Shown here piece by piece: positions 1-64,000 of a stretch of 64,000 bases of DNA (within the stretch, counting starts at the first letter, position 1; each line of letters starts with the position of its first letter). The stretch comes from Asterochloris sp. CNOR1. Taxonomy: Eukaryota; Chlorophyta; Trebouxiophyceae; Trebouxiales; Trebouxiaceae. Under the pieces are notes generated by a model. The model did no database searches and was not told the DNA's origin. It was given only the letters and a program-made list of their open reading frames with translations. The stretch spans positions 1,116,001 through 1,180,000 of the forward strand of contig OZ017749.1 in assembly GCA_963969365.1 (NCBI GenBank). Reading direction: 5' to 3'. A program made the position numbers and the translations under genes.

Positions 1-3000
1 TCCTACCCATGGCCAGGCCCTCTGCATCGCTCTCTTCAGCATGGGAGGTCTCAGAGGGCGTGATGGATACCCCTCCATACTTTTGCAACATTACCTCCTC
101 AGCCAGGCGAAGGGACCGCTGAGTGGTGATTTTGCTGGGCTCTGGCATCTCTGCATCATGAAAGGTGCTCTTGCTCCTGCTCCGCTGCACCTGCAGCCAC
201 ACAGGCAAGCTTGTCATCGGGCAGGGGCTTGAAAGTGGCTGTGAGACCAATCGGTAGAAGTTGCTGCAGGGCAGGCAAGCTTCTGGCAAGGAACGTCACA
301 TGACAATCTGCAGGCTCCACATGGCATTTGTTGATGGATGACATATGCCAGTATTGCCAGACATTGGCAGGACAGTTGGCATGTAGTTGGCAAGACCTCA
401 TAGGGACCACTGCTGATGCCCACAAATGCACCTGTCCAGCAGCGAGGCCTCCGTGCGCGGCAATCCCCACTGGACTCTCTCCCTGTTCGCCACCCAGTTC
501 CTCAACGTTCTGCAGCTGCATGTGCTGCCCCCGCAGCTTGACAGCATCGGCGCCTGTGGATGCATCGATACTGGTTCGCAGCTCCTCCTCCAAAGAGCGG
601 GTGGGGCCGCGCTTCATCATGGCTGCCAGGCCTACTGTGACCTGCAAGTGGAGCACACACTGGTGCTGCAGACTGCACACCATCCTCCTACAGCAGGCAG
701 ACATATCATCCCTGTGAGCTGCTCTATCATCTCAGCAGCCTGGCCTGCCTTTGTGCCCTGGTGGGGAGAATTTGTGAACAGAAATGATGTTCCATGGCAG
801 CCAGCTGAAACAGCCCCCTGCAGGTGGAGGCAGCCTAAACAACATCTCAGGCACCACACGCGGCTGACACCTCCGAAGGTGGACGCAGCCTGCACCTGGT
901 CTTCCAGCCCTTCATGACTTGCTTATCGGTCAGGCCATGCCTGGGAGGCTGTTGAGCTCATACAGGAGCCCAGCCCACCCTGACCATGCACAGGGAGCCC
1001 ACTTGACTGAGGCTGAGGCAATCTGAAAGAGACAACAGCAGCTGCCGGACCACTTCGTCATCGAGTGGGTACCAGCAGCACATCAAGGAAGCCCACCTGG
1101 CTGAGGCTGATCCCCCTAGAGATGGAGGCAGCCTGCACCTTATCGTCCAGCCCCGCATACTTGGCCCGATAGGGCGCAGAGGGGCTGGCTTCGCAGCCTG
1201 CTCCTGGCCCGCTAGCCCCAGCCTCCATACCTGCAGTGCCATCAGTCACGGCAGGCCCGGCACTGTCAGATACCATGCCATGAGGCTCTGCAGCCGCCTG
1301 GGCAGCTGCTGCCTGCTGAGCTCTTTCTCTCTGCTGGCGCTCTGAAGCAGGGAGGGACAGCAACCTCAGCAGTGGGTGGACCCTGTGCAGCTGTTCAAGC
1401 CTGGCTGAGAGTGTCAAGCGGGGGAGCAGACTGGGCCAGCTGCTAAGTCAGGAAATTCCAAGCATGTCACGTGTCTAGGGATGCCGGCAGGGGCACCCAG
1501 CAGGATCAAGGACATCCCTCCCCACACCTGTGAAGCATTCGGCAGCAGCTTCCTGTCAGAAAGGCACACCTGCGACAGAGGCGGCCTTGCTGGTGTGAAT
1601 AGGCTTGAGCCTGGCCAGGTCACTGTGCAGGTCTCCTGCGGCCGCAAAGGCTGCTGCTGCCGCCGCCTCGGAACTCTCCTGCGGGAGGCGTGGAGGGGCA
1701 GCTGGCTCTGCCTGACCTGCAGGCAGACACAGCGCCACCCTCTTGGCCACTTTGCAATGATGGCTGTCCTGCACAGGCGCTCGTCACATACAGTGAACCA
1801 TTCACTTCAAGTGTCAGGGAGGCCTCCTTCTGTGACGCTGCTAGTGAGCAGCTGCATGGGCAGCTTGGTGACGCCACCATATGCAGGGAATGCCAGCTTA
1901 TGGGAGAGGTGCAGACTGTGCTGCAGTTTGCCTGCAGCATCCAGTGGTGCAGCATCGCCATGACTTGAAGTTTGAGTACAAGCCTGCAGTGTGCTGCCAG
2001 ACCCCCAGCTTGTTGTGGGGCCCTGCTGCAGCAAATTGCACACCCCGCTGAGCAGTGTGCCAGCCTCAGCCCGCTCTTCTGCACTGAGGCACTGCCTGTG
2101 CATGCTTGTCCAGACAGGGACGTCAGACCCACTTGGGGTGTCAGGCGCTGCCTGTGCAGCACTTGGGCGGGGCTGGGTACGTTGCATCTGCTCTGACTCC
2201 AGCAGCTGATGCAGATGCTCCGCCTTCCTGCGTACCTCCTGCATGCAAAGACACCAAACAGATGTCCCGCAGCCAGCTTGCAAATGCCCGACAGTCAGCT
2301 GCTGCAGGCGCGCTGTTTGCCTGCACACCTGTCCTGCAGGCAGGACAAGCATTACCTGCATTGCTGAACTCCAGGCACAACAGGCACCCAATTACCACAG
2401 GCATCGTGACTTTGGGCCAGCAGCCAGGTTGCTGCCCAGCAGCCGCACTCCTGCAGCAGAGCCTCACTGACGCAGCCCAGCGCAGTGCAGGTGCGGCGGA
2501 CTTGGACGCAGCAGCAACGCAACAGATATCAACAGCCGCCCTTAGCACAGGCGCTGCCCCTCAGCGTATCATCTGCACAGGGATTGCAGAGACACATTGG
2601 AAGCACCAGCCATGGGGACAGCCGGCAGCTTACTCCTGCCACCTCTTTACACCACACAGCAGTGGCATAGGTGAGCCTTCTGAACCCAGGGCCATTGCAG
2701 ATATGCACACTGTCCTGGCCCCTGCTTACCCTCTGCCGCTACCACGTCACCTGCAGTGTTGTGCTTGCACCCAGGCACACATGCACCCGGCACAGTGGCA
2801 GCCCAGCAGATTGCCTCTGCCACCTGATCATGGTGCACAGCGCAACCTCTCTGATGGGCATGTACAGCACCCCCAGCAGGCATGCATCCTTTACGAGGCC
2901 CAGCACCTCACCGTTGCCACCTCCTTGTCCTTCGCAGCACTGCTCCTGGTGACGCAGCCATCTTCACGGCCGGCACGCGCATGCAGAGGCACGGTGCTTA

Positions 3001-4496
3001 CGGCAGCAGCCCCACCTCTGCAACCTCCTTGTCCCGCACAGCATTGGCCTCTGTCACAGCCCTCTTGATGCCATCCATCATCCCATAGCTGCGCATGCTG
3101 CTGGGCAGCATGGTGGTGGCCAGCTTGTGGGACTCCTGCCTCCTCAGGCCGCCGGGGCCCTTCCCGCTGACAGAGCGTGCCAGCGGCTGGCGCTGGACTG
3201 TGCTGGAAGGCCATGAGCTGCTGGCCTCTGCTGGCTCGTCTGGCTCTATTGGCGCACCTGCAGGTAGTGTCTGCAATGTTTGCATGAGCAAACATCTCAG
3301 AGGACCGCCAGCGCTAGACTGTGCTTGGGGGTTAACAGCAGGACATAGGTGGCACGGGCCCTGTCAGCTCACCTGGCTGCAGGCGCACCTGCAAGCAGTT
3401 TTTGCACACAGAATCAGCAGAGAGGATATGGCGGCAGTGGTGTGTCTTCTGAGCGCGCCGCAAAGTAAGTCTGGTCGCCCCGCATGAGTGTCACGGGCAG
3501 GGGAGGCCTCTTCGACCTGAGGGGCTCACAGGGGTTTGCTAAAGTAGCAGCTGGACAACGCCCAAGACTTGCAATGCCAGTGGCAGGTAGGCCTGAACAG
3601 TCTGAGTCCTAGGGAGCACTGCGCTGCACTGACAGCACCGACCGTGCCATCCACTCGCTGAGACTCATCCATCTGCAATCACCTGCCAATGTCTCTGCTG
3701 CCAGTCTGCCGGCATTGCTCTTGCCCCGCTGCAGCTTCAAGGCCGTAAGAAAGGCCTCGGCCTCGGCCACCGAGCTCTTCCCGCGCTGCAGGGGGGCCCC
3801 TGAGTGAGCAACTCTGCCGTGCAGGGCCAGTCTGCCTGGCCCCGCAGCGCTGTGCTGGCCTTGCTGCAGCCCAGGGGAGGCTGCAGGCTCATCAGCCTCC
3901 TCCCCTGCCACTGCAGCTGCACTGCCGCGGCCCCGCTGCATCGTCTGCGCCAACGCCTCAGCCTGCTTGACGGCCACCCTGCTGAAGCTGCGCCTTGCTG
4001 TCAGGCCCCTCTGGGGCCTGCCATTCCCCTCCTGGGCGGCAGAGCCCTCCCCGCTGCTACCTCTGCCAGAGGCAGCTGGCGCAGCAGGCTCCTGCTGCCC
4101 AGCGGCGGCTGTTTCTGAAGCCACAGCGTCCGGGTCTGACCCATCCTCAATGTGGGGACCCACTGCAGTGCTTCGCCCCCGCTGCAGCTCCCGAGCGAAG
4201 GCCTCCGCCCGCTCCGCGGCACTGTTCCTGCTTCGCTGCAAGGGGCTGCCTGCAGTGGCTGCAGCGGCTGCGGCCAGCTGGGCTGCATTGCTTCGTCCCC
4301 GCAGCAGCATCTGGCGCTCAGCCAGTGCACTAGCATTGCTGGCATCCCGTCGCAGAGTGCTGCGCATGTCGACTGAGCGCATGCTGGTACTCATCTGACT
4401 TGTGCCCTCAAGCTTGTCTGCCTGCAGGTGGCGCTTCATTGTAGGTTTGTTGGAGCCAATTTGTATAGCCCAAGCAAGTGGGGCGAGAAGACACAT
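1..4496 (-). CDS. Multi-exon protein with LQRG(K/R)S repeats, 3' part beyond window
   Basis: I do not recognise this protein. Coding-like segments on the minus strand lie near 4496-3685, 3291-3010, 2240-1640, 1400-1100, 650-440 and 165-5. The last ends in a GTAGGA donor at the window edge, so the gene continues to the left. The first exon has an ATG at 4496 (or 4439) and carries at least five copies of a short motif, LQRG(K/R)S followed by N/S/T-A, spaced by Ala/Glu-rich helical stretches. This suggests a repeated basic, phosphorylatable peptide. Later exons are Gln/Glu/Ala rich, with pieces such as RSLEEELRTSIDAS and TTQRSLRLAEEVMLQKYGG, and look helical. No catalytic domain is visible. Exon borders are approximate. 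Strand and existence are well supported by long Ser/Ala/Glu-rich frames with good splice sites; function is unknown. Confidence 0.6.
2630..3060 (-). repeat. Degenerate ~95-bp array echoing an exon edge
   Basis: The segment encoding NAVRDKEVAEVG (plus positions about 3006-3055) recurs in degenerate form near 2912-2960, 2796-2860, 2725-2770 and 2630-2670. Each copy keeps a plus-strand pattern like cacctccttg followed by cacagc. Spacing is about 85-105 bp. The copies lie inside the gene, in what would be intron sequence or alternative exons. Confidence 0.6.
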
Positions 4497-5007
4497 GCAG
4501 GATGCAAGTCGTGCGCAGGGCAGAGACAGAAACAGTGCCAGATATTGTGCACTCAGGCAGCTGGCCTGCAGGTCAGGCGTATATCAGGCAGGATGTGCAT
4601 GCTGCACAGGCAAGCAGAGATGTGCAGCAAGACAAGCAGAAAGATCAGTGCAGAATGGAGCACACTGGGATGCTGCTGGCCAGTCGCTGCAGAGCTGAAG
4701 ACAGCAAGTCCTCCTCATGATGAGGTGAAGCCTCTGCGCCTGAGCGAGATGCCATGCGCGAAGGCAAGCTCCTGCAGTCCATGCAGAAAGCAGGGTGGCC
4801 TTGCAGGGCCACTGCAGACTGTAGAGAGCAGGCCCCAGTCCGGATGGTCCCACCTTTGAGCGCTCTCGTCAAGGGGGCCTTGTGAAGCTGAGAAAGCCAC
4901 ATTGCGAGCAGGTCTCACGCCTGGTGCTGTCGCTGCACCATCTGCCATAGCGTCAGATGCTGCCGTGCGCTGATGTAAAAGTTGTCTGGTAGCCCAATGA
5001 TGTTGAC
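4497..5007. other. Intergenic stretch
   Basis: No convincing exon is visible on either strand. It lies upstream of the minus-strand repeat-protein gene and downstream of the histidine phosphatase gene, so it should hold the promoter of the former and the 3' end signals of the latter. Confidence 0.4.
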
Positions 5008-6245
5008 CTAGCTAGTAACGTTGTTAGTAACGTGTGCAAAATGTGGGAAGCTGTCAACTTCAACTTCACCCTCCGGTCTGGGCCCCACCTGCAGCAGCAT
5101 GATGATGAGTTGCAGGTGGCGCTCACACAAGCTGATCAGCGTAAAGTTGCTCTGACCAGCTGCATCTGCTAGACACCCTACACCCTCCAGATGGCCTGTG
5201 CTCCCCCAGTCTACAACTGCCCATCTACCAGCTTCAATGTGGAGAGTATTGATTGCGCAATTTGCCTGCAGCGTGGCCCAAACATGACTGCTCGCAGCTG
5301 CACGGCTTGATCGGCGGTTGCAGACCACCATAGGGATGCAGGAGATGAACAGCGGCTGCAGCATATGTTCACCTCCTTGCGAGCATTACTGTGCCCAACA
5401 GCATGCCGATAGCAAGCATGCAGCACACCGCCATGCGACACCAGCAGCAAGCGTTGACCTGCAAATGGAGAAGCTTATTCCTCACAACTTGGAATTTGTG
5501 TGTAAGCAGCACTGCGGCCAGCACATCATCAATATACTTGGGGAAACTGACCTGGGTGCTTTGCTACAATGCTATTGATGGCCTCGACCACACGTTGCTC
5601 AAGCTGGAAGACACTTTCACCACCCTGCAGCAGGCAATGCGGCAAGGCCTTTACAGAGTCAGCAGCAAGCTGAGCTCCACTGTCGGCAGTCCAACATGCA
5701 GATATGTACACAACTGCCAGTCGCACCTCTAAAGTGACATCTGGACCAGGCATCCGAAAAGCAGCATAGGCTTGGGGCTGCAGCTGTGCTGCCTCCAGCA
5801 AAGTGAGGCCTTGCAGGACGCCTAGATTTCTCTCTTGGAGCCTGCTGTCTATGATGATCTGAGGACACAGGGAGCACTGCATGATACAGAGCACCGCTGA
5901 GCAGAGAGCTCACAAGATGAGGGCCTTGCAAGGCCTCACCGCCACACCAACAGCTTCAGCTATAATCTCTGCTGTCCCTAAAGCCCTTGCTAGAGTGCTG
6001 CTGTAGATAGCATCGAACTCCTGACATTTAAGAACAGAAGCTACCTGCAGAGGCAATAGCGAGTGTGATGCCCATATTGCTGCCCTACATTGCGAATGAG
6101 TAGCCCTGTTCAGGACAGCACACACTGCTGCTGCCTGCTGCCGGCCTCTCTCGGTGAGGTGTGGATCACTGGGGCTCTGGCCCTGCAGTCTTCCCTCACA
6201 GTTCCAAATACTCTCGCCATGTCTCACAAGCACCACCTGGGTCAT
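5008..6245 (-). CDS. Histidine phosphatase, phosphoglycerate mutase superfamily
   Basis: The ATG at 6245 opens MTQVVLVRHGESIWN, the RHG signature with the phospho-acceptor histidine. Following exons give FDAIYSSTLARALGTAEII (near 6000), RLQERNLGVLQGLT (near 5840), GESVFQLEQRVVEAINSIV (near 5600), LLVSHGGVLHACYRH (near 5440, the second catalytic histidine) and NCAINTLHIEAGRWAVVDWG with GHLEG (near 5250). These are the blocks, in order, of the cofactor-dependent mutase and phosphatase family, and the length of about 250 residues fits. The substrate cannot be told from sequence; plant relatives act on phosphoserine, on sugar phosphates or as 2-carboxy-D-arabinitol-1-phosphatase. The first intron could use acceptor CTGCAG or the TAG four bases later; only the latter keeps the frame I read. 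The stop at 5008 assumes the last exon reads through. Confidence 0.85.
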
Positions 6246-7113
6246 GGACTTGATTGCTTTGCTGGCGCCCTCTGCACTGCTAATGGTCAGAGATCAGCCT
6301 CAGGCAGAGGAGGCTGGCCATTGTGGTGAATTTGCAGTGGGGGTACCTGACGAATGTGCTATGCGCTTCTGTCTGCTGTCTCAAGCCCTCATGTACATGT
6401 GAAAGGCAGAGATTAATCGCGTGTCCCGAAAGTCTGAAGGCCACTCCTATTGACAGGTGGGAAGTGATTAGCTGCCAGTCCGTCGCTCTTCTGGCTGGTC
6501 ACTCAGTGGCAGGCGTCCTTGGCCTCCAAAAAAATCCTTGTTTCCTCCAGGGCAAGGAAATGGTCTACTTGTTTTCTTGCATACACCCGCTAAGTCACAG
6601 ACAAATGCCGAAAGCCTCATCCTGTGCAATTGTCAGTGGCTGAGCCCAGTGTTGCATTACTTGTCAGAGCATGCTGGCGCCCCTTTTTGTCTTAGTGCTG
6701 TTTCCAGGTGTCATTGGGGGTTATACGCTGAGCCAATGTAGGCGTTATTGTCAGGAGTCTGGAGTAACACAACATCATGACCTGGTAAATCACATCTGCA
6801 GATCAGAAATGCTATCACAGGCATGGACGATTGTTGACAACATCCAAATGCTGTGATCAGCGTTTGAGCCATTGATTCTGATTGCAGCGCGAGGAATGGC
6901 TTCTCCATCGTGCATTCATCTCTGCTTCACAAGCAATTTGCATGCTTTGTCAAAATTGGCTGCCAAATGGCGACCATTGTGAGCAGGCTTGTTGAAGAGT
7001 GTGAGGGGAGCAGGCACATTGGCCAAGCAACTCCTGCGCTTGGTCTGACATCACTGCTGCTGCCATGAGCACCATACGCTGCGTGAGACACAGGCTGCTG
7101 AGGGATGGTTGCA
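6246..7113. other. Intergenic stretch
   Basis: This stretch lies between the start of the phosphatase gene and the 3' end of the mTERF gene, both on the minus strand. It is locally AT-richer than the genes, and I see no exon with coding character in it. It should contain the phosphatase promoter. Confidence 0.45.
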
Positions 7114-10100
7114 TCACCTGCGCTGCCTGAGAGCGAGCCGCTCTGCAAAATGTGACTGGAAGGATTCAAAATGAGACATGCTGGTGCGCGCGGCCTGCTT
7201 GACAAACTGTTCGTCTGACATTTTGTAGTGATTGAGCCGCAGCGGATGAAGCGCCTCAGCTCGCACAACCTGCAGGTACCTATGCCTAGGCATAATCCTG
7301 CGGCCAGCGTGAAGAGGGTCAAGAGTTGCTGGCCTCTGGCCATTGCACTGTAGTGCATCTGCAGTCCCAAGCACGTGTGCAGCAGGCAAACACGCCACCA
7401 CCAAACTTGCCCATTTGGCAGCGTTAGATTACGAGGAGCAGCAGTCATGAGGAGCGATTTCTGACCTCTTATAAGCTGACCCACCTCTGATACAGTGACA
7501 GTGAGAAGTAGGCTGGGAAAGTGCAGATGCTCTTGACAGAGCCGCCCAGCTCGTTCAGCAGGTATCGGTACTTGGGCTGCAAGTTTGCCTCGATGTCCAG
7601 GCAAAGCAGCTGGGGCAGGCGTGCTACGGCCAGGACAACCTCTTCTGAGCTCATCCCAATGCGCTGGAGGAACTCTAGCCTCTCCTCCATGCAGTCAGTG
7701 CTGTAGTGCAGAATCTGCAGGCCATCCTGGACTACATGGGTTACGTCTCCCCTGAAATGAGCAGTGGAGTGCTAGATGTGCAAGCAGAGTGCTAGATGAC
7801 AAACAATGTCTACAGGATTGCACAGCCCACACAGAGATAGTTGTCAGCTGGGCAGCCCCAGCCTGACACAGATTGAAGTCTGACAGCATGTGGCTTTCAT
7901 GCAATGCCAAGTGGCGGCACAGCCTTGCATGCTCTGGTCTCTCACCTGAGGATGCGCCACAGTAACCTTTGCCAACTGCTCCTGGGACAGCCCCAGCGCT
8001 TCCAGAAACTCAACACGCTCCACCAAACCGTCCTCCGACAGGCTAAGGACCGCAGGGGACCTGCAGAGTGAAGCAAGAGCGGGCATGGCAGCAACAATAT
8101 TGACCTGTCTTGAGGGCCATTGAGCGCTGTGAGTGGGTGCTCTGACAGACCAGCATGCAGTCAGGCAAACTGTCCATCTGACAGCACCCAGCTCTTGCAT
8201 TCTGGCAGCTGGGAGGCTCAAGCCATCACTTTGCCAGGCAGAGAGCAGGACGCACCGTGTGAGCACTTTGCCAATGGACTCCTCTGGCACACCGCAGCGT
8301 GCTGTCAGGATGCCCACAAGCTTGGCAGCAGAGTCTGCATTGCGCGTCAGGGTGCGGGGCGCCCGCTGAGCCAGCTGCATCAGATGCCAGTCCAGGGTCA
8401 GTAGCTGATGTCTGTGGCTGACACAGGCCTGACGCAGGTCAGGCCATGGGAAGAAAGCTGGCACTATGTCAAAGGGGCAGCTGTCCGTGCTGCCATGGGC
8501 TTTGTCAGATTGCTGCTGTGGTGCCCCACTCTAGATCCTGAAACCATTGCGCCACGCAATGTCTCAACTTGTGCAGGTGCATGATACGCAGTGACCATAG
8601 GTCATCCTCCAGCAATACAGGGCAGCCCTCCAACCCAGCCCCTTCTGGTCCAGGCCCTTTGCTGTAGGACATCTGACGTCCTTGTGTCATGCAGGCGACC
8701 ACCAGCCACGATGTTACTCTGTCAGCCCTGCATGCTCTGTGTCTAGACATTTGATCAGACAGCAGGCAGCCTGACTGGCAGACTGACTAGCAGACTGACT
8801 AGCTCTGTGACTTGGAGCAAACTGTAGGCAGCCCACCTTGCACAACTCCTCCTTGGTCAGCCCATGCTGCCTGAGAAAGTTGATGCTGGGCCGCAGGGAG
8901 CGCTCGATCTTGAAGTCCAGCACCATGGGGTACTTTCTCAGCACCTTGACCAGGTGCTCATTGGAAAGCCCCAGCTCCTGCTGCAAGAAGACGAGCTTGC
9001 CCTTTATGGTGTTGGCTGTTGAGGCAAACACCTGGGGCCGCGTCTGCATGAGGCGTCTGAAGTCTGCTGCCTTGAAGCCCACATTGTGCAGCAGGGAGGC
9101 CTGCAGAAGGGGGACTGCACTCCATGAGGGCTGCTGCCTGGCGGTCGATGAGTGTGCAGCAGGGCAGCAGGCAGGAGGGAGGCCCCCCCAAAGCAGCGCA
9201 GTGCTGCGGGACCATACATTAGCAGACTGCACATGATATGTGGGTCCCAGCAACGCATTGATGATGTTGCAGGTGCAATGGTCATGCAGGTGCTGACCTG
9301 AGGGTGCCAGTGAGGCTTCAACTCGAAGGCCTCCTGGTATCGCTCAAATAGTGAGGCAGCCATGAGCCCCTCCTCGATGTCCACAGCTAGCCAGTCAGCT
9401 GTGGCCTGCAGCACCAGGACATATACAGTTGCAAACAATGCTGACATAACTGTCGTATGGCCCAGTAAAGCTGCAGAGACGTAAACATATTCATGGCAGC
9501 CCTGGAAGAAATGCAATAACAACCTGCTCATATGCGTCTGGCTGGCGAGCAGGGAACAGCTCTGGAGCCAGGCAGAAATGACTATTCACCAGGACGCCAC
9601 GACGGCACGCTTGACAAACAGCAGTCTCGTAGTCCAGGCCAGGTGCCCTCGGCATGAAACGGCTTGGCTTATGCTGACCTTCCAGTCCCGCTGCGTCATC
9701 TGCTTGGTGGAGCCCTGCAGCTTGGGTGGCACCCGCGGCTGTGCAGCTGTGCGGGAGGCTGTCCGCTGGCGGGCGGAGCCAGCGCTGCCCTCAAGCGGGG
9801 CCCCTGTGTGGTCCACAAGACCCGGATGCTGCTTATCTGAGGGCACCTGGGAGGCAGCCTTGCGCTTGAAAGAGCTGGTGCGCTCCATCAAGGCCTGTTG
9901 CTGCCTGTCTGCTGGCTCCAGAAAAGCCTGGCTGGTGGCTGTGCGGTGCACCAGCCTGGCCCCTGCAGGTGCAGGGGGCTGGTGCCCAGCCACGCGCCTG
10001 TGGGTGGCTGGCTGCGCAGTGCGATCCCCAGCGATCCGGCTTGTGCTGGCATGCCGAGAGCTGTCAATCCTCGCAGCCAGCTGTTGGTTCAGATCTGCAG

Positions 10101-10179
10101 TGGGCGACTGCAGGGGCAGCAGAGCCACTGCTGCTGTTTCAAAAGCTAACCAGCATGGGCCAGACACTTCAGTTGGCAA
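7114..10179 (-). CDS. mTERF-domain organellar protein
   Basis: A minus-strand multi-exon gene for a mitochondrial transcription termination factor (mTERF) family protein, which binds nucleic acid in mitochondria or plastids. Tandem mTERF helical repeats are clear: LHNVGFKAADFRRLMQTRPQ with the next block ending LVKVLRKYPMVLDFKIERSL (8850-9090), then RVEFLEALGLSQEQLAKVTV (near 7980), then RLEFLQRIGMSSEEVVLAVA (near 7660). The C-terminus has MPRHRYLQ and MSDEQFV, typical of the family end, with a stop at 7114. The N-terminal exon (about 9650-10105) is Ala/Gln/Arg/Ser rich, as expected for an organelle targeting region. The true start is unresolved: the frame is open up to 10179, and another open segment lies at 10225-10446, but neither has a 5' ATG. 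The first in-frame ATG is at 9888. The gene is head-to-head with BBS9. Confidence 0.88.
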
Positions 10180-10446
10180 GCGACATGACCCTGAATCACC
10201 TGTGCAGTGCCCAGCATTCCCCTGTCACCCCACCAGGCTGTCTACCAACCTGTGGCTTGGGGCACTTGTGCCCAGCTCGACCTGTGAGGCTGCTGAGTAC
10301 CTCAATGCTGGACCAGGTCTGGACCAGGTCTCTGCCACCCCTCTGCCACTAATCGTACAGCCGCGGTGCTTGGGCAACAACGCTGTCGTCGTTCTGGCGG
10401 CCTTGGAACTGAAACCACAAAACGAAAACAACTGAGTTCCAGTCAA

Positions 10447-10548
10447 TCAACTGTCATGTTGCCCATGGCGGCAGCTGCTCTGTGAGGAGCGGCTGGATCC
10501 GGTGTCCTGTGGCAGCGGCCTCCCGCCCGAGACCTTTGCCTGCCTGGC
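10447..10548. promoter_or_regulatory. Short divergent promoter, mTERF / BBS9
   Basis: About 100 bp separates the last open mTERF 5' segment from the BBS9 start codon, so both genes probably share this bidirectional control region. No specific box was recognised. Confidence 0.35.
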
Positions 10549-13500
10549 ATGTCTCTGTTCAAGGCCAAGGAATGGTGGAGGACTTCATGTGGCAGTGCAG
10601 AGGAATTTGCACCGCAAAGCCTCTGCATCGCAAACATTGACAATAGCCAGGACGGCCAAGGTGCTGAGCTCGCACAGCTTGCTGATGAACTCCTGTGCGC
10701 AAGACAGCTCCTGACATACTTCAGTGCATGCACTGCAGCCAAGATTGTCACTGGCAGCCTAATGGGGATGCTGCGTGTCTACAGTCCAGCACAGCACGAC
10801 TTTAGGATTGAGCATTTGCTGCTAGAGGTGGAGCTGCAGGCCCCAATCCTGCAATTGCAGGCCGCATCTCTCTCCTCGTGAGCCTTGTCTGCTGTTTGTG
10901 TTCAGTCCATCTGCACTACTATCATGCTGGCATTTGTCAAGAGGCATAGCCCGAGAGCCCTCCTGACGTCCGTGTCTACTCCAGGCTTGGCGGCATTCAG
11001 TTGGCTGTCCTGCACCCCCGCCAGCTGGTGCTGTACAGCATGGCTTCTGTGGGCACCTCCCAGGCTGCAGCCTACCTGGAAATGCAGAAGCTGTGGGAGC
11101 ACCAGCTGGAGCGCAGCGCTGCCTGCATGGCCTGCGGCAACTTTGGCAGCTCCAGGGGTATGCAGCAAGCCGTCCAGCCTCATTCAGCTGGCCCTGGTGT
11201 TGGGGCTGGGGCAGTCAATCGTTTGCGCGAACATCTCAACTTCTGATGCCTTGCTCTGCGGGGGTCAGGACCGACTGGCAGGACTGCAACACTTGTGTGA
11301 CTAGCTCTGGTGCCTGCCTCGCTCCATTCCTGCAGATGGCTCAGAGCATGGCCAGCTGCAGCCTGCTGCTTGCATGCAGTGCTGGGCTCCACAGCCAGCA
11401 GTGCCAGCACAGTCATGCCAGCCTGAGCGGGTGCTAGACCCAGACCTGTCCCAGCCTCAGCCCTCCCAGGAGGTGCTAGGCTCTTGTCTCCTAGCCTGGG
11501 CCGTGCCCTTGCAGGAGTCAAGCACATCTGTGTCCAGTCAATGGATGGGCAGATGGCCTTCTTTGAGCAGGAGGCCCTCATCTTTGCCAGGTTCTTGCCA
11601 GACTTCCTGCTGCCCGGACCCCTGTGCTACTGCCCTACCCTTGACGCTTTCATCACCTGCAACTCAGCTCTGGAGGTCGTCTGCTACAAGTACCAGACTC
11701 TAGCTGCAGCCCAGGCAGCTGTCGACAAGACGGAAGGTCTGGAAATTTCCGTCTGGACAACAAGACCGCTCAGCCTGCCTGCTATTGTGTCGGAACATCA
11801 CACAGGCAACTGAGCCGAGTATGCCTTCACCTAGATGTCAGTTTTGGTGGGGCATGAGCTAGGCAGGGTGGGATCTGCTGAGAGTCAGCCTGATTTGCTG
11901 ACATTGCCTAGCTTGCCGAAAGTGCTGCGCCTGCGCAGGCGCCAGCCCAGCAGTCAACCATGGCAAACGGCTGCATGCGGACTGGAGCTGGACGCTAGGG
12001 GAGGCTGCACAGGACATCAGGAGTGCCAGCTACCGGCAGCCAGGTATGCATCTGTCCAGACTGCTCAAAAGCTGCTCAGCCAGCTGCCTGCGCATGGCAA
12101 CTCACACTGCTGCTCTGTTAAGTCTTTATGCTGCCTGCTGCAAAGCCTGCCTCACGTGGAGGCGGATTGCTGCAGATGCTAAAGACATTATTGTCCTTGG
12201 GGAGCATGCCATTGTGCTACTGGATGGCAGGGGACGGCTGGTGTGGCAGAGGCGGCTTGAGTATCATCCAGCAGCCCTGACGATGCCCCAGGTTTGCAAA
12301 TGGATGTGCCTGTGTTGTCTTGCCTCTGAGCTGCAGCCTCAGAGATCAGCAGACCCAACAAGGCGGGCACTCTTTGTGCAGCAGGACAAGCAGCTGCCGT
12401 CTGCATGCAGCTGGTGCAACAGCTCTGCCCCTCGTGCTAATCATGCAGCTGTCTGCCACCTGTCGTTGCAGGCTGTAACGATATTCTTTTGATCTCTGCA
12501 GCAGCATATGGCACGACGCAGGCCGCACCATCCCTGACGCTGTCAAGCAGAAGTTCTCGGTGTTCATGCATCAATGCGCAAATGGCATGGCTGCAGGCCA
12601 GTGCTGGGACCTGCAACATGCTGGTGGCAGCCTCTAAAGGGCAGCTGCTGGTGTACTGTGGTGACCGCTTGGCCTGGGCTGCAACCGCTGAAGGGTGCCC
12701 AGCAGCCCTGGCCACTGCCACATTTGCTGGGTCAGCAGGGCTCATTGTCAGCCTGACATCATCAGGTGAGATGCAGAGGGATGCCCCTGCACATTGATAC
12801 TCTCTGCAGCGTGCATGCTGGGGGATCTATCTTGCTTATGTGAGCAACATGCAGCCACCACGTCCAGCAGGCAGCAATTTGCTGCCTGCCCCTGCTTTTG
12901 CATGCACAGTGATCACAAACTTGAGCTCCAGGCTGTCATGTGTGCCATGAAGCCATTGCACACCTATTACTCACCAGAGCCCGAACAAGATAGTGTGCAG
13001 GTGCTGCCTGCTGGTGTTGGACAGGCAGCTGTCTGCTCACACCCATTCTCTCTTGGCAGAGGCTGGAGTCTGTGCAGCTGGTGCCTGCAGGTGTCCTCAC
13101 TGTCAGCTACCTGGGCACAGAGATGTCCTCCTCCATTGTCGACATGCAGCAGGGGCAGGCAGTCGACTTTGAGGCCATAGAGGGCGAGCACAGGCAGCTG
13201 CTGGCTTCAATCCAGTCGCAGGCAGCCAACAGGCCCGCAGAGCCAGCAGACCAGCTCATTCTCGACCTGCAGGTTTGGAGGGGTTGCTGGTGTGAGTGCA
13301 TGATGGACCATACTGCAGGCCAGTGTGGCCGCACAGTGCAAAAGCAGGCATCGAGACACTTGGGGTTGTCAGAATCAAGCTTGCGTCCGTCTAGCACCAA
13401 GCGGCACAGGCATGTCCCCTCTGTTACCCTCAGAACAGCATCATGCACATTTCAATCCTGTCAGATGCAGGCTGGCGCCCAGCATGGCTTCAGCATTCTG

Positions 13501-16500
13501 GAAAGCATGCTGGAATTCTTTGTAGGGCCAGATTGAGCTGGGCCATATCAGACAAAGAGCTTGCCAGCATGGCTAGGCTCATGCTGTGCAACGCAGGTGC
13601 CTCAGACGCTGGACCCAGCAGGCGGTGATGGGACAGTAGTCCCTCTGATGGGCACTGCCGAGGACGCCGCCCTGCAGCGAGCGCTGACAGTGCGGTGTCG
13701 ATTGCGGCAGCAGGGGGCGTGCGCAGCCAAGGACATTTGCATCAGTGCTGCCACGCCACAGGGCCTCCAGCTGGAGGAGGTGGGCAGGGGCCGGTGCTGA
13801 GCATTAGCTGCATCATGGCAGCTTGTGTGGCGGACAGTATGGGGGCCCTTACCAGCACTGCTTCTTCATACATTCTGGGCGGCATTGCTGGCACTAACAT
13901 CGTTGCCCAGCTGCCTGAGCACAAAGGCACATCATGACATCAGCTCAGCTGCCACAGCAGGCTGAAGCCGCAGACCGCGGTCCCCAAGCATCCTGCCACG
14001 TCTGACTCCCTGCCTCCCGTGCAGCCAGCAGCATCAGATGCCGGCTGTACTGCAGGACACCCTCCTGGTGGGGGAAGTCAGCGCCTCTGACCCGCAAGGG
14101 GTTACCGTCTTGCTCACAGTGCGTCCCACTCAGGGAGTGGTGCCGCCCTCCAACCTGCTGGATGTAGCGGCCTCACACTTCACGGACACAGGGGAGCCCA
14201 GGATGGCCACCCGTCAGGTGGGTCTCTCAGGGTTGCCTTGTGCGCCGAGGTCCTTTGTGACCTCACACCACATGGATACATGGGAGTCCAGGGCAGCCAC
14301 CTAGCTGGCAGGTGGGCCTCTTGTTTGATGTGTGCTGCATCTCACAGACCTGGCGGGGGTGACAAGGGAGGGAAAAGGGCCTGGGCGGCCGGTTGTGCTT
14401 GTCCAGCATGCTACCACAGTGTCAGTCTTCACACTGCAGCATGCTGGCAGCACCACACAGGAGGCGCACTGCTTCAAATATTTTCCAGATGTCCCTGCCG
14501 CTGCCTGCTGCTGATTGCACCCATTGGGCATTGACCTGCAGGTGGCCCTGCCACTGTCCCTGTACTGCCAGGCCTGCGCCCCCCAGCAGGCCGCCACCTT
14601 CAAACTCACCATCAACACAAATAAGCCGCCACCACTTCTGAGTGCTCTGTTTGAGGATGTGTTGGCTCAGTCACCTCAGGCAAGGCCCCCAGATGCTGCA
14701 CAATGCTTGCCTGACGGTGTCTGGTGGCAAGTTTGCATGGCATTCTTGAGGTCAGCCTGGACTCACACAGTCTGATGGTCCCGCATGCCTGCCAAAACTG
14801 GCTCGGTAGCAATGCCAAGTGCCATCCTTATGATGAGGTTTAAGTCTGAAGCAGACGACACTCTTGCTTTGCTTGCATTGCTTGCACCATGAGCCAGGCC
14901 AGCAGAAGCAAGTCACATCACTGGCTGGTCTGGCCGCTGCCCCAAATCAGTGCCTGCTGCTCTTTGGCTGGGTTCTCATGCTTCTCAGCCCCACATGTCT
15001 TTTACTACAGATTGACCCCCTTCAGACAGCCCATCTGGCCAATGTCCTCAGTCTGCAGTATTACAGCAGCCCTGTGGTGACCCTTCTTGTGTCCAAAAGC
15101 GCTGGCCGGTATCGCATTCAGTCAGAGCACTTCCATGCAATGCACCTCCCATTGCAGGCAAGTGTGTGGGTGTGCACAGCTCTTCTGTCGACCCTCGACC
15201 ATGTCTCCCTGGCACGTGACCTGTGCAGCCTCTGCTTGGATGGAACCCTGACAGTACTGACTGTCTTTCTATCTGACCACTCAGACCTGGCAATGCTGCA
15301 GGAGCTCTGCCAGCGCCTGCAGAGTTACTTTGCCAATCTGTCTGAGAACGAGCCACTGGTCATCACGTTTGAGGTGGACAGGCATCCCTGCTGTCACTTG
15401 CCACTCTTGTGCTGCATGATCTGGTGTGCATATGCAAAGAGGCTATGTGGCCGCAAGGTCCTGCCCAGCTCCTGCTTTCGTGCTGGGGGCACATCCTTTG
15501 AGTGAACACTGCTGTTCCCGTGGCTGCCATCTCAGGCGGCAGCCTTGGCGCTGCAGGGTGCTCTGTTGCTGTACTGTTCTTCGTTAAAGTTATTGAGCAC
15601 CCAAAAAGGCACGCTGCCGTTCCAGGATTCTCCGCCCGTCTGAGCCACAGCCGTTGCTGCAGGACGCACTGCCCCTGCACGAGCTCTTCATGGCGATAGA
15701 TGAGCACCTAGCAGCAAGGCATGCAGTGGCAGGCAGCCTGGTGCTGCTGGGGCAGCGCGCCACGCAGTACAGGGCTGTGCAAAAGCGCCTTCTGGTGCGG
15801 TTCAAGGACCGCAACCCTGCGCCCATGGCCCACCTGGACACCCTGCTGGAAGACACGTACTCCCAGCTGCTGGAAGTTGGTGAGCAGCAGGGCTGATGTG
15901 CAGTGCATGTGTGTTGGGGATCCTGTCCTGCACCCTGAATCCCTGCTGGAGGACAGGTTCTCCCAGTTGCACCTTGGCGAGCAGCAGTCTGGCAATGCAG
16001 GTGGTATGGGGGCTCAAGCTCCAGCAGGATGAGTGACAGTCAGGCAGCTCCTTTAGCGTAGGACAGGGGTTTGTGAGAGCAAACCTCGGCACCCTGAAGG
16101 AGGCCAGGTACTCACAGCTGGTGGTGGTTTGTGAGCTGCTTGATGGAGAGGTCCAGGTCTGGCATTGCTGGCATGCTGGGTCACGGTTGCAATATGCTGG
16201 AGTTGCTGCTGTCAGCTTTCAGACGTTGAGCAGCCTGGCTGCTGCACATTGCAATGGCAAGGGCTGTGAACATTATTGCAGTCAAAGTGCACCATGGCGG
16301 GCTGGAAGTGCTTAAAATGCGGTTGCTGAGCAGCAGGGCTGCTTCAGAGCGATTCTGGTGGGGGTCTGTGGGCATGAGCAGTGCTGGGTCGCCCTGACAA
16401 TCTCTTACGTGCTCTGTTGGTGCCTCTCAAGCATGATGCTAGTTAAACAAAATGCTCTGCTGCTGCAGGCAAGACACTTGAGGAGCAGACTGCAGCCTTG

Positions 16501-16993
16501 TCGCGGGCTGCTGCTCACTTGGCCTGCGTCTGCCACTTAGTGCAGCAACTCTGTAGGCTGTCATTTGCCGTGACGAAGAGCCATCAGCAAATACTGAACA
16601 TCACATTGCCTACACAAGTGAGGGTGCTGCTGAAGCTGAATGCATTGACATGGGGGATGCAACTGCCATGCATGCGTCCTGTGAGCATATGGCTTGTAGC
16701 GTGATCAGACTGCACCTGCCTCCCTGCAATTGGGGTGTTGCCTACGTCCACGCAGGAGGCTGCAGCTGCAGGCTCCAGGCATGCCTGCACCTGTGCAGGT
16801 GGCCGACAGGGGTGATGTTGGGTGGGAGGAGGCGGTGGCAGCAGCCTGCTGCCACGCTCTGCAGACCACTCTGGCTAGGAGTGCAGCAGACTCAGCTGTG
16901 CAGCCAAAACCTCTGACCTGCCCAGACAGCAGTGCAGAGCTGAAACAGCTGCTTGGCATTGTGCTTGAACGCCTTGCCCAGCACCAGCCATGA
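10549..16993 (+). CDS. BBS9: BBSome subunit BBS9 (PTHB1)
   Basis: BBS9 is a beta-propeller subunit of the BBSome, the coat that moves membrane proteins in cilia with intraflagellar transport. The ATG at 10549 gives MSLFKAKEWW, almost identical to the family start MSLFKA-WW. Exons then follow in family order: IVTGSLMGMLRVYSP (10740s), FGSSRG (11150), HICVQSMDGQMAFFEQEALI with FARFLPDFLLPGPLCY (11523-11630), IIVLGEHAIVLLDGRGRLVW (12190), SVQLVPAGVLTVSYLGTEMS (13070), FKLTINTNKPPPLLSALF (14600), YRIQSEHF (15110), LLVRFKDRNPAPMAHLDTLL (15790) and a C-terminal exon with WEEAVAAACCHALQ and the TGA at 16991. The first intron (10661-10738) is 78 nt, in frame and without a stop. Introns between 15880 and 16480 hold echoes of the preceding exon. 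Assignment is near certain; exon borders are approximate. Confidence 0.95.
15830..16140 (+). repeat. Three copies of a BBS9 exon edge inside an intron
   Basis: The exon 3' end and donor at 15830-15890 (encoding LDTLLEDTYSQLLEVG) recur at 15931-15987 (reads ESLLEDRFSQLHLGEQQ) and at 16085-16140 (reads GTLKEARYSQL). The copies clearly align along about 57 bp. Spacing is about 100 and 152 bp. Confidence 0.8.
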
Positions 16994-17400
16994 ATGCAAC
17001 GCGCACAACTGCATTGGAAGTGTATCACAGCGGCATGCATGCCCGCAGAGATCAAGTTGCAGTGATGCTCTGGACCTGATTGGCATGCAACTCTGACCGG
17101 CCATCATGACTCTGGGCCAGAGAGCTATGGAGTGGTGTCCAGGGGCTTGGACAGCTACTGCTGTCGCAACCCCTGTCAGCTGTTTGCCCTAGAGGGGCAG
17201 CACAGCAAGGGCATCTTAAACATGCCAGCCCATGTTTGCCACCTGTTAAGCATTGAGTCTTGCAGCTTGCATAACGGCCTTCAGGAGGTGGGCTCTCACT
17301 GGGATGATGTGGCCATAGCTTTTGGCATAAGTCTCTGCTCATACAGCTTGGCACTCTAGATTTGCCATTGGGTGGACAGGACATGTGCCTGTGCTTGCCG
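16994..17400. other. Unresolved stretch 3' of BBS9
   Basis: Open frames exist on both strands but none resembles a known family or has consistent splice sites. It probably holds the BBS9 3' UTR and the 3' end of the minus-strand gene that follows. Confidence 0.3.
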
Positions 17401-17401
17401 C

Positions 17402-18590
17402 TCACTTGATTATAAGATGCGTGGGGGCGGCTGGCAACTGCTCATGCTCAGCCTGCATTGCTCCCAGTGCTTCAGAAGTGCTCGAGTATGGCGGCTGGTC
17501 ACTGCAATGATGACGAGACTGCAGAGCATAGGTTGACCATGTAAGCCAAGCAGACCACGCCAACTTGCATGCTCTCCTCAGCTGGCTCAGCAACTGTGCC
17601 CCCAGTGTCAGATCCTTATTGCTCTGCAGCACTTCAGCTGGCAGACTCTGCATGGAAGGTGCATACACCACGGCTGACCACAATGGCAACGGCAGCAGTA
17701 TTTCACCTGCAGCTGGAGTTTGCTCAGCCTGCAGTGCTGACAGATCTGCAGCTGCTGGCGCTGCAGCAGTGTGCACAGATAGTCTACCAAATTTTCTCCG
17801 CCTGCGCCATGCCCACTTGCTGTCCGATGGCGCAGGCCAGTGCTGGCTGCCACTTCAGTGCTGCCAGGTGTAGCTGAGACAGGAGATCTGGGATGGAGCT
17901 CCCGGTACACGCAAACTTGATTGTCTGGCGGCTGGCGCCCACAGAGTGTCCCTTAGACAGGTAAGTTGAAGTTGACATCATATCCAGACTGCCAGGCAGA
18001 CGTCACAGATTGCCGTCCTCCCGTATGACTGCCTTGAGCAACCATGGAAACGCTTCAGGCAAGCCGGCAAGACACAGACAGCAGCAGACATGTGCAGACT
18101 GACTTCAGCTAGGTTGAATGTCAGCTTAGGATGCAAAGCTGCTCCTGATGAGTCTCCAACAGATAGATACATTGCATGCACAGCACCTGTATAGGTGCCC
18201 GGCAGTCATATGACCTCTGTCGCCGAGGCACTGTGATGGTGCAGCCATGACAACAGACTCCCAGGCAGAATGGAGCAATCCTGCACAGCAATCCTGAGTG
18301 AGCCATAGCTTGAGCACTTCTCATGATCCTTGCAGGCGCCTGGCTCCACTGGCGAGGGGGCTTGGTTATCACGGCTCAAACAGATAGTATCGTGGTCACT
18401 GTCCTTAGCTGCTGACCAGGCATCTGCAAACTGTCTGCTCGCAACCTGGGCTCCCCTTCAGATATGCTGTATGGCTGAGCAATGGATCCGCTCCGCTTGC
18501 GGGGTCAAGGTCTCTGCCAGTACACGGTTCAGCAGGTCCAGTCAATGCGGTCATATCTGCTGAGCTGGCCAGTTTTCTCTCGTTGGCCAT
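17402..18590 (-). CDS. Poorly resolved minus-strand gene, unknown function
   Basis: A minus-strand ATG at 18590 opens [18 protein letters not shown] and continues to a possible donor near 18450. A second exon (about 18280-18190) joins in phase and reads LLHSAWESVVMAAPSQCLGD. Further coding-like segments near 18165-18080, 17930-17810 (PDLLSQLHLAALKWQPALAC) and 17740-17402 have no clear phase-consistent joins, so I cannot give a protein. A donor-like GTAAGT on the plus strand near 17960 means a plus-strand gene is also possible. The start codon overlaps that of the plus-strand dehydrogenase gene. No family recognised. Confidence 0.3.
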
Positions 18591-21061
18591 GAGGAGTCCC
18601 TGTAGTCGCTGCTTGAGATCATGCCACCCTGTGATCAGGCGACTGCAGCGATTGGCATTCAGCTCGCAAGCTCAAATCAGTTGTGGCCTTACAGAGGAGC
18701 AGCAAGACTTTCAGGAGGTTGCCATGACGTTTGCCAAGAGAGACTTGCTGCCTAATGCTGCGCAGTGGGATCAGCACAAACAGTTCTCAGTCTCAACTCT
18801 GCGCCAGGCAGCAGAGCTAGGTGTGCTGCACCACTGCTACTGAGCTGTGCCTGTGGTAGTGTCTGTCAGCAATGTGCTGTGCGCAGGCTTTGGTGGCCTC
18901 TTTGTCCCAGAAGAGTGGGGAGGGTGCAACGTCAAACGTGCAGATGCCGCTGTCATTTTTGAGGCTCTGTCCTATGGCGACATCTCCCACACGGTATGCC
19001 CACCACTCATAATATACACAGCCAAGCACATGCAGGCAGGCCCCTTGTCTTGACAGTGAAATGAAAGGCAGCCTGCTGCCCTGCAGACCTACCTCACCAT
19101 TCATAACATGGTAAGTACTCCGGTGTTGATGTCCAGCGTCAAGGCTTACCGAGGAGGCAGAGCACCTGACCCAGCGCCTTGCCCGCAGGTGGCAGGCATC
19201 ATTGCAAGGCAAGTGAGTCCAGCAGCTGCCCCAGCCATGCTGCATGTGCCTGCCTGTTGTTCAAGCACAGTTGTTTCATTTGGCCTCTGCCACCTCTCCT
19301 GGCTCCAGCAGGTGTGGGAGCAGGGAGCAGCAGCAGCAGTGGCTGCCCCCGCTGGCAGACATGAGCGTGCTGGCGTCCTACTGCCTGACAGAGCCTGGGA
19401 GTGGCAGTGATGCCGCCTCCCTGCAGACGACTGCCAGGCGGACTGGCAGCAATTATGTGCTGGATGGCGCCAAGGCCTTCATCTCCGGCGCGGGCGCGGC
19501 ACACCTGTACCTTGTCATGGCGCGGACTGGGCAGCCAGGCCCCAAAGGCATTACAGCTTTCCTCGTGCCCAAGGTGCGGGCATGGCATGCAGGGGCTTGG
19601 CATGCAGCCTGTGCCTGCCTTTGGCGGCCATATGGCATGCAGCCTGCTGACTAGGTGCCTTTGTTGTCACGTTCATGGAGACCTGCCTTAAGGGGTTGTG
19701 AGGCACTGCAGGCCCTGCGGGGGCATTGACACCGCCATCGTGATCACTCAGGAAGCCTGGCTGCTGCAGGACACCCCTGGCCTTGAGATTGGCAAGCCAG
19801 AGCGCAAGATGGGCTGGAATGCGCAGCCCACTTGTGCAGTGTCTCTCGATGGCGTGGTCGTCCCCGAGTCTCAGAGGTTGGGGCAGGAGGGGCAGGGCTT
19901 CAACATTGCTATGACTGCATGTAAGTACTGGAACCCACTTCGGGACACCTCAAAACTGCTTGCTACTGCTGTACTGGCATCTGCAGCCTGGTGCTTGTGC
20001 CTGGACCTGTGCTGCCAAGGACTCAAGACTGTCCCTCAATGGGCCCTGCAGTAGATGGGGGCAGGGTCAACATTGCTGCGTGCAGCCTTGGCGGTGCTCA
20101 GCTCTGCCTGGACATTGCCCAGGAGTATGTCACCTCTCGACAACAGTTTGGCAAGCCCCTTGGCGCTTTCCAGAACACCCAGTTCAAGCTGGCAGACATG
20201 GCGACTTTGGTGCAGGCATCCCGTCTCATGGTCAGGTGAAGCCATGTGTGCCTGGTCAGCCTGGCCGGCATTGTGGGATTGGCAACACATGCACCCCCTG
20301 GGGCCTGTTCAGAGGTTGACAGCTTCGTCAGGTGAAGCAGTGTGTTTCCAGTCAGTCTGGCTGGCATTGAGAGGTTGCCAGCATGTGCTCAAAGTATACG
20401 CGCTTGGTCAGGTGTCGCCAGCTGTACCCTGTCCTTCTGCTTGGTGGCGTTCAAAGACTGCAATTGGATGCTTTGCAACAAGTCTGTGAAGGGTGGCTCT
20501 TCGTTGTCATGTCAGGCCAGCTATGCCCTTGTCACTGCAGTGGCGACCTCAACATGCCAGCACCGCTTGGCTGAGTCGCTGCCCATGATTGCCCTGCACT
20601 GCACTGCAGGAATGCTGCCCAGTCGCTTGATCTCCAGCTGCCCACAGATACAATGGATGCAGCAATGGCCAAACGCTTTGCCACAGATTCATGTTTGAAG
20701 GTGGCCGACACCAGCCTGCAGCTGTTGGGAGGATACGGCTACCTCCAGGTACTGTGTCCTATGCTTCAGCAGGGTTTTGACATCAGCAATGAGTGCTATA
20801 TGCCCTCTGGGCTGGTTGTGACGCTGATCAGCAACTGGCTTGGCCCCTCATTGCTGCAGGATTACACTGTGGAGCGAGTGCTGAGGGACCTGCGTGTGCA
20901 TTGCATCCTGGAGGGCACAAATGAGATCATGCGTAAGTTATGTTGCTCTTGCTGCATCACATGCAGGCTTCCATCCTCAGCACATGCATGCCTGGCTTGA
21001 CACTGTGGTGTCACTGGTGGTTCCAGGTGTCATCATTCATCGTGAGCTGGAGAAGCAGTAG
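18589..21061 (+). CDS. ACAD8: Isobutyryl-CoA dehydrogenase (ACAD8 type)
   Basis: Mitochondrial FAD enzyme that oxidises isobutyryl-CoA to methacrylyl-CoA in valine breakdown. Ten exons solve exactly and in phase: 18589-18820, 18887-18993, 19087-19110, 19189-19208, 19312-19573, 19770-19920, 20052-20235, 20610-20748, 20860-20932 and 21027-21061, giving 408 residues, the usual length. The N-terminus [19 protein letters not shown] is an Arg-rich mitochondrial leader. Family landmarks are [88 protein letters not shown] and [10 protein letters not shown], where the Glu before GTNEIMR sits as in ACAD8. These favour ACAD8 over the short-chain or isovaleryl enzymes. Intron 4 begins with GC rather than GT. 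The start codon overlaps a minus-strand ATG. Confidence 0.95.
20217..20420 (+). repeat. Echoes of an ACAD8 donor site in its intron
   Basis: The exon 7 end and donor (ATGGTCAG|GTGAAG, 20217-20275) are followed by a second copy at 20321-20371 that keeps cgtcaggtgaag and the downstream tctggctggcattg. A shorter third copy lies at 20400-20420 (ttggtcaggtg). Confidence 0.7.
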
Positions 21062-21376
21062 CCATGTGGTGATTCGTGCATCACTCATTCTGAACACCGT
21101 GTTAGACCACCGCTCCCGTCTTTTGGCAGGCCAGTCAAAACTTGCTGCCCTCCCCATATTCTGCTGTGAAAAGGTGACCTTGAATAGTATGGCAACCCAC
21201 TCATGTTATAGGATTGGGAGGCACAATGGTCTCCAGAATCAGCGCTGCATGCGTCAAGACCATGTAATGAAGCTGATAGTGCTGGCTGGAGTCCTCCATC
21301 CTCTCCACGTCAGGCCAGACGCGTAACTGGAAGAGGGAGCTGTTACCTGTGCAGCACAGCATTTTTTGATGGATCT

Positions 21377-22449
21377 TCAGGGCACTTTGTAAAACTTAAA
21401 CCAGACACAGAAGCTACCTGGCACACGGGAAATTAGCAGCAGCAGAGGCAGCCAGCGCTTGGCAAGAAAAAGATTTGGGTAGAGGTCTGCTGTATGTGTT
21501 TCTGTCACCACCAGGCGGCAGACCTGGTCAGGAGGCTGCTGCCTGCATGCAGCTGATTGTAGTGAGTCCAGTGGTTTGGGCAGTGGCAAGCAGCAACCTG
21601 CATGAAGACATCAAAGCTGCCGATGCCAGCTTGCCAATGCCACCTGCCTGTTGATGCTGTTGACTGCCTCATGGAGCATGGCCAGGGTTCTTGTGAACTC
21701 TGCATTGTGCCACTGCCGATTAGAGGGACTGCACCAGCAGCAACAGGCATTGATGAGGCGGCGGCCTCTGTATTGGGAGGCCACTGCACTGTACAGCAGT
21801 CACCAGAGGCTACAGGTAGCAGGACAGGAGGGCATCACAGTGCCTGCCAAGTGCATCCCTGTCACCTGTGGTGCAGAAAGCTTGAAAGATCGTCTATCAG
21901 GAGAGCTTGGGGAGGCTGGGGAGCCAGGTGCAGGCAGGCAGCATACTTCTGCAGGTCGTCTGAGGTCTCCAGGAACCTTCAAGCAGCTCAGACATGCAGG
22001 CACTGATTGAGCCTGCAGGGATTAGTAACTCACAACCAGAGCCAGGAGCAAGCGTATGCAGAGCATGCCCAGAGCTGTGAGGAAGTGCCAGGCATGCCTG
22101 GCCCACCTGATGTGGACGTGCTCCCAGCCTGGGCTGTCCATGGGTACAGCAGCTGGCATGCATGCCTGGCTGTGCTCCAGGGCTTCCCTTCTGCCAATGA
22201 GAGTGACATTGCTGCCTCGTGCAGCGAGCTGATGCGCAAAATGGAGCAGAATTGAGGTCTTGCCGCTGCAGGCAGGCATGCCATGTGGATGATCCCAGAT
22301 CAGCAGAAAACAAGACTTTACCTGCGCGGGGGCCCAGCAATAAGGCAGTGGTGCAGGCTGGCTGGGAAGTGCTCTATTTGGGCCAGTGTAGCTGCTAGGT
22401 CAGGGTTTGAGGTGCTGATGAACTCTGAGAGCTGGAAGGCATTGGACAT
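21377..22449 (-). CDS. Small P-loop ATPase resembling SWSAP1
   Basis: The first exon (ATG at 22449, donor at 22322) joins the second (from 22265) in phase 2 to give GPPRSGKTSILLHFAHQLAA, a Walker A motif. A later exon (about 21990-21860) reads DDLQKYAACLHLAP and then QALLIDDLSSFLHH, a Walker B. The next reads EFTRTLAMLHEAVNSINRQ (about 21690). The last reads CRLVVTETHTADLYPNLFLA and then KRWLPLLLL to the stop at 21377. This layout, a RecA-like core of about 220-250 residues with a short C-terminal beta part, matches SWIM-domain-associated protein 1 (SWSAP1), partner of SWS1/ZSWIM7 in RAD51-dependent recombination. The general P-loop call is firm. The SWSAP1 call is probable, as other short RAD51 paralogs look similar. 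Confidence 0.7.
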
Positions 22450-23362
22450 GCTGCAGCTGAATGGCGGGCAATGTGGAAGCAGGAACGGGAGTAGCTCATG
22501 CTGAGTATGCAACAAAGCAATTATATTGTTGCCAGCTCTGGGATCGTTTTGTGACACACCTGTGAGCTCAGCACCAGTCTTGGCTGGCAATATCGGATCA
22601 GCGGATGGACTTGCTGTTCAGCCAGCAGCCGTTTACCCTGATCCTGCCCATGCAGTAGCCAATGCCAATCAGGCCCCATTCTGAAGAACGTCAAACTCCT
22701 GAGAAGCAGCAGAAGATTGAAGGTGACATCGTGCCCACTCTGCTCTGCAGCTTTGGAGGTCTTGCGGGTTGTGCAAGCTGTGCATATTGCTTACCTGTGT
22801 TGGATGGGCCATGACTAGACCTTCCATCGATCATGCAGTGCAGCAGTCGGCACACATGGCCCAACATGGCAGTTCAGGAGAAGACGTCAATCCAGCAGAG
22901 AGGTATGCTGCAGCAGGCACAGCTTCCTGCCAACTAGTATTACACAACTCACCCCTTGAGGAAGGACCGCCGTACTGCTGACCTGCAGGAAGCTGCAGGC
23001 TGGCGCAGGCACTCAGAATCATATCAATGAGCAGCCTGACCACGATAGGCACCCATCAGATAGGGCCAGCCAGCACCTACAGAAGGTCATTATTGGGTGC
23101 AAGTCCATCAAAGGCAAGGACAGCCCCCCCGCCCACATTGCCGCTTGCTTTGCATTCTGCCAGCTGCAACATCATGGATTTCCAGCCTTGTGCTGCCTGG
23201 GACCAGAGCCTGACGCAGCACGGCTAAGGCTTCAGGCACAGTGGCACTGCAAGCGGCAGCCAGGCTGAGCTCACACTGCCTTTTGGAGTAAGCTCCGAGC
23301 ACGAGGGGGCTGAAAATGCAGCGTCTTGCGAAAAGGGTTAACCCCGGCCTGCACTCCTGCAG
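22450..23362. other. Gap with possible PP2C 5' exons
   Basis: The PP2C gene needs an upstream exon ending in phase 1, which should lie here. A plus-strand candidate starts at 22811 (MTRPSIDHAVQQSAHMAQHG) and meets a GTATGC donor near 22901. Minus-strand frames at 22831-23052 and 23108-23422 are also open and somewhat coding-like (LLIDMILSACASLQLP). I could not decide between them. Confidence 0.3.
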
Positions 23363-26137
23363 GTGGTCGTGAGTATCAGCAGGACCGACATGTGGAGGAT
23401 GAAGGTACGAGTGCTGTGTCATTCATCATACCGACATCCGTTTGGCGCTGCCCGCTGCACAAGCTGTGGATGGCAACCCCATTTGCGTGTCCTTCTGTGT
23501 CCCAGAGCGCACCAAACCGCTTCTCTTCGTCCTGCAGACTTCATGAAAAGTGTGGACAACGTGCCCAGGAGCCTGGCCTGCATCTTCGACGGTCACAAGA
23601 CGGAGGAGGCAGCCGAGCTGGCAGCCAATAACCTCGCCAGTGTGCTGCAGACACGTGAGAGCAGTCCCACATGTTGGGCGCCCTCATCTTTGCTGGCACT
23701 TCTCTGCTGCACTTGATTGGCGTGGTAGCGCACGATGCAGGCTTGTGCTTGGGGAGCTGACCAGCATGCCTGACCCGCGCAGTGTCACCTGCCCTTGCTG
23801 TGACCCTGCCAAATGGTACTGCTTGCGGAGGGTGACTGGCCTGCCTGACTTCTGCAGCCTGCCATGGCCCCACTGTTGACATGGAGGTGGAGGCGCTGGC
23901 CAGGCTGGCCTGCAAAGCCATCTGCTGTCTCTGCTGCCTGTGCGCAAAGGATACATGCCTTCAGTGTGCCGACTGGCAGCCCCACCGCCTGCAGAGCCGG
24001 GCATGCATGGCGTCGCCTCAGAGGATGGCGGGCAACAAACGCTGCCCCCAGCCTCAGAGGAGGGCCTGCAGGGGCAGGACACCTCTGACGTCATGGCCCA
24101 GGCTCTGCGCAAGGCCCTTTTCAAGCTGGACCACAAGATCCTGCAGGAGGAGGCCAGCGCGGGGAAGGGGGTGGGCAGCTGGGGAGGCACCACTGCGCTG
24201 TGCGTGCTGAGGGTGGCAGAGGTGAGGCTCTGTGGTGGCAGGCTGCCAGGGGCCCCTCCGCTGCCATGTGAGGGTCCTCAAGCCGGTGGGCGTCTTAGCC
24301 CTGATGAATGAGGATCTCAGCAGATCACCAAGCCAGCAGCCAGACAGCAACCTGCTGTCTGATACCACGTCCAGCATGGGCCCACCAACCCTGCCTGACA
24401 AGTGCCCCTATGCGTGTTGCCCTGCGCTGACATGCTGCAGCTCGCTGCTCCTCTTTGCACTCTGCTGGTCTGGTCTAGCCCATCCTGTGACCGGTTTAGG
24501 TTGGCCCCTCCTGCTGATGTTGCATCAGGCACTTCTGGCTCTGTGGGGGCTGCCTGAGGTGCACCCTCACCCCTGCAGGCTCTGTACACAGCCCACGTGG
24601 GCGACACGGGCGCCGTGCTTGACCGCGGCGGGACAGCTTACCGCCTGACGGTGGATCACAAGCCAAACACCCCGGCCGAGCGCGAGCGCATCGAGGCACA
24701 GGGGGGCCACGTGGAGCCCCACAGCAACCGCGTCATCAGCCAAGAGCACGATGGAAAGGCCAGCCTGCTGGCCATGTCCAGGTGAGGACGCGAGACAGGG
24801 GAAGGGCACCTGGCTGCTCGTGGGATGGGAACAAGGTGTGCGGGAGGATTGTGGGGCATTGCCAACAGCATGATAGGAAGGTCAGCAGAGTGAAGTGATG
24901 GGGCTGCAGGGCTGGCTGGTTCCCTGGCCATGTCCAGATGGGTGCTGGCCTCGCGTTTCAGAGCAACCTGCTCACTGTGCCCGCACCTTGCCGCCAAGTG
25001 TCGTGACTGCTGCAGGGCCCTGGGCAATGTACCACTACAGGCACCCCAAACAGGGTTCAGAAGGCATCATGCTTCAGAGGTGGCTGGCAGCCCTTTTTAC
25101 CCCTCGTGTGCCCGCCTGCAGGCCCCTGGTTCACTTGGTGACTGTCACGCCCGCATTCCCTGTGCATGCACACTTCACTGCACGGCTGAGCACCCTCACA
25201 CTCCTCTGCCTGTAGGGCCCTCGGCGACTCAGATTACAAGAAACCGGACCAGGGGGTAACGGCCAATGCTGAGGTGCGCAGGGTGGACATGGTGGTGGAG
25301 GACAGAGCCGTCATCATGGGCAGCGACGGGCTGTGGGACGTGCTCGGGGACCAGGAGGTCGTGGACACCGTGGAGGATGTATTCAAGGTGAGCAGGTGCA
25401 GCAGGTGGCGGCAGAGTGCTGCATCCAGGATGCAGCGGGGTCATCTTGGCAGTGCGACTGCTGCAGGATGGGGGTTGACCACAGCAGTGGGCTCCCTGTG
25501 GTCCAGGTGAGAACTTTGGGCTGCACAGGGGAACGGGACATCTGCGGAAGGCAGATCTCCCTGCAATTCTGTACACTCTTGGCAAGTTGATTCCAGCAGT
25601 CATCTACCTGCATGTTATGCTGCCAGCAGGTCCGCCACAGGGCCATCTGTTGCCACAGGGGCTGCCCAGGGTGCAATATATGTCATCCACTGTGAGAGTT
25701 CAGGCGCAACAAGTCGTGCAGCCATGCTGTTTTGATGGCTTACTGTGGTGCATATGTTGCGCATGGCAGGCACCTCAACATCACTTCCCTCACGTGCTGG
25801 GAAGGGAGCTCTGGGCCCATTTTCGCTGCACACAAGTGATCTGGAGGCACGATGCCTACTCCAGCTGCTGGCTGGCAGCACTGTGTGTGACTGACGCCAG
25901 ACTTGACGGCGAGGGGCTGCAGCATTGCTGCGTCAGGGGTATTTGTGCACACTGCATCCTGAAGCAGGGCTTGGGACTTGTCTGCTGACGGCCTGCCCTC
26001 TCTGTTGCTTGCAGGCAGATGGCCTCAGCAACGACAGCGCCAACAAGGCCGCCAGCCGCTTAGTCAAGTCTGCCAGCGCCAAGCACTCGCAGGACAACAT
26101 CACTGCCATTGTGATGATCTTCAAGTGGGGCAGCTAG
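23363..26137 (+). CDS. PP2C-family protein phosphatase, 5' end unresolved
   Basis: Metal-dependent Ser/Thr phosphatase of the PPM/PP2C family. Exons in order: GREYQQDRHVEDE (23363, the family start block), FMKSVDNVPRSLACIFDGHK (23545), a helical exon with LRKALFKLDHKILQEE (24100), TAHVGDTGAVLDRGG (24590), a block near 24650 with VDHKPNTPAERERIEAQGG, VIMGSDGLWDVLGDQEVVD (25310) and SAKHSQDNITAIVMIFKW (26080), with TAG at 26135. The metal-binding Asp residues of DGH, SDG and DN are present. The usual DGHGG reads DGHKT here, a change next to the metal site that may alter activity. The 5' exon is not identified. An echo of the exon end CTGGCCATGTCCAG at 24781 recurs near 24925. Confidence 0.9.
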
Positions 26138-27313
26138 GTGCTGCTGGCAGGCCAATTGCACATCCCTATGGTAGCAGATGATGGCATCGGGCTGACTGAC
26201 AATGCCATGATCAACTTGCAGCAGTCTCATCTGCTGGTCACACATTTTCAGGCAGTCAGGTGTGCATTCGCCTTGGGAGCACCCTCTACCACGGTATGCT
26301 TGCACACTGAGCCTTTGAGCCTGCCTGTTGAAGCCGGTCTGCTGGAAAGATCTCGCTGTCGCAGCGATCAGTCCTCAGCCTGGTGAATTCACTGGCCCGC
26401 CTTAGAATTATTACTGACCTTACGATGTCTAGAGAATGCTTTCATGAGTCTGTTGGTGCCAGTCCAGTTCTGGCGTGTCCTCCTGGCAGCGGCCATGACA
26501 GAGAGCCATGTTTTCAGTCCATGTCCTGGCCTCTCAGCTGCTGTTCCGGAATGTGTGGCGCTGCACTGTGGCTTTGAAGCTGCCAAAGGCCTTGTCCTCA
26601 GAGCAACTCTGCCTGATTACGCACCTTGTTGTTCATCATAAGTTTTGTCGTGTGCTGCCAGCTAATCTGCAGCAGGGTGTATCACAATGCAGCTGCCCAG
26701 GCCTCACACACTACAGGTGCTGCAAGGTCAGTCTCTCACCGCAAGAGTAATGGCACACGGGAAGCACAGGGTTTTTGTCTCACACAGACGCAGCCTAGCC
26801 CTACATCCTGGTTTGGGCTCTATGTAGGTTTGAGCATGCAGCAACACTTCTGTCTGAAACATCTCTGAGGCATGATGCTGCTGTGCCAGCGTGAACGAGG
26901 CAGGATGCTCCCACGATTCCCACATTAACCAGAAATTTACTAGAGGTGACTCAGTGCAGGTAAGGCAAATTCGCAGGGTATAAGATGCATGGTGAGATGA
27001 ACATTTGGGCAGCATCAAATCAATGGCTTTGAAGCAGCATCCAATTCAGGTGCTGGCGTCTACCAATGCCAAACAGCGGTGGTAGCCGCACCCTGTGCGA
27101 CCGCCGCCTGTCAGGATCACCGATGGGCTCAGCAGATAGTTGCCCGCCCTTCAGCACAGTTGCTTTATGCGCTGAACTTGTGGACTGCTCTTGTTCTGCC
27201 TGTGAGGGTCTGCCTTTCCACAGTGCTGCCCAGTACCCGGACCTGGAGGCACACCATGCATTCAGGTGGAGATGAGGGAGTTGCAGGTGGTGGCAGGCTT
27301 GTATGCTAGGTGG
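26138..27313. other. Convergent intergenic region
   Basis: About 1.2 kb between the PP2C stop and the JmjC stop, which face each other. It is richer in AT than the flanking exons. I see no exon with coding character. It should hold both 3' UTRs. Confidence 0.45.
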
Positions 27314-30300
27314 CTAGAGAAGGGGACTCAGCATGCAAGCTTGCCTGTAGGGGTGCGCAAAGCCACCCTGGCTGCATTCCAGGTTGTCTGGTGGGTGGAA
27401 CCAGTAGTTCAAGGCCAGGTGGCCCTGGCTGCAACCGTCACTGAAGGAGGTGACCTCATGGAACCAGCCTGCAGAAGTCGGTGGACATGTGGTGGGCTTG
27501 TCCCCATGCCTGACATAAGGGCAATGCCAGTGTGCCTCTCAAGCAGCACAAAACAATCACACCTCAATAGTCAGCAAAATGTCAGCCATGCAGCTGCATG
27601 AGGGCTTGTCATACGGCTGCTGCAGCGCACCTGCTGGCAGGTACAGCATATCTCCTGCCTGCAGCTCCACCTCTAGCGCAGAGTCCAGCCCCTGCAGGCA
27701 GCAGTGGCCGTGGTCAGTCTCCAGCATGACTGACGAGGTACCAGCACCTAGGTTGAGCAGCAAAAAGCACACACAAGCACAAGGTGCCAAGAAGTCTCTA
27801 CTGGGTTGGGGTAGTCTGCTGTGCAAGTGATCAAGTGTACAACAGGCAGGCTGGAGGACTGAGGGGTCTCACAGGAAAGAGTGGGAAGGCTGCCCTGATC
27901 TGAGCCTCTGGCTGCGACAGGTCGATCCTGCTGAAACTGGCAGGGTCACCCTCGCCTGCAGCTGCTGCTCCCTGCCCGCAACTGTACCCCTGCCGCTGTG
28001 CAGGCATCCCCTCGTCCTCTGAGTCTGCTGCATTAAAGTCATCTGCTGAGTCAAAGTCGTTTGGGTCAAAGTCGTCACCCAGCGCGGCGTTTAGTGCTGC
28101 ATCCAGCTTGGCCTCAGCCTGCCTGAGCTGAGCCTCTGACCCCTGCAGCATGTACAGTCTGCATCGCCTGAGTCACTCGTCCCGGCAGCACGTGGAGGCT
28201 GCCTAATGCTGGACCACTGCATGCTACCGCACCCACAGCTGCAGGTGGCAAGCAGGACCAAAGACTATTGGCACAATGGCCCAGCTGCCCCTGACAGAGG
28301 CGGCCCGACACTCACAGAGTAGGACTACAAACCCCTAGACAGGCTGCAGCCTGCCCGACTTTGGGGGGAGGTGGGGGAACAAACACCTCTGTCCCTGCAG
28401 CATGCATTGCGCAGCCACACACTGCAAGCTTGACACCCAGGCACAGCATGGCCCACAATGCAGGGAGACGTGCTGCTGCCTGTGACGCTGACGCCTCTCT
28501 CTGTATGAGCCATCATCGGCACCTACCATCAAGCAATGCTCTGGGGTGGGCAGCCCTTTCCCCACCTGATGACCGCTGCGCACTGCAGCCTCTGCAGCAG
28601 CCAGCTCAGCCTCGCCCTCAGCCTGCGCCGCCCATCGCTTGGCATTGCTGGCATGCGACCCATCTGCCAAAATGTCTCCCTGCAGCACATCTGCAGTAGT
28701 GCTCTGTCTGTGGCTGCAAGCAATGCCACACCTCCATACTGTACTCCAGCAGGCTCATTCGAATGCTTCTGCAGGCGCTGCCAACAGGCATGCGCCACGC
28801 CCGGGGATACCCTGCAGGCTGCCAAGGGGCTCTGTCACAGCCAGGTTGGTGCAGGGTGGCCGCAGCACAGGTGCAGTCCACAACTGCAGTCCAGTCTGTG
28901 CCCTGTGCCGCCCTACCTGGCCACGGTATATGATGCGCCCATTGGGGTGGACGCACTCCAAGTGGCCATGAGTGTACAGCTGCGGCGCGTGGTCAGGACT
29001 CCACAGGCGGAAGCGCTTGCGCCCGCGCAGCAGGATGTACAGGTTGTCGTGGAAGTCATGGTGCAGCCCACTGGAGGAGCCTGCAGCAGTGAACAGCCTG
29101 TTCAAGAATGAGAGCTCTCTGTGCAGTGGGATGCAGCCAACTGAAGGCACCTGCAGCAGTGTAGAGCCTGTTGCAGCAGCTCCTTTGTGTATACAGTTCC
29201 TGGCAGGATGCATCCCCTTGTCTGCATTTTCTGGCAGTGTACAGCCCGCTGGAGGCGCCTGCAGCAGTGCACAGCCTGTTGGGCTGGGCCGCGCTGCGCA
29301 GCGAGGTGCAGGCTCTGGACAAATGTGCTGCCTGCAGCAGCATTGCAGCTGTGCCCAGCAGTGCTGACCTCTTCAGCCATCATCAAAGAGTCTGACAGGT
29401 CACACCCAGTCGCATTGCTAGAGCAACCACCACACATGGATGACAAGGGGGCCGCTGTACCAGTGTTGACCTTGTGGCATGGCTTGCGCATGCACACTGC
29501 ACAAGCTGACCTTCCTGGGCAGCACCCATCCAGAGATTGATCTGCTGGGGGACGAGGTTGCCCATTAGGGCCGGCCGCAGGGGGAAGTCTGCCTGCAGCT
29601 CTGTGAGGGGGGCTGCCAGCAGGTTGGGCTGGCCAGCGCAGTCGAACCCGACCTGAACACAGGCGGCACAAGGCTGCTTGGGGTGTTGTCAGGTAGCCAC
29701 TGTCTCTGGGGAGCCGCCCACCTCACATCGCTACCAGTCATGCAGAGAGGCATCTCAGGGCTGCATGGTCACCTGCTGGCATGAGCAGCCTCAAGCTGTT
29801 GCATCATCGCTGCTGCCTGGGCGGCAGCAAGTCTTTTAAAGCTGGATGACAGGGCATCACAGACGCTGGCAGCACAGCAGGGGAGAGTGCTTGTGCCTGC
29901 ACCTCTTGGGTGCTGAGGTAGTGCAGGTCTTCTCCAGCTGCCATCTTCACCAAAAAGTCTCCGAAAGTCATGTGGACCTTCCTGCCCTGGCCATAGCCCT
30001 CCCACGCCTGCTGTCTGTGCTCCACAGCCACCCAGCTGTGCCCCTGTGCAGTCCAGGGAGAGCTGTTGCAGACAAGCACTGGTTGTGTGCCTGGTAGCGC
30101 TTGAGTGCAGCTGTGACTCACAGCTGCTTTTTTAAGGTAGGACTGTGTCCACCTGCTGCCTGCCAGCCATGCTTCGTCGTTTATGTGACACCTGATCAAG
30201 GCCTGCATGGTCAGGCAGCCCAGTGAGCTCTGCAGCCTGGACGGTCAACAAACCGAATGCCCCAGAGGTGCTCACTGGTGTGCGGTGACAAACATGCCCC

Positions 30301-30398
30301 TCCCAAAATGCCTGTGCGTCAGGCAGCTTCTGATGGAGAAAGACACCACCTTGAAGCTTAAGGTCCCTGCTGGTGAGTCCTCTGTAGTCTGTCTGCAC
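27314..30398 (-). CDS. JmjC-domain 2-oxoglutarate oxygenase
   Basis: Fe(II)/2-oxoglutarate hydroxylase or demethylase of the JmjC cupin class. Upstream exons read LPDAQAFWEGHVCHRTP (30330) and then ALIRCHINDEAWL and RWTQSYLKKA (30190), followed by MTFGDFLVKMAAGEDLHYLS (29970). The core reads LMGNLVPQQINLWMGAA (29560), SSGLHHDFHDNLYILLRGRK (29070), TDHGHCCLQGLDS (27700), then DMLYLPAG joined to WFHEVTSFSDG (27460) and HLALNYWFHPPDN. Iron ligands are the HHD triplet and the His of WFHEV, so the site looks complete. An acidic exon (DDFDPNDFDSADDF) precedes the C-terminal half. The stop is at 27314; no ATG was found for the first exon, which lies near 30400 or further upstream. The substrate is unknown. 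Relatives of this layout occur widely in plants and algae. Confidence 0.87.
29055..29280 (-). repeat. Three copies of a JmjC exon segment
   Basis: The segment encoding NRLFTAAGSSSGL (plus about 29061-29103) recurs at about 29126-29170 and 29233-29278. All three carry plus-strand gcctgcagcagtg or cacctgcagcagtg followed by agcctgtt. Only the first continues into the HHDFHD active-site sequence, so the others look like degenerate echoes inside the adjacent intron. Confidence 0.7.
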
Positions 30399-30728
30399 GA
30401 TGAACCGTCAACAACTTGCTTTCAGTGCATATCAGCTCATAACAACGTTGCATCTGCTTGACAAGCACGTACCCGGTCTGTTGCTTTTGTCACCTGGACT
30501 GTCCCAGATCGTCTGCGTTTGCCCATGTCAATATTGTGTGCATTGTGACCTAAAGTAAGCCATGTAACACCCTGCGACAAGGCGTGAAACTTAAGGCCTG
30601 CTTCGCGGCAGAGCTCACTCATGGTGCTCATGCCCCACCTAGACCTCTTGAGTGATGATAGATTTGAAGTATGCAGAAAGAAATTCAATGAGCTTCCCTC
30701 CTGACCGGCACCCGGGTCACTGGCCACC

Positions 30729-30884
30729 ATGCCATTCCGCTGCCCTGCCTGCCACCACTTCAGTGACCAGCGGGGACACTTCGTGGCGCACATGAAGCCC
30801 CGCAAATTCAACTGCAAGGGGTGGGACCTCCTGACAGACGCTGAGAAAGACCCAGACAGCAACTGTATCACGAAGCAAGAATAG
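30729..30884 (+). pseudogene. Zinc-finger-like ORF or exon with in-frame TAG
   Basis: A 51-residue frame from the ATG at 30729 reads MPFRCPACHHFSDQRGHF, then VAHMKPRKFNCKGW. It has a Cys-x2-Cys plus His-x3-His pattern of the kind seen at the N-terminus of transposon and nuclear proteins. It stops at TAG 30882-30884, but the same frame continues as EEALAAAKAQK up to a good GTGTGT donor. An acceptor after CTCCAGCAG (near 30970) leads to a further open basic segment ending in a GTGAGC donor near 31060. It may therefore be the broken first exon of a mobile-element gene, or simply a short gene. Confidence 0.4.
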
Positions 30885-31084
30885 GAGGAGGCACTGGCTG
30901 CAGCAAAGGCGCAGAAGGTGTGTTGTGGAAGCTGGCATTCCGCTCACAGAGGGCCTTGGCTCCAGCAGGAAAGCGGGAGGAGGAAGTCCAGGCCAAGCCG
31001 AGTGCTCAGGCGTCAAGCAGCTGTGTCACAGCCATCACACATTCACTTCAAGGACATTGAGGTGAGCAGAGGATGTGACTTGTT

Positions 31085-31690
31085 ATATGGGCAGGTGAGT
31101 GCTCCAAAATCACCAAATTCCAGGGGAGGAGGGGCTCATGTCTTCCAGTGATTGTCCTGCTCAACACAGTCTGTGCTGAAGTAGATGAAGCTTCCGTGGC
31201 TGAGCATCACCAAAATCACCAAAATCCAGGGGACGGGGGCTCATGTGCTCATGTCCATCCCTTTTGCTCAACATCAAGTTGTGCTAGGACGAACAAAACT
31301 GGTCTGGGCAGGCAATTGTCACCATGAACACCAAAAAACAGAAGAGGAGGGCTCATGCGGGCGCGCCAATCCTTCTTGACTGACTTCAGTCTGTGCTGCA
31401 GCAGACAGAGCTGAACTCTGCAAGCACCACCACACTCACCAAAAGTCAGGGGAGGGGGACCTAATGTCAGGAGGGGTGGGGGCTCGTATGCCCTTGTTAT
31501 GTGCTCCTGTCCATCCCTTCTGCTTGACATGAATCTGTGCTACCCATCTTCCTGGCAAATACAGCTGGTCTTGACAGGTGAGCACCACCAAATTCACCAA
31601 AAGTCAAGGGGGGAGGGGCTTGCATGCGCGTGCCAGTCCTTTCTGCTCAGCATTAGTCTGTGCTCAGGCAGACAGAGCTGGCTGCTTTCT
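31085..31690 (+). repeat. Degenerate tandem array, ~100-160 bp units
   Basis: About five units share a core like caccaaa-t-caccaaaa followed by caggggaggggg and ctcatg, then a tail like cagtctgtgctg and cagacagagctg. Core starts lie near 31107, 31208, 31320, 31423 and 31583. The array ends just before the long ORF at 31705, so it may act as its 5' control region or as an element terminus. Confidence 0.7.
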
Positions 31691-31704
31691 TAGAGCAGGC
31701 TACG

Positions 31705-32871
31705 ATGAAGTCTAAGCAAGGCAGCAGCGAGAGGATCAATGGCAACAATGAACTCTTACTTAGAGCTTTTCAATCTCACTCCATAGGAAAGCAGGCTATG
31801 ATGAAGTCTAAGCCAGGCAGCGGCAAGAGGCAAGACCGCAACTTTGAGATTGTTGTCAACCACATCACTATCAATGAAGACCAGCTGCCTCAGGTCTCGC
31901 GGCAGAGCATGGCGGCTCTGAAGGATGTCTTTGGACACAACATCAAGAAGTGCTCAGGCACTCTTCACCACAAGCCAGGCAACGAGCATGTACATTTCCT
32001 GGTGATGTCTGAGGCTCCCAAGACCAACAGCGCTGTCAAAGCTCGTATTGTTAACTCCATGGCACTCATATTTGGCACAGAGATTGGGCTGGTGGAGGTC
32101 AAGATGTTCAATGTATTTGAAGCAGAGGCTGGACTGGCTCACGGCTTGAAGGGGCTTGGCGACTACAGGTCGCTGTACGTGAACAACAATGACCATCCAA
32201 ATCACCGCCCAAAGGATGCTGAGCACACGACAGTGGAGTTCATGTGCAGTGGAGAGTGGGAGATCTCGCATGGAGGCGCCAGAATTGGTTCTGGGCGGCA
32301 AGGCCCAGTGCAAGTGGCCACAGCAGCCATCAAGGCAGGAACTCCAGAATTTGAATGCAAGACGTATGAGGAATGCCAAAGTCTGCTGAAAGCTGCCGCA
32401 GAGAGTGTGGGTTGCACAGGGAGCGCCTTGCCGAGTGTGTTGGCCAAGAGCTCTTTTGGTACTGTGCCAATGCGTAAGGAAGGCGACCTGATTCGCAACC
32501 CTGCCTATGATGAGGACGAGTTCAAGGCCCTCCCAAAGGAGCAGCAGACTATCCAGCGGAAGCGCTCCATGAAGTACCTGCAAGGGCCCAGCGGATGCCT
32601 GCGAGAGGAACTGGTGGTTCGTCATGAATTATTAGAGGCGCACCCTCCTGACTTTTATCGATTCAGGCTGCTTGAGCCTGTCAGGAAGTTACAATCTGGA
32701 GGTGGTAACCTTTTAATTGCCAAGCTGAGGCAGCACTATGAGGAGGGATTCATCAATCTGTTTGGGAAGTACCCACCTCCTGGTTGGACGGCTGGCCGCG
32801 CCCCAGCAAGGGCATGTGTCAGTTACAACCTGCCGGCAGCTGTCATTGCTGATGTGATGAAGGCCAGATGA
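31705..32871 (+). CDS. Uninterrupted ORF with His-Val-His motif, unknown family
   Basis: A 388-residue reading frame without introns, in a window where nearly every gene is split. The start could be the ATG at 31705 or the one at 31798; the two are preceded by near-identical 40-bp sequences (31696-31736, 31790-31832). The protein has a basic N-terminus, then DRNFEIVVNHITINEDQLPQ, CSGTLHHKPGNEHVHFLVM (about residues 83-101), DYRSLYVNNNDHPNHRPKD and a C-terminal helical half ending LRQHYEEGFINLFGKYPPPG. The layout of a strand, then HVH, then a tyrosine some 55 residues later recalls HUH replication/relaxase proteins, but the tyrosine context (YRSLY) lacks the usual lysine, so I do not assign it. 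Its position beside a recombinase gene suggests a mobile-element protein. A TGTAA motif follows the stop. Confidence 0.72.
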   Translation: MKSKQGSSERINGNNELLLRAFQSHSIGKQAMMKSKPGSGKRQDRNFEIVVNHITINEDQLPQVSRQSMAALKDVFGHNIKKCSGTLHHKPGNEHVHFLVMSEAPKTNSAVKARIVNSMALIFGTEIGLVEVKMFNVFEAEAGLAHGLKGLGDYRSLYVNNNDHPNHRPKDAEHTTVEFMCSGEWEISHGGARIGSGRQGPVQVATAAIKAGTPEFECKTYEECQSLLKAAAESVGCTGSALPSVLAKSSFGTVPMRKEGDLIRNPAYDEDEFKALPKEQQTIQRKRSMKYLQGPSGCLREELVVRHELLEAHPPDFYRFRLLEPVRKLQSGGGNLLIAKLRQHYEEGFINLFGKYPPPGWTAGRAPARACVSYNLPAAVIADVMKAR

Positions 32872-33433
32872 TGTAAGCTTGTTTACAAGATTGTGAAAGT
32901 GTTTGAATCACCATGCCACAGCACAGGTGTGAAAGCGCACCCATGTACCCACACCAGATGACTTTGTAACAGATGCACAGATTGCGCAAGTGCAGCCCTT
33001 TTCAAGCCCCCAGGAGGTCCTCTTTGCCACCAGGGATTCAAGTGTAGCCAATGCCAGGTCCAAAAAGCCACCACATGTATTGGTGAGGCCAGCTCCCTCA
33101 GGTTGATATCTTCAAGTGTAGTTCAAGTGTAGTGGAACTTTGTTGTGCAATGGCTAGCCAGAAGTGGTTGATTGGCCCAGAGAAACGGGTTACGCGGGAA
33201 TGCAGATCTTCGATTCATGTAGACCAAGAGTGTTTCAAGTGTAGTCTGTCAGGGGGCAAGCCTGCAGGCTTGCCCCTCAAGATGACATGTGATTTTGTGG
33301 AGTGAAATGTCACTTTACGAGTAAAATGTTACACCACTCAGTAAAATATGACTTTCAACAGAGAAATGTGACCTGTGCAGGTAGATGGCGGTAGGAATTG
33401 TGAATGCAGATCAGCAAACAATCAAAGGCTTGC
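32872..33433. repeat. Palindrome and short-repeat cluster between convergent genes
   Basis: Between the ends of the HVH ORF and the recombinase gene lie four copies of tcaagtgtag (near 33040, 33112, 33123, 33234), a perfect 24-bp palindrome at 33253-33276 (ggggcaagcctg and its reverse complement), and four imperfect 19-20-bp repeats at about 33298-33375 of the form agtaaaatgttac/agtgaaatgtcac. Such a cluster could be a recombination site, an origin or a terminator. No gene is seen here. Confidence 0.65.
33253..33276. repeat. Perfect 24-bp palindrome
   Basis: The half-site ggggcaagcctg is followed directly by its exact reverse complement, with CCTGCAGG at the centre. In RNA it could form a 12-bp hairpin only if opened at the centre; as DNA it suits a dimeric binding protein. 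Confidence 0.85.
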
Positions 33434-36428
33434 TCAGCCGCTCTGCTTACGCTTGCCAAGTAGCTTGCAATCATTGCTGTACCTGCTGCATAGCTGCTGC
33501 AGTGAGCTGACTGTCCTGGTGGCGGGGAGGCGCCGACGTTCCATTTCTAAAGCCCCGACAACAGCAGCCATGGTGCTTCCCAAGGCAGCCATGCGGTTCC
33601 TGACCTCAGCAGCAAGGCCATTCTTGAATCTCGAGAAGGCCGTGCTGCTGGCCCTTGCATCCTTCTTGCTGCCATGCCACCTGCGGAGGTCTGAGGGCAC
33701 TGCTGAGATCTTGGAGAACGCCTCAAATGCTTCTGGGACTGTTTGAAATTCTGAGAGCTTCCAGACCTGCAGCTGACAAGGGGAAGTACAGTCTGACCAG
33801 TACACAGGCGCTCAAGCTGGAAGGCGATTGACTACACACCTGCTTCTCGAACAAAAAGGAGTCCCTCTCATCCAAGGCGCTCAGCGCACTGAGGGACTGA
33901 GGCGGCAGAGTAACGCCATAGCTGGCCTGTAAGCCAGAGGCACCCATGGGATGGGTTTGGCTGATGCTGGGGGCTGAACACCTGAAAGAGGCACCTGAGG
34001 CAGCATCACAACCGGGGCAAGAGGCATAGGCATGGCCTCCATTCCACCCAGCGTTTTGAAGAAGAAAGCCTGCGACATGGAAGGGCAAAGGTTCAGAGCA
34101 ATGATGTTTGACTACACCACCTAGGGGCCGCAGCGCTCACCGTTGGGTTGGTGAACAACAAATTCCTGTCGCTGAGAATCGCCTCAGCAGCAACGTGTTT
34201 GTCCCATGTCTCCTGCCGCAGCTGCTTGCCTACAGCGCTCTGCAGAAGGCGGCTGGCGGCTGGCGGGATGGTCGGAGCCACTGGTCCCCATATGAATCAA
34301 TTCTCAAGCTGGCATTCTGCACAAACACTTGCCGCAGGTGGTCGATGGCCCTCAAGGGCGCCAGCAAAGGATGTGCAGGGTGGCATCGCATGCCAGCTTG
34401 GCGCAGGAGCACTGTCAAGCCTGGGATAATGCGGTCCAGCACGTCCTCCTCAGTCTGCAGAAACAATTGGATCAGTCCCCCCCTCCCCAGGTTTTGGAGA
34501 TTTCTGTGAGAAGCACTGGCACTGCAGCGACCTTACCTTGAACTTAGCCTGACCCAAGCGATGATTCTCGTGCCAGTCCCGTCCCCAACCAGCCAGCCTG
34601 TGGGCTGTGTCCGGGTCAAAGATGCAATACAGGTCTGTGGTGTCGGACTCATGCCTGCAAAGGCAAAACAATGGTCAACCAGCTGGGGACAATATTGTTC
34701 AGGATGCACAGCATGGCCTGAGTTGCCTACCTCGCCGCCATTCTGATCTCCGCTTTGTTGATGCCCACGCTCTTAGCCGCCTCCACACCATGCTTCTTGA
34801 ATTTGTGGCTGACCTCCCCTTTAGCTGAGTACCCATCAAGCCTGCCACAGGGCACGCCTGCGGTGTTATAAGCCACAGATGTTACCGACAGCCGTGTCCA
34901 ACAGCTGCAGCATTGATGCACTGGCTCACCAGCAAGTTCAAAAGCCTGCCGAAGGTGGACGTTGAGAGTCTCCCCACTCATGGGCTGGTTCCCCTGCATG
35001 CTAGGGGCGGCAACAATGAACTTGGCCAGATCCTCAAGTTTGATGCCCCTGTGGAAGGTGGCGACAGCCAGGTCGGCAAGCGCTGCCTGAGGACAGATGC
35101 GATGGTCTCTGTACCTGTGGCAGAGGAGGCATAACAAGTGAAGACACACTGCAGCACACAGCTCAACTATGTCTGACAGCTTGAATGCGCATACCTGACA
35201 ACACCAGGAATATCCACCTGCCCAGGCTTCACAGTCTTCCCCTGCATGCTACCAAACAAGATTGCCACAGAGGGCACTGGGCCCACATTATCCTGCGTCC
35301 TCAGTGCCAGGCAGCTCCAGGGAAGTTTGCGCAGGTCATCAGAGCGGCTCAGTGTGGCTGGCATGAACGTCATTGCCATCCTCAGCAGATAGGTCCACTG
35401 CCATTGCTTCTGCTGGAAAGCTGCTTGCAGGGACTGGCGAAGCTGCTCTGCACTCAGTGCGGCATCCACCTGCAGATGCGAGCAACAAGCTGGGATCATA
35501 CACGCCATCATTCTGTTTGCACACCATGCTCTGACCAGGCCGGTACCCACCTGAGCTGCCACTTGAGCATTGAGGTTCTCAGCCTGCATCTCCCTGCCAC
35601 GTGCACGGAGCAAGTCCCTGACTGCTTGAATCTCCAGGGGTGCAGGTACATCTGAGGTGATGCGGCCCTCTGAGTACTGCTCTCTGCGGACTTCCTTGAG
35701 GTGGCATAGATAATCGCTGCATGCACCAGGCCAAGGGTTGGGAAGGGTGGGACATGAGCGCAGCTCAGACACAGCAGTGGAGGGGCCTCTCACCCCACGC
35801 TGCTGAATGAGTAGCGAGCACCATTCTGCTGCACTGCCACATCCACAAGCCACATCGAGAACTCAAGAATCTTGGCCTGAGACATGAGGTCGCCATCAGG
35901 GTAACGGTGCGCCTCCTGCTCACAGTACCTCTGCAGGACCACATGTGTGTGAGTGACATGGCCTTGGAAGCCTCAAGGGGGCCATAAGAACAGGAGTAAA
36001 GGCCATGCAGCGCCTACCCTCCAGAGCTTGGCAGCTGATTTTTCAGCCTGGACTGTGTTCTGTGGCTTAGCCGCACCATGACGGGCATTGATGAGCTGGG
36101 TGAGCTGTAGGATACGAGCTTCCTCCTCAGGAGTGTTAGGCATTGCTGCTGCCAAGCCAACTGCTGCGTCTGAGACTGGTGCTCCATTCTGCTGGCCCAA
36201 AGTCTCTAAACTGTGCACACCAGGGGCAGAGGCCAGCACTGGCTGGAGATCATCCACCACTCCAGACAGGTGTCTGCAGGCTTGATCAATGGCCGCTCTG
36301 AGGGAAGGAGGGCTGTCTGGGGAGCAGCTGCCATGTAGTTGTGCTATGTAGTCCCCAGCCAGCCCCAGTCTGATGACATGGTTGATGTAGCTGCTGTACT
36401 CAGCAGATGGCACCTGGTAGTGCTGCAT
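33434..36428 (-). CDS. Crypton-like tyrosine recombinase
   Basis: A multi-exon minus-strand gene. After an N-terminal exon (MQHYQVPSAEYSSYIN, ATG at 36428; an upstream ATG at 36656 is possible) come YCEQEAHRYPDGD and LCHLKEVRREQYSEGRIT. Then comes the recombinase core: LSRSDDLRKLPWSCLAL (35330, catalytic Arg), LFGSMQGKTVKPG (35250, the beta-hairpin Lys), YRDHRICPQAALADLA (35110), EVSHKFKKHGVEAAKSVGIN (34790, the H-x-x-R box, here H-x-x-K) and DLYCIFDPDTAHRLAGWGRD (34640, the nucleophilic Tyr). The order and wording of these boxes match Crypton-type recombinases of eukaryotic transposons. The C-terminal tail runs to the stop at 33434 through several exons rich in basic residues. Lys replaces the second catalytic Arg, so activity is uncertain. 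A decayed copy of its 5' end lies at 40497-40760. Confidence 0.8.
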
Positions 36429-36726
36429 GAAGGTCGATCTAGGGCACTTTGGCGCGCTAGGGCTTTTTGACCTAGTGCTTAGGTCGGAATGCAAACTTTT
36501 AGAAGGCCTGCCGGATTCACTTTCGCACCTAACAAGCCTCTGCCAGTCGGTAATTGTCACCACCAAGCACGATTCTGCCGTCAGCAAGCAGAACTGAGCA
36601 ACTCTACACCAGCTGTGCAGGTGCGCACATCCTGCTGACAGTGCCTTGTTCTGCATGGACCGCACCTAAGAGCGTAGAGGCTTCACCTACAGTTTAAAGT
36701 GTTCTCGATGCTGGTGGGCTGCAGGC
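36429..36726. promoter_or_regulatory. Divergent region between recombinase and effector-like gene
   Basis: The start of the recombinase gene (36428, or 36656) and that of the effector-like gene (36727) face away from each other over at most 298 bp, so they probably share this control region. It contains several ctagg/cctag half-sites near 36435-36490. The 5' part is duplicated near 40740. Confidence 0.45.
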
Positions 36727-39700
36727 ATGGATCCTCAGCAAGTTGAGGAGAAGTTGTCAAGAGAGGCGAAAGAGGCCTGGGAAGCATACCTGGCTGAGAA
36801 GGATCCAGCCAGATCAGATAAGCTCGAGAAGAGATGGAACAAAGCAGAGGGGAGGCTGGACAGCTTCCGAAACCAACAGGTGGCTGGAGGTGAGAATCCC
36901 AGCCTGGGCTGCAAGGTTGGACCTGCATGGCGTGCGGCAGCAGGTGGTGCACCTGGCGGGAGGCCCTGACCAGGGTCCTACCACCAGGCCCTCAAGCCTG
37001 GGCATGCAGGGGATATTTGCACTTTGTGTCCACCCCACCGTGGCTGCACAATTGAGCTGCACAGCCAGATATCGAGTGACACAAAACATTTCCAGCTGGA
37101 TGGGCAAATGAATGTCCTATGTGACTCAAGCAGGCAGACGGCAATCAAGGGCAATGCGTGCACAAGCCTCAACACATCTGCACCATGGTCTACTTCTTGC
37201 TCAGTGCTGCACCAGCATAGGTGTACCTGGGCCATCTAAGTGGCTTCAGGCAAAGGGGACAAAGCCCAAGTGAAGAGCAGCACCTGTGTACGCAGCTGGT
37301 ATGCGGTTGCCATTGCGCGCCTTACAACCATTGGGCCTGGCCATAAATCGCGCGTGATAGGTCTGAGCAAGTGGGTTGCAGCTTCTATGCTCCCTCACCT
37401 GTAGGGCATGGACCCATCTCCGTTTGACAAGAAAACATGGCCCCAAGTGCCCAAGGACTGCACTCATTGATGCAGTCTCTCGAGGCCGGAGCATGGGCAC
37501 TTGCATGGCTGTTTGCTGGCTGGTGCTGCACTTCAGCGTCATCAGTGGCATGCTGCAGGTGCTCTTGTGGAGGATGCCTCTGCCGCACGAGCAGAATGTC
37601 TGCTGGAGCCAATCTTGAAGTTGCCCAGCACGACTGACTTGCTGGACGCTGCTCTGCGTGCCAAGCCGCTCTGTACGATACCTGTTGATCAAGCCATCCT
37701 GGACTCGCTGACTGCCTCTGGTCGTCCAGATTTGAAGGCCGCGTTCACGCTGAGGGACCACTCATGCGACATCATCGCAACGGCCTTCTCCTACGTTATG
37801 GGGACATCTTTGGGCGCAGTCAGCAGCTTGCATTGCTGCATAGAAGACATATGAAGCTGCTGCTTACAACCTTGCCTGGCTGCTTTCATTGCCAGCCTAC
37901 ACCTTGCACCACCTTGGAGCATAATCAGGTGTGCCCTTTGCCTGCAGGGATCTGAAAGCATTGTGCCCTATGCCTGCAGGGATCTGAAAGCAATACAGTG
38001 GTTGAGGTAACAAACCTCCTGGTGGGGCTGCTTGTGCGAAACCTGGATGCCCTGCTGACTGGGGAGAAGAAGCTGGGGCTGAGTCACAAGCTTGATGAGG
38101 GTGAGGATGCAGGTGCCCATTGGTATTTTTGCCAACACGATTTACAGCCACTTTGCTGTCCTGCTCACAGCTTTGAGGTGTGCCATACCCCTGCTGCCTA
38201 CCTTTGCAGCTGATCGAGATAGTACAATGACTAGGCTGTCAGATGCTGGCCACAGCTTGCGACCAGATGGGCAGCTGCGCAGCAATACTGAGCGCCAGCT
38301 GCTGTTCAAGTGGGAGGTCAAGTCTACCAGTGGGTCGATGCTGGACGCAATGGAAGACCTCCGGGGTGAGTCAGGCAATCAAATGCAGGAGGCGCTTGTG
38401 CCGCCATCCATGGGAAGGCTACAGCAAGCCAGCTTGCATGTCACAGCTCTGCCATGTTGCTGACAAGTTGCTGCAATCGTGACATGCATCTCCACTGAAG
38501 AATGACACATTGCCAGCTCACATCCGTCTGCGTTCTGTGCCCGCAGCCAAGATGGGCCCATGGTCCCGCCTGTACTATGGGAGGCTGCCCTACCTCCTGG
38601 CAGCTGCAGCAGCGGGAGGCAAGCTACAGTTCTACGCCATCCTGCGCAACAGTCCCAGCAGCCCAATTCCAGTGTCGACGCAGTTGGACCTCGGCACCCC
38701 AGCAGGCCGCGCGCAGGCAGTGATTGCCACCATTAACCTGCACCGGCTGCTGCACGGCGTGCAGGCCTGCCTGCCCGAACATGTGCTGCCATTGGACTTT
38801 GTGGATGTGCGGGAGCACCGCCACGATGGCTACAAACGTACATTGTGAGCACACATGCAGATGGCCAGAAAGTGTCAGGCAAACCCTGAGGCCAGTAGCA
38901 TCATGCCTGCAACCTTGACAGATGTGTGCTTTTCCCGATCCGCAGAAGGCAGAGTAGGTGAAGCTGCATTTGGCAAATGACTGCCAAGCCCCTTCTGCTT
39001 GTTTATCAGTCTGCTGGAGCTGCTTTGCAAGAGTGGTGCAGCTGCAGGTGCTTCAGAAGCAACCTCACTGCCCACAAGACCATCTCGCCCTGGAGCAGGT
39101 TTTGCGCGAAGTGGGGCGCCGACGCTGACATTCTGGCACGCGTCTACCACCTGACGCGCGAGGGTGGCGGCCTGGTGCATGCTGTCAAAGGCCCACCCCG
39201 TGTGGTTCAGGACATGTATAGTGTGACCCTGGCGCCGGTGGGGCTGCAGCGGAGAGACGCAAAGCCCCGCAATGAGCAGCAGGCCCAGCATGCGGCGCAT
39301 TGCCTGCTTCACGGCTTAGCTGCCCTCCACAGAGTAAGCGTCCCAAGTTGCCATGCTGCCTTGCGTCCAGAGCCTTACGGGGCGGGGGCATTGGCTGGCC
39401 GCCACCCGCTCTGCACAACACCCACATCTTGGCTGCTGCAATTTGGTGAAATACTGCTGGAGTTCTTGCTTGAGGCAACACTGAGGAAAAATCCGTATCT
39501 TGGCTGCTGCAATTTGGTGAAATACCGCTGCAGTTTGTGCTTGAGGCAACGCGGCGCAAAATGTCACATGGAACAGGGTTTCAGAATTCTTGCATACTGA
39601 GCCCTGGCTGCCTTGCCTGTAGGCTGGGTTTGTGCACAGGGATCTACGCTGGGACAATGTGGCACGCACAGTCAATGAGGACAGCACAGTCAATGAGGAC

Positions 39701-40045
39701 AGCACAGCCGATGGGAACTGCTTCTTGTTGGACCTGGAGCTGTGTGGGGTGCCTGGAAAGCCTAAGTTTGGCAAGCTGGTCTCTTGGTCAGATGGCATAT
39801 TGGCAGATGGCATCCATTACACTGAGGCATCTGATGTCAGAGCACTAGGCATGATGCTACAAGCCTTGAATGTGGTGATCAGTGCTGATGGGTTGTCCTG
39901 CCTGGCAGACATGTGCAACGCAGAGAGCGGGCAGCATCACGCAACATGGCATGTTCCGCCAGCAGATCAAGCGCTGCAGCACGATTGGCTCCACTGCAGG
40001 GGTAACACTTGCAACTTTGCCTCATCTGAATCTAGCATCATGTAG
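36727..40045 (+). CDS. Nuclease-like plus kinase-like protein (Crinkler-type layout)
   Basis: The ATG at 36727 opens MDPQQVEEKLSREAKEAWEA, a charged helical exon. Later exons read LLDAALRAKPLCTIPVDQAI (37640), VTNLLVGLLVRNLDALLTGE (38005), then RQLLFKWEVKSTSGSMLDAM (38290), whose E-x-K after a hydrophobic strand resembles a PD-(D/E)xK nuclease site. Next come WSRLYYGRLPYLLAAAAAGG and LPLDFVDVREHRHDG (38560-38830), then a kinase-like part with AAHCLLHGLAALHR (39300), VHRDLRWDNVA (39636, the catalytic loop) and FLLDLELCG (39720, DLE in place of DFG), and SDVRALGMMLQALN. Nuclease-like plus kinase-like domains in one gene recall the Crinkler-RHS-type effectors proposed to derive from transposons. 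Family assignment is inference; exon borders are approximate. It sits between two copies of the recombinase 5' end. Confidence 0.65.
37931..37994 (+). repeat. 32-bp tandem copy of a splice acceptor
   Basis: Two direct copies, starting at 37931 and 37963, each read tgcctgcagggatctgaaag. Both contain a TGCAG acceptor, so two acceptors 32 bp apart compete for the same exon of the effector-like gene. Confidence 0.85.
39426..39567 (+). repeat. 71-bp tandem duplication in an intron
   Basis: Two copies, starting at 39426 and 39497, share atcttggctgctgcaatttg and gtgaaata followed by gcttgaggcaac. They differ at a few sites. The pair lies in the intron before the HRDLRWDN exon. Confidence 0.85.
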
Positions 40046-40496
40046 CAACATTTGTCTTTGGAACAGAACCCATTAGGGGATCTCCTTAGGTGTTGTCAAC
40101 ATTCACAGCAATTGCAGCAGGCTTGAGACCTGAAGTGATGGCTAATCATGAATGTGCACCCTGAGACCCTTCCTTTGGCTTGCTGCTACAGCCTTGGGCA
40201 TCCTGACTGGGCCTCATGCAGGGCGCTTCCCCTTTGAACTCACATGCTCAACCATACATCGTGTCTTCAATCACTAATGACACTCAGGCAAACAGCACCT
40301 CTGGGAAAAGGGATGCTGGGATCGACGCATCATAAGAATGAAGACATCTGCTGGGCTGACCAACTTGGCTGAACAGTTGACAGGTAAAAGCAAGCCCCTT
40401 GTGGCGCAGTTTGAACTCTGGTTTTTGGCCACCAGGGTCAAACCAGCCAGTCTGTTGGGAGAAAGTCAACAGTCAAGTCTGCCCTGCAAGGTCTCA
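40046..40496. other. Gene-free stretch 3' of the effector-like gene
   Basis: No exon with coding character seen. It contains TGTAG and TTAGG motifs and should hold the 3' UTR of the effector-like gene. Confidence 0.4.
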
Positions 40497-40760
40497 TTCA
40501 GCATCCACAACTCCAGACACATGTCTGCAGGTTTGATTGATGGCCGCTCTGAGGGAAATGGGGCTGTTTGAGGAGCAACTGGCACGCAGTTGTGCTGCTT
40601 CGCTCGCACAGCACAGGGCAAGCAGTGCGTACCACGTAGTCCTCAGCCGGCCCCAGGCTGATGACATGGTTGATATAGTTGCTCTACTCAGCAGATGGCA
40701 CTTGACCACTACCAAGTCTTGGTAGTGCACGAAGGTCGATCGATAGTTAGGTCGAGACTT
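40497..40760 (-). pseudogene. Decayed copy of the recombinase 5' end
   Basis: The minus strand reads SLRAAINQTCRHVSGVVD, matching SLRAAIDQACRHLSGVVD of the recombinase exon at about 36250-36330. DNA similarity continues through the start codon region to aaggtcgatc at 40731 (36431 in the full gene). The copy has lost the ATG (GTG instead), carries a 17-bp insertion that partly repeats its flank, and has a TAG near the start. It has the same orientation as the full gene, so the two form a direct repeat of about 250 bp flanking the effector-like gene. Confidence 0.75.
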
Positions 40761-40778
40761 AGGACTATAGATTGCAAG

Positions 40779-40889
40779 GTGTCACATGGCCTGTGATAAT
40801 ATGACCTGTTGCGGGGTGTCACATGGCCTGTGATAGTGTGACATGTTGCGGGGTGTCACATGGCCTGTGATAATATGACCTAAGGCTGG
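40779..40889 (+). repeat. Three 37-bp repeats with palindromic core
   Basis: Units start at 40779, 40816 and 40853 and read gtgtcacatggcctgtgata followed by atatgacctgttgcggg with few changes. Each contains the 15-bp inverted repeat TCACA-TGGCC-TGTGA. The array ends about 110 bp before the MFAP1 start codon, so it could be a binding-site cluster in that promoter or the edge of the mobile island. Confidence 0.88.
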
Positions 40890-40999
40890 GAAAGCTAAAT
40901 GCAATTGCAATTTTGCCGTTTACTGATCAGCCAGCTTGGCATATCCAGCCATTGAGGGTAGGGCAGCCACAAGGTTGCGGTTCCTGTCTCCTGGGGACA

Positions 41000-43900
41000 A
41001 TGAGCTTTGCAGGCAGACCAGGGAACGGGGAGGTGGACAAAGGAAGAGTGGCAGCCACCCAGGTGAAGCGCTACAGGCCAGGTCAGGCACCAGACTGGAT
41101 CAAGGAGGAGGATGCAGAGGCATCAGCATCGGATGAGGAAATGAAGGAGGTAAGCGTCGCTGCGTTGTGCACATCTGCACCTGCCTCCAGACGCTCTTAA
41201 CAGGTACAGCGCACATACATTGCAGCTTTTGCTTGTAGCCACACTGAGCAAATGCACAGCCTCTCCAGGCTGTGTGGCAGGAGCATCCGTTCACCAACGC
41301 CCTCTGCTGCCTTGCAGGATGCCCTTGACAGGACGCAGATTGCTCCTCCTGTCATTGTCAAGGCAGCAGATGATCCCAGGTTGAGGCGACTTGCCAGGTA
41401 CATGCTTGATTCAACACACCTTGCCCTCTTACTAGCCATCTATCTGCCCCTCACCCCAATGCCACGATGGCTAGCATGCAGTGGCTTAGCCTTGCTCATC
41501 TTGTGAAGCTGCCCCGTCGTGGTCTGCTCTGATGACCTCTGTTGCACCATCTTTGCAATACACAATGCTGCCTGCCCTGCTGCAGGAAGCAGGATGCCTC
41601 ATCCTCAGACAGCGAGGGCACTGTCACAGGTCGCGGCAGAGCGGTAGCAGCTCCCCAGGTGAATGCCTGCAGAGCTTGAAAGCTGCAGGCTGCAAGACTG
41701 ACATTTGTCCACACAGGGCAGCCATCTGGGGTTGTGCCTTGAGGCCCTGCAGGCAGACTGGCAGTGCGCTGAGGCAGGGCCCCAGTCAAATCTCAGGCTG
41801 CTAAGTCCTGTGTCCCCAGAGCTGCTCTGCGGCCACGCAGCATCCCTGAGTGCGCATGTGTGGCCTCCTAACCTCAGCAGGTCCATATGCTGCCATTTGA
41901 GTGCTGCCGATGCAGCGCAAGGCTTGGCTGCGTGTGCTGCTGCTACAGACAGTGCTGCTGTCACGCAAGGTGTATTAGCAGGTGAGTGACGACTGCAGGT
42001 GGTCTCCAAGCGCCGACGAGAACGTGAGGAGGATGATAGCGAGGAGGTGTCCTCTGCAGAGGAGGCCAGCGATGCAGAGCCAGAGGTGGACCTAGACGAG
42101 CTGGAGAGAAAGCGGGCAGCAGTCAGGGAGAGGTGGGCCCGCCAGGCCGCGGCGGCAATGTCTCATTAGGATTCTGGCTGTGGAGGCATTTACTGCGAGC
42201 TTGAGTGTGAGCAGCATCAGCTGCCAGAATTGAAAGTAAATTGAGATGCACCATCCCCTGAATGTGGCTGCTGCCGGAGTCATTGCTCTCTGCCCTAGAT
42301 CAGCAGTTGCTTCCAACAACAGGGCTGGTCTTGGCCATCTCAGGTGCAGGATGCTCATGCAGGCACTGGCAGGCCAGCACCTGGGCGTGATGGGAGTTAG
42401 CCACTCGCATGAGGTGAAGCACTTTCTAACACAGGGTTGGCTCTGGTGCAGGCTCCAAGAGCGTGTGAAAAAGGAAGAGGAGGTCTTGGAACAGCAGGGG
42501 TTCCAGGAAGAGGAAGAAGAAGAGGTGATCACAAGAAGCAGCACATGGTATCCTGATGAATGACTCGACGCCCAAGGCAGTATTGCGTCTGCATGGCTTG
42601 TAACTGTGGAACCTCTTGCCTGGTGTTGAAGTGGGTGTTCTTGGCTGCCTGCTGCAGGAGGAGGAGTCGGAATATGAAACAGACAGTGAGGAGGAGCAGC
42701 TCGATCAACAGCGCCTCAAGCCCTTGTTTGTGAAAAGGGAGGAAAGGGAGGTGAGGGCCTGACACTATGAAGGCGCCCGCCAGCACTGTGCAGGCTTGAG
42801 CTGAATCACTTGAGGGCTGCCAAGCTGGATCAACCTCTGCTCCCTGAACCCTCCATCCAGTTTGCCTTCCCCTTTTCAAGCCGTGCGGGCAGGCGCCCAC
42901 AGCCTGTATAGGCAATTTTATGTCAGCTAACCTGCTAAGTGCTGTCACAGTGCTGCACCTGCTTGTCCGAGCTTCATGCTCACCCTGTGCAGACCATCGC
43001 TGAGCGCGAGAGGCAACAGGAAGAAATAGCAGCTCAGCAAGCCAAGGAAAAGGACAGGCTGGTGGAGCGGCAGGTGAGTCAGCTGCAGCACAAATGCACT
43101 GAGCTTGCTGGCTGGCATGATGGCCAGCGTGTTGTTGAAGGGGGCTGGAGGGAAGGTTCCAGCCAGCCTCTGCATTGGTGGGGCCCTACCCAAAGCTGTG
43201 CAGCTCGGTGCTGTTTGTTGCAAGTGATCGCTGCCACGCGCTCTTCCCTATTCAGCAGACCTGCGGCACTGCCAGCGCCACCTGGCCCAGGCCAATCTCA
43301 CTCAAGCAGGCAGGGCCTTCCGCCTCCACCAGTTGCTTGTGCTGGCTATAGGCAGAGACCCGTCAGATTGTGAAGGAGAGGCATGCCCTGGAGGAGGCCA
43401 TGGCCCAGGCTGCCAGCTTGGCTCCCAAGCACAATGAGGGCGACATAGACACTGAGGACGATGCAGACGACCCCGATGGTAAGCAAGCCGGCTGGTTTTC
43501 TCAAGAGTGCTGGAAGTGCTGCTGACTGGCATTTGCTCTGTAGGCTCAGCATGCAAACAGATGTCCCCACTTGCTTTCCTCTATATTGAGCAAGAGATTG
43601 GCAGTGATAGGTGCCCGCAAGGAGAAGGCTGACGTGTCTGCATGTTGTCCCAGCAAGTTGTCCAACTTCCTTAAAGTGTTTTGTTGCATGCAGACTGGCA
43701 CACTGCTCTCAAGCGCGACCGTGGCCTGCCAAGCTGCCCTGGTGCAGACAGCATCGGCTGGGAGGAGGTGCAGCTGGGGCCACCCCTGTCCACCTGAAAG
43801 CTACCCTGCCCACCTGAAAGCTACCCTGCCTTGTCCTCCACAGTTCACCTCCTGACTGGTATCCGCCCTCCCTGGTGCAGAGTACACCAGCTGGGAGACG

Positions 43901-46013
43901 CGGGAGATGGGGCGCATTGCCAGGTACAAGGATGACCAGGAGCGCGCCATCAAGGAGGCTGTGGAACGCGAGAGGATGAAAAACATGACTGAAGAGGAGC
44001 GCAAGGCGCTGGAGAGGGAGAGGCACATGGTGACGGCAGGCTTGCAGAGGAGAACATGTTCTGGGGCTCTCTAGCTCAATGGCTTTGCGAGTCTGGCTGC
44101 AGCATGTACAGGTCATGTGCAGGAGGAACGCAGGGCGCTTGAGAGGGCAAGACACATAGTGAGGCAGGCTTGTTGCAGCAGGGTTCGATGTGTTTAAGGT
44201 GAGCAGCCTGGGCGGCAGCCATCTTGCTGCAGACCTTGAGTTCATCCACTTGCATTGTGGGCCTGCAGGTCATGTGCAGACTATTTGCTGGGTGCTGCAA
44301 AAGGGAGAGGAGTGAGGCAGGCTTGCGTGGGCAAGTGCATGCATGCTGGGCATGCAGAGCATGTGCAGGGACAACACTGAGTGCTGGTCACATGGTGTGC
44401 TTGATCTGCCGCTTATCTGTGCAAATGTGTGTGCATCACAAATACGCCAGTCATGTGCCTCAGCCTTGCAGCGCTGGAGGCAAACAGGCCCATGGTGAGC
44501 TGTGCCTACGCACACGGTCTGCTTTGTCTGTGCCTGTCCAGGCTCGGGGCATCTCATGGTGTGTACAGGGGGGGCATGTGGTGGGCACCCTGCTGCTGAT
44601 CAGCTGGCCGGTTGGCTGCTGCTCTGTGCCAAGTCACCGGCATGAGGGCATGCTGGCTGCAGTCTGATGGTGTGTGGCAGCCAGACTGGCCCCTCAGTTT
44701 GAAGGTGGGGATGCCCATCCTCATGGGGATGCATTTCTGTCACAAGCCTCCTGCTCCTTGCAAAGCCACAGGGTGTCCAAGGAGAAGAGGCACTCTTGTG
44801 GACTTGATGGCCAGCACTGATGTGCAGAACACCTGGGAACATGAAGCCCTTGCCGTCCCCTGCAGGACAACATGGTGTCCAAGGAGAAGTGGAAGTTTCT
44901 GCAAAAGTACTGGCACAAGGGCGCTTTCTTCCAGGAGTCTTCCGACAATCCCTATGCCCAGGACAAGGTGGACGATGTGTACAAGCGGGATTACAGCGGA
45001 GCTACAGGGGAGGACAAGATGGACAAGAGCGTCCTGCCTAAGGTCATGCAGGTGAGGCCAGGATGGGCAGGCTGAGCGGTCAAAGGGCAGGCTGGGCTGC
45101 AGAACGTCATAGTTTGCAAGGCATGCAGGTGGCCTGTGAAGACTAGTCTGGCAGGTAAGAGCTTGCTGAAGTGGGGCCATATGCAGGCGAGGACGAGTTC
45201 CAGATTGACTGTTGCGTGCTCTCTTATGGTGAGGACGCGTGAATGGTGCACGCTGTGTGCACAAAATCGGAGAGCAGACTGGGCTGCAGGCAGTCTCTGC
45301 GTGCAGGGCATGCGACTGCCAGGTGCAGGCTGCCCTTGCAAGCATGAGTGTGCTGCTTAAAGTCATTGAGGTGAGGCAGATGCGCGTATGCACTCTGCCT
45401 GCACTGCAGAGAGTCATGCAGCCCTGGTGTGGACTGTGCCGCAAAGCAGTCAGGCTGTATCGCCAGGCCCAGCTGCAGTGAGACCTGCCTGCCCTGGGAA
45501 CCCACCGGCCAGCTGCTGGGTGGGGGAGCGCTCCCAGTGCAGACCCCAGACAATGACAAGCAGTGTTGCTCCTCAGCCAAAGTGCCTGCCTACCTGTAGG
45601 TCAAGAACTTTGGGCGCAGGGGCCGCACCAAGCACACCCACCTGGTGGACCAGGACACCACAAAGTTTGATGACGACTATGCTGTGGCCAAGCCCCTGCA
45701 GGACAAGTACTTCCAAAAGCTCGGCGGCACTGCCCAGGAGTTTAGCAGGTCCGCTTGTGGTCTGCACCCACGCACCTGGGGCAGGTGTGAGCTGTGCAGC
45801 GCCTCTGCACCTTTGCAGGCCTAAGCAGGTACCGCATGCTGCTGCTCATGATGCTGCAGTGCATTCAAGAGCTTACCCTGCATGTTTGCCCCATGCCCAG
45901 GCTGCACAATGCCGCTGCGTCCATGCAGGCCCAAGCGGATGCCCCACCACAAGCCCAAAGAGGACAAGCCCCCTCCCATTCCGCGCGCAGACTACCTTGC
46001 TTCCAGATACTGA
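41000..46013 (+). CDS. MFAP1: Spliceosomal protein MFAP1
   Basis: MFAP1 is a nuclear component of the spliceosomal B complex. The ATG at 41000 opens MSFAGRPGNGEVDKGRVAAT and then VKRYRPGQAPDW, matching the family VKRY-G--PD block. Exon 1 ends at 41149. Later exons read DDPRLRRLAR (41375), an acidic block with DDSEEVSSAEEAS (42040), SEYETDSEEEQLDQQRLKPL (42670), TIAEREREQ-like AERERQQEEIAAQQAKEKDR (43000), ETREMGRIARYKDDQERAIK (43900), MVSKEKWKFLQKYWHKGAFF (44875), DDVYKRDYSG and SVLPKVMQ (44970-45050), VKNFGRRGRTKHTHLVDQDT (45600) and a Lys/Pro-rich tail ending PIPRADYLASRY with TGA at 46011. Each matches MFAP1 in order. Introns before 44866 and after 44029 hold exon echoes. A decayed copy of the last exons lies at 54293-54702. 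Confidence 0.95.
43785..43835 (+). repeat. 21-bp tandem repeat in MFAP1 intron
   Basis: Two perfect adjacent copies of cacctgaaagctaccctgcc lie just upstream of the exon reading YTSWETREMGRIAR. Confidence 0.8.
43996..44327 (+). repeat. Echoes of an MFAP1 exon 3' edge
   Basis: The exon end and donor at 43996-44046 (encoding RKALERERHM, then gtgacggcaggcttgcag) recurs at 44123-44178 with about 80-85% identity by eye, and partly at 44297-44327 (agggagaggagtgaggcagg). All three keep a gtga-gcaggcttg donor-like end. Confidence 0.8.
44753..44893 (+). repeat. Echo of an MFAP1 exon 5' edge
   Basis: The exon starting at 44866 (GACAACATGGTGTCCAAGG) has a copy about 103 bp upstream at 44753-44792 reading gccacagggtgtccaaggag, including a CACAG acceptor-like sequence. 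Confidence 0.75.
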
Positions 46014-46690
46014 GGACTTATGTAAGAGGACAGATTCAGAAGGACACATTCAGAATTTCTCCGCATGAAATTGCGTTACAGTTCTTTCAGCGACTTTCAG
46101 AACCGGGCTCCTGCCCCTCGGACCGTTCCTATAATGGTGCATACTTCATCAACCTTCACTGCTGGACGGTGGAACGAGGCTTGTTTCCTACTTGTCGGCA
46201 ATCAGCAGGTGTCATTGGGGCAGAGGCCTTCTTGTTTGGAGCTGCAGGGCGACCCAGGTGATTTCCATAACATGGACAGCGTAGTGCTGTGGACAGCTCC
46301 TCAGCAACCTGATCAACGTGTTCAGTGCCCACTGCACCAGGCTGCAGCAAAGGCCGCCTCGCTGCCAGAGGAGTGTCTGCACCTCCAGATCAGTCTCTGT
46401 GCATCCCAGATCAAGTCACTGGCCTTGTATTTGACAGATGGTGATGTCTGACATGGCCAATCTGCAGGCGACAGTAGCACGTCGTCATCTGACCTCTGGG
46501 CTGTGGCAATCGACCTCCGGGCTGCAGCAGCAGCCTGTACGCTATGCCTGGAGGGCTGCGACAGGCAGGCTGGGGAAACCTGTACACCTTGACGCTGCTG
46601 GTGGCCAGCAGCTGCCTGTCCAGCGTCCATGCGCTACGTTACCAGGCCCTGGGTGAGTGCCTGCTGTCTTGCACAGACAAAGACAATTGG
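45225..46690 (+). repeat. Segmental duplication, copy A
   Basis: This stretch covers the last MFAP1 introns and exons, the MFAP1-GT90 intergenic region and the GT90 signal-peptide exon. It aligns to 53945-55480 in the same orientation over about 1.5 kb. Long matches include the blocks around the VKNFGRRGRTKH exon, the aactttgggcgcaggggccg sequence and the exon starting MPGGLRQAGW. Copy A keeps MFAP1 intact and so looks ancestral. Confidence 0.85.
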
Positions 46691-49600
46691 CCGGCCACAG
46701 AGGCCTCAGAAGCCCTAGGGCCTTGAGCATGCCGTGTGAGGCCGGCCTTGAGGTCTGGTAGTGGGCCAGGAACCTCTGCGTACAAATAGGCTGTGTGATG
46801 GCATGCAGCCGCACTAAACTACGCGTATCAGACCTGAACTGGCCCTTCATCTCACTCTGGCAGCCCTTGCTCTCTTAACAGTAAGCTTACTGGGCCTGAG
46901 ATCTGCTGGAAGGGCACCTGCCGGCCATCTGCTGACATTTTTAGCATTGCACCCAAAAGTGCTTGCAGTGTGCTCCAGTGACCTCTGATGTCTGAGAGCA
47001 AATGCCTAAGTGCAGCGGGAGTAAAGCCAGATCCAGCAACTTTCCTGGAGCAGAACTGCAAGCATGTGGAGCAAGATCACAGCTTCCTGATTGACCATTG
47101 GCTGCACAAGCGCTGGTCTGCGGACGATAAGTTTTCTGGGAGGGAAATGGTGTCAGTGGATTTTCCCGACTGGTGAGCCATGCTTGAGGGGCTTGCTGAC
47201 AGTCCACTTACACATGAAAGTTTGCTGCGTGTTCCTGAGCACACCCCTGGACACACTGTGTGTGTGTGCGCAGTTGCTTCAGCTTCGTATACGTGTTTGC
47301 TGCCCAGGCTTGCTGCCATCATGACCAGGTAGAAAGCTATGATAACAATGATGGCTATCGGAAATTTCTACGTCAAGGTCACAATGAGGATTTTGCCCGC
47401 ATTGCAGGCAGCCAAACCCTTGAGCCATTTGCCTGCAGGCACCTGCCAAATCGTGAAGGTGGGGGTGTTCCCAAACCAATTGTGTTCATGCTGGACAACA
47501 AGTTGTACCTGCACCCCTCCCTAGCAAGCAATGGGGACCACGAGGATAAGCCCGACCACCTTGACCACCTGGGCAATGGTAAGGCCTGGAAGCAGTGGGG
47601 CTCTCTTGTGTATCTACATGCTGGCCTTTCCCGCTGAGAGCTGCTGCCAGCCTTTGAGCTTATCCTCGCATAAAGGGGGGGCACTTTGGCAACCGGGGAT
47701 TCTGCTCATATGTGCTGGGCGCTGCCAGTGGCGGCTTGGTGAAGTTTTTCAATTGCTGTGTCCAGCAATGCTGCTAACTGCATAGATGAGCGCTGGGGCA
47801 CCAGCTTTAGCAGCTGTGACCTCAGCTTGTGCTTGTTGAGGTTATGGATTGGCAGCCTGCAGGCCACTTTGGCTGGCTGCAGGAGCATGGCACATTCTGC
47901 CAGTGCTGCGCCATCTGCTCCAGAAAGTTAGATTTCCAGGTAAGCCTCTTGGTTATTCCTTGACTGTGCAGTTGCAGTAGGTCACAGCTTCTACAGGGCT
48001 GTACAATTATATGTGATTACAGCTATCAATTTTAAGGCTCTCATCTTTGCTGCAATGAGATTTTTTGGCATCTTTTGACGCACACGAACCAACCCTTGCC
48101 CACCTACACTTCCCCTTCCCTTTCCTAGGTGGGTGCTGCACTAGCAGCAAAGTCTCTTTAGTCCCATGTCTGTATGGATAGCTATTCAGAGGCTGCAACC
48201 TGCTGTCAGCCTGCACCCGAGTCGTTGTGAACACTCAGCTAACAAGCATTGACCAACATTGTCATGAATAAGCCTACACAGGGAGCCCTTTCACAAGGTG
48301 CACAGGCCTCCGAACTGAGCCGCATGCAATTGCAACTCTCGTCTTCAACAAAACGGTGTTGTTGCTGATGCTAGGCCTGTGTGGACTAATATTGGGCTGC
48401 TTGTCTTTTGTATATGCTTGGCCATGGCGCAGCCGTCTCTTTCTGTTAGGCCCTGTGCCTACTTGATGCAAACAGAATATGCTCTCTTTCATGCCTCTGT
48501 GCAGCTTTCTGTGTTGTGGGGTTGATGGGCACAAGTTCTCTTCTTTCTGACACTGCCCTGCTGTTCCTGTGCAAGCATGATATGACTTTATCTTCAGCTG
48601 AGTCTGCGACTTCTGCAATGTGGAGATGAGGGAGAGCAGCCTACTGCTGCCCATTTCCATGAATGGGCGACAGTACATTGGCGACAAGACACACCCTCGT
48701 GCTGGCCCAGGGGACAAGCGCGAACGTAAGGCCTGCTTCCTGGGCAGCCCCACGGGGTGGACCAATGGCCGCAGGTGAGAATTGATGCCAATCCAATACG
48801 TCTGGATGGCAGGAGCGCAGCCTGGACGGGCTTGGAGCACCTTGATGATACATATCTCCCAAGGGTGCCACCTGGCTGCAGGCCAGACCACCACTTGGAT
48901 GCAGATGTGTCTGTACAGACATATCTGACAAGGGATGAAGCTTAGCTGCATGTTGAGGCACAGCAAGCAGGCGGCCACTGCTAGCACTGCACAGCCCGCT
49001 GTGATCAGAGTACGTGATTGCCTGGCACAGCGCCGACAAATTGCAGCGCTGAGTGCTGCTGCAATGCAGCCTGCCTATTGAGGGTGCATGGCCTATCTGG
49101 TGCACCATTCTCCCGGCGTCAGAAAGGAGGATGCGCTAAGTTCAGCAGCAATGCTGCAGCCTCCGAATCCCTCAGCACTTTAGCAGTGCTCTTCTGCCGC
49201 TGGAGCTTGAGAAGCAGCAACATTGCAAGCTGTGTGACACACCTCACAGGAGTGAGCCTGCCAGGGAAGCAATGCTGCAGTGTTCAAGGCTCTGCTGTAG
49301 CCAGGTACACTCATCCCCCTCAGCCAAGGCTGGTCTGTGCTGCAGCTCCCTGCCTCTGTGAATAGAAAACATGCATCATGATCACCCAGACCACCGCCCC
49401 AGTAAGTGCGTCTCGAGTGTCCTTGCAGCAAGGCCATGTTGCAAGCCGGCATGCTATAAGGGCATGCACTTCTCAGACCACCAGCACTGTGACAGGCCGC
49501 TGCCCATCCCTGCAGGAAGGCGTGCTGCAAACCAGAGTGAATCACCTACAGCTGACAGGTGCTGTTAGCCCCCTGCCCATGTGCGCAGGAAGGCCATGCT

Positions 49601-51190
49601 GCAAACTGTCATCTTGGAACAAGGCGAGGCATGTAACAGCCAGACCATGTGTCCAGGTACTGCCTGTGCCTGCAGGAAAGCCATAGTGCGAGCTGGGGTG
49701 AGCCAGCCAAGCATGATCTATGTGGGGCTGACCTCGCTGATGGACTACATGGGTGAGATGGACAAGGAGGCCTTCAACTCCACACTTCACAAGGGGATGT
49801 CCATGTCGCAACAGGTGGATCGCTTTCAGGTCAGGCTGGCGGCAAGTCGCTGAGTGCACATTGCACAAGGGCATGTCTGTGCTGCAGCAAGGGGTACTGC
49901 CTTTAGGCGCGCTTGGCAGCAGAGCTCTCAAGATGAGAGAGCAGAGGAGGATAGACATGCTTCAGGTGGGAGGACTACTTTCTGGCCAGAAGATGCGGCC
50001 TGCTCGTGCTTGGAGGGCTGCTGGCAAGGTCTTGCAATTGCCTGAATGTCGGCCTGCAAAGTCAAACTCAAGTGCACGTAAGAGATAGGTGAAGTAGCTT
50101 TGTGTGTTGCCCGGCCCTCATGCTGCTGCCTGCAACCTGTGCCCTGCTTTGCGCAGCTCTGTGCCAGCTTGACGACCTAGCCACCTTAAGATGCCGTTGC
50201 TGTTGCCATGCGCAGTCCTGTCTGTGATGGGCACAGCCCTAGCCTGAACTCAGCGCTGAGCTGGAGCTGATTGTGCCTTCCAGTATTTGATCTATACTGA
50301 TGGGCACTGCGCAAGCTTCCGCCTGGATCAGATGCTGTACACGGATGCCACAGTTTTCATGGTCAGCACGCCCCGGTGGATGTGGTGAGCCTCTGCAGAC
50401 CTTCAGGTCAAGTACTCTTTGCTGTTGCCGTCCCCTGCATGCAACTTGTCTGCGCTTGTCAAGGTATCCTGCACCCTTGGAGCAGAGTTGCCATCCGCTT
50501 AGCGCAGTTGCGCATGGTACTATTCAAGCAACACCTTGGTGGCAGCATTTCATGCTACATGTTACCTGTGCAATTGCAATTGCAGTTAAGTTGCAACGCA
50601 ATGCTTGCCAGCGCGCTCTGACACGTCTTCCTCTGCTCTGCAACATGTACTTCCCCTTGCTGGTGCCCTTCGTCCACTATGTACCAGGTCTGAGCTGCTG
50701 TTCTTTGCCTTTTGCAACATGACCAGTCCCAATCTTTTTGTCTGTGATTGGCTTTGATACATCCAGCATAGTTGGCTTGCCCGTCTCTGCCTGAGTGCTG
50801 CCTGAGTTCACCTTAGTGCTGGCAAAAACACTTCACATACTGTGACTATGTTTCATGGACTCTTTCCTTTCTGCGAAGAGTGGGGTCCACACCTCCTTGT
50901 TGAGAGCTGTAGTGCAGTTTCAGCCAGAGCTGTTTGCCCCCAGCTTTGGCACCAACATATACAGAATGCACAATTGGGCATCAAGGCACCCTGAGCAGAT
51001 CAAAGAGATCACGCGTCGTGCCACAACTTTTGCTGAGACCCACCTCAGCTCCCAAGGCCTGGAGTGCTATGCCGTGAGGCTGCTGCTGGCTTACATCAAC
51101 AAGTTTGTGGAAGGGGAGAACCTTCAGGAAATCTTTTATGAGGAGCTGAAACAATATCCCTCCAAACAGGGCAATCTGCACCCAATCTGA
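46544..51190 (+). CDS. GT90 (CAP10-like) glycosyltransferase
   Basis: Secretory-pathway glycosyltransferase of family GT90, whose members add glucose or xylose to proteins or polysaccharides. The signal-peptide exon (46544-46652) reads MPGGLRQAGWGNLYTLTLLV and then ASSCLSSVHA, and joins in phase 1 to the exon at 47016 (AGVKPDPATFLEQNCKHV). Later blocks are LLPISMNGRQYIGDKTHP and KACFLGSPTGWTNGRR (48640-48770), KAIVRAGVSQPSMIYVG (49680), KGMSMSQQVDRFQ (49795), YLIYTDGHCASFRLDQMLYT (50290, the family donor-site block), MYFPLLVPFVHYVP (50640) and HPEQIKEITRRATTFAETHL with LECYAVRLLLAYINKF (50980-51100). The TGA is at 51188. The order and motifs fit CAP10 domains. Acceptor and substrate are unknown; a cell-wall role is inference. 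Introns near 49420-49900 contain exon echoes. Confidence 0.85.
49421..49895 (+). repeat. Echo arrays around a GT90 exon
   Basis: The acceptor plus exon start at 49666-49694 (tgcag, then gaaagccatagtgcgagc) is preceded by three degenerate copies at 49421-49446, 49508-49533 and 49581-49606, spaced 73-87 bp. The exon segment at 49781-49818 (encoding TLHKGMSMSQQV) is followed in the next intron by a copy at 49856-49895 that reads TLHKGMSVLQQG. Confidence 0.8.
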
Positions 51191-53944
51191 TGATTGTGTG
51201 CCTCCACGGCAAATGCCAAGTTGTGCTGCGGCCATGGGTGTTAGATACTGCAAGGGCTTTAACCCCTGAAGAAAACCCTGCCGACTTTCAAGCACCACAG
51301 AGCTCTGCCATGCACATTCAGCAGCTTGTATGCCTGCTATTGCTGACCTTGAAGCTTTGCCTGATAGGAACTCACAGATTAGTCCACTTCAAGTGTTACC
51401 AGACCCCTTTGCTCACTTTAAGCAGTTTGTGCCTTGCTTACAAACTATGCTCTGCAGAGCAGCTGCTTTCAAAGGTGGTGTCTGCATCTACATGTGCACA
51501 TCCATCAATGTGTCAGTGAGCCCTGACCCCTGACCCAGTCGTGTGGCACTCAATTCACGTGAGCTCTGTGTTCATGTTTGGTGTTCTCAAAATTTCACGG
51601 CTCAACTGAGCAAACAGGGGAAAGGGGCTAGAATGAGTGAAACAGGGGGCAGGGGCATGCCCCCATGGTTTCTTGAGAAACTTAAGTCATCAGTGGCATC
51701 CTTGCAATCCTCATCATTATTTCCTTCTAAAGGGTCAACTCATACTCCCCGCTGCTTCCTGTGTGGCTGCCCCACAGGTTGTGCATTGGCCTTACGCTTA
51801 TGCCGCTTGAGGCCTGCCCTGCTTCCCTGTAGTGATGCCTTCAAGGTCAGAGCTCTTTGCAGCATATGCATGGTGATGCATCACCATGTGCTGTAAGTGG
51901 AGGTCACGGATCTGACATCAGGCACATGACCATGTTCTTCACACATCCATGCGCTGAGCACCCCACACCACCCCCATGTACACAGCACGCACTGCCTACT
52001 TCCCCTGCTGCTTCCTCCATTGACAGGCCCTTCACCACATCACATCTTGCTGAAAGGCATGACGGGCTGCTAGTCAAAAGCCCCTGCCCAGTGCAAGCCA
52101 GTGAAAGCACTGCCTGCTTAACAGTGATGGCCCCGGGCTGACCCTCGGGCATGCACAACTCCTGTCGTCATCTTCAGCTGCAGTGCAGGCAACTCGACGG
52201 CGCAGGCTGCTGGGCAGCGACCATAGTGTGCAGCGGCATGAATGCTACGATCTCGATTTGAGCATATGCTCAAAGGATGCATCCTGCTGGGCTACAGCGA
52301 CAGAGGCTGTCCTCTGTATCAAACCCAAGATCCTCCTGCCCGGATGACTCAATCTGCCCGCCCGACCATCCTGGCGTGCAGTCCAGGCGATCCAGTCACA
52401 GCGGGGCCTGCAAGGCGGTGAGAGGCCCAGCACAAAGCATATGCTGCCCAGCACATTCCCTCTTTCTTGCAGTGATGTAGCTTGGTTGGCCCTCCAGTGG
52501 AGGATGTTGGCCACTCACAGCACAGCCTGTTGGCAGTGGCAGCCTCTGCCTTCAGCCTGCCTGCCGCCTGCCGAGGGCTCTATTGCCGACGCACCAGCCA
52601 TGCAGCGGCCTCCTCAAAGGGTTTTATGGTCACCCTGTGCATCTGTGGGCGCGCAGGCTGCCATTGTCACCCGCTGACGTGGGCAGTTGCTGGCATCTTT
52701 AAGCAGTATGCTGAGCTCTGCCAGCACCTCTGCCCCTTTGTCCACACGTCAAACAACCTGCGGCCACAGGATTCATTGTTGGGGTTGCAGCCTCAACATG
52801 CAGCCAGGGAGCGTGCAAGCTTGCCCAGCAGCTGCACTGGTCCACTTCCCCCCATACCTGCAGCTGTAAGGTGCAGCAATATTTGGCATCCTGTAGCAGA
52901 ATGTTGCGCTCAGCATGCGCCTCCTGCAGCCTGGGTGATGCGTGCGTTGGCTCAAATGCTATTGCCCGTACCATCTGCAACGATTGTCACGTTGAGCGTG
53001 CCACTAGCCTTGCTGGCCAGCCAGCAAACCCCACACTATGTCAGAGCAACATGAGGGGAGGCTGCAGGCAGTCCCAAATGCTCTCAACCGCTTGCCCGGC
53101 TGGCATGGCACCTACAGTTGGCAGTCTGAAGGCTGCCCTGTGCAAGGTCTGCACGACAGCAGGCAGGTGGCCACTGCAGGGGGGGTGTTGTTGGGACTAC
53201 AAAGAGCCATTGCTGCGGCCTGGAGCTCCAACCCCAGGCCAGCCTGAAGTGGTGTCTGGTACTGGTGCTCTCTCCAGCCTAGCTTGGGATTGCGTGCACC
53301 TCCATGGTCAGCAGAGGCGCTGCTTGCAGCTCCTACCCAAGACCTGTCTGCCTGAGGAGAATGTCTGATATGAGGGCTCTGTCCAACCTAGTCTTGACGG
53401 CCATGCAGCCCCTTGAAGCAGTAGCCTACTTCAGAACGCGCCATCTGACATGAAGGCCGTCTCAAGCCCAGCACAGGATTGTTACTGACTGAAGCTCCGC
53501 ATACAGGCAACCCACCTGCAAGGAGCCATCCAAGTAAGTGCTCTGTCCAGCGCCAGGGCAAACTCAGCGCCAGTGAGGGAATTGGACACAGTCCCTCCGG
53601 CAGCGGAGCACAGGGATTTGTGCCTCTTCTGCTGCAGGTGCTTCTGAGACCTGCAGTGAGCGCCAGCAGCTCAGTGTCCTGCAATGGCAGGCAGATCGAC
53701 TTACGGGGCTTGCAGCTGGGCGTGACCTGGATGCCCACTTGGCGGCCTTCTCCACCGGTGTGTTTCCGATTTGGTCTGCGGACAAGCCGATCCCAGGCAC
53801 CTCCCTGAAGCAAGGGTGCAATACACTGGCCAAGGTGTAAAATCGTCAATCTGTGGGCAGGTACTGTGGCTCCACCCTGCACAGTGTCTGTAAGAAGTTT
53901 GCACGCCAACCTGTGGTTGCCTAGAGCATGCTGAACCAGGATCA
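51191..53944. other. 2.7-kb stretch without a resolved gene
   Basis: Several frames are open on both strands but none matches a family I know, and splice phases do not settle the strand. A plus-strand piece near 53640-53760 reads QQLSVLQWQADRLTGLAAG and may be an exon. On the minus strand, QEAHAERNILLQDAKYCC (about 52920) also has coding character. It may contain an unrecognised gene or remnants displaced by the duplication that begins at 53945. Confidence 0.35.
51633..51896 (+). CDS. Possible small Cys-rich protein
   Basis: An 87-residue frame from the ATG at 51633 begins MSETGGRGMPPWFLEKLKSS and later carries RCFLCGCPTGC and CSICMVMHHH. The pairs of CxxC-like cysteines with C-terminal histidines could bind zinc. 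It stands alone 440 bp after the GT90 gene with no intron needed. No family recognised; it may be chance or a transposon remnant. Confidence 0.25.
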   Translation: MSETGGRGMPPWFLEKLKSSVASLQSSSLFPSKGSTHTPRCFLCGCPTGCALALRLCRLRPALLPCSDAFKVRALCSICMVMHHHVL

Positions 53945-55480
53945 TGCAGGTGAGGACGAAGAGCATATCGGGCTGCAGGCAGTCTCTAGTTGCAGGGCTC
54001 TCGGTTGCCAGGTGCAGGCTGCCCTCGCAAGCAAGATCGTGCTGCCCAAGGTCGCGTAGGTGAGGCAGATGTGCAGAACTCACTCTGCCTGCACTGCAGA
54101 GAGTCATGCAGCAGCCCTGGTGTGGGCTGTGCTGCAAAGCAGTCAGGCTGTGTCGCCAGGCCCAGCTGCATTGAGACCTGCTTGCCCTGGGAACCCACCG
54201 GCCAGCTGCTGGGTGGGGGAGCGCTCCCAGTGCAGACCCCAGACACTGACAAGCAGTGGTGCTGCTCAGCCAGAGTGCCAGCCCACCTGCAGGTCAAGAA
54301 CTTTGGGCGCAGGGGCCGCACCAAGCACGCCCACCTGGTGGACCAGGACAACACAAAGTTCGATGACGATAATGCTGTGGCCAAGCCCCTGCAGGACAAG
54401 TACTTCCAAAAGCTGGGCGGCACTGCCCAGGGTTTAGCAGGGCCGCTTGTTGTGTGCACTTAAGCACCTGGGGCAGGTGTGAGCTGTGCACTGCCTCTGC
54501 ATCTTTGCGGACCCAAGCAGGACCCGCGTGCTGCTGCTCCTGATGCTGCGATTTGTTCAAGTGCTTAGCCTGCATGTTTGCCCCATGCCCAGGCTGCACA
54601 ATGCTGCTGCGTCCCTGCATGCCCAGGCGGATGACCCACCAGAAGCCCAAGGAGAATTCCCCTCCCAATCTGCGCGCAGACTACCTTGCTTCCAGACACT
54701 GAGTGCTGCTTATGTAAGGACAGGGATCACCTGAAAATGCGTTACACGTTTTTCCAGCTACTTTCAGAACGGGCTTGGGTGCCCTCGGACGTTCCCATAT
54801 GCAGCTGCATTACTTCATCAGCGCTCAGTTACTGTGCGGTGGAACAAGGCTTGTTATCACTTGTCGGTCAGTGGCAGGTGTCACCGGGGCAGAGGCCTTC
54901 TTGTTTGGAGCTGCAGGGCCACCCAGGTGATTGCCAGTACATGAGCAGCTTAGCAGTGTGGATCAGCTCCTCAGCAGCTAAATCAATGTGCTCAGTGCGG
55001 CACCAGGGTGCGGCAAAGGCCGCCTCGCTACCACAGGAGTGTCTGCACCTCAAGATCAGTCCCTGTGCATCCCAGATCAAGTCACTGGCCTCATGTCTGA
55101 CATGTGGTGGTGTCTGCCCTGGCCTTCCTGCAGGTGACAGCAGCACAGCCTGCGTCACGAACAGTGTGGCAGCTTGCCAGGCGCTTGTGGAGGCGCCCTG
55201 ATTGCTGTTGAGGCCTGCAGCTGCACCTTGCCTCGGGAATCTTTGTGTCACAGACGCACGGCCAGCGCGAGGCATTACTTGAGGCGCTGACTGTGTCACC
55301 TGACCTCAGGGCTGCAGCAGCAGCCTGTGCGCTATGCCTGGAGGGCTGCGACAGGCAGGCTGGGAGACCCTGTTCTTGGCGCTGCTGGTGGCCAGCAGCT
55401 GTCTGTCCAGCGTCCATGCGCTGCGTTACCAGGACCTGGGTGAGTGCCCTGCTGTCCTGCACAGACGGAGACAATTGCCC
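53945..55480 (+). repeat. Segmental duplication, copy B
   Basis: Same-orientation copy of 45225-46690. It contains a broken MFAP1 3' exon pair and an intact signal-peptide exon (55334-55439). Differences are scattered single bases and short indels, so the duplication is old enough for the MFAP1 part to decay but recent enough to align along most of its length. Confidence 0.85.
54293..54702 (+). pseudogene. Fragment of MFAP1 3' exons
   Basis: The frame reads VKNFGRRGRTKHAHLVDQDN, then PLQDKYFQKLGGTAQ, nearly identical to the MFAP1 exon at 45600. A one-base deletion in caggagtttag (cagggtttag here) shifts the frame, and the donor AG|GT has become AGGG. The last-exon equivalent (about 54620-54702) is still recognisable. 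No upstream MFAP1 exons are present, so this is a dead fragment carried by the duplication. Confidence 0.88.
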
Positions 55481-58400
55481 TGCCACAGAGTGCATTGAGA
55501 ATGCCGTGCCAGGCCTGCCTTGAGGTCTGGTTGTGGGCCAGGATCCTCAAAGTGCTCAAGGCAAGTTTCTACCAAAGTGGCCTTGGGCTGAACCCACCCC
55601 ATGCGGCAAAATTGTGCAGCAAGATTGTGCAGCAGATGCTGGCCAGATCTACTGCTGGTCCTGATCCAAGTGGCAAAACCACATCACCAAAGTTGCATGG
55701 CAGCCTGCATGCACTCTCGTTCAGCAGGGCTCAGTGGCGTCAAGGTACAGCAGGCAAGCTGTGTCAAGCCTAACGCTGCGAACTGCCACAGCCTACCTGC
55801 TGTGCTGTTTGAGGGCCGCAAGCCTGCAGGAATACACCTGCATGCTGCAGAGGGCCTGCCACCATCCTGCAGGACACGTGGGAGCTTTTGCAAGCAATTT
55901 GCATTGAGTGCTGCTCACCTTCGTCAGCAGCACTTGCTGGCCACTGACCTGGTCAGGTCCACAGCTGCTGACCCGCCGACTTGTCAACCCCTGCACCCTC
56001 TCTGTGCCCCTCATTGGACCCAGACCAGCGTTGCTGGCTTCCTGCTGTACCTCATTGAACCAGGGCCAGCTGCCAAGGCTGCTGCACTGATGCCTAGCTT
56101 GACTATAGTGCCCTCCCAGCTGTCTGTTGCGCCCTGAAGCTTTGCCTCAGCTGCAGGCTACCTGCCACCCTTCACCAAGCAGAAGGAGCCCCTGTTTGAG
56201 GCTGACCAGTGGGCGGTCAACCCCGAACAGGACCTGCTGACGATCTTGATGCCTGTCTACCCGCGCGATCTCGAGCTGGGGTACCTCAAGAACCAGCTGC
56301 GCACCTACGCCCTGTACTTCAATGCCACCAGCGTGAAGGAGTTCATCATCACAACTCCCTGGTGCACATGGTTGCCAGTTGCACTGTATTGGATGGGGGC
56401 TGGCAGCCGTAGTGGGTTCAGCCCGGAAATTTCGAGATGCGCTGCCTGCTGTCTGCTGAGCAGCACTGGTCAGAGCACCCATCCCTGGTGTGCTCTGGAG
56501 GCCTGCCGCTGCGTTGTGTTTGTACTCCTAGGAATCCTGCACGTTCTGCAGTTCAGTTTCATGGTCAGCAGTGTCTGGTAACATCACCACCCCTGGTAGA
56601 CTGCAGAGGTCCTGCTGCTGCCTTTTTGATTTTGTCACTGCTGTGGGACACACAGCGCCATGGGCTGTGGGCTGCTGGTTGCTTCATCTTAGCAGGACGC
56701 TCAGCGGCTGAGGGCCAGCAGCTGTCAATGCCCCTGCAGGCCAGCTGGGCTGCATTCTGCAACGCTTTTACAGCATTGCTGCTTGTAGTGTGTTATGCTG
56801 AGCCTGTGTGCAGCTGGGCAGCAAGTGGCAGGCAGTGTGGCTGGGTTCCAGTTGGCATCTTGCACCCTTTAAGCTGCAGGCAGCCCCTTCTGCTGCCCTA
56901 CCTTCTCAGTCTCCAAGCATGTCAGCTTGTGCTGCCGCCCTGAGTGAGAAGGAAGCTCAGCAGCATTGTGGCTTGCTGCTCTGGGTCTGTGGGCCTCGTC
57001 CTGCCCACCTCAGCTCTCCAGCCTGGCAACATTGCTGTGCAGGGACAAGATGGGTAAGATGCAGACCTTCCTGGATGAGGAGATGAGGAACTACCTGCAG
57101 GGGGACCATGCCCGGTTCAAGCTGGTCTCAGACTCTGACTGTGTGGACGAGCTGGTAGCCGACACCATGTACGATCAGAAGAAGGACGTCTACCCAGGTG
57201 AGCGCTGATTGAGGCTGCAGGGCAATCTGACTGACATGTGTTGCGGCCCAGCCAGTTTCTGCTCTGCAAAGCTCGGCTGATAGCTGATATGTGGTTGCCT
57301 GCTGTGCAGGCTGGGTGAAGCAGCAGCTGGTGAGTCTGGGACAAGGCGCTTCATGGTCTAGCTGCACCACAGTCTGGCTGATGTACAAAGCATGCAGCCT
57401 GTGCACCCTGTGCCGAACCTCAGGGGCAAAAGGGTTCCAAATGGTGCTGAACCTTTCTACGGCCGTGCAGGTCAAGCTGTCCTGTGCCAAGATAATCACC
57501 ACGCCATACTACCTCATACTGGACACAGATGTGCTCTTCATCAAGCAACTCACAGCCCAGCAGCTCTTCAAGGTCTCTCCCTGCAGCCACCTTTCCCGCG
57601 TATGCGACACCAGCCGCCATCGCGCCTTTCAAGGTGACACTCCTTGCCAGCTACACACTGCAGTGTCCATCTCCCTGCACATTGCTCTACCCAATGTTGC
57701 AGCGAATTTGCTGGTACTGCTTCTGAGTGAGATCTTTCAGTACTGGCCCTACGCTTCTCTGCAGTCTGTACTACTTCCATGCAAAGCGACCTGATGATTA
57801 GCACGGCAGCTGAATCAGCATTTCTGCCTGTGCAGCGCGCAACGACATCTACCCTCTCTTCAGCCGCAACGTGGAGCAGATGGAGTGGACCCACAATACC
57901 GCAAAGCTGCTGCAGCTCCAGGTGCGCGGCTTGGTGGCAGCAGCTGCATTGGCATGGCTCCTCCAGTTGCAGGCAAACAGCTCCTATTACTTTTGGGTGT
58001 CACTATTGCATGTGCTGCGTCCTGTCAACGCAAGCCAGGTGCAGCAGGGGTGGTGTTGCTAATTGGGACTCGCTGACATGCAGCAAGCACAGCAAGACCT
58101 GCTGGTCGTTGCACCCCACCGGACTCTCTAAAAGGGGTGTTGATGTTGATTACAGGTGCCTTATGACTGGAGAAATGCCATTGGCGTGACCCCCCAAGTG
58201 CTCTCAAAGGACATCTCCCTGCAGTTAGGGGAGTACATCAAGGACCGATTCAACACAGACAGCTGGACACAGTAAGATCAGCAGAGGATTGCTGAGCATT
58301 TCTGTAGCATGACCTGGTCAAAGACTGTTCTCTGTGTCAGCAGTGCCTCCTGTATTGCCAAGACAGGCGAAGGGCTTGATGCTGTCGAGCATGACATGGT

Positions 58401-59380
58401 GCTACAAAGCATGCAACAGCAGTGTGCCCTTTGAATGCACGCTTGCCGTGTGTGGCAGCAGGTGCCAGACTGCCCTGCCTAGCAGCTGGTGCCAGGCAGT
58501 TGTCACTGACCACCTGTTCCTGTTGTACAGATTTTTGCTGGATGCACTGCACCTGCAGTACAAGAAAAACATGACAGCCCTTGGAGAGAAGTGGAATCCT
58601 CCCTGGACCGAATTCAACTTGTACTGGATCTATGCCACACAGGCAGAGGTCTTTGAGGACTGGCATGTTACTGACGTGGTGAGTACTGCAGCAAACACTG
58701 AACAGCAAGGCAGGGAAGATGCTGGTGCCAACAGTGTGATCCAGTCCTGGCGTCCCCTGCAACACGCAGCTGCGCCATGCAACATAGACAATGGGCAGCT
58801 GCAGGGCTGACGGCAGCAGAGGCAGACAGACCCCCTGCTGGCACTCCTCTCATTGCCAGAAGCAAACACAACTGCTTGGGTTAGCTTGCTGGCCTAGCCA
58901 GCTCTAGGGAGCAGGTTGCCAGCCGCTTGCTGGCGCACAATACTGAGAGCCCCATGCATCGACTCTGAATGCTGCTGAGGTCTGCCTGCTGGCGCTGCCA
59001 CAGTCACCCTGAATCGCCTGCATTGCAGGCAGCATGCTCCTGTTGAATCCACATTTTACCTTGGCACGAGGGTTCCCATGAGATGCTGTGCTGTCCTGCA
59101 GATTCTGCAGGAGTTTGCCATCTGGTCTGAGACAGAGTGGGAGGCCTGGAACCCCTGTGAGATGACCTTCAAGGACATAGCCATTGGGTACTTCAACCTG
59201 GTGCAGTCAAGGATGGAGCTAGAGCCTAGCACGATTTGGGACAGAATCTCCCCCTGCCTGCTGCCCCAGGAAGGTGCTCAGGCAGATGCTCACTCCGCTT
59301 CCCACCACCACCTTCGCCGTAAGACTGGCACCCGCAAGGCCCACACAGTTGCAGATCGAGCAAGTACTGCCACTGGCTGA
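55334..59380 (+). CDS. DUF6492 glycosyltransferase-like protein with borrowed leader
   Basis: The first exon (55334-55439) reads MPGGLRQAGWETLFLALLVA, then SSCLSSVHALRYQDL, a signal peptide or membrane anchor. It joins in phase 1 to the exon at 56157 (GYLPPFTKQKEPLFEADQW), which continues DLLTILMPVYPRDLELGYL. Later exons give KMQTFLDEEMRNYLQGDHAR (57055), then CVDELVADTMYDQKKDVYPG (57140), VKLSCAKIITTPYYLILDTD followed by VLF (57480), NDIYPLFSRNVEQMEWTHN (57840), YDWRNAIGVTPQVLSKDISL (58160), KWNPPWTEFNLYWIYATQAE (58590) and EFAIWSETEWEAWNP (59110), with a stop at 59378. LDTDVLF is a DxD-like metal motif, and the WRNAIGVTPQVL block fits the DUF6492 glycosyltransferase-like family. Substrate unknown; Golgi location is inferred from the leader. 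The leader exon is a copy of the one in the GT90 gene. Confidence 0.8.
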
Positions 59381-59530
59381 GCGTCTGAGGCATGACATCC
59401 TCTTTAAGAAATGCATGATTTTATACTGTTTCATGAGTCGTCAGCTACAGTCAGCAGCTCTTTCCCACTGTAAAATGAGCATCAGCCCAAACTAGCATCC
59501 AGGATGCCGCAAGCAGACAGCAATCTGAAC
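59381..59530. other. Short convergent intergenic region
   Basis: 150 bp between the stop of the DUF6492 gene and that of REX1-B. A tgtaaaatgag sequence at 59469 resembles the TGTAA polyadenylation signal of green algae. Confidence 0.45.
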
Positions 59531-61006
59531 TCATACATCCAGATTGTTAGCCACATCCCTTAGTTCTTGCAGGTTTTCGTTGATGAGCTCTACGCTCACT
59601 GAAATTCCCTGTGTTGCCTCCGCAACTGCATTCTGATACTCCTCCTGTGTAGGCTCTGGCAAAGCTGGTGCACAGGCATGACCTCCACACCCTTGCCCGC
59701 CCATCCCTTCAAAGCAGGATGTGTGAGGGGTCAGCACAACACGCTAACAGCAGGCCAGCATTGCATGGCACCAGCAGTGTTGCAACCCAGGTTTGTGCCA
59801 GAGGCATGGTGGCCTCCCCTGGAAGATAGCAGCTGTTGCGGCGGCCCTAATCAGTTGCTGACCAAACTAATCTACCTGATGCATGGTGCTGGGAGTCCGC
59901 GTCATTGCCATCGACACCAGTGCTCTGCTGTTTTGAGTCTTGCTGCCAGCTCCAGTGCCCCTCTCCGCCAGCCTTGCGCAAAGCCTGCAAGACAACAGCA
60001 AGAATGCTGAGGCCTGTCTGCTGCCTGGGCGCTGCAAGGCTTCAACACACGAGCTCTGCAACTGCACTCCCACAGATGTCAGCAGTGCTGCACGGCATGC
60101 ACCTGTGCCGCAGAAGTCACTTACCACAAAGGACAAACCAACAGCTGCACCTCGCCAGCACACCAGGGGCGCAGCTCATCCTTCTCAGCAGCCCTCATGG
60201 CGGCAACCAAGTGAGGCAGGCCAACCCCCAGCTGTCAGGCATTGTGACCAACCATGTCCAAACAGTCCCCTCCCATTGGCAACACACTGGGTACCACCTG
60301 CCAACTGAGCCCTGTTTGCGTCAAACATCATGTACTAGCGGTACTCCAGGATGTGCAAAGATGCCCGCCACCTGCAGTGAGACAGTCATGCGCAGCTTCT
60401 CCTTCTCGGCGGCCTGCATGCCCGCCACCAAGTCGGCCAGGTCGCCCCTGCCCAGGGAGCTGCGCAGCTGCTGCTCCACGGCTGCCACCTCGTCCATCAG
60501 CATCTTCATCTCCACTGTGGCAGCCACCAGCACCTCCCTGCACACACAGTGTTTGGTCAGAAGGTGAGCCTTGCTGGGGCACGCTGCATAGTTTTGGTGC
60601 TGGGTGTGCAAGACCTATGCCACCAGGCCACCTGACTTGTCTAGGCTCAATTGTAGCTCCCTCTGCTGACAGGAAAGGACAGTATGTGGGTGCGGAGTCA
60701 CAATGTACAATGCAGCCAGCAGCTCCAGGGCAGCTTCCAGTGCATGGAAGACTGCTTCAGACGGTCGCACAGCAGCTTACAGCATGCAGTGCAAGACACA
60801 GCCTGAATCGCATGACATGCTATGCGTAGCATCAGATGCAGTCGCTGGGCGCACCTGTAGTCCCCCTGGCTGCCACCCCGCAGCCAGCGCTGGAAGCCCT
60901 GCTGCAGGCGAGTGTAGGCCTGCACCCGGGCCAGATGCCTCTCCTGCAGCTGCCTCAGCGCCTGGCGCAGGGCTGCCCTTTTCTGATCAGCAGTCTCAGC
61001 TGCCAT
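59531..61006 (-). CDS. REX1B: REX1-B DNA-repair protein
   Basis: The ATG at 61006, in a strong context (gccATGg), opens MAAETADQKRAALRQALRQL and then QAYTRLQQGFQRWLRGG. Exon 1 ends at 60855 and joins in phase to exon 2 (60537-60372), which reads EVLVAATVEMKMLMDEVAAV, then LRSSLGRGDLADLVAGMQAA and EKEKLRMTVSLQ. A final exon (about 59666-59531) reads EEYQNAVAEATQGISVSVEL and ends LRDVANNLDV. The order of a short N-terminal helix pair, the DLADL block and KEKLRMT matches the REX1-B family first found in a Chlamydomonas DNA-repair mutant. Exon 2 ends in phase 0 while the last exon needs another phase, so at least one small exon is missing from my model. Biochemical role unknown. Confidence 0.78.
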
Positions 61007-61177
61007 GGCCCTGCTTATGACCCCTGAGGGTGTGCTGCTGCAGAGACCCGCGCCTGCTGTCAGCTGGTAGGCGCTGGCAGGCTGGCCAAAGGAGGGGGGC
61101 TCCGTCCTTGGCTAGGGCGCAAAGGGATGGATGCCTGCCTGGCGCTGGAGAAGCGTCAGATTCTTGCTGGCCCTGCC

Positions 61178-61640
61178 CTACTGGTGTGTCTCCCGCTGGG
61201 GCACCTGGTATGTGATGGCGTCCTGGAATTGCTTGATCTGAGTACGCAACTCATCCACCACCTTGGCGTGGACAAAGATGTGCGTATCGTCCAAGTCCTG
61301 CAGCGGGAGAAAGGCCCAACGTGGGAGCATGAGAACGCTGTGCACCTTCATGTGTTGGCACTCTGCAGCTCATCAGCCTGCTGGTCTCTGGCATGCAAGG
61401 CAATGGGAAGCCAGCCGACACAGTGCCTTACAGGGGGTTGAGGAACTGACAAGGCGCACCGCTATAACAAACTTCTCAGACTGGGGCTTGTCCTCATTCA
61501 GTCGCAGGATGAATTGCTTCAGGGGTATGTCACTGCATAGGAGCAGAAGTCAAGGCTCACTGCACAGCAGTATTTGCGTGAGCACACATCAGAGTGTGGC
61601 CAAGATCCTGCAATCCACAACAGAAAGACCGAGCTTCACC
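61178..61640 (-). CDS. TFB5: TFIIH subunit TFB5 / TTDA (REX1-S)
   Basis: Small subunit of TFIIH needed for nucleotide excision repair and transcription initiation. Exon 61532-61460 reads DIPLKQFILRLNEDKPQSEK and then FVIA. It joins in phase 0 to exon 61297-61178, which reads DLDDTHIFVHAKVVDELRTQ, then IKQFQDAITYQ, and stops at TAG 61178. These match human TTDA blocks AMKQFLLYLDE and IDDTHVFV. A 5' segment near 61640-61607 reads VVKLGLSVVDC, very like the family start M-V-K--V-C, but the initiator position is GTG, no in-frame ATG lies just upstream, and no donor fits the phase-2 join. The first exon is therefore not settled. The REX1-B start codon follows 171 nt downstream on the same strand. 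Confidence 0.88.
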
Positions 61641-62613
61641 ACTTGATCAGTGCCCCTGGCGCTGCTGAGACCATTGCCCGGCAAATGGCATTGTTACATT
61701 TAGGTCACAGCCTTCGACGCATTTGAGAGCTCTGTCAGGCCTTCATCAGATTCTCCGACTTTGGCATTTGTGCTGTGTTGCTGGGGTTTGCTGAAGCTGG
61801 CAGCAGGGCAGCAACCTATGCCCTGGCCACCTTAACGCCCAACATTGCCAAGCAGGCACATGTTTCTGCTGTCTGCATAAGGGTGCCAGCCTTGCAACTT
61901 CCTACCAGCTGAAGAGCCTGGCTCTGACAGCTCCATGGGGGCCAGGAGGTCACTGAACTGACCCAGGCGGTGAGATTGATCTGTGGCCTCTAGGTCCGGT
62001 GCCCTGTCAGGCTAATGAGCATTGCAGGCATAGAAGTGGCCTCAGGCCTGCTAAAGAGGCAGGCTGGCAGAGCAAGTTCCCCCAAGATGTCAGTGTGCAC
62101 AGGATGGGAGCAAGCCCAGGTGCACACAGAACTACCCGACCTGCTGACCTGCTGAGACTTGCTATACGACATGAAGAAATCAGCTGGCTGGCAAGGCCTC
62201 ATGCAGGCTGTTATTAGGCGACCTGGAGCACATGAAACATGCACATGGGTCCCATATGAGGATGGTCTCCCAGAAACCGCAGGGCCATGCAATGCCTCAA
62301 GGCTGCTGCATTATCTTCAGCCCATCTTCCTGTGCTGGCTGCTCTGCTGCTCTTTCCCTCCAGCCATGCTTCACTGCCTGATCGCACTGCCTCAGAGGAT
62401 CACTGCAGAGAGGAGGCCGTAGCCGGCACCTGCCATGCAAAACCTCAGATCACAAAGGTCAAAGAGTGACTAACCTGTCAATCGAACTGACACAGAGCGT
62501 TGCTGTCTGTTTGCGATCAACTCTCAGCAATTGCTGGCAGGCCAAGCTGCTTCATCACAACATTGGTTGTAGGCGATCCAGCTTTCAAGCGAGAGTTGAA
62601 GCAGAGGCCAAGC
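61641..62613. promoter_or_regulatory. Divergent intergenic region, TFB5 / PEP carboxylase
   Basis: About 970 bp between two divergent genes. I see no coding exon here, although a first exon of TFB5 or a 5' UTR exon of PEP carboxylase could be present. It should hold both promoters. Confidence 0.4.
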
Positions 62614-64000
62614 ATGACTGCCCTGCTACCTTTCAACGGAAGCTCAGGGGCCTCAGACCTGCTTAGACAAGATGACTCCCTGGTCAGCATAGAAAGCCCT
62701 AAATGTTGCATTTCATGCATCAGGAAGCCATAGGCATGCCGGAAGGGACAATGGCTGGTTTGACTGGAGCTGTATGGCAGGGCAAGCTGCAGCAGTGTTC
62801 ACCACAACAGCTTCATGCATGCCATGATGTCACACAACAAGCGATTTGGACCCTTTCCCCTGCGTCAGACCTTCGTCGAGGCACTCCTCCTTTCCCTGCC
62901 ATGCAGTTGCGCCAGACCTTCCTCAGCATCAATCGGCACCACAACCCCAAGCTGGCCACCAAAGTGGATGTGATCTACGCACTGTCCCAGGCCTGGTGCA
63001 TGTCAGAGTCCGACTTGGACTTTGAGATGCTGCAAAGGAGGCTGTCAGACCTTAATCCTGACGAGCTGATCCTGGTGCGCACCCTGCCGTGCTCTGCCCT
63101 CGCTGCAGTGCTGTGCTGCAACCACATGCTAGCCGGCCCATCAAGGCAAAGATCCTGCAGACTCTAGGCCGCCTGGCGCATGGCAGCCAGCTGTGTTTGA
63201 TAGTTGCACAAGTCTCAATCTCTCAGTAGGTGCATGCCCAGCTTCAGCTGCCTGGCTTTGCCCTGCAGGTGGCCAGCGCGTTCTCGCAGATGCTCAATCT
63301 GCACAACCTGAGTGAGGACATCAGCAATGCGCAGACTGAACGTGCTGCACGCATGGGCGAGGTGCGGCACTGCAGAGCACCCATTATGCTGTGGCGCTGC
63401 ACTACATAAGTGCATGCCTGGCCTCCAGTTCTGTGCAACTGGCCAAAATGCAGTCAGCCTGCCTCCATGAGCAGGCCATGACTGGCATAGCAGTGCCCGC
63501 CTGGCAGCTTTTGGCTCCACACCGGCGAGGGCTCATCGGGGCCGTCCTGTGCATGATGGCCTTGTACTGCATCAACATCCTATGCTCAGGGCTTCACAGC
63601 GAGGCTGTCCATCAGCATGCCTCCTGATCAGGGCATGACTTGATACCTGCAGCGCATGTCTGGCCTGCCTGGCAAGAGCTGGGTACATTGCCCGCAGCTG
63701 TGCATCATGCATGCGTTTTGCCACCCTCCTCTGCAAGCAGGGATGCACTGCACAGCCTATCCACAGCTGTGCAGCTTCATTGCAGTCACAGGCCAGGGCT
63801 CACAGACGGCACCCTTCCTGCAGGTGGAGATGTCCACGCGCAGCACCAACAGGTCCTTCAAGAAGCTCATCTCTGTGAATGACATCCCGGCTGAGGAGAT
63901 CTACAAGACCCTGTGCGCTCAGACTGTGGACCTGGTGTTCACTGCCCACCCAACACAGGTGCATGCTGAAACCTGTGGGGCAATGGAGTCCGGTGCAGTG
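62614..64000 (+). CDS. PPC: Phosphoenolpyruvate carboxylase, 5' part
   Basis: PEP carboxylase adds bicarbonate to phosphoenolpyruvate to give oxaloacetate. Four exons, all joined in phase 0, are visible: 62614-62682 (MTALLPFNGSSGASDLLRQD), 62907-63074 (RQTFLSINRHHNPKLATKVD and LNPDELIL), 63269-63361 (VASAFSQMLNLHNLSEDISN) and 63824-63958 (EEIYKTLCAQTVDLVFTAHP, then TQ). The block LVFTAHPTQ carries the catalytic histidine region, and RQDDSL and ASAFSQMLNLHNL are family hallmarks. The N-terminus lacks the plant Ser-phosphorylation motif, as usual for algal enzymes. The next donor is at 63959 and the gene runs off the window. Confidence 0.95.

What the first reader, a model, noticed from the sequence alone, without database searches (positions are those of the whole stretch)
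30729..40889. Mobile island: recombinase, HVH protein, nuclease-kinase gene and repeat arrays
Ten kb hold a Crypton-like recombinase, a convergent intronless HVH ORF, a zinc-finger-like ORF, a divergent effector-like gene and repeat arrays at both edges. The genes around are conserved housekeeping genes (JmjC, MFAP1). I know of no described element with this combination; it could be a large eukaryotic transposon carrying cargo.
Basis: inference. Interest (0 to 1): 0.85.

Follow-up and report, generated by a model that had tools for sequence, protein, structure and literature searches.

The report
Cargo-swapping algal transposon with two enzymes
A jumping DNA element in a probable lichen alga pairs a likely recombinase with a bacterial-relaxase-like protein and carries a toxin-like gene that has been swapped and flipped between copies, a combination not described in the papers we could search.

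Summary
The island is real: one mobile element, window 30547-40882 (10.3 kb), between a JmjC gene and MFAP1. In the same 56.4-Mb genome (probably Asterochloris) the HVH ORF has 113 matching stretches; in 34 of 43 long copies the nearest recombinase exon within 10 kb is downstream and convergent. Left end, inner border and right-end 37-bp array each gave 40-43 matches (capped). In 7 of 8 elements read in full both ends carry GACCTA directly repeated, with an inverted arm inside (0 of 500 shuffles, 8 of 8).

HVH is probably an HUH/MobL-type relaxase: the MobL profile matches three places in the genome, all HVH copies, all below cut-off. The recombinase is Crypton-like, weakly supported by sequence.

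Between the inner border (AGGTC) and the array sits variable cargo: here a nuclease-kinase-like gene; elsewhere kinase, STAND-NTPase or trypsin-like genes. Cores 99.2-99.6% identical carry mostly unrelated cargo; two cargos 95.8% identical sit on cores 84.6% identical; one cargo is inverted at the AGGTC/GACCT sites.

Best reading: an integrative-mobilizable-element-like eukaryotic transposon with exchangeable Crinkler-type cargo. Excision, nicking and replication are inferred; no empty site was available.

The parts
30547..40882 (+). whole element, from the left GACCTA to the right GACCTA
   Evidence: left-end matches begin at window 30543-30550 in 39 of 41 non-self rows; array matches end at 40879-40885 in 35 of 42 non-self rows, 6 end earlier and 1 later; termini
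30547..30580 (+). left end: GACCTA-AAG-TAAGCCATGTAACACCCTGCGACA; the arm GCCATGTrACACCC is inverted relative to the right end
30729..30884 (+). 51-aa C2H2-like zinc-finger ORF (separate gene or first exon)
   Evidence: open in other copies
31097..31680 (.). degenerate 36- and 44-nt direct repeats, internal, upstream of HVH
31705..32871 (+). HVH protein, probable HUH/MobL-like relaxase; HVH motif and a conserved Y-x3-Y
   Evidence: model
33252..33276 (.). GC-rich hairpin between the convergent gene ends, recognisable in the 10 copies aligned
33434..36428 (-). Crypton-like tyrosine recombinase gene, multi-exon; this copy shows a frame change near 34.25 kb against relatives
36469..36485 (.). inner recombination-type site GACCTAGTGCTTAGGTC, border of core and cargo
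36486..40881 (+). variable cargo module
36727..36891 (+). coiled-coil-like first ORF of the cargo (header), read away from the recombinase gene
   Evidence: similar ORFs by eye in C18, C16b
37514..40042 (+). nuclease (REase-like)-kinase-like, Crinkler-type gene; nuclease and kinase read by motif in this copy
   Evidence: no Pfam match for this copy's exons; the kinase exon of cargo C18 scores Pkinase 9e-6
40502..40760 (-). remnant of another element's inner border (first recombinase exon plus AGGTC)
40778..40881 (+). right-end array, 2.8 x 37 bp, ending ATATGACCT

Best explanation
A single eukaryotic DNA transposon built like a bacterial integrative mobilizable element. Shown: a conserved core of 5-6 kb (zinc finger, HUH/relaxase-like HVH protein, convergent recombinase), a second recombination-type border (AGGTC) inside the element, a variable effector-like cargo, and a right-end array; GACCTA direct repeats with inverted arms at the two ends; footprints of recombination at those sites (tandem and head-to-head ends, one inverted cargo, cargo-core discordance). 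Inferred: the tyrosine recombinase excises a circle by joining the two GACCTA sites and integrates it at GACCTA-like sites, including those of other copies; the inner AGGTC site lets cargo be flipped or exchanged; the HVH protein nicks the circle, perhaps at the conserved hairpin, so that rolling-circle copying raises copy number. The cargo (nuclease, kinase, NTPase, protease) would act as a conflict or addiction gene that favours keeping the element.
For: HVH-recombinase pairing in 34 of 43 long copies. Shared ends; GACCTA at both ends in 7 of 8 elements. Of 40 arrays, 32 lie on the inner-border side in element orientation, 3 on that side inverted, 5 have no recombinase match within 15 kb. 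End arms inverted in 8 of 8 elements, 0 of 500 shuffles each. Core-cargo discordance in 9 elements, 36 pairs: the 3 pairs with cores at 99.2-99.6% share 2-19% of cargo length; the one pair with 96% cargo coverage (95.8% identity) has cores 84.6% identical. Cargo inverted between two cores at C9, junctions at AGGTC/GACCT. Tandem and head-to-head ends. HVH as relaxase: MobL matches 14 of 31 members, best 1.8e-4; MobP2 10 of 31, best 0.012; MobL over the whole genome gave 3 matches at E<=10, all three HVH copies, best 0.0033. HVH non-synonymous to synonymous rate 0.33-0.92, uncorrected, lowest in the most distant pair. Effector hits in cargo zones 12 of 29 against 1.8% of the genome.
Against: Recombinase homology is weak: NDC10_II 3 of 10 members, best 0.016; no PHROGs or NCBIfam integrase; NDC10_II over the genome gave nothing, but rang in no control either; comparison with four E. 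coli tyrosine recombinases not significant; its second catalytic Arg appears to be Lys; the model failed (pLDDT 33). The relaxase matches I saw with a cut-off are below it; in the same scans unrelated families score almost as well as Rep_OBD and MobP2, and an unannotated PHROG scores 0.0016. Fold matches are weak and mixed with other ferredoxin-like folds. The conserved tyrosines lie in a low-confidence part of the model; one homolog has HVY instead of HVH and three left out of the alignment lack the Y-x3-Y stretch. Window cargo exons have no Pfam match; all cargo Pfam matches are below cut-off, and 7 of 10 cargo ORFs scanned had none. No empty site, circle or expression data. 9 of 43 HVH copies lack the convergent pair within 10 kb.
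Confidence: 0.72

Rival explanations
1. Two different transposons (a Replitron-like HUH element and a Crypton) that sit in one another and were copied together, beside resident effector genes; no dedicated cargo module.
For: Both known kinds have short direct terminal repeats (passages); 9 of 43 long HVH copies lack a convergent downstream recombinase within 10 kb; 17 of 29 non-self effector hits lie outside element zones.
Against: The pair keeps one orientation and spacing (18 of 34 pairs measure 2278-2378 bp) in copies with different flanks; the array is on the same side in 35 of the 35 arrays with a recombinase match within 15 kb. No end was seen between the two genes in the copies aligned.
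Confidence: 0.12
2. A recombinase element in which HVH is a DNA-binding accessory protein without nuclease activity, and cargo exchange is ordinary homologous recombination between repeats.
For: Relaxase matches are weak and cover only the HUH region (residues 14-109 in the 4 of 10 members that matched); one homolog has HVY; homologous cores allow crossovers.
Against: Near-identical cores lose similarity right after the inner site, and the inverted cargo begins and ends at the pentamer, which points to site-specific exchange; Y-x3-Y is invariant in the 31 sequences of alignment A2.
Confidence: 0.13
3. A decayed viral or virophage-like provirus.
For: Multi-gene element with a recombinase and a Rep-like protein.
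Against: None of the ORFs that I scanned with Pfam matched a capsid family; IMG/VR scans with both proteins found no relative.
Confidence: 0.03

Closest known systems
Crypton transposons (Kojima and Jurka 2011, PMC3212892, passages read)
   Same: recombinase-encoding DNA element, 5-6-bp terminal direct repeats, no long terminal inverted repeats, circle proposed; some carry one extra gene (C48 peptidase)
   Different: HUH/relaxase-like gene, internal second site, right-end array, exchangeable effector cargo, inverted arms
Starships (search listing only)
   Same: eukaryotic tyrosine-recombinase element with cargo
   Different: fungal and far larger; no HUH gene that I know of (recalled)
Replitrons (Craig 2023 not held; described in PMC10741241, passages read)
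   Same: HUH endonuclease, green algae, short direct terminal repeats
   Different: 0.9-4 kb; no recombinase or cargo in the passage read; kinship of HVH to Replitron HUH not tested
Bacterial integrative mobilizable elements with MobL/MobP relaxases (recalled)
   Same: relaxase plus integrase plus cargo, att direct repeats
   Different: eukaryotic, intron-bearing, no conjugation partner known
Crinkler (CR/CRN) effectors (Amaro 2017, PMC5289972, passages read; Zhang 2016 not held)
   Same: REase-kinase, NTPase-REase and trypsin classes in modular proteins
   Different: here carried as the exchangeable cargo of one defined element

Membership tests
Crypton | tyrosine recombinase with R-H-R-Y | tested here: inconclusive
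   NDC10_II 3 of 10, best 0.016; R, H and Y in plausible positions by eye, second Arg reads Lys; no significant match to XerC/XerD/FimB/FimE
Crypton | 4-6-bp direct repeats at both ends, no long terminal inverted repeats | tested here: met
   GACCTA at both ends in 7 of 8 elements; C9b has AACCTA and GACATG
Helitron | HUH and helicase in one protein | tested here: not met
   HVH protein is about 360-390 aa; no helicase family in Pfam for 31 members, only a weak Rad17 P-loop match in 2 (0.034)
Replitron | HUH endonuclease kinship with Replitron HUH | not testable with these tools
   Replitron paper not held; no Replitron sequence at hand
Replitron | length 0.9-4 kb (as in PMC10741241) | tested here: not met
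   10.3 kb here; about 7.9 kb in L038
Starship | DUF3435-type captain (recalled) | tested here: inconclusive
   not among Pfam matches of 10 recombinase proteins at E<=5, but homology is weak altogether
HUH/MobL relaxase | HUH motif in a beta-alpha-beta-beta-alpha-beta fold with downstream Tyr | tested here: inconclusive
   profiles of two libraries agree, topology fits, scores below cut-off where shown; activity untested
DIRS-type retroelement | reverse transcriptase with a tyrosine recombinase | tested here: inconclusive
   no RT among Pfam matches of the core ORFs scanned; the RT I saw is a LINE-like ORF nested in one non-autonomous copy
CR effectors | REase or NTPase coupled to kinase or other toxin domain behind a header | tested here: inconclusive
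   Pkinase 9e-6, Trypsin_2 1.6e-4, nSTAND3 0.005 in three other cargos, all below cut-off; none in the window copy; REase read by motif only

The most novel reading that the evidence does not exclude
A new class of eukaryotic mobile element that joins a relaxase and a tyrosine recombinase, spreads as replicating circles, and carries an internal second att site that works as a cassette slot for toxin genes: a eukaryotic counterpart of integrative mobilizable elements with integron-like shuffling of Crinkler-type effectors, and a direct route by which that effector family diversified.
Probability: 0.35. Interest if true: 0.93.

Novelty: new variant of a known kind. Interest (0 to 1): 0.82.

Why it matters
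The Crypton paper lists the integration enzymes of eukaryotic transposons as separate types, tyrosine recombinase and rolling-circle initiator among them (PMC3212892, passage); one element with both kinds would be a new arrangement. Crinkler-type effectors have been proposed to stem from transposons (PMC5289972, passages); here is a concrete element with what looks like site-specific shuffling of such genes, in an alga where it can be tested by comparing strains.

Tried and rejected

Row selection. A2 holds the window protein and 30 of the 75 listed homologs. One search used the first 43 of 113 HVH rows and 83 of the 163 reported recombinase matches (not all 163 are listed); searches used 88 recombinase positions. 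One search used 40 of 43 array rows (3 second pieces of the same array dropped); of its 3 inverted arrays only the one at C9 was checked by sequence, and another standard array lies between the C16:1807902 one and its recombinase. One search merged 13 rows to 10 loci and 10 rows to 8. There the hit at C11:2296730 lies in a copy whose nuclease gene sits between HVH and recombinase and counts through a neighbouring recombinase match; two C9 hits belong to one locus, so hits are not all independent.

Paper searches: by their listings none describes an HUH plus tyrosine-recombinase eukaryotic element; this is limited to the held library. In the main texts of the two Asterochloris genome papers the words crinkler and recombinase do not occur (passages, and for PMC12542154 section 7); crypton, helitron and DIRS were searched only in the second and do not occur there.
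Full report
What is there. The window is C4:1116001-1180000 of a 56.4-Mb genome in 21 contigs. Homologs of the HVH and recombinase proteins that bear a source's name are all from Astpho2 (Asterochloris, recalled), beside unnamed ENA contigs, so the host is probably an Asterochloris lichen alga (inference). The finding's ten kilobases are one mobile element from 30547 to 40882. It lies between a JmjC/Cupin_8 gene on the minus strand and a gene recognised as MFAP1 by a recalled motif; the element ends about 120 bp before that gene's likely ATG at 41000.

Copies. The HVH ORF has 113 matching stretches in the genome, the longest recombinase ORF 163, the left end 42, the inner border 40 and the right array 43; the tool scores a limited number of candidates, so these are lower bounds. 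Among the first 43 HVH rows, 34 have the nearest recombinase exon within 10 kb downstream and convergent, 3 have it in another arrangement, 6 have none within 10 kb; 18 of the 34 measure 2278-2378 bp. Of 40 arrays, 35 have a recombinase match within 15 kb and all 35 lie on the inner-border side, 32 in element orientation and 3 inverted; 5 have no such match. Of the 3 inverted, one (C9) was checked by sequence.

Ends. The usual left end reads GACCTA-nnn-TAAGCCATGTAACACC, the usual right end GGTGTCACATGGCCTGTGATAATATGACCTA; in 7 of 8 elements both carry GACCTA, in C9b AACCTA and GACATG. The hexamer is thus a direct repeat, while the arm GCCATGTrACACCC is inverted between the two ends: in 8 of 8 elements the inverted match exceeded all 500 shuffles, while direct scores stayed near the shuffled mean. 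Similarity to other copies starts at 30543-30550 in 39 of 41 non-self rows and stops at 40879-40885 in 35 of 42. Ends join other ends: a left end directly after an array unit (C9:1465183), after part of a unit (C16a, C6n), and two left ends head to head across one unit (C5).

Core proteins. The HVH protein has its motif in the third strand of a predicted beta-alpha-beta-beta-alpha-beta unit (mean pLDDT 66) and a Tyr-x3-Tyr 57-61 residues later, invariant in the 31 sequences of A2, a spacing typical of two-tyrosine HUH enzymes (recalled); three truncated or rearranged homologs outside A2 lack that stretch. Pfam MobL relaxases match 14 of 31 members (best 1.8e-4) and Rep_OBD 3 of 31 (best 0.03), beside unrelated families at 0.034; NCBIfam MobP2 matches 10 of 31 (best 0.012) and MobP3 3 of 31. 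The MobL model run over the whole genome in six frames gave three matches at E<=10, all three inside HVH copies, best 0.0033, below the curated cut-off. The recombinase gene runs from about 36428 to 33434; four full-length predicted relatives have 705-748 aa. RSDDLRKL, HKFK and H-x8-Y stretches read like a Crypton recombinase by eye, and NDC10_II, whose yeast member is described as Crypton-derived (PMC3212892, passages), matches 3 of 10 members at best E 0.016. This is weak, and further tests were negative or uninformative. The window's copy shows a frame change near 34.25 kb against relatives (read), so it may not be autonomous. HVH copies compared with the window differ at a non-synonymous to synonymous rate of 0.33 (most distant, C9c) to 0.92 (C16b), uncorrected, so constraint shows best in distant pairs. 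A GC-rich hairpin between the convergent gene ends is recognisable in the 10 copies aligned.

Cargo. Between the inner site GACCTAGTGCTTAGGTC and the array lies a module of 2.0 to 4.4 kb in the eight elements read in full. In the window it holds a coiled-coil-like first ORF and a nuclease-kinase-like gene, read by motif; its exons have no Pfam match. Elsewhere cargos encode a kinase (Pkinase 9e-6, C18), a trypsin-like domain (1.6e-4, C5) and, in a non-autonomous copy, a STAND NTPase (0.005); these are below curated cut-offs, and 7 of the 10 cargo ORFs scanned matched nothing. Such domains are among those described for Crinkler-type effectors (PMC5289972, passages). Effector relatives fall in zones next to recombinase genes more often than chance (12 of 29 non-self hits against 1.8% of the genome); 17 of 29 lie elsewhere. 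A relative of the C18 cargo nuclease also occurs in Trebouxia (P0127, 36% identity).

Shuffling. Among nine elements (36 pairs), the cores of C4b, C16a and C9a are 99.2-99.6% identical over their whole length, while their cargos share 2-19% of length; conversely the cargos of C16b and C9c are 95.8% identical over 96% of length on cores 84.6% identical over 72%. The C9c cargo is moreover inverted: core 2 ends in AGGTC and is followed by the reversed array and cargo, and the far junction runs into the GACCTAAAG of the next core. Breaks at these pentamers are what a site-specific recombinase would leave; they were examined in the few copies fetched, not genome-wide.

Mechanism. Excision as a circle across GACCTA, integration at like sites, and inversion or exchange of cargo through the inner AGGTC site fit the footprints seen and need only the recombinase (inferred). 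The relaxase-like HVH protein would add replication or strand transfer of the circle (inferred, untested). Novelty: by their listings, the papers found describe no such combination, but the Replitron paper and the Crinkler-origin paper were not available, so I claim a new variant rather than a new kind.

Noticed in passing
C11:2297863, C6:2356933, C3:1159059: Three copies carry a nuclease gene between HVH and the recombinase, with a gap of about 6 kb between the two; two of the nuclease hits score identically, which suggests a recent duplication.
   Followed up: no
L040 (C6:3164200-3172100): Non-autonomous copy with left end, a nested LINE-like reverse transcriptase ORF of 896 aa, NTPase-type cargo, and its array joined to the reversed inner border of another core.
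   Followed up: partly
window 37942-38088: 147 bp of the effector gene region are 100% identical to C10:750843-750989, although the best other relative is 74% identical.
   Followed up: no
window 37113-37327: A separate short repeat (86-89% identical at C7, C12, C6) lies inside the cargo, upstream of the effector gene.
   Followed up: no
P0073, P0074: Astpho2 gene models join HVH-like parts to ankyrin-type repeats (precomputed Pfam) or to an ATPase domain; fusion or mis-annotation is open.
   Followed up: no
window 39417-39558, 39666-39707, 37930-37992: Short tandem duplications inside the effector gene region.
   Followed up: no
L041/L042 (C5:3192900-3204100): Two stretches of about 1.69 kb in inverted orientation, 98.7% identical, each spanning a head-to-head pair of left ends.
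   Followed up: partly
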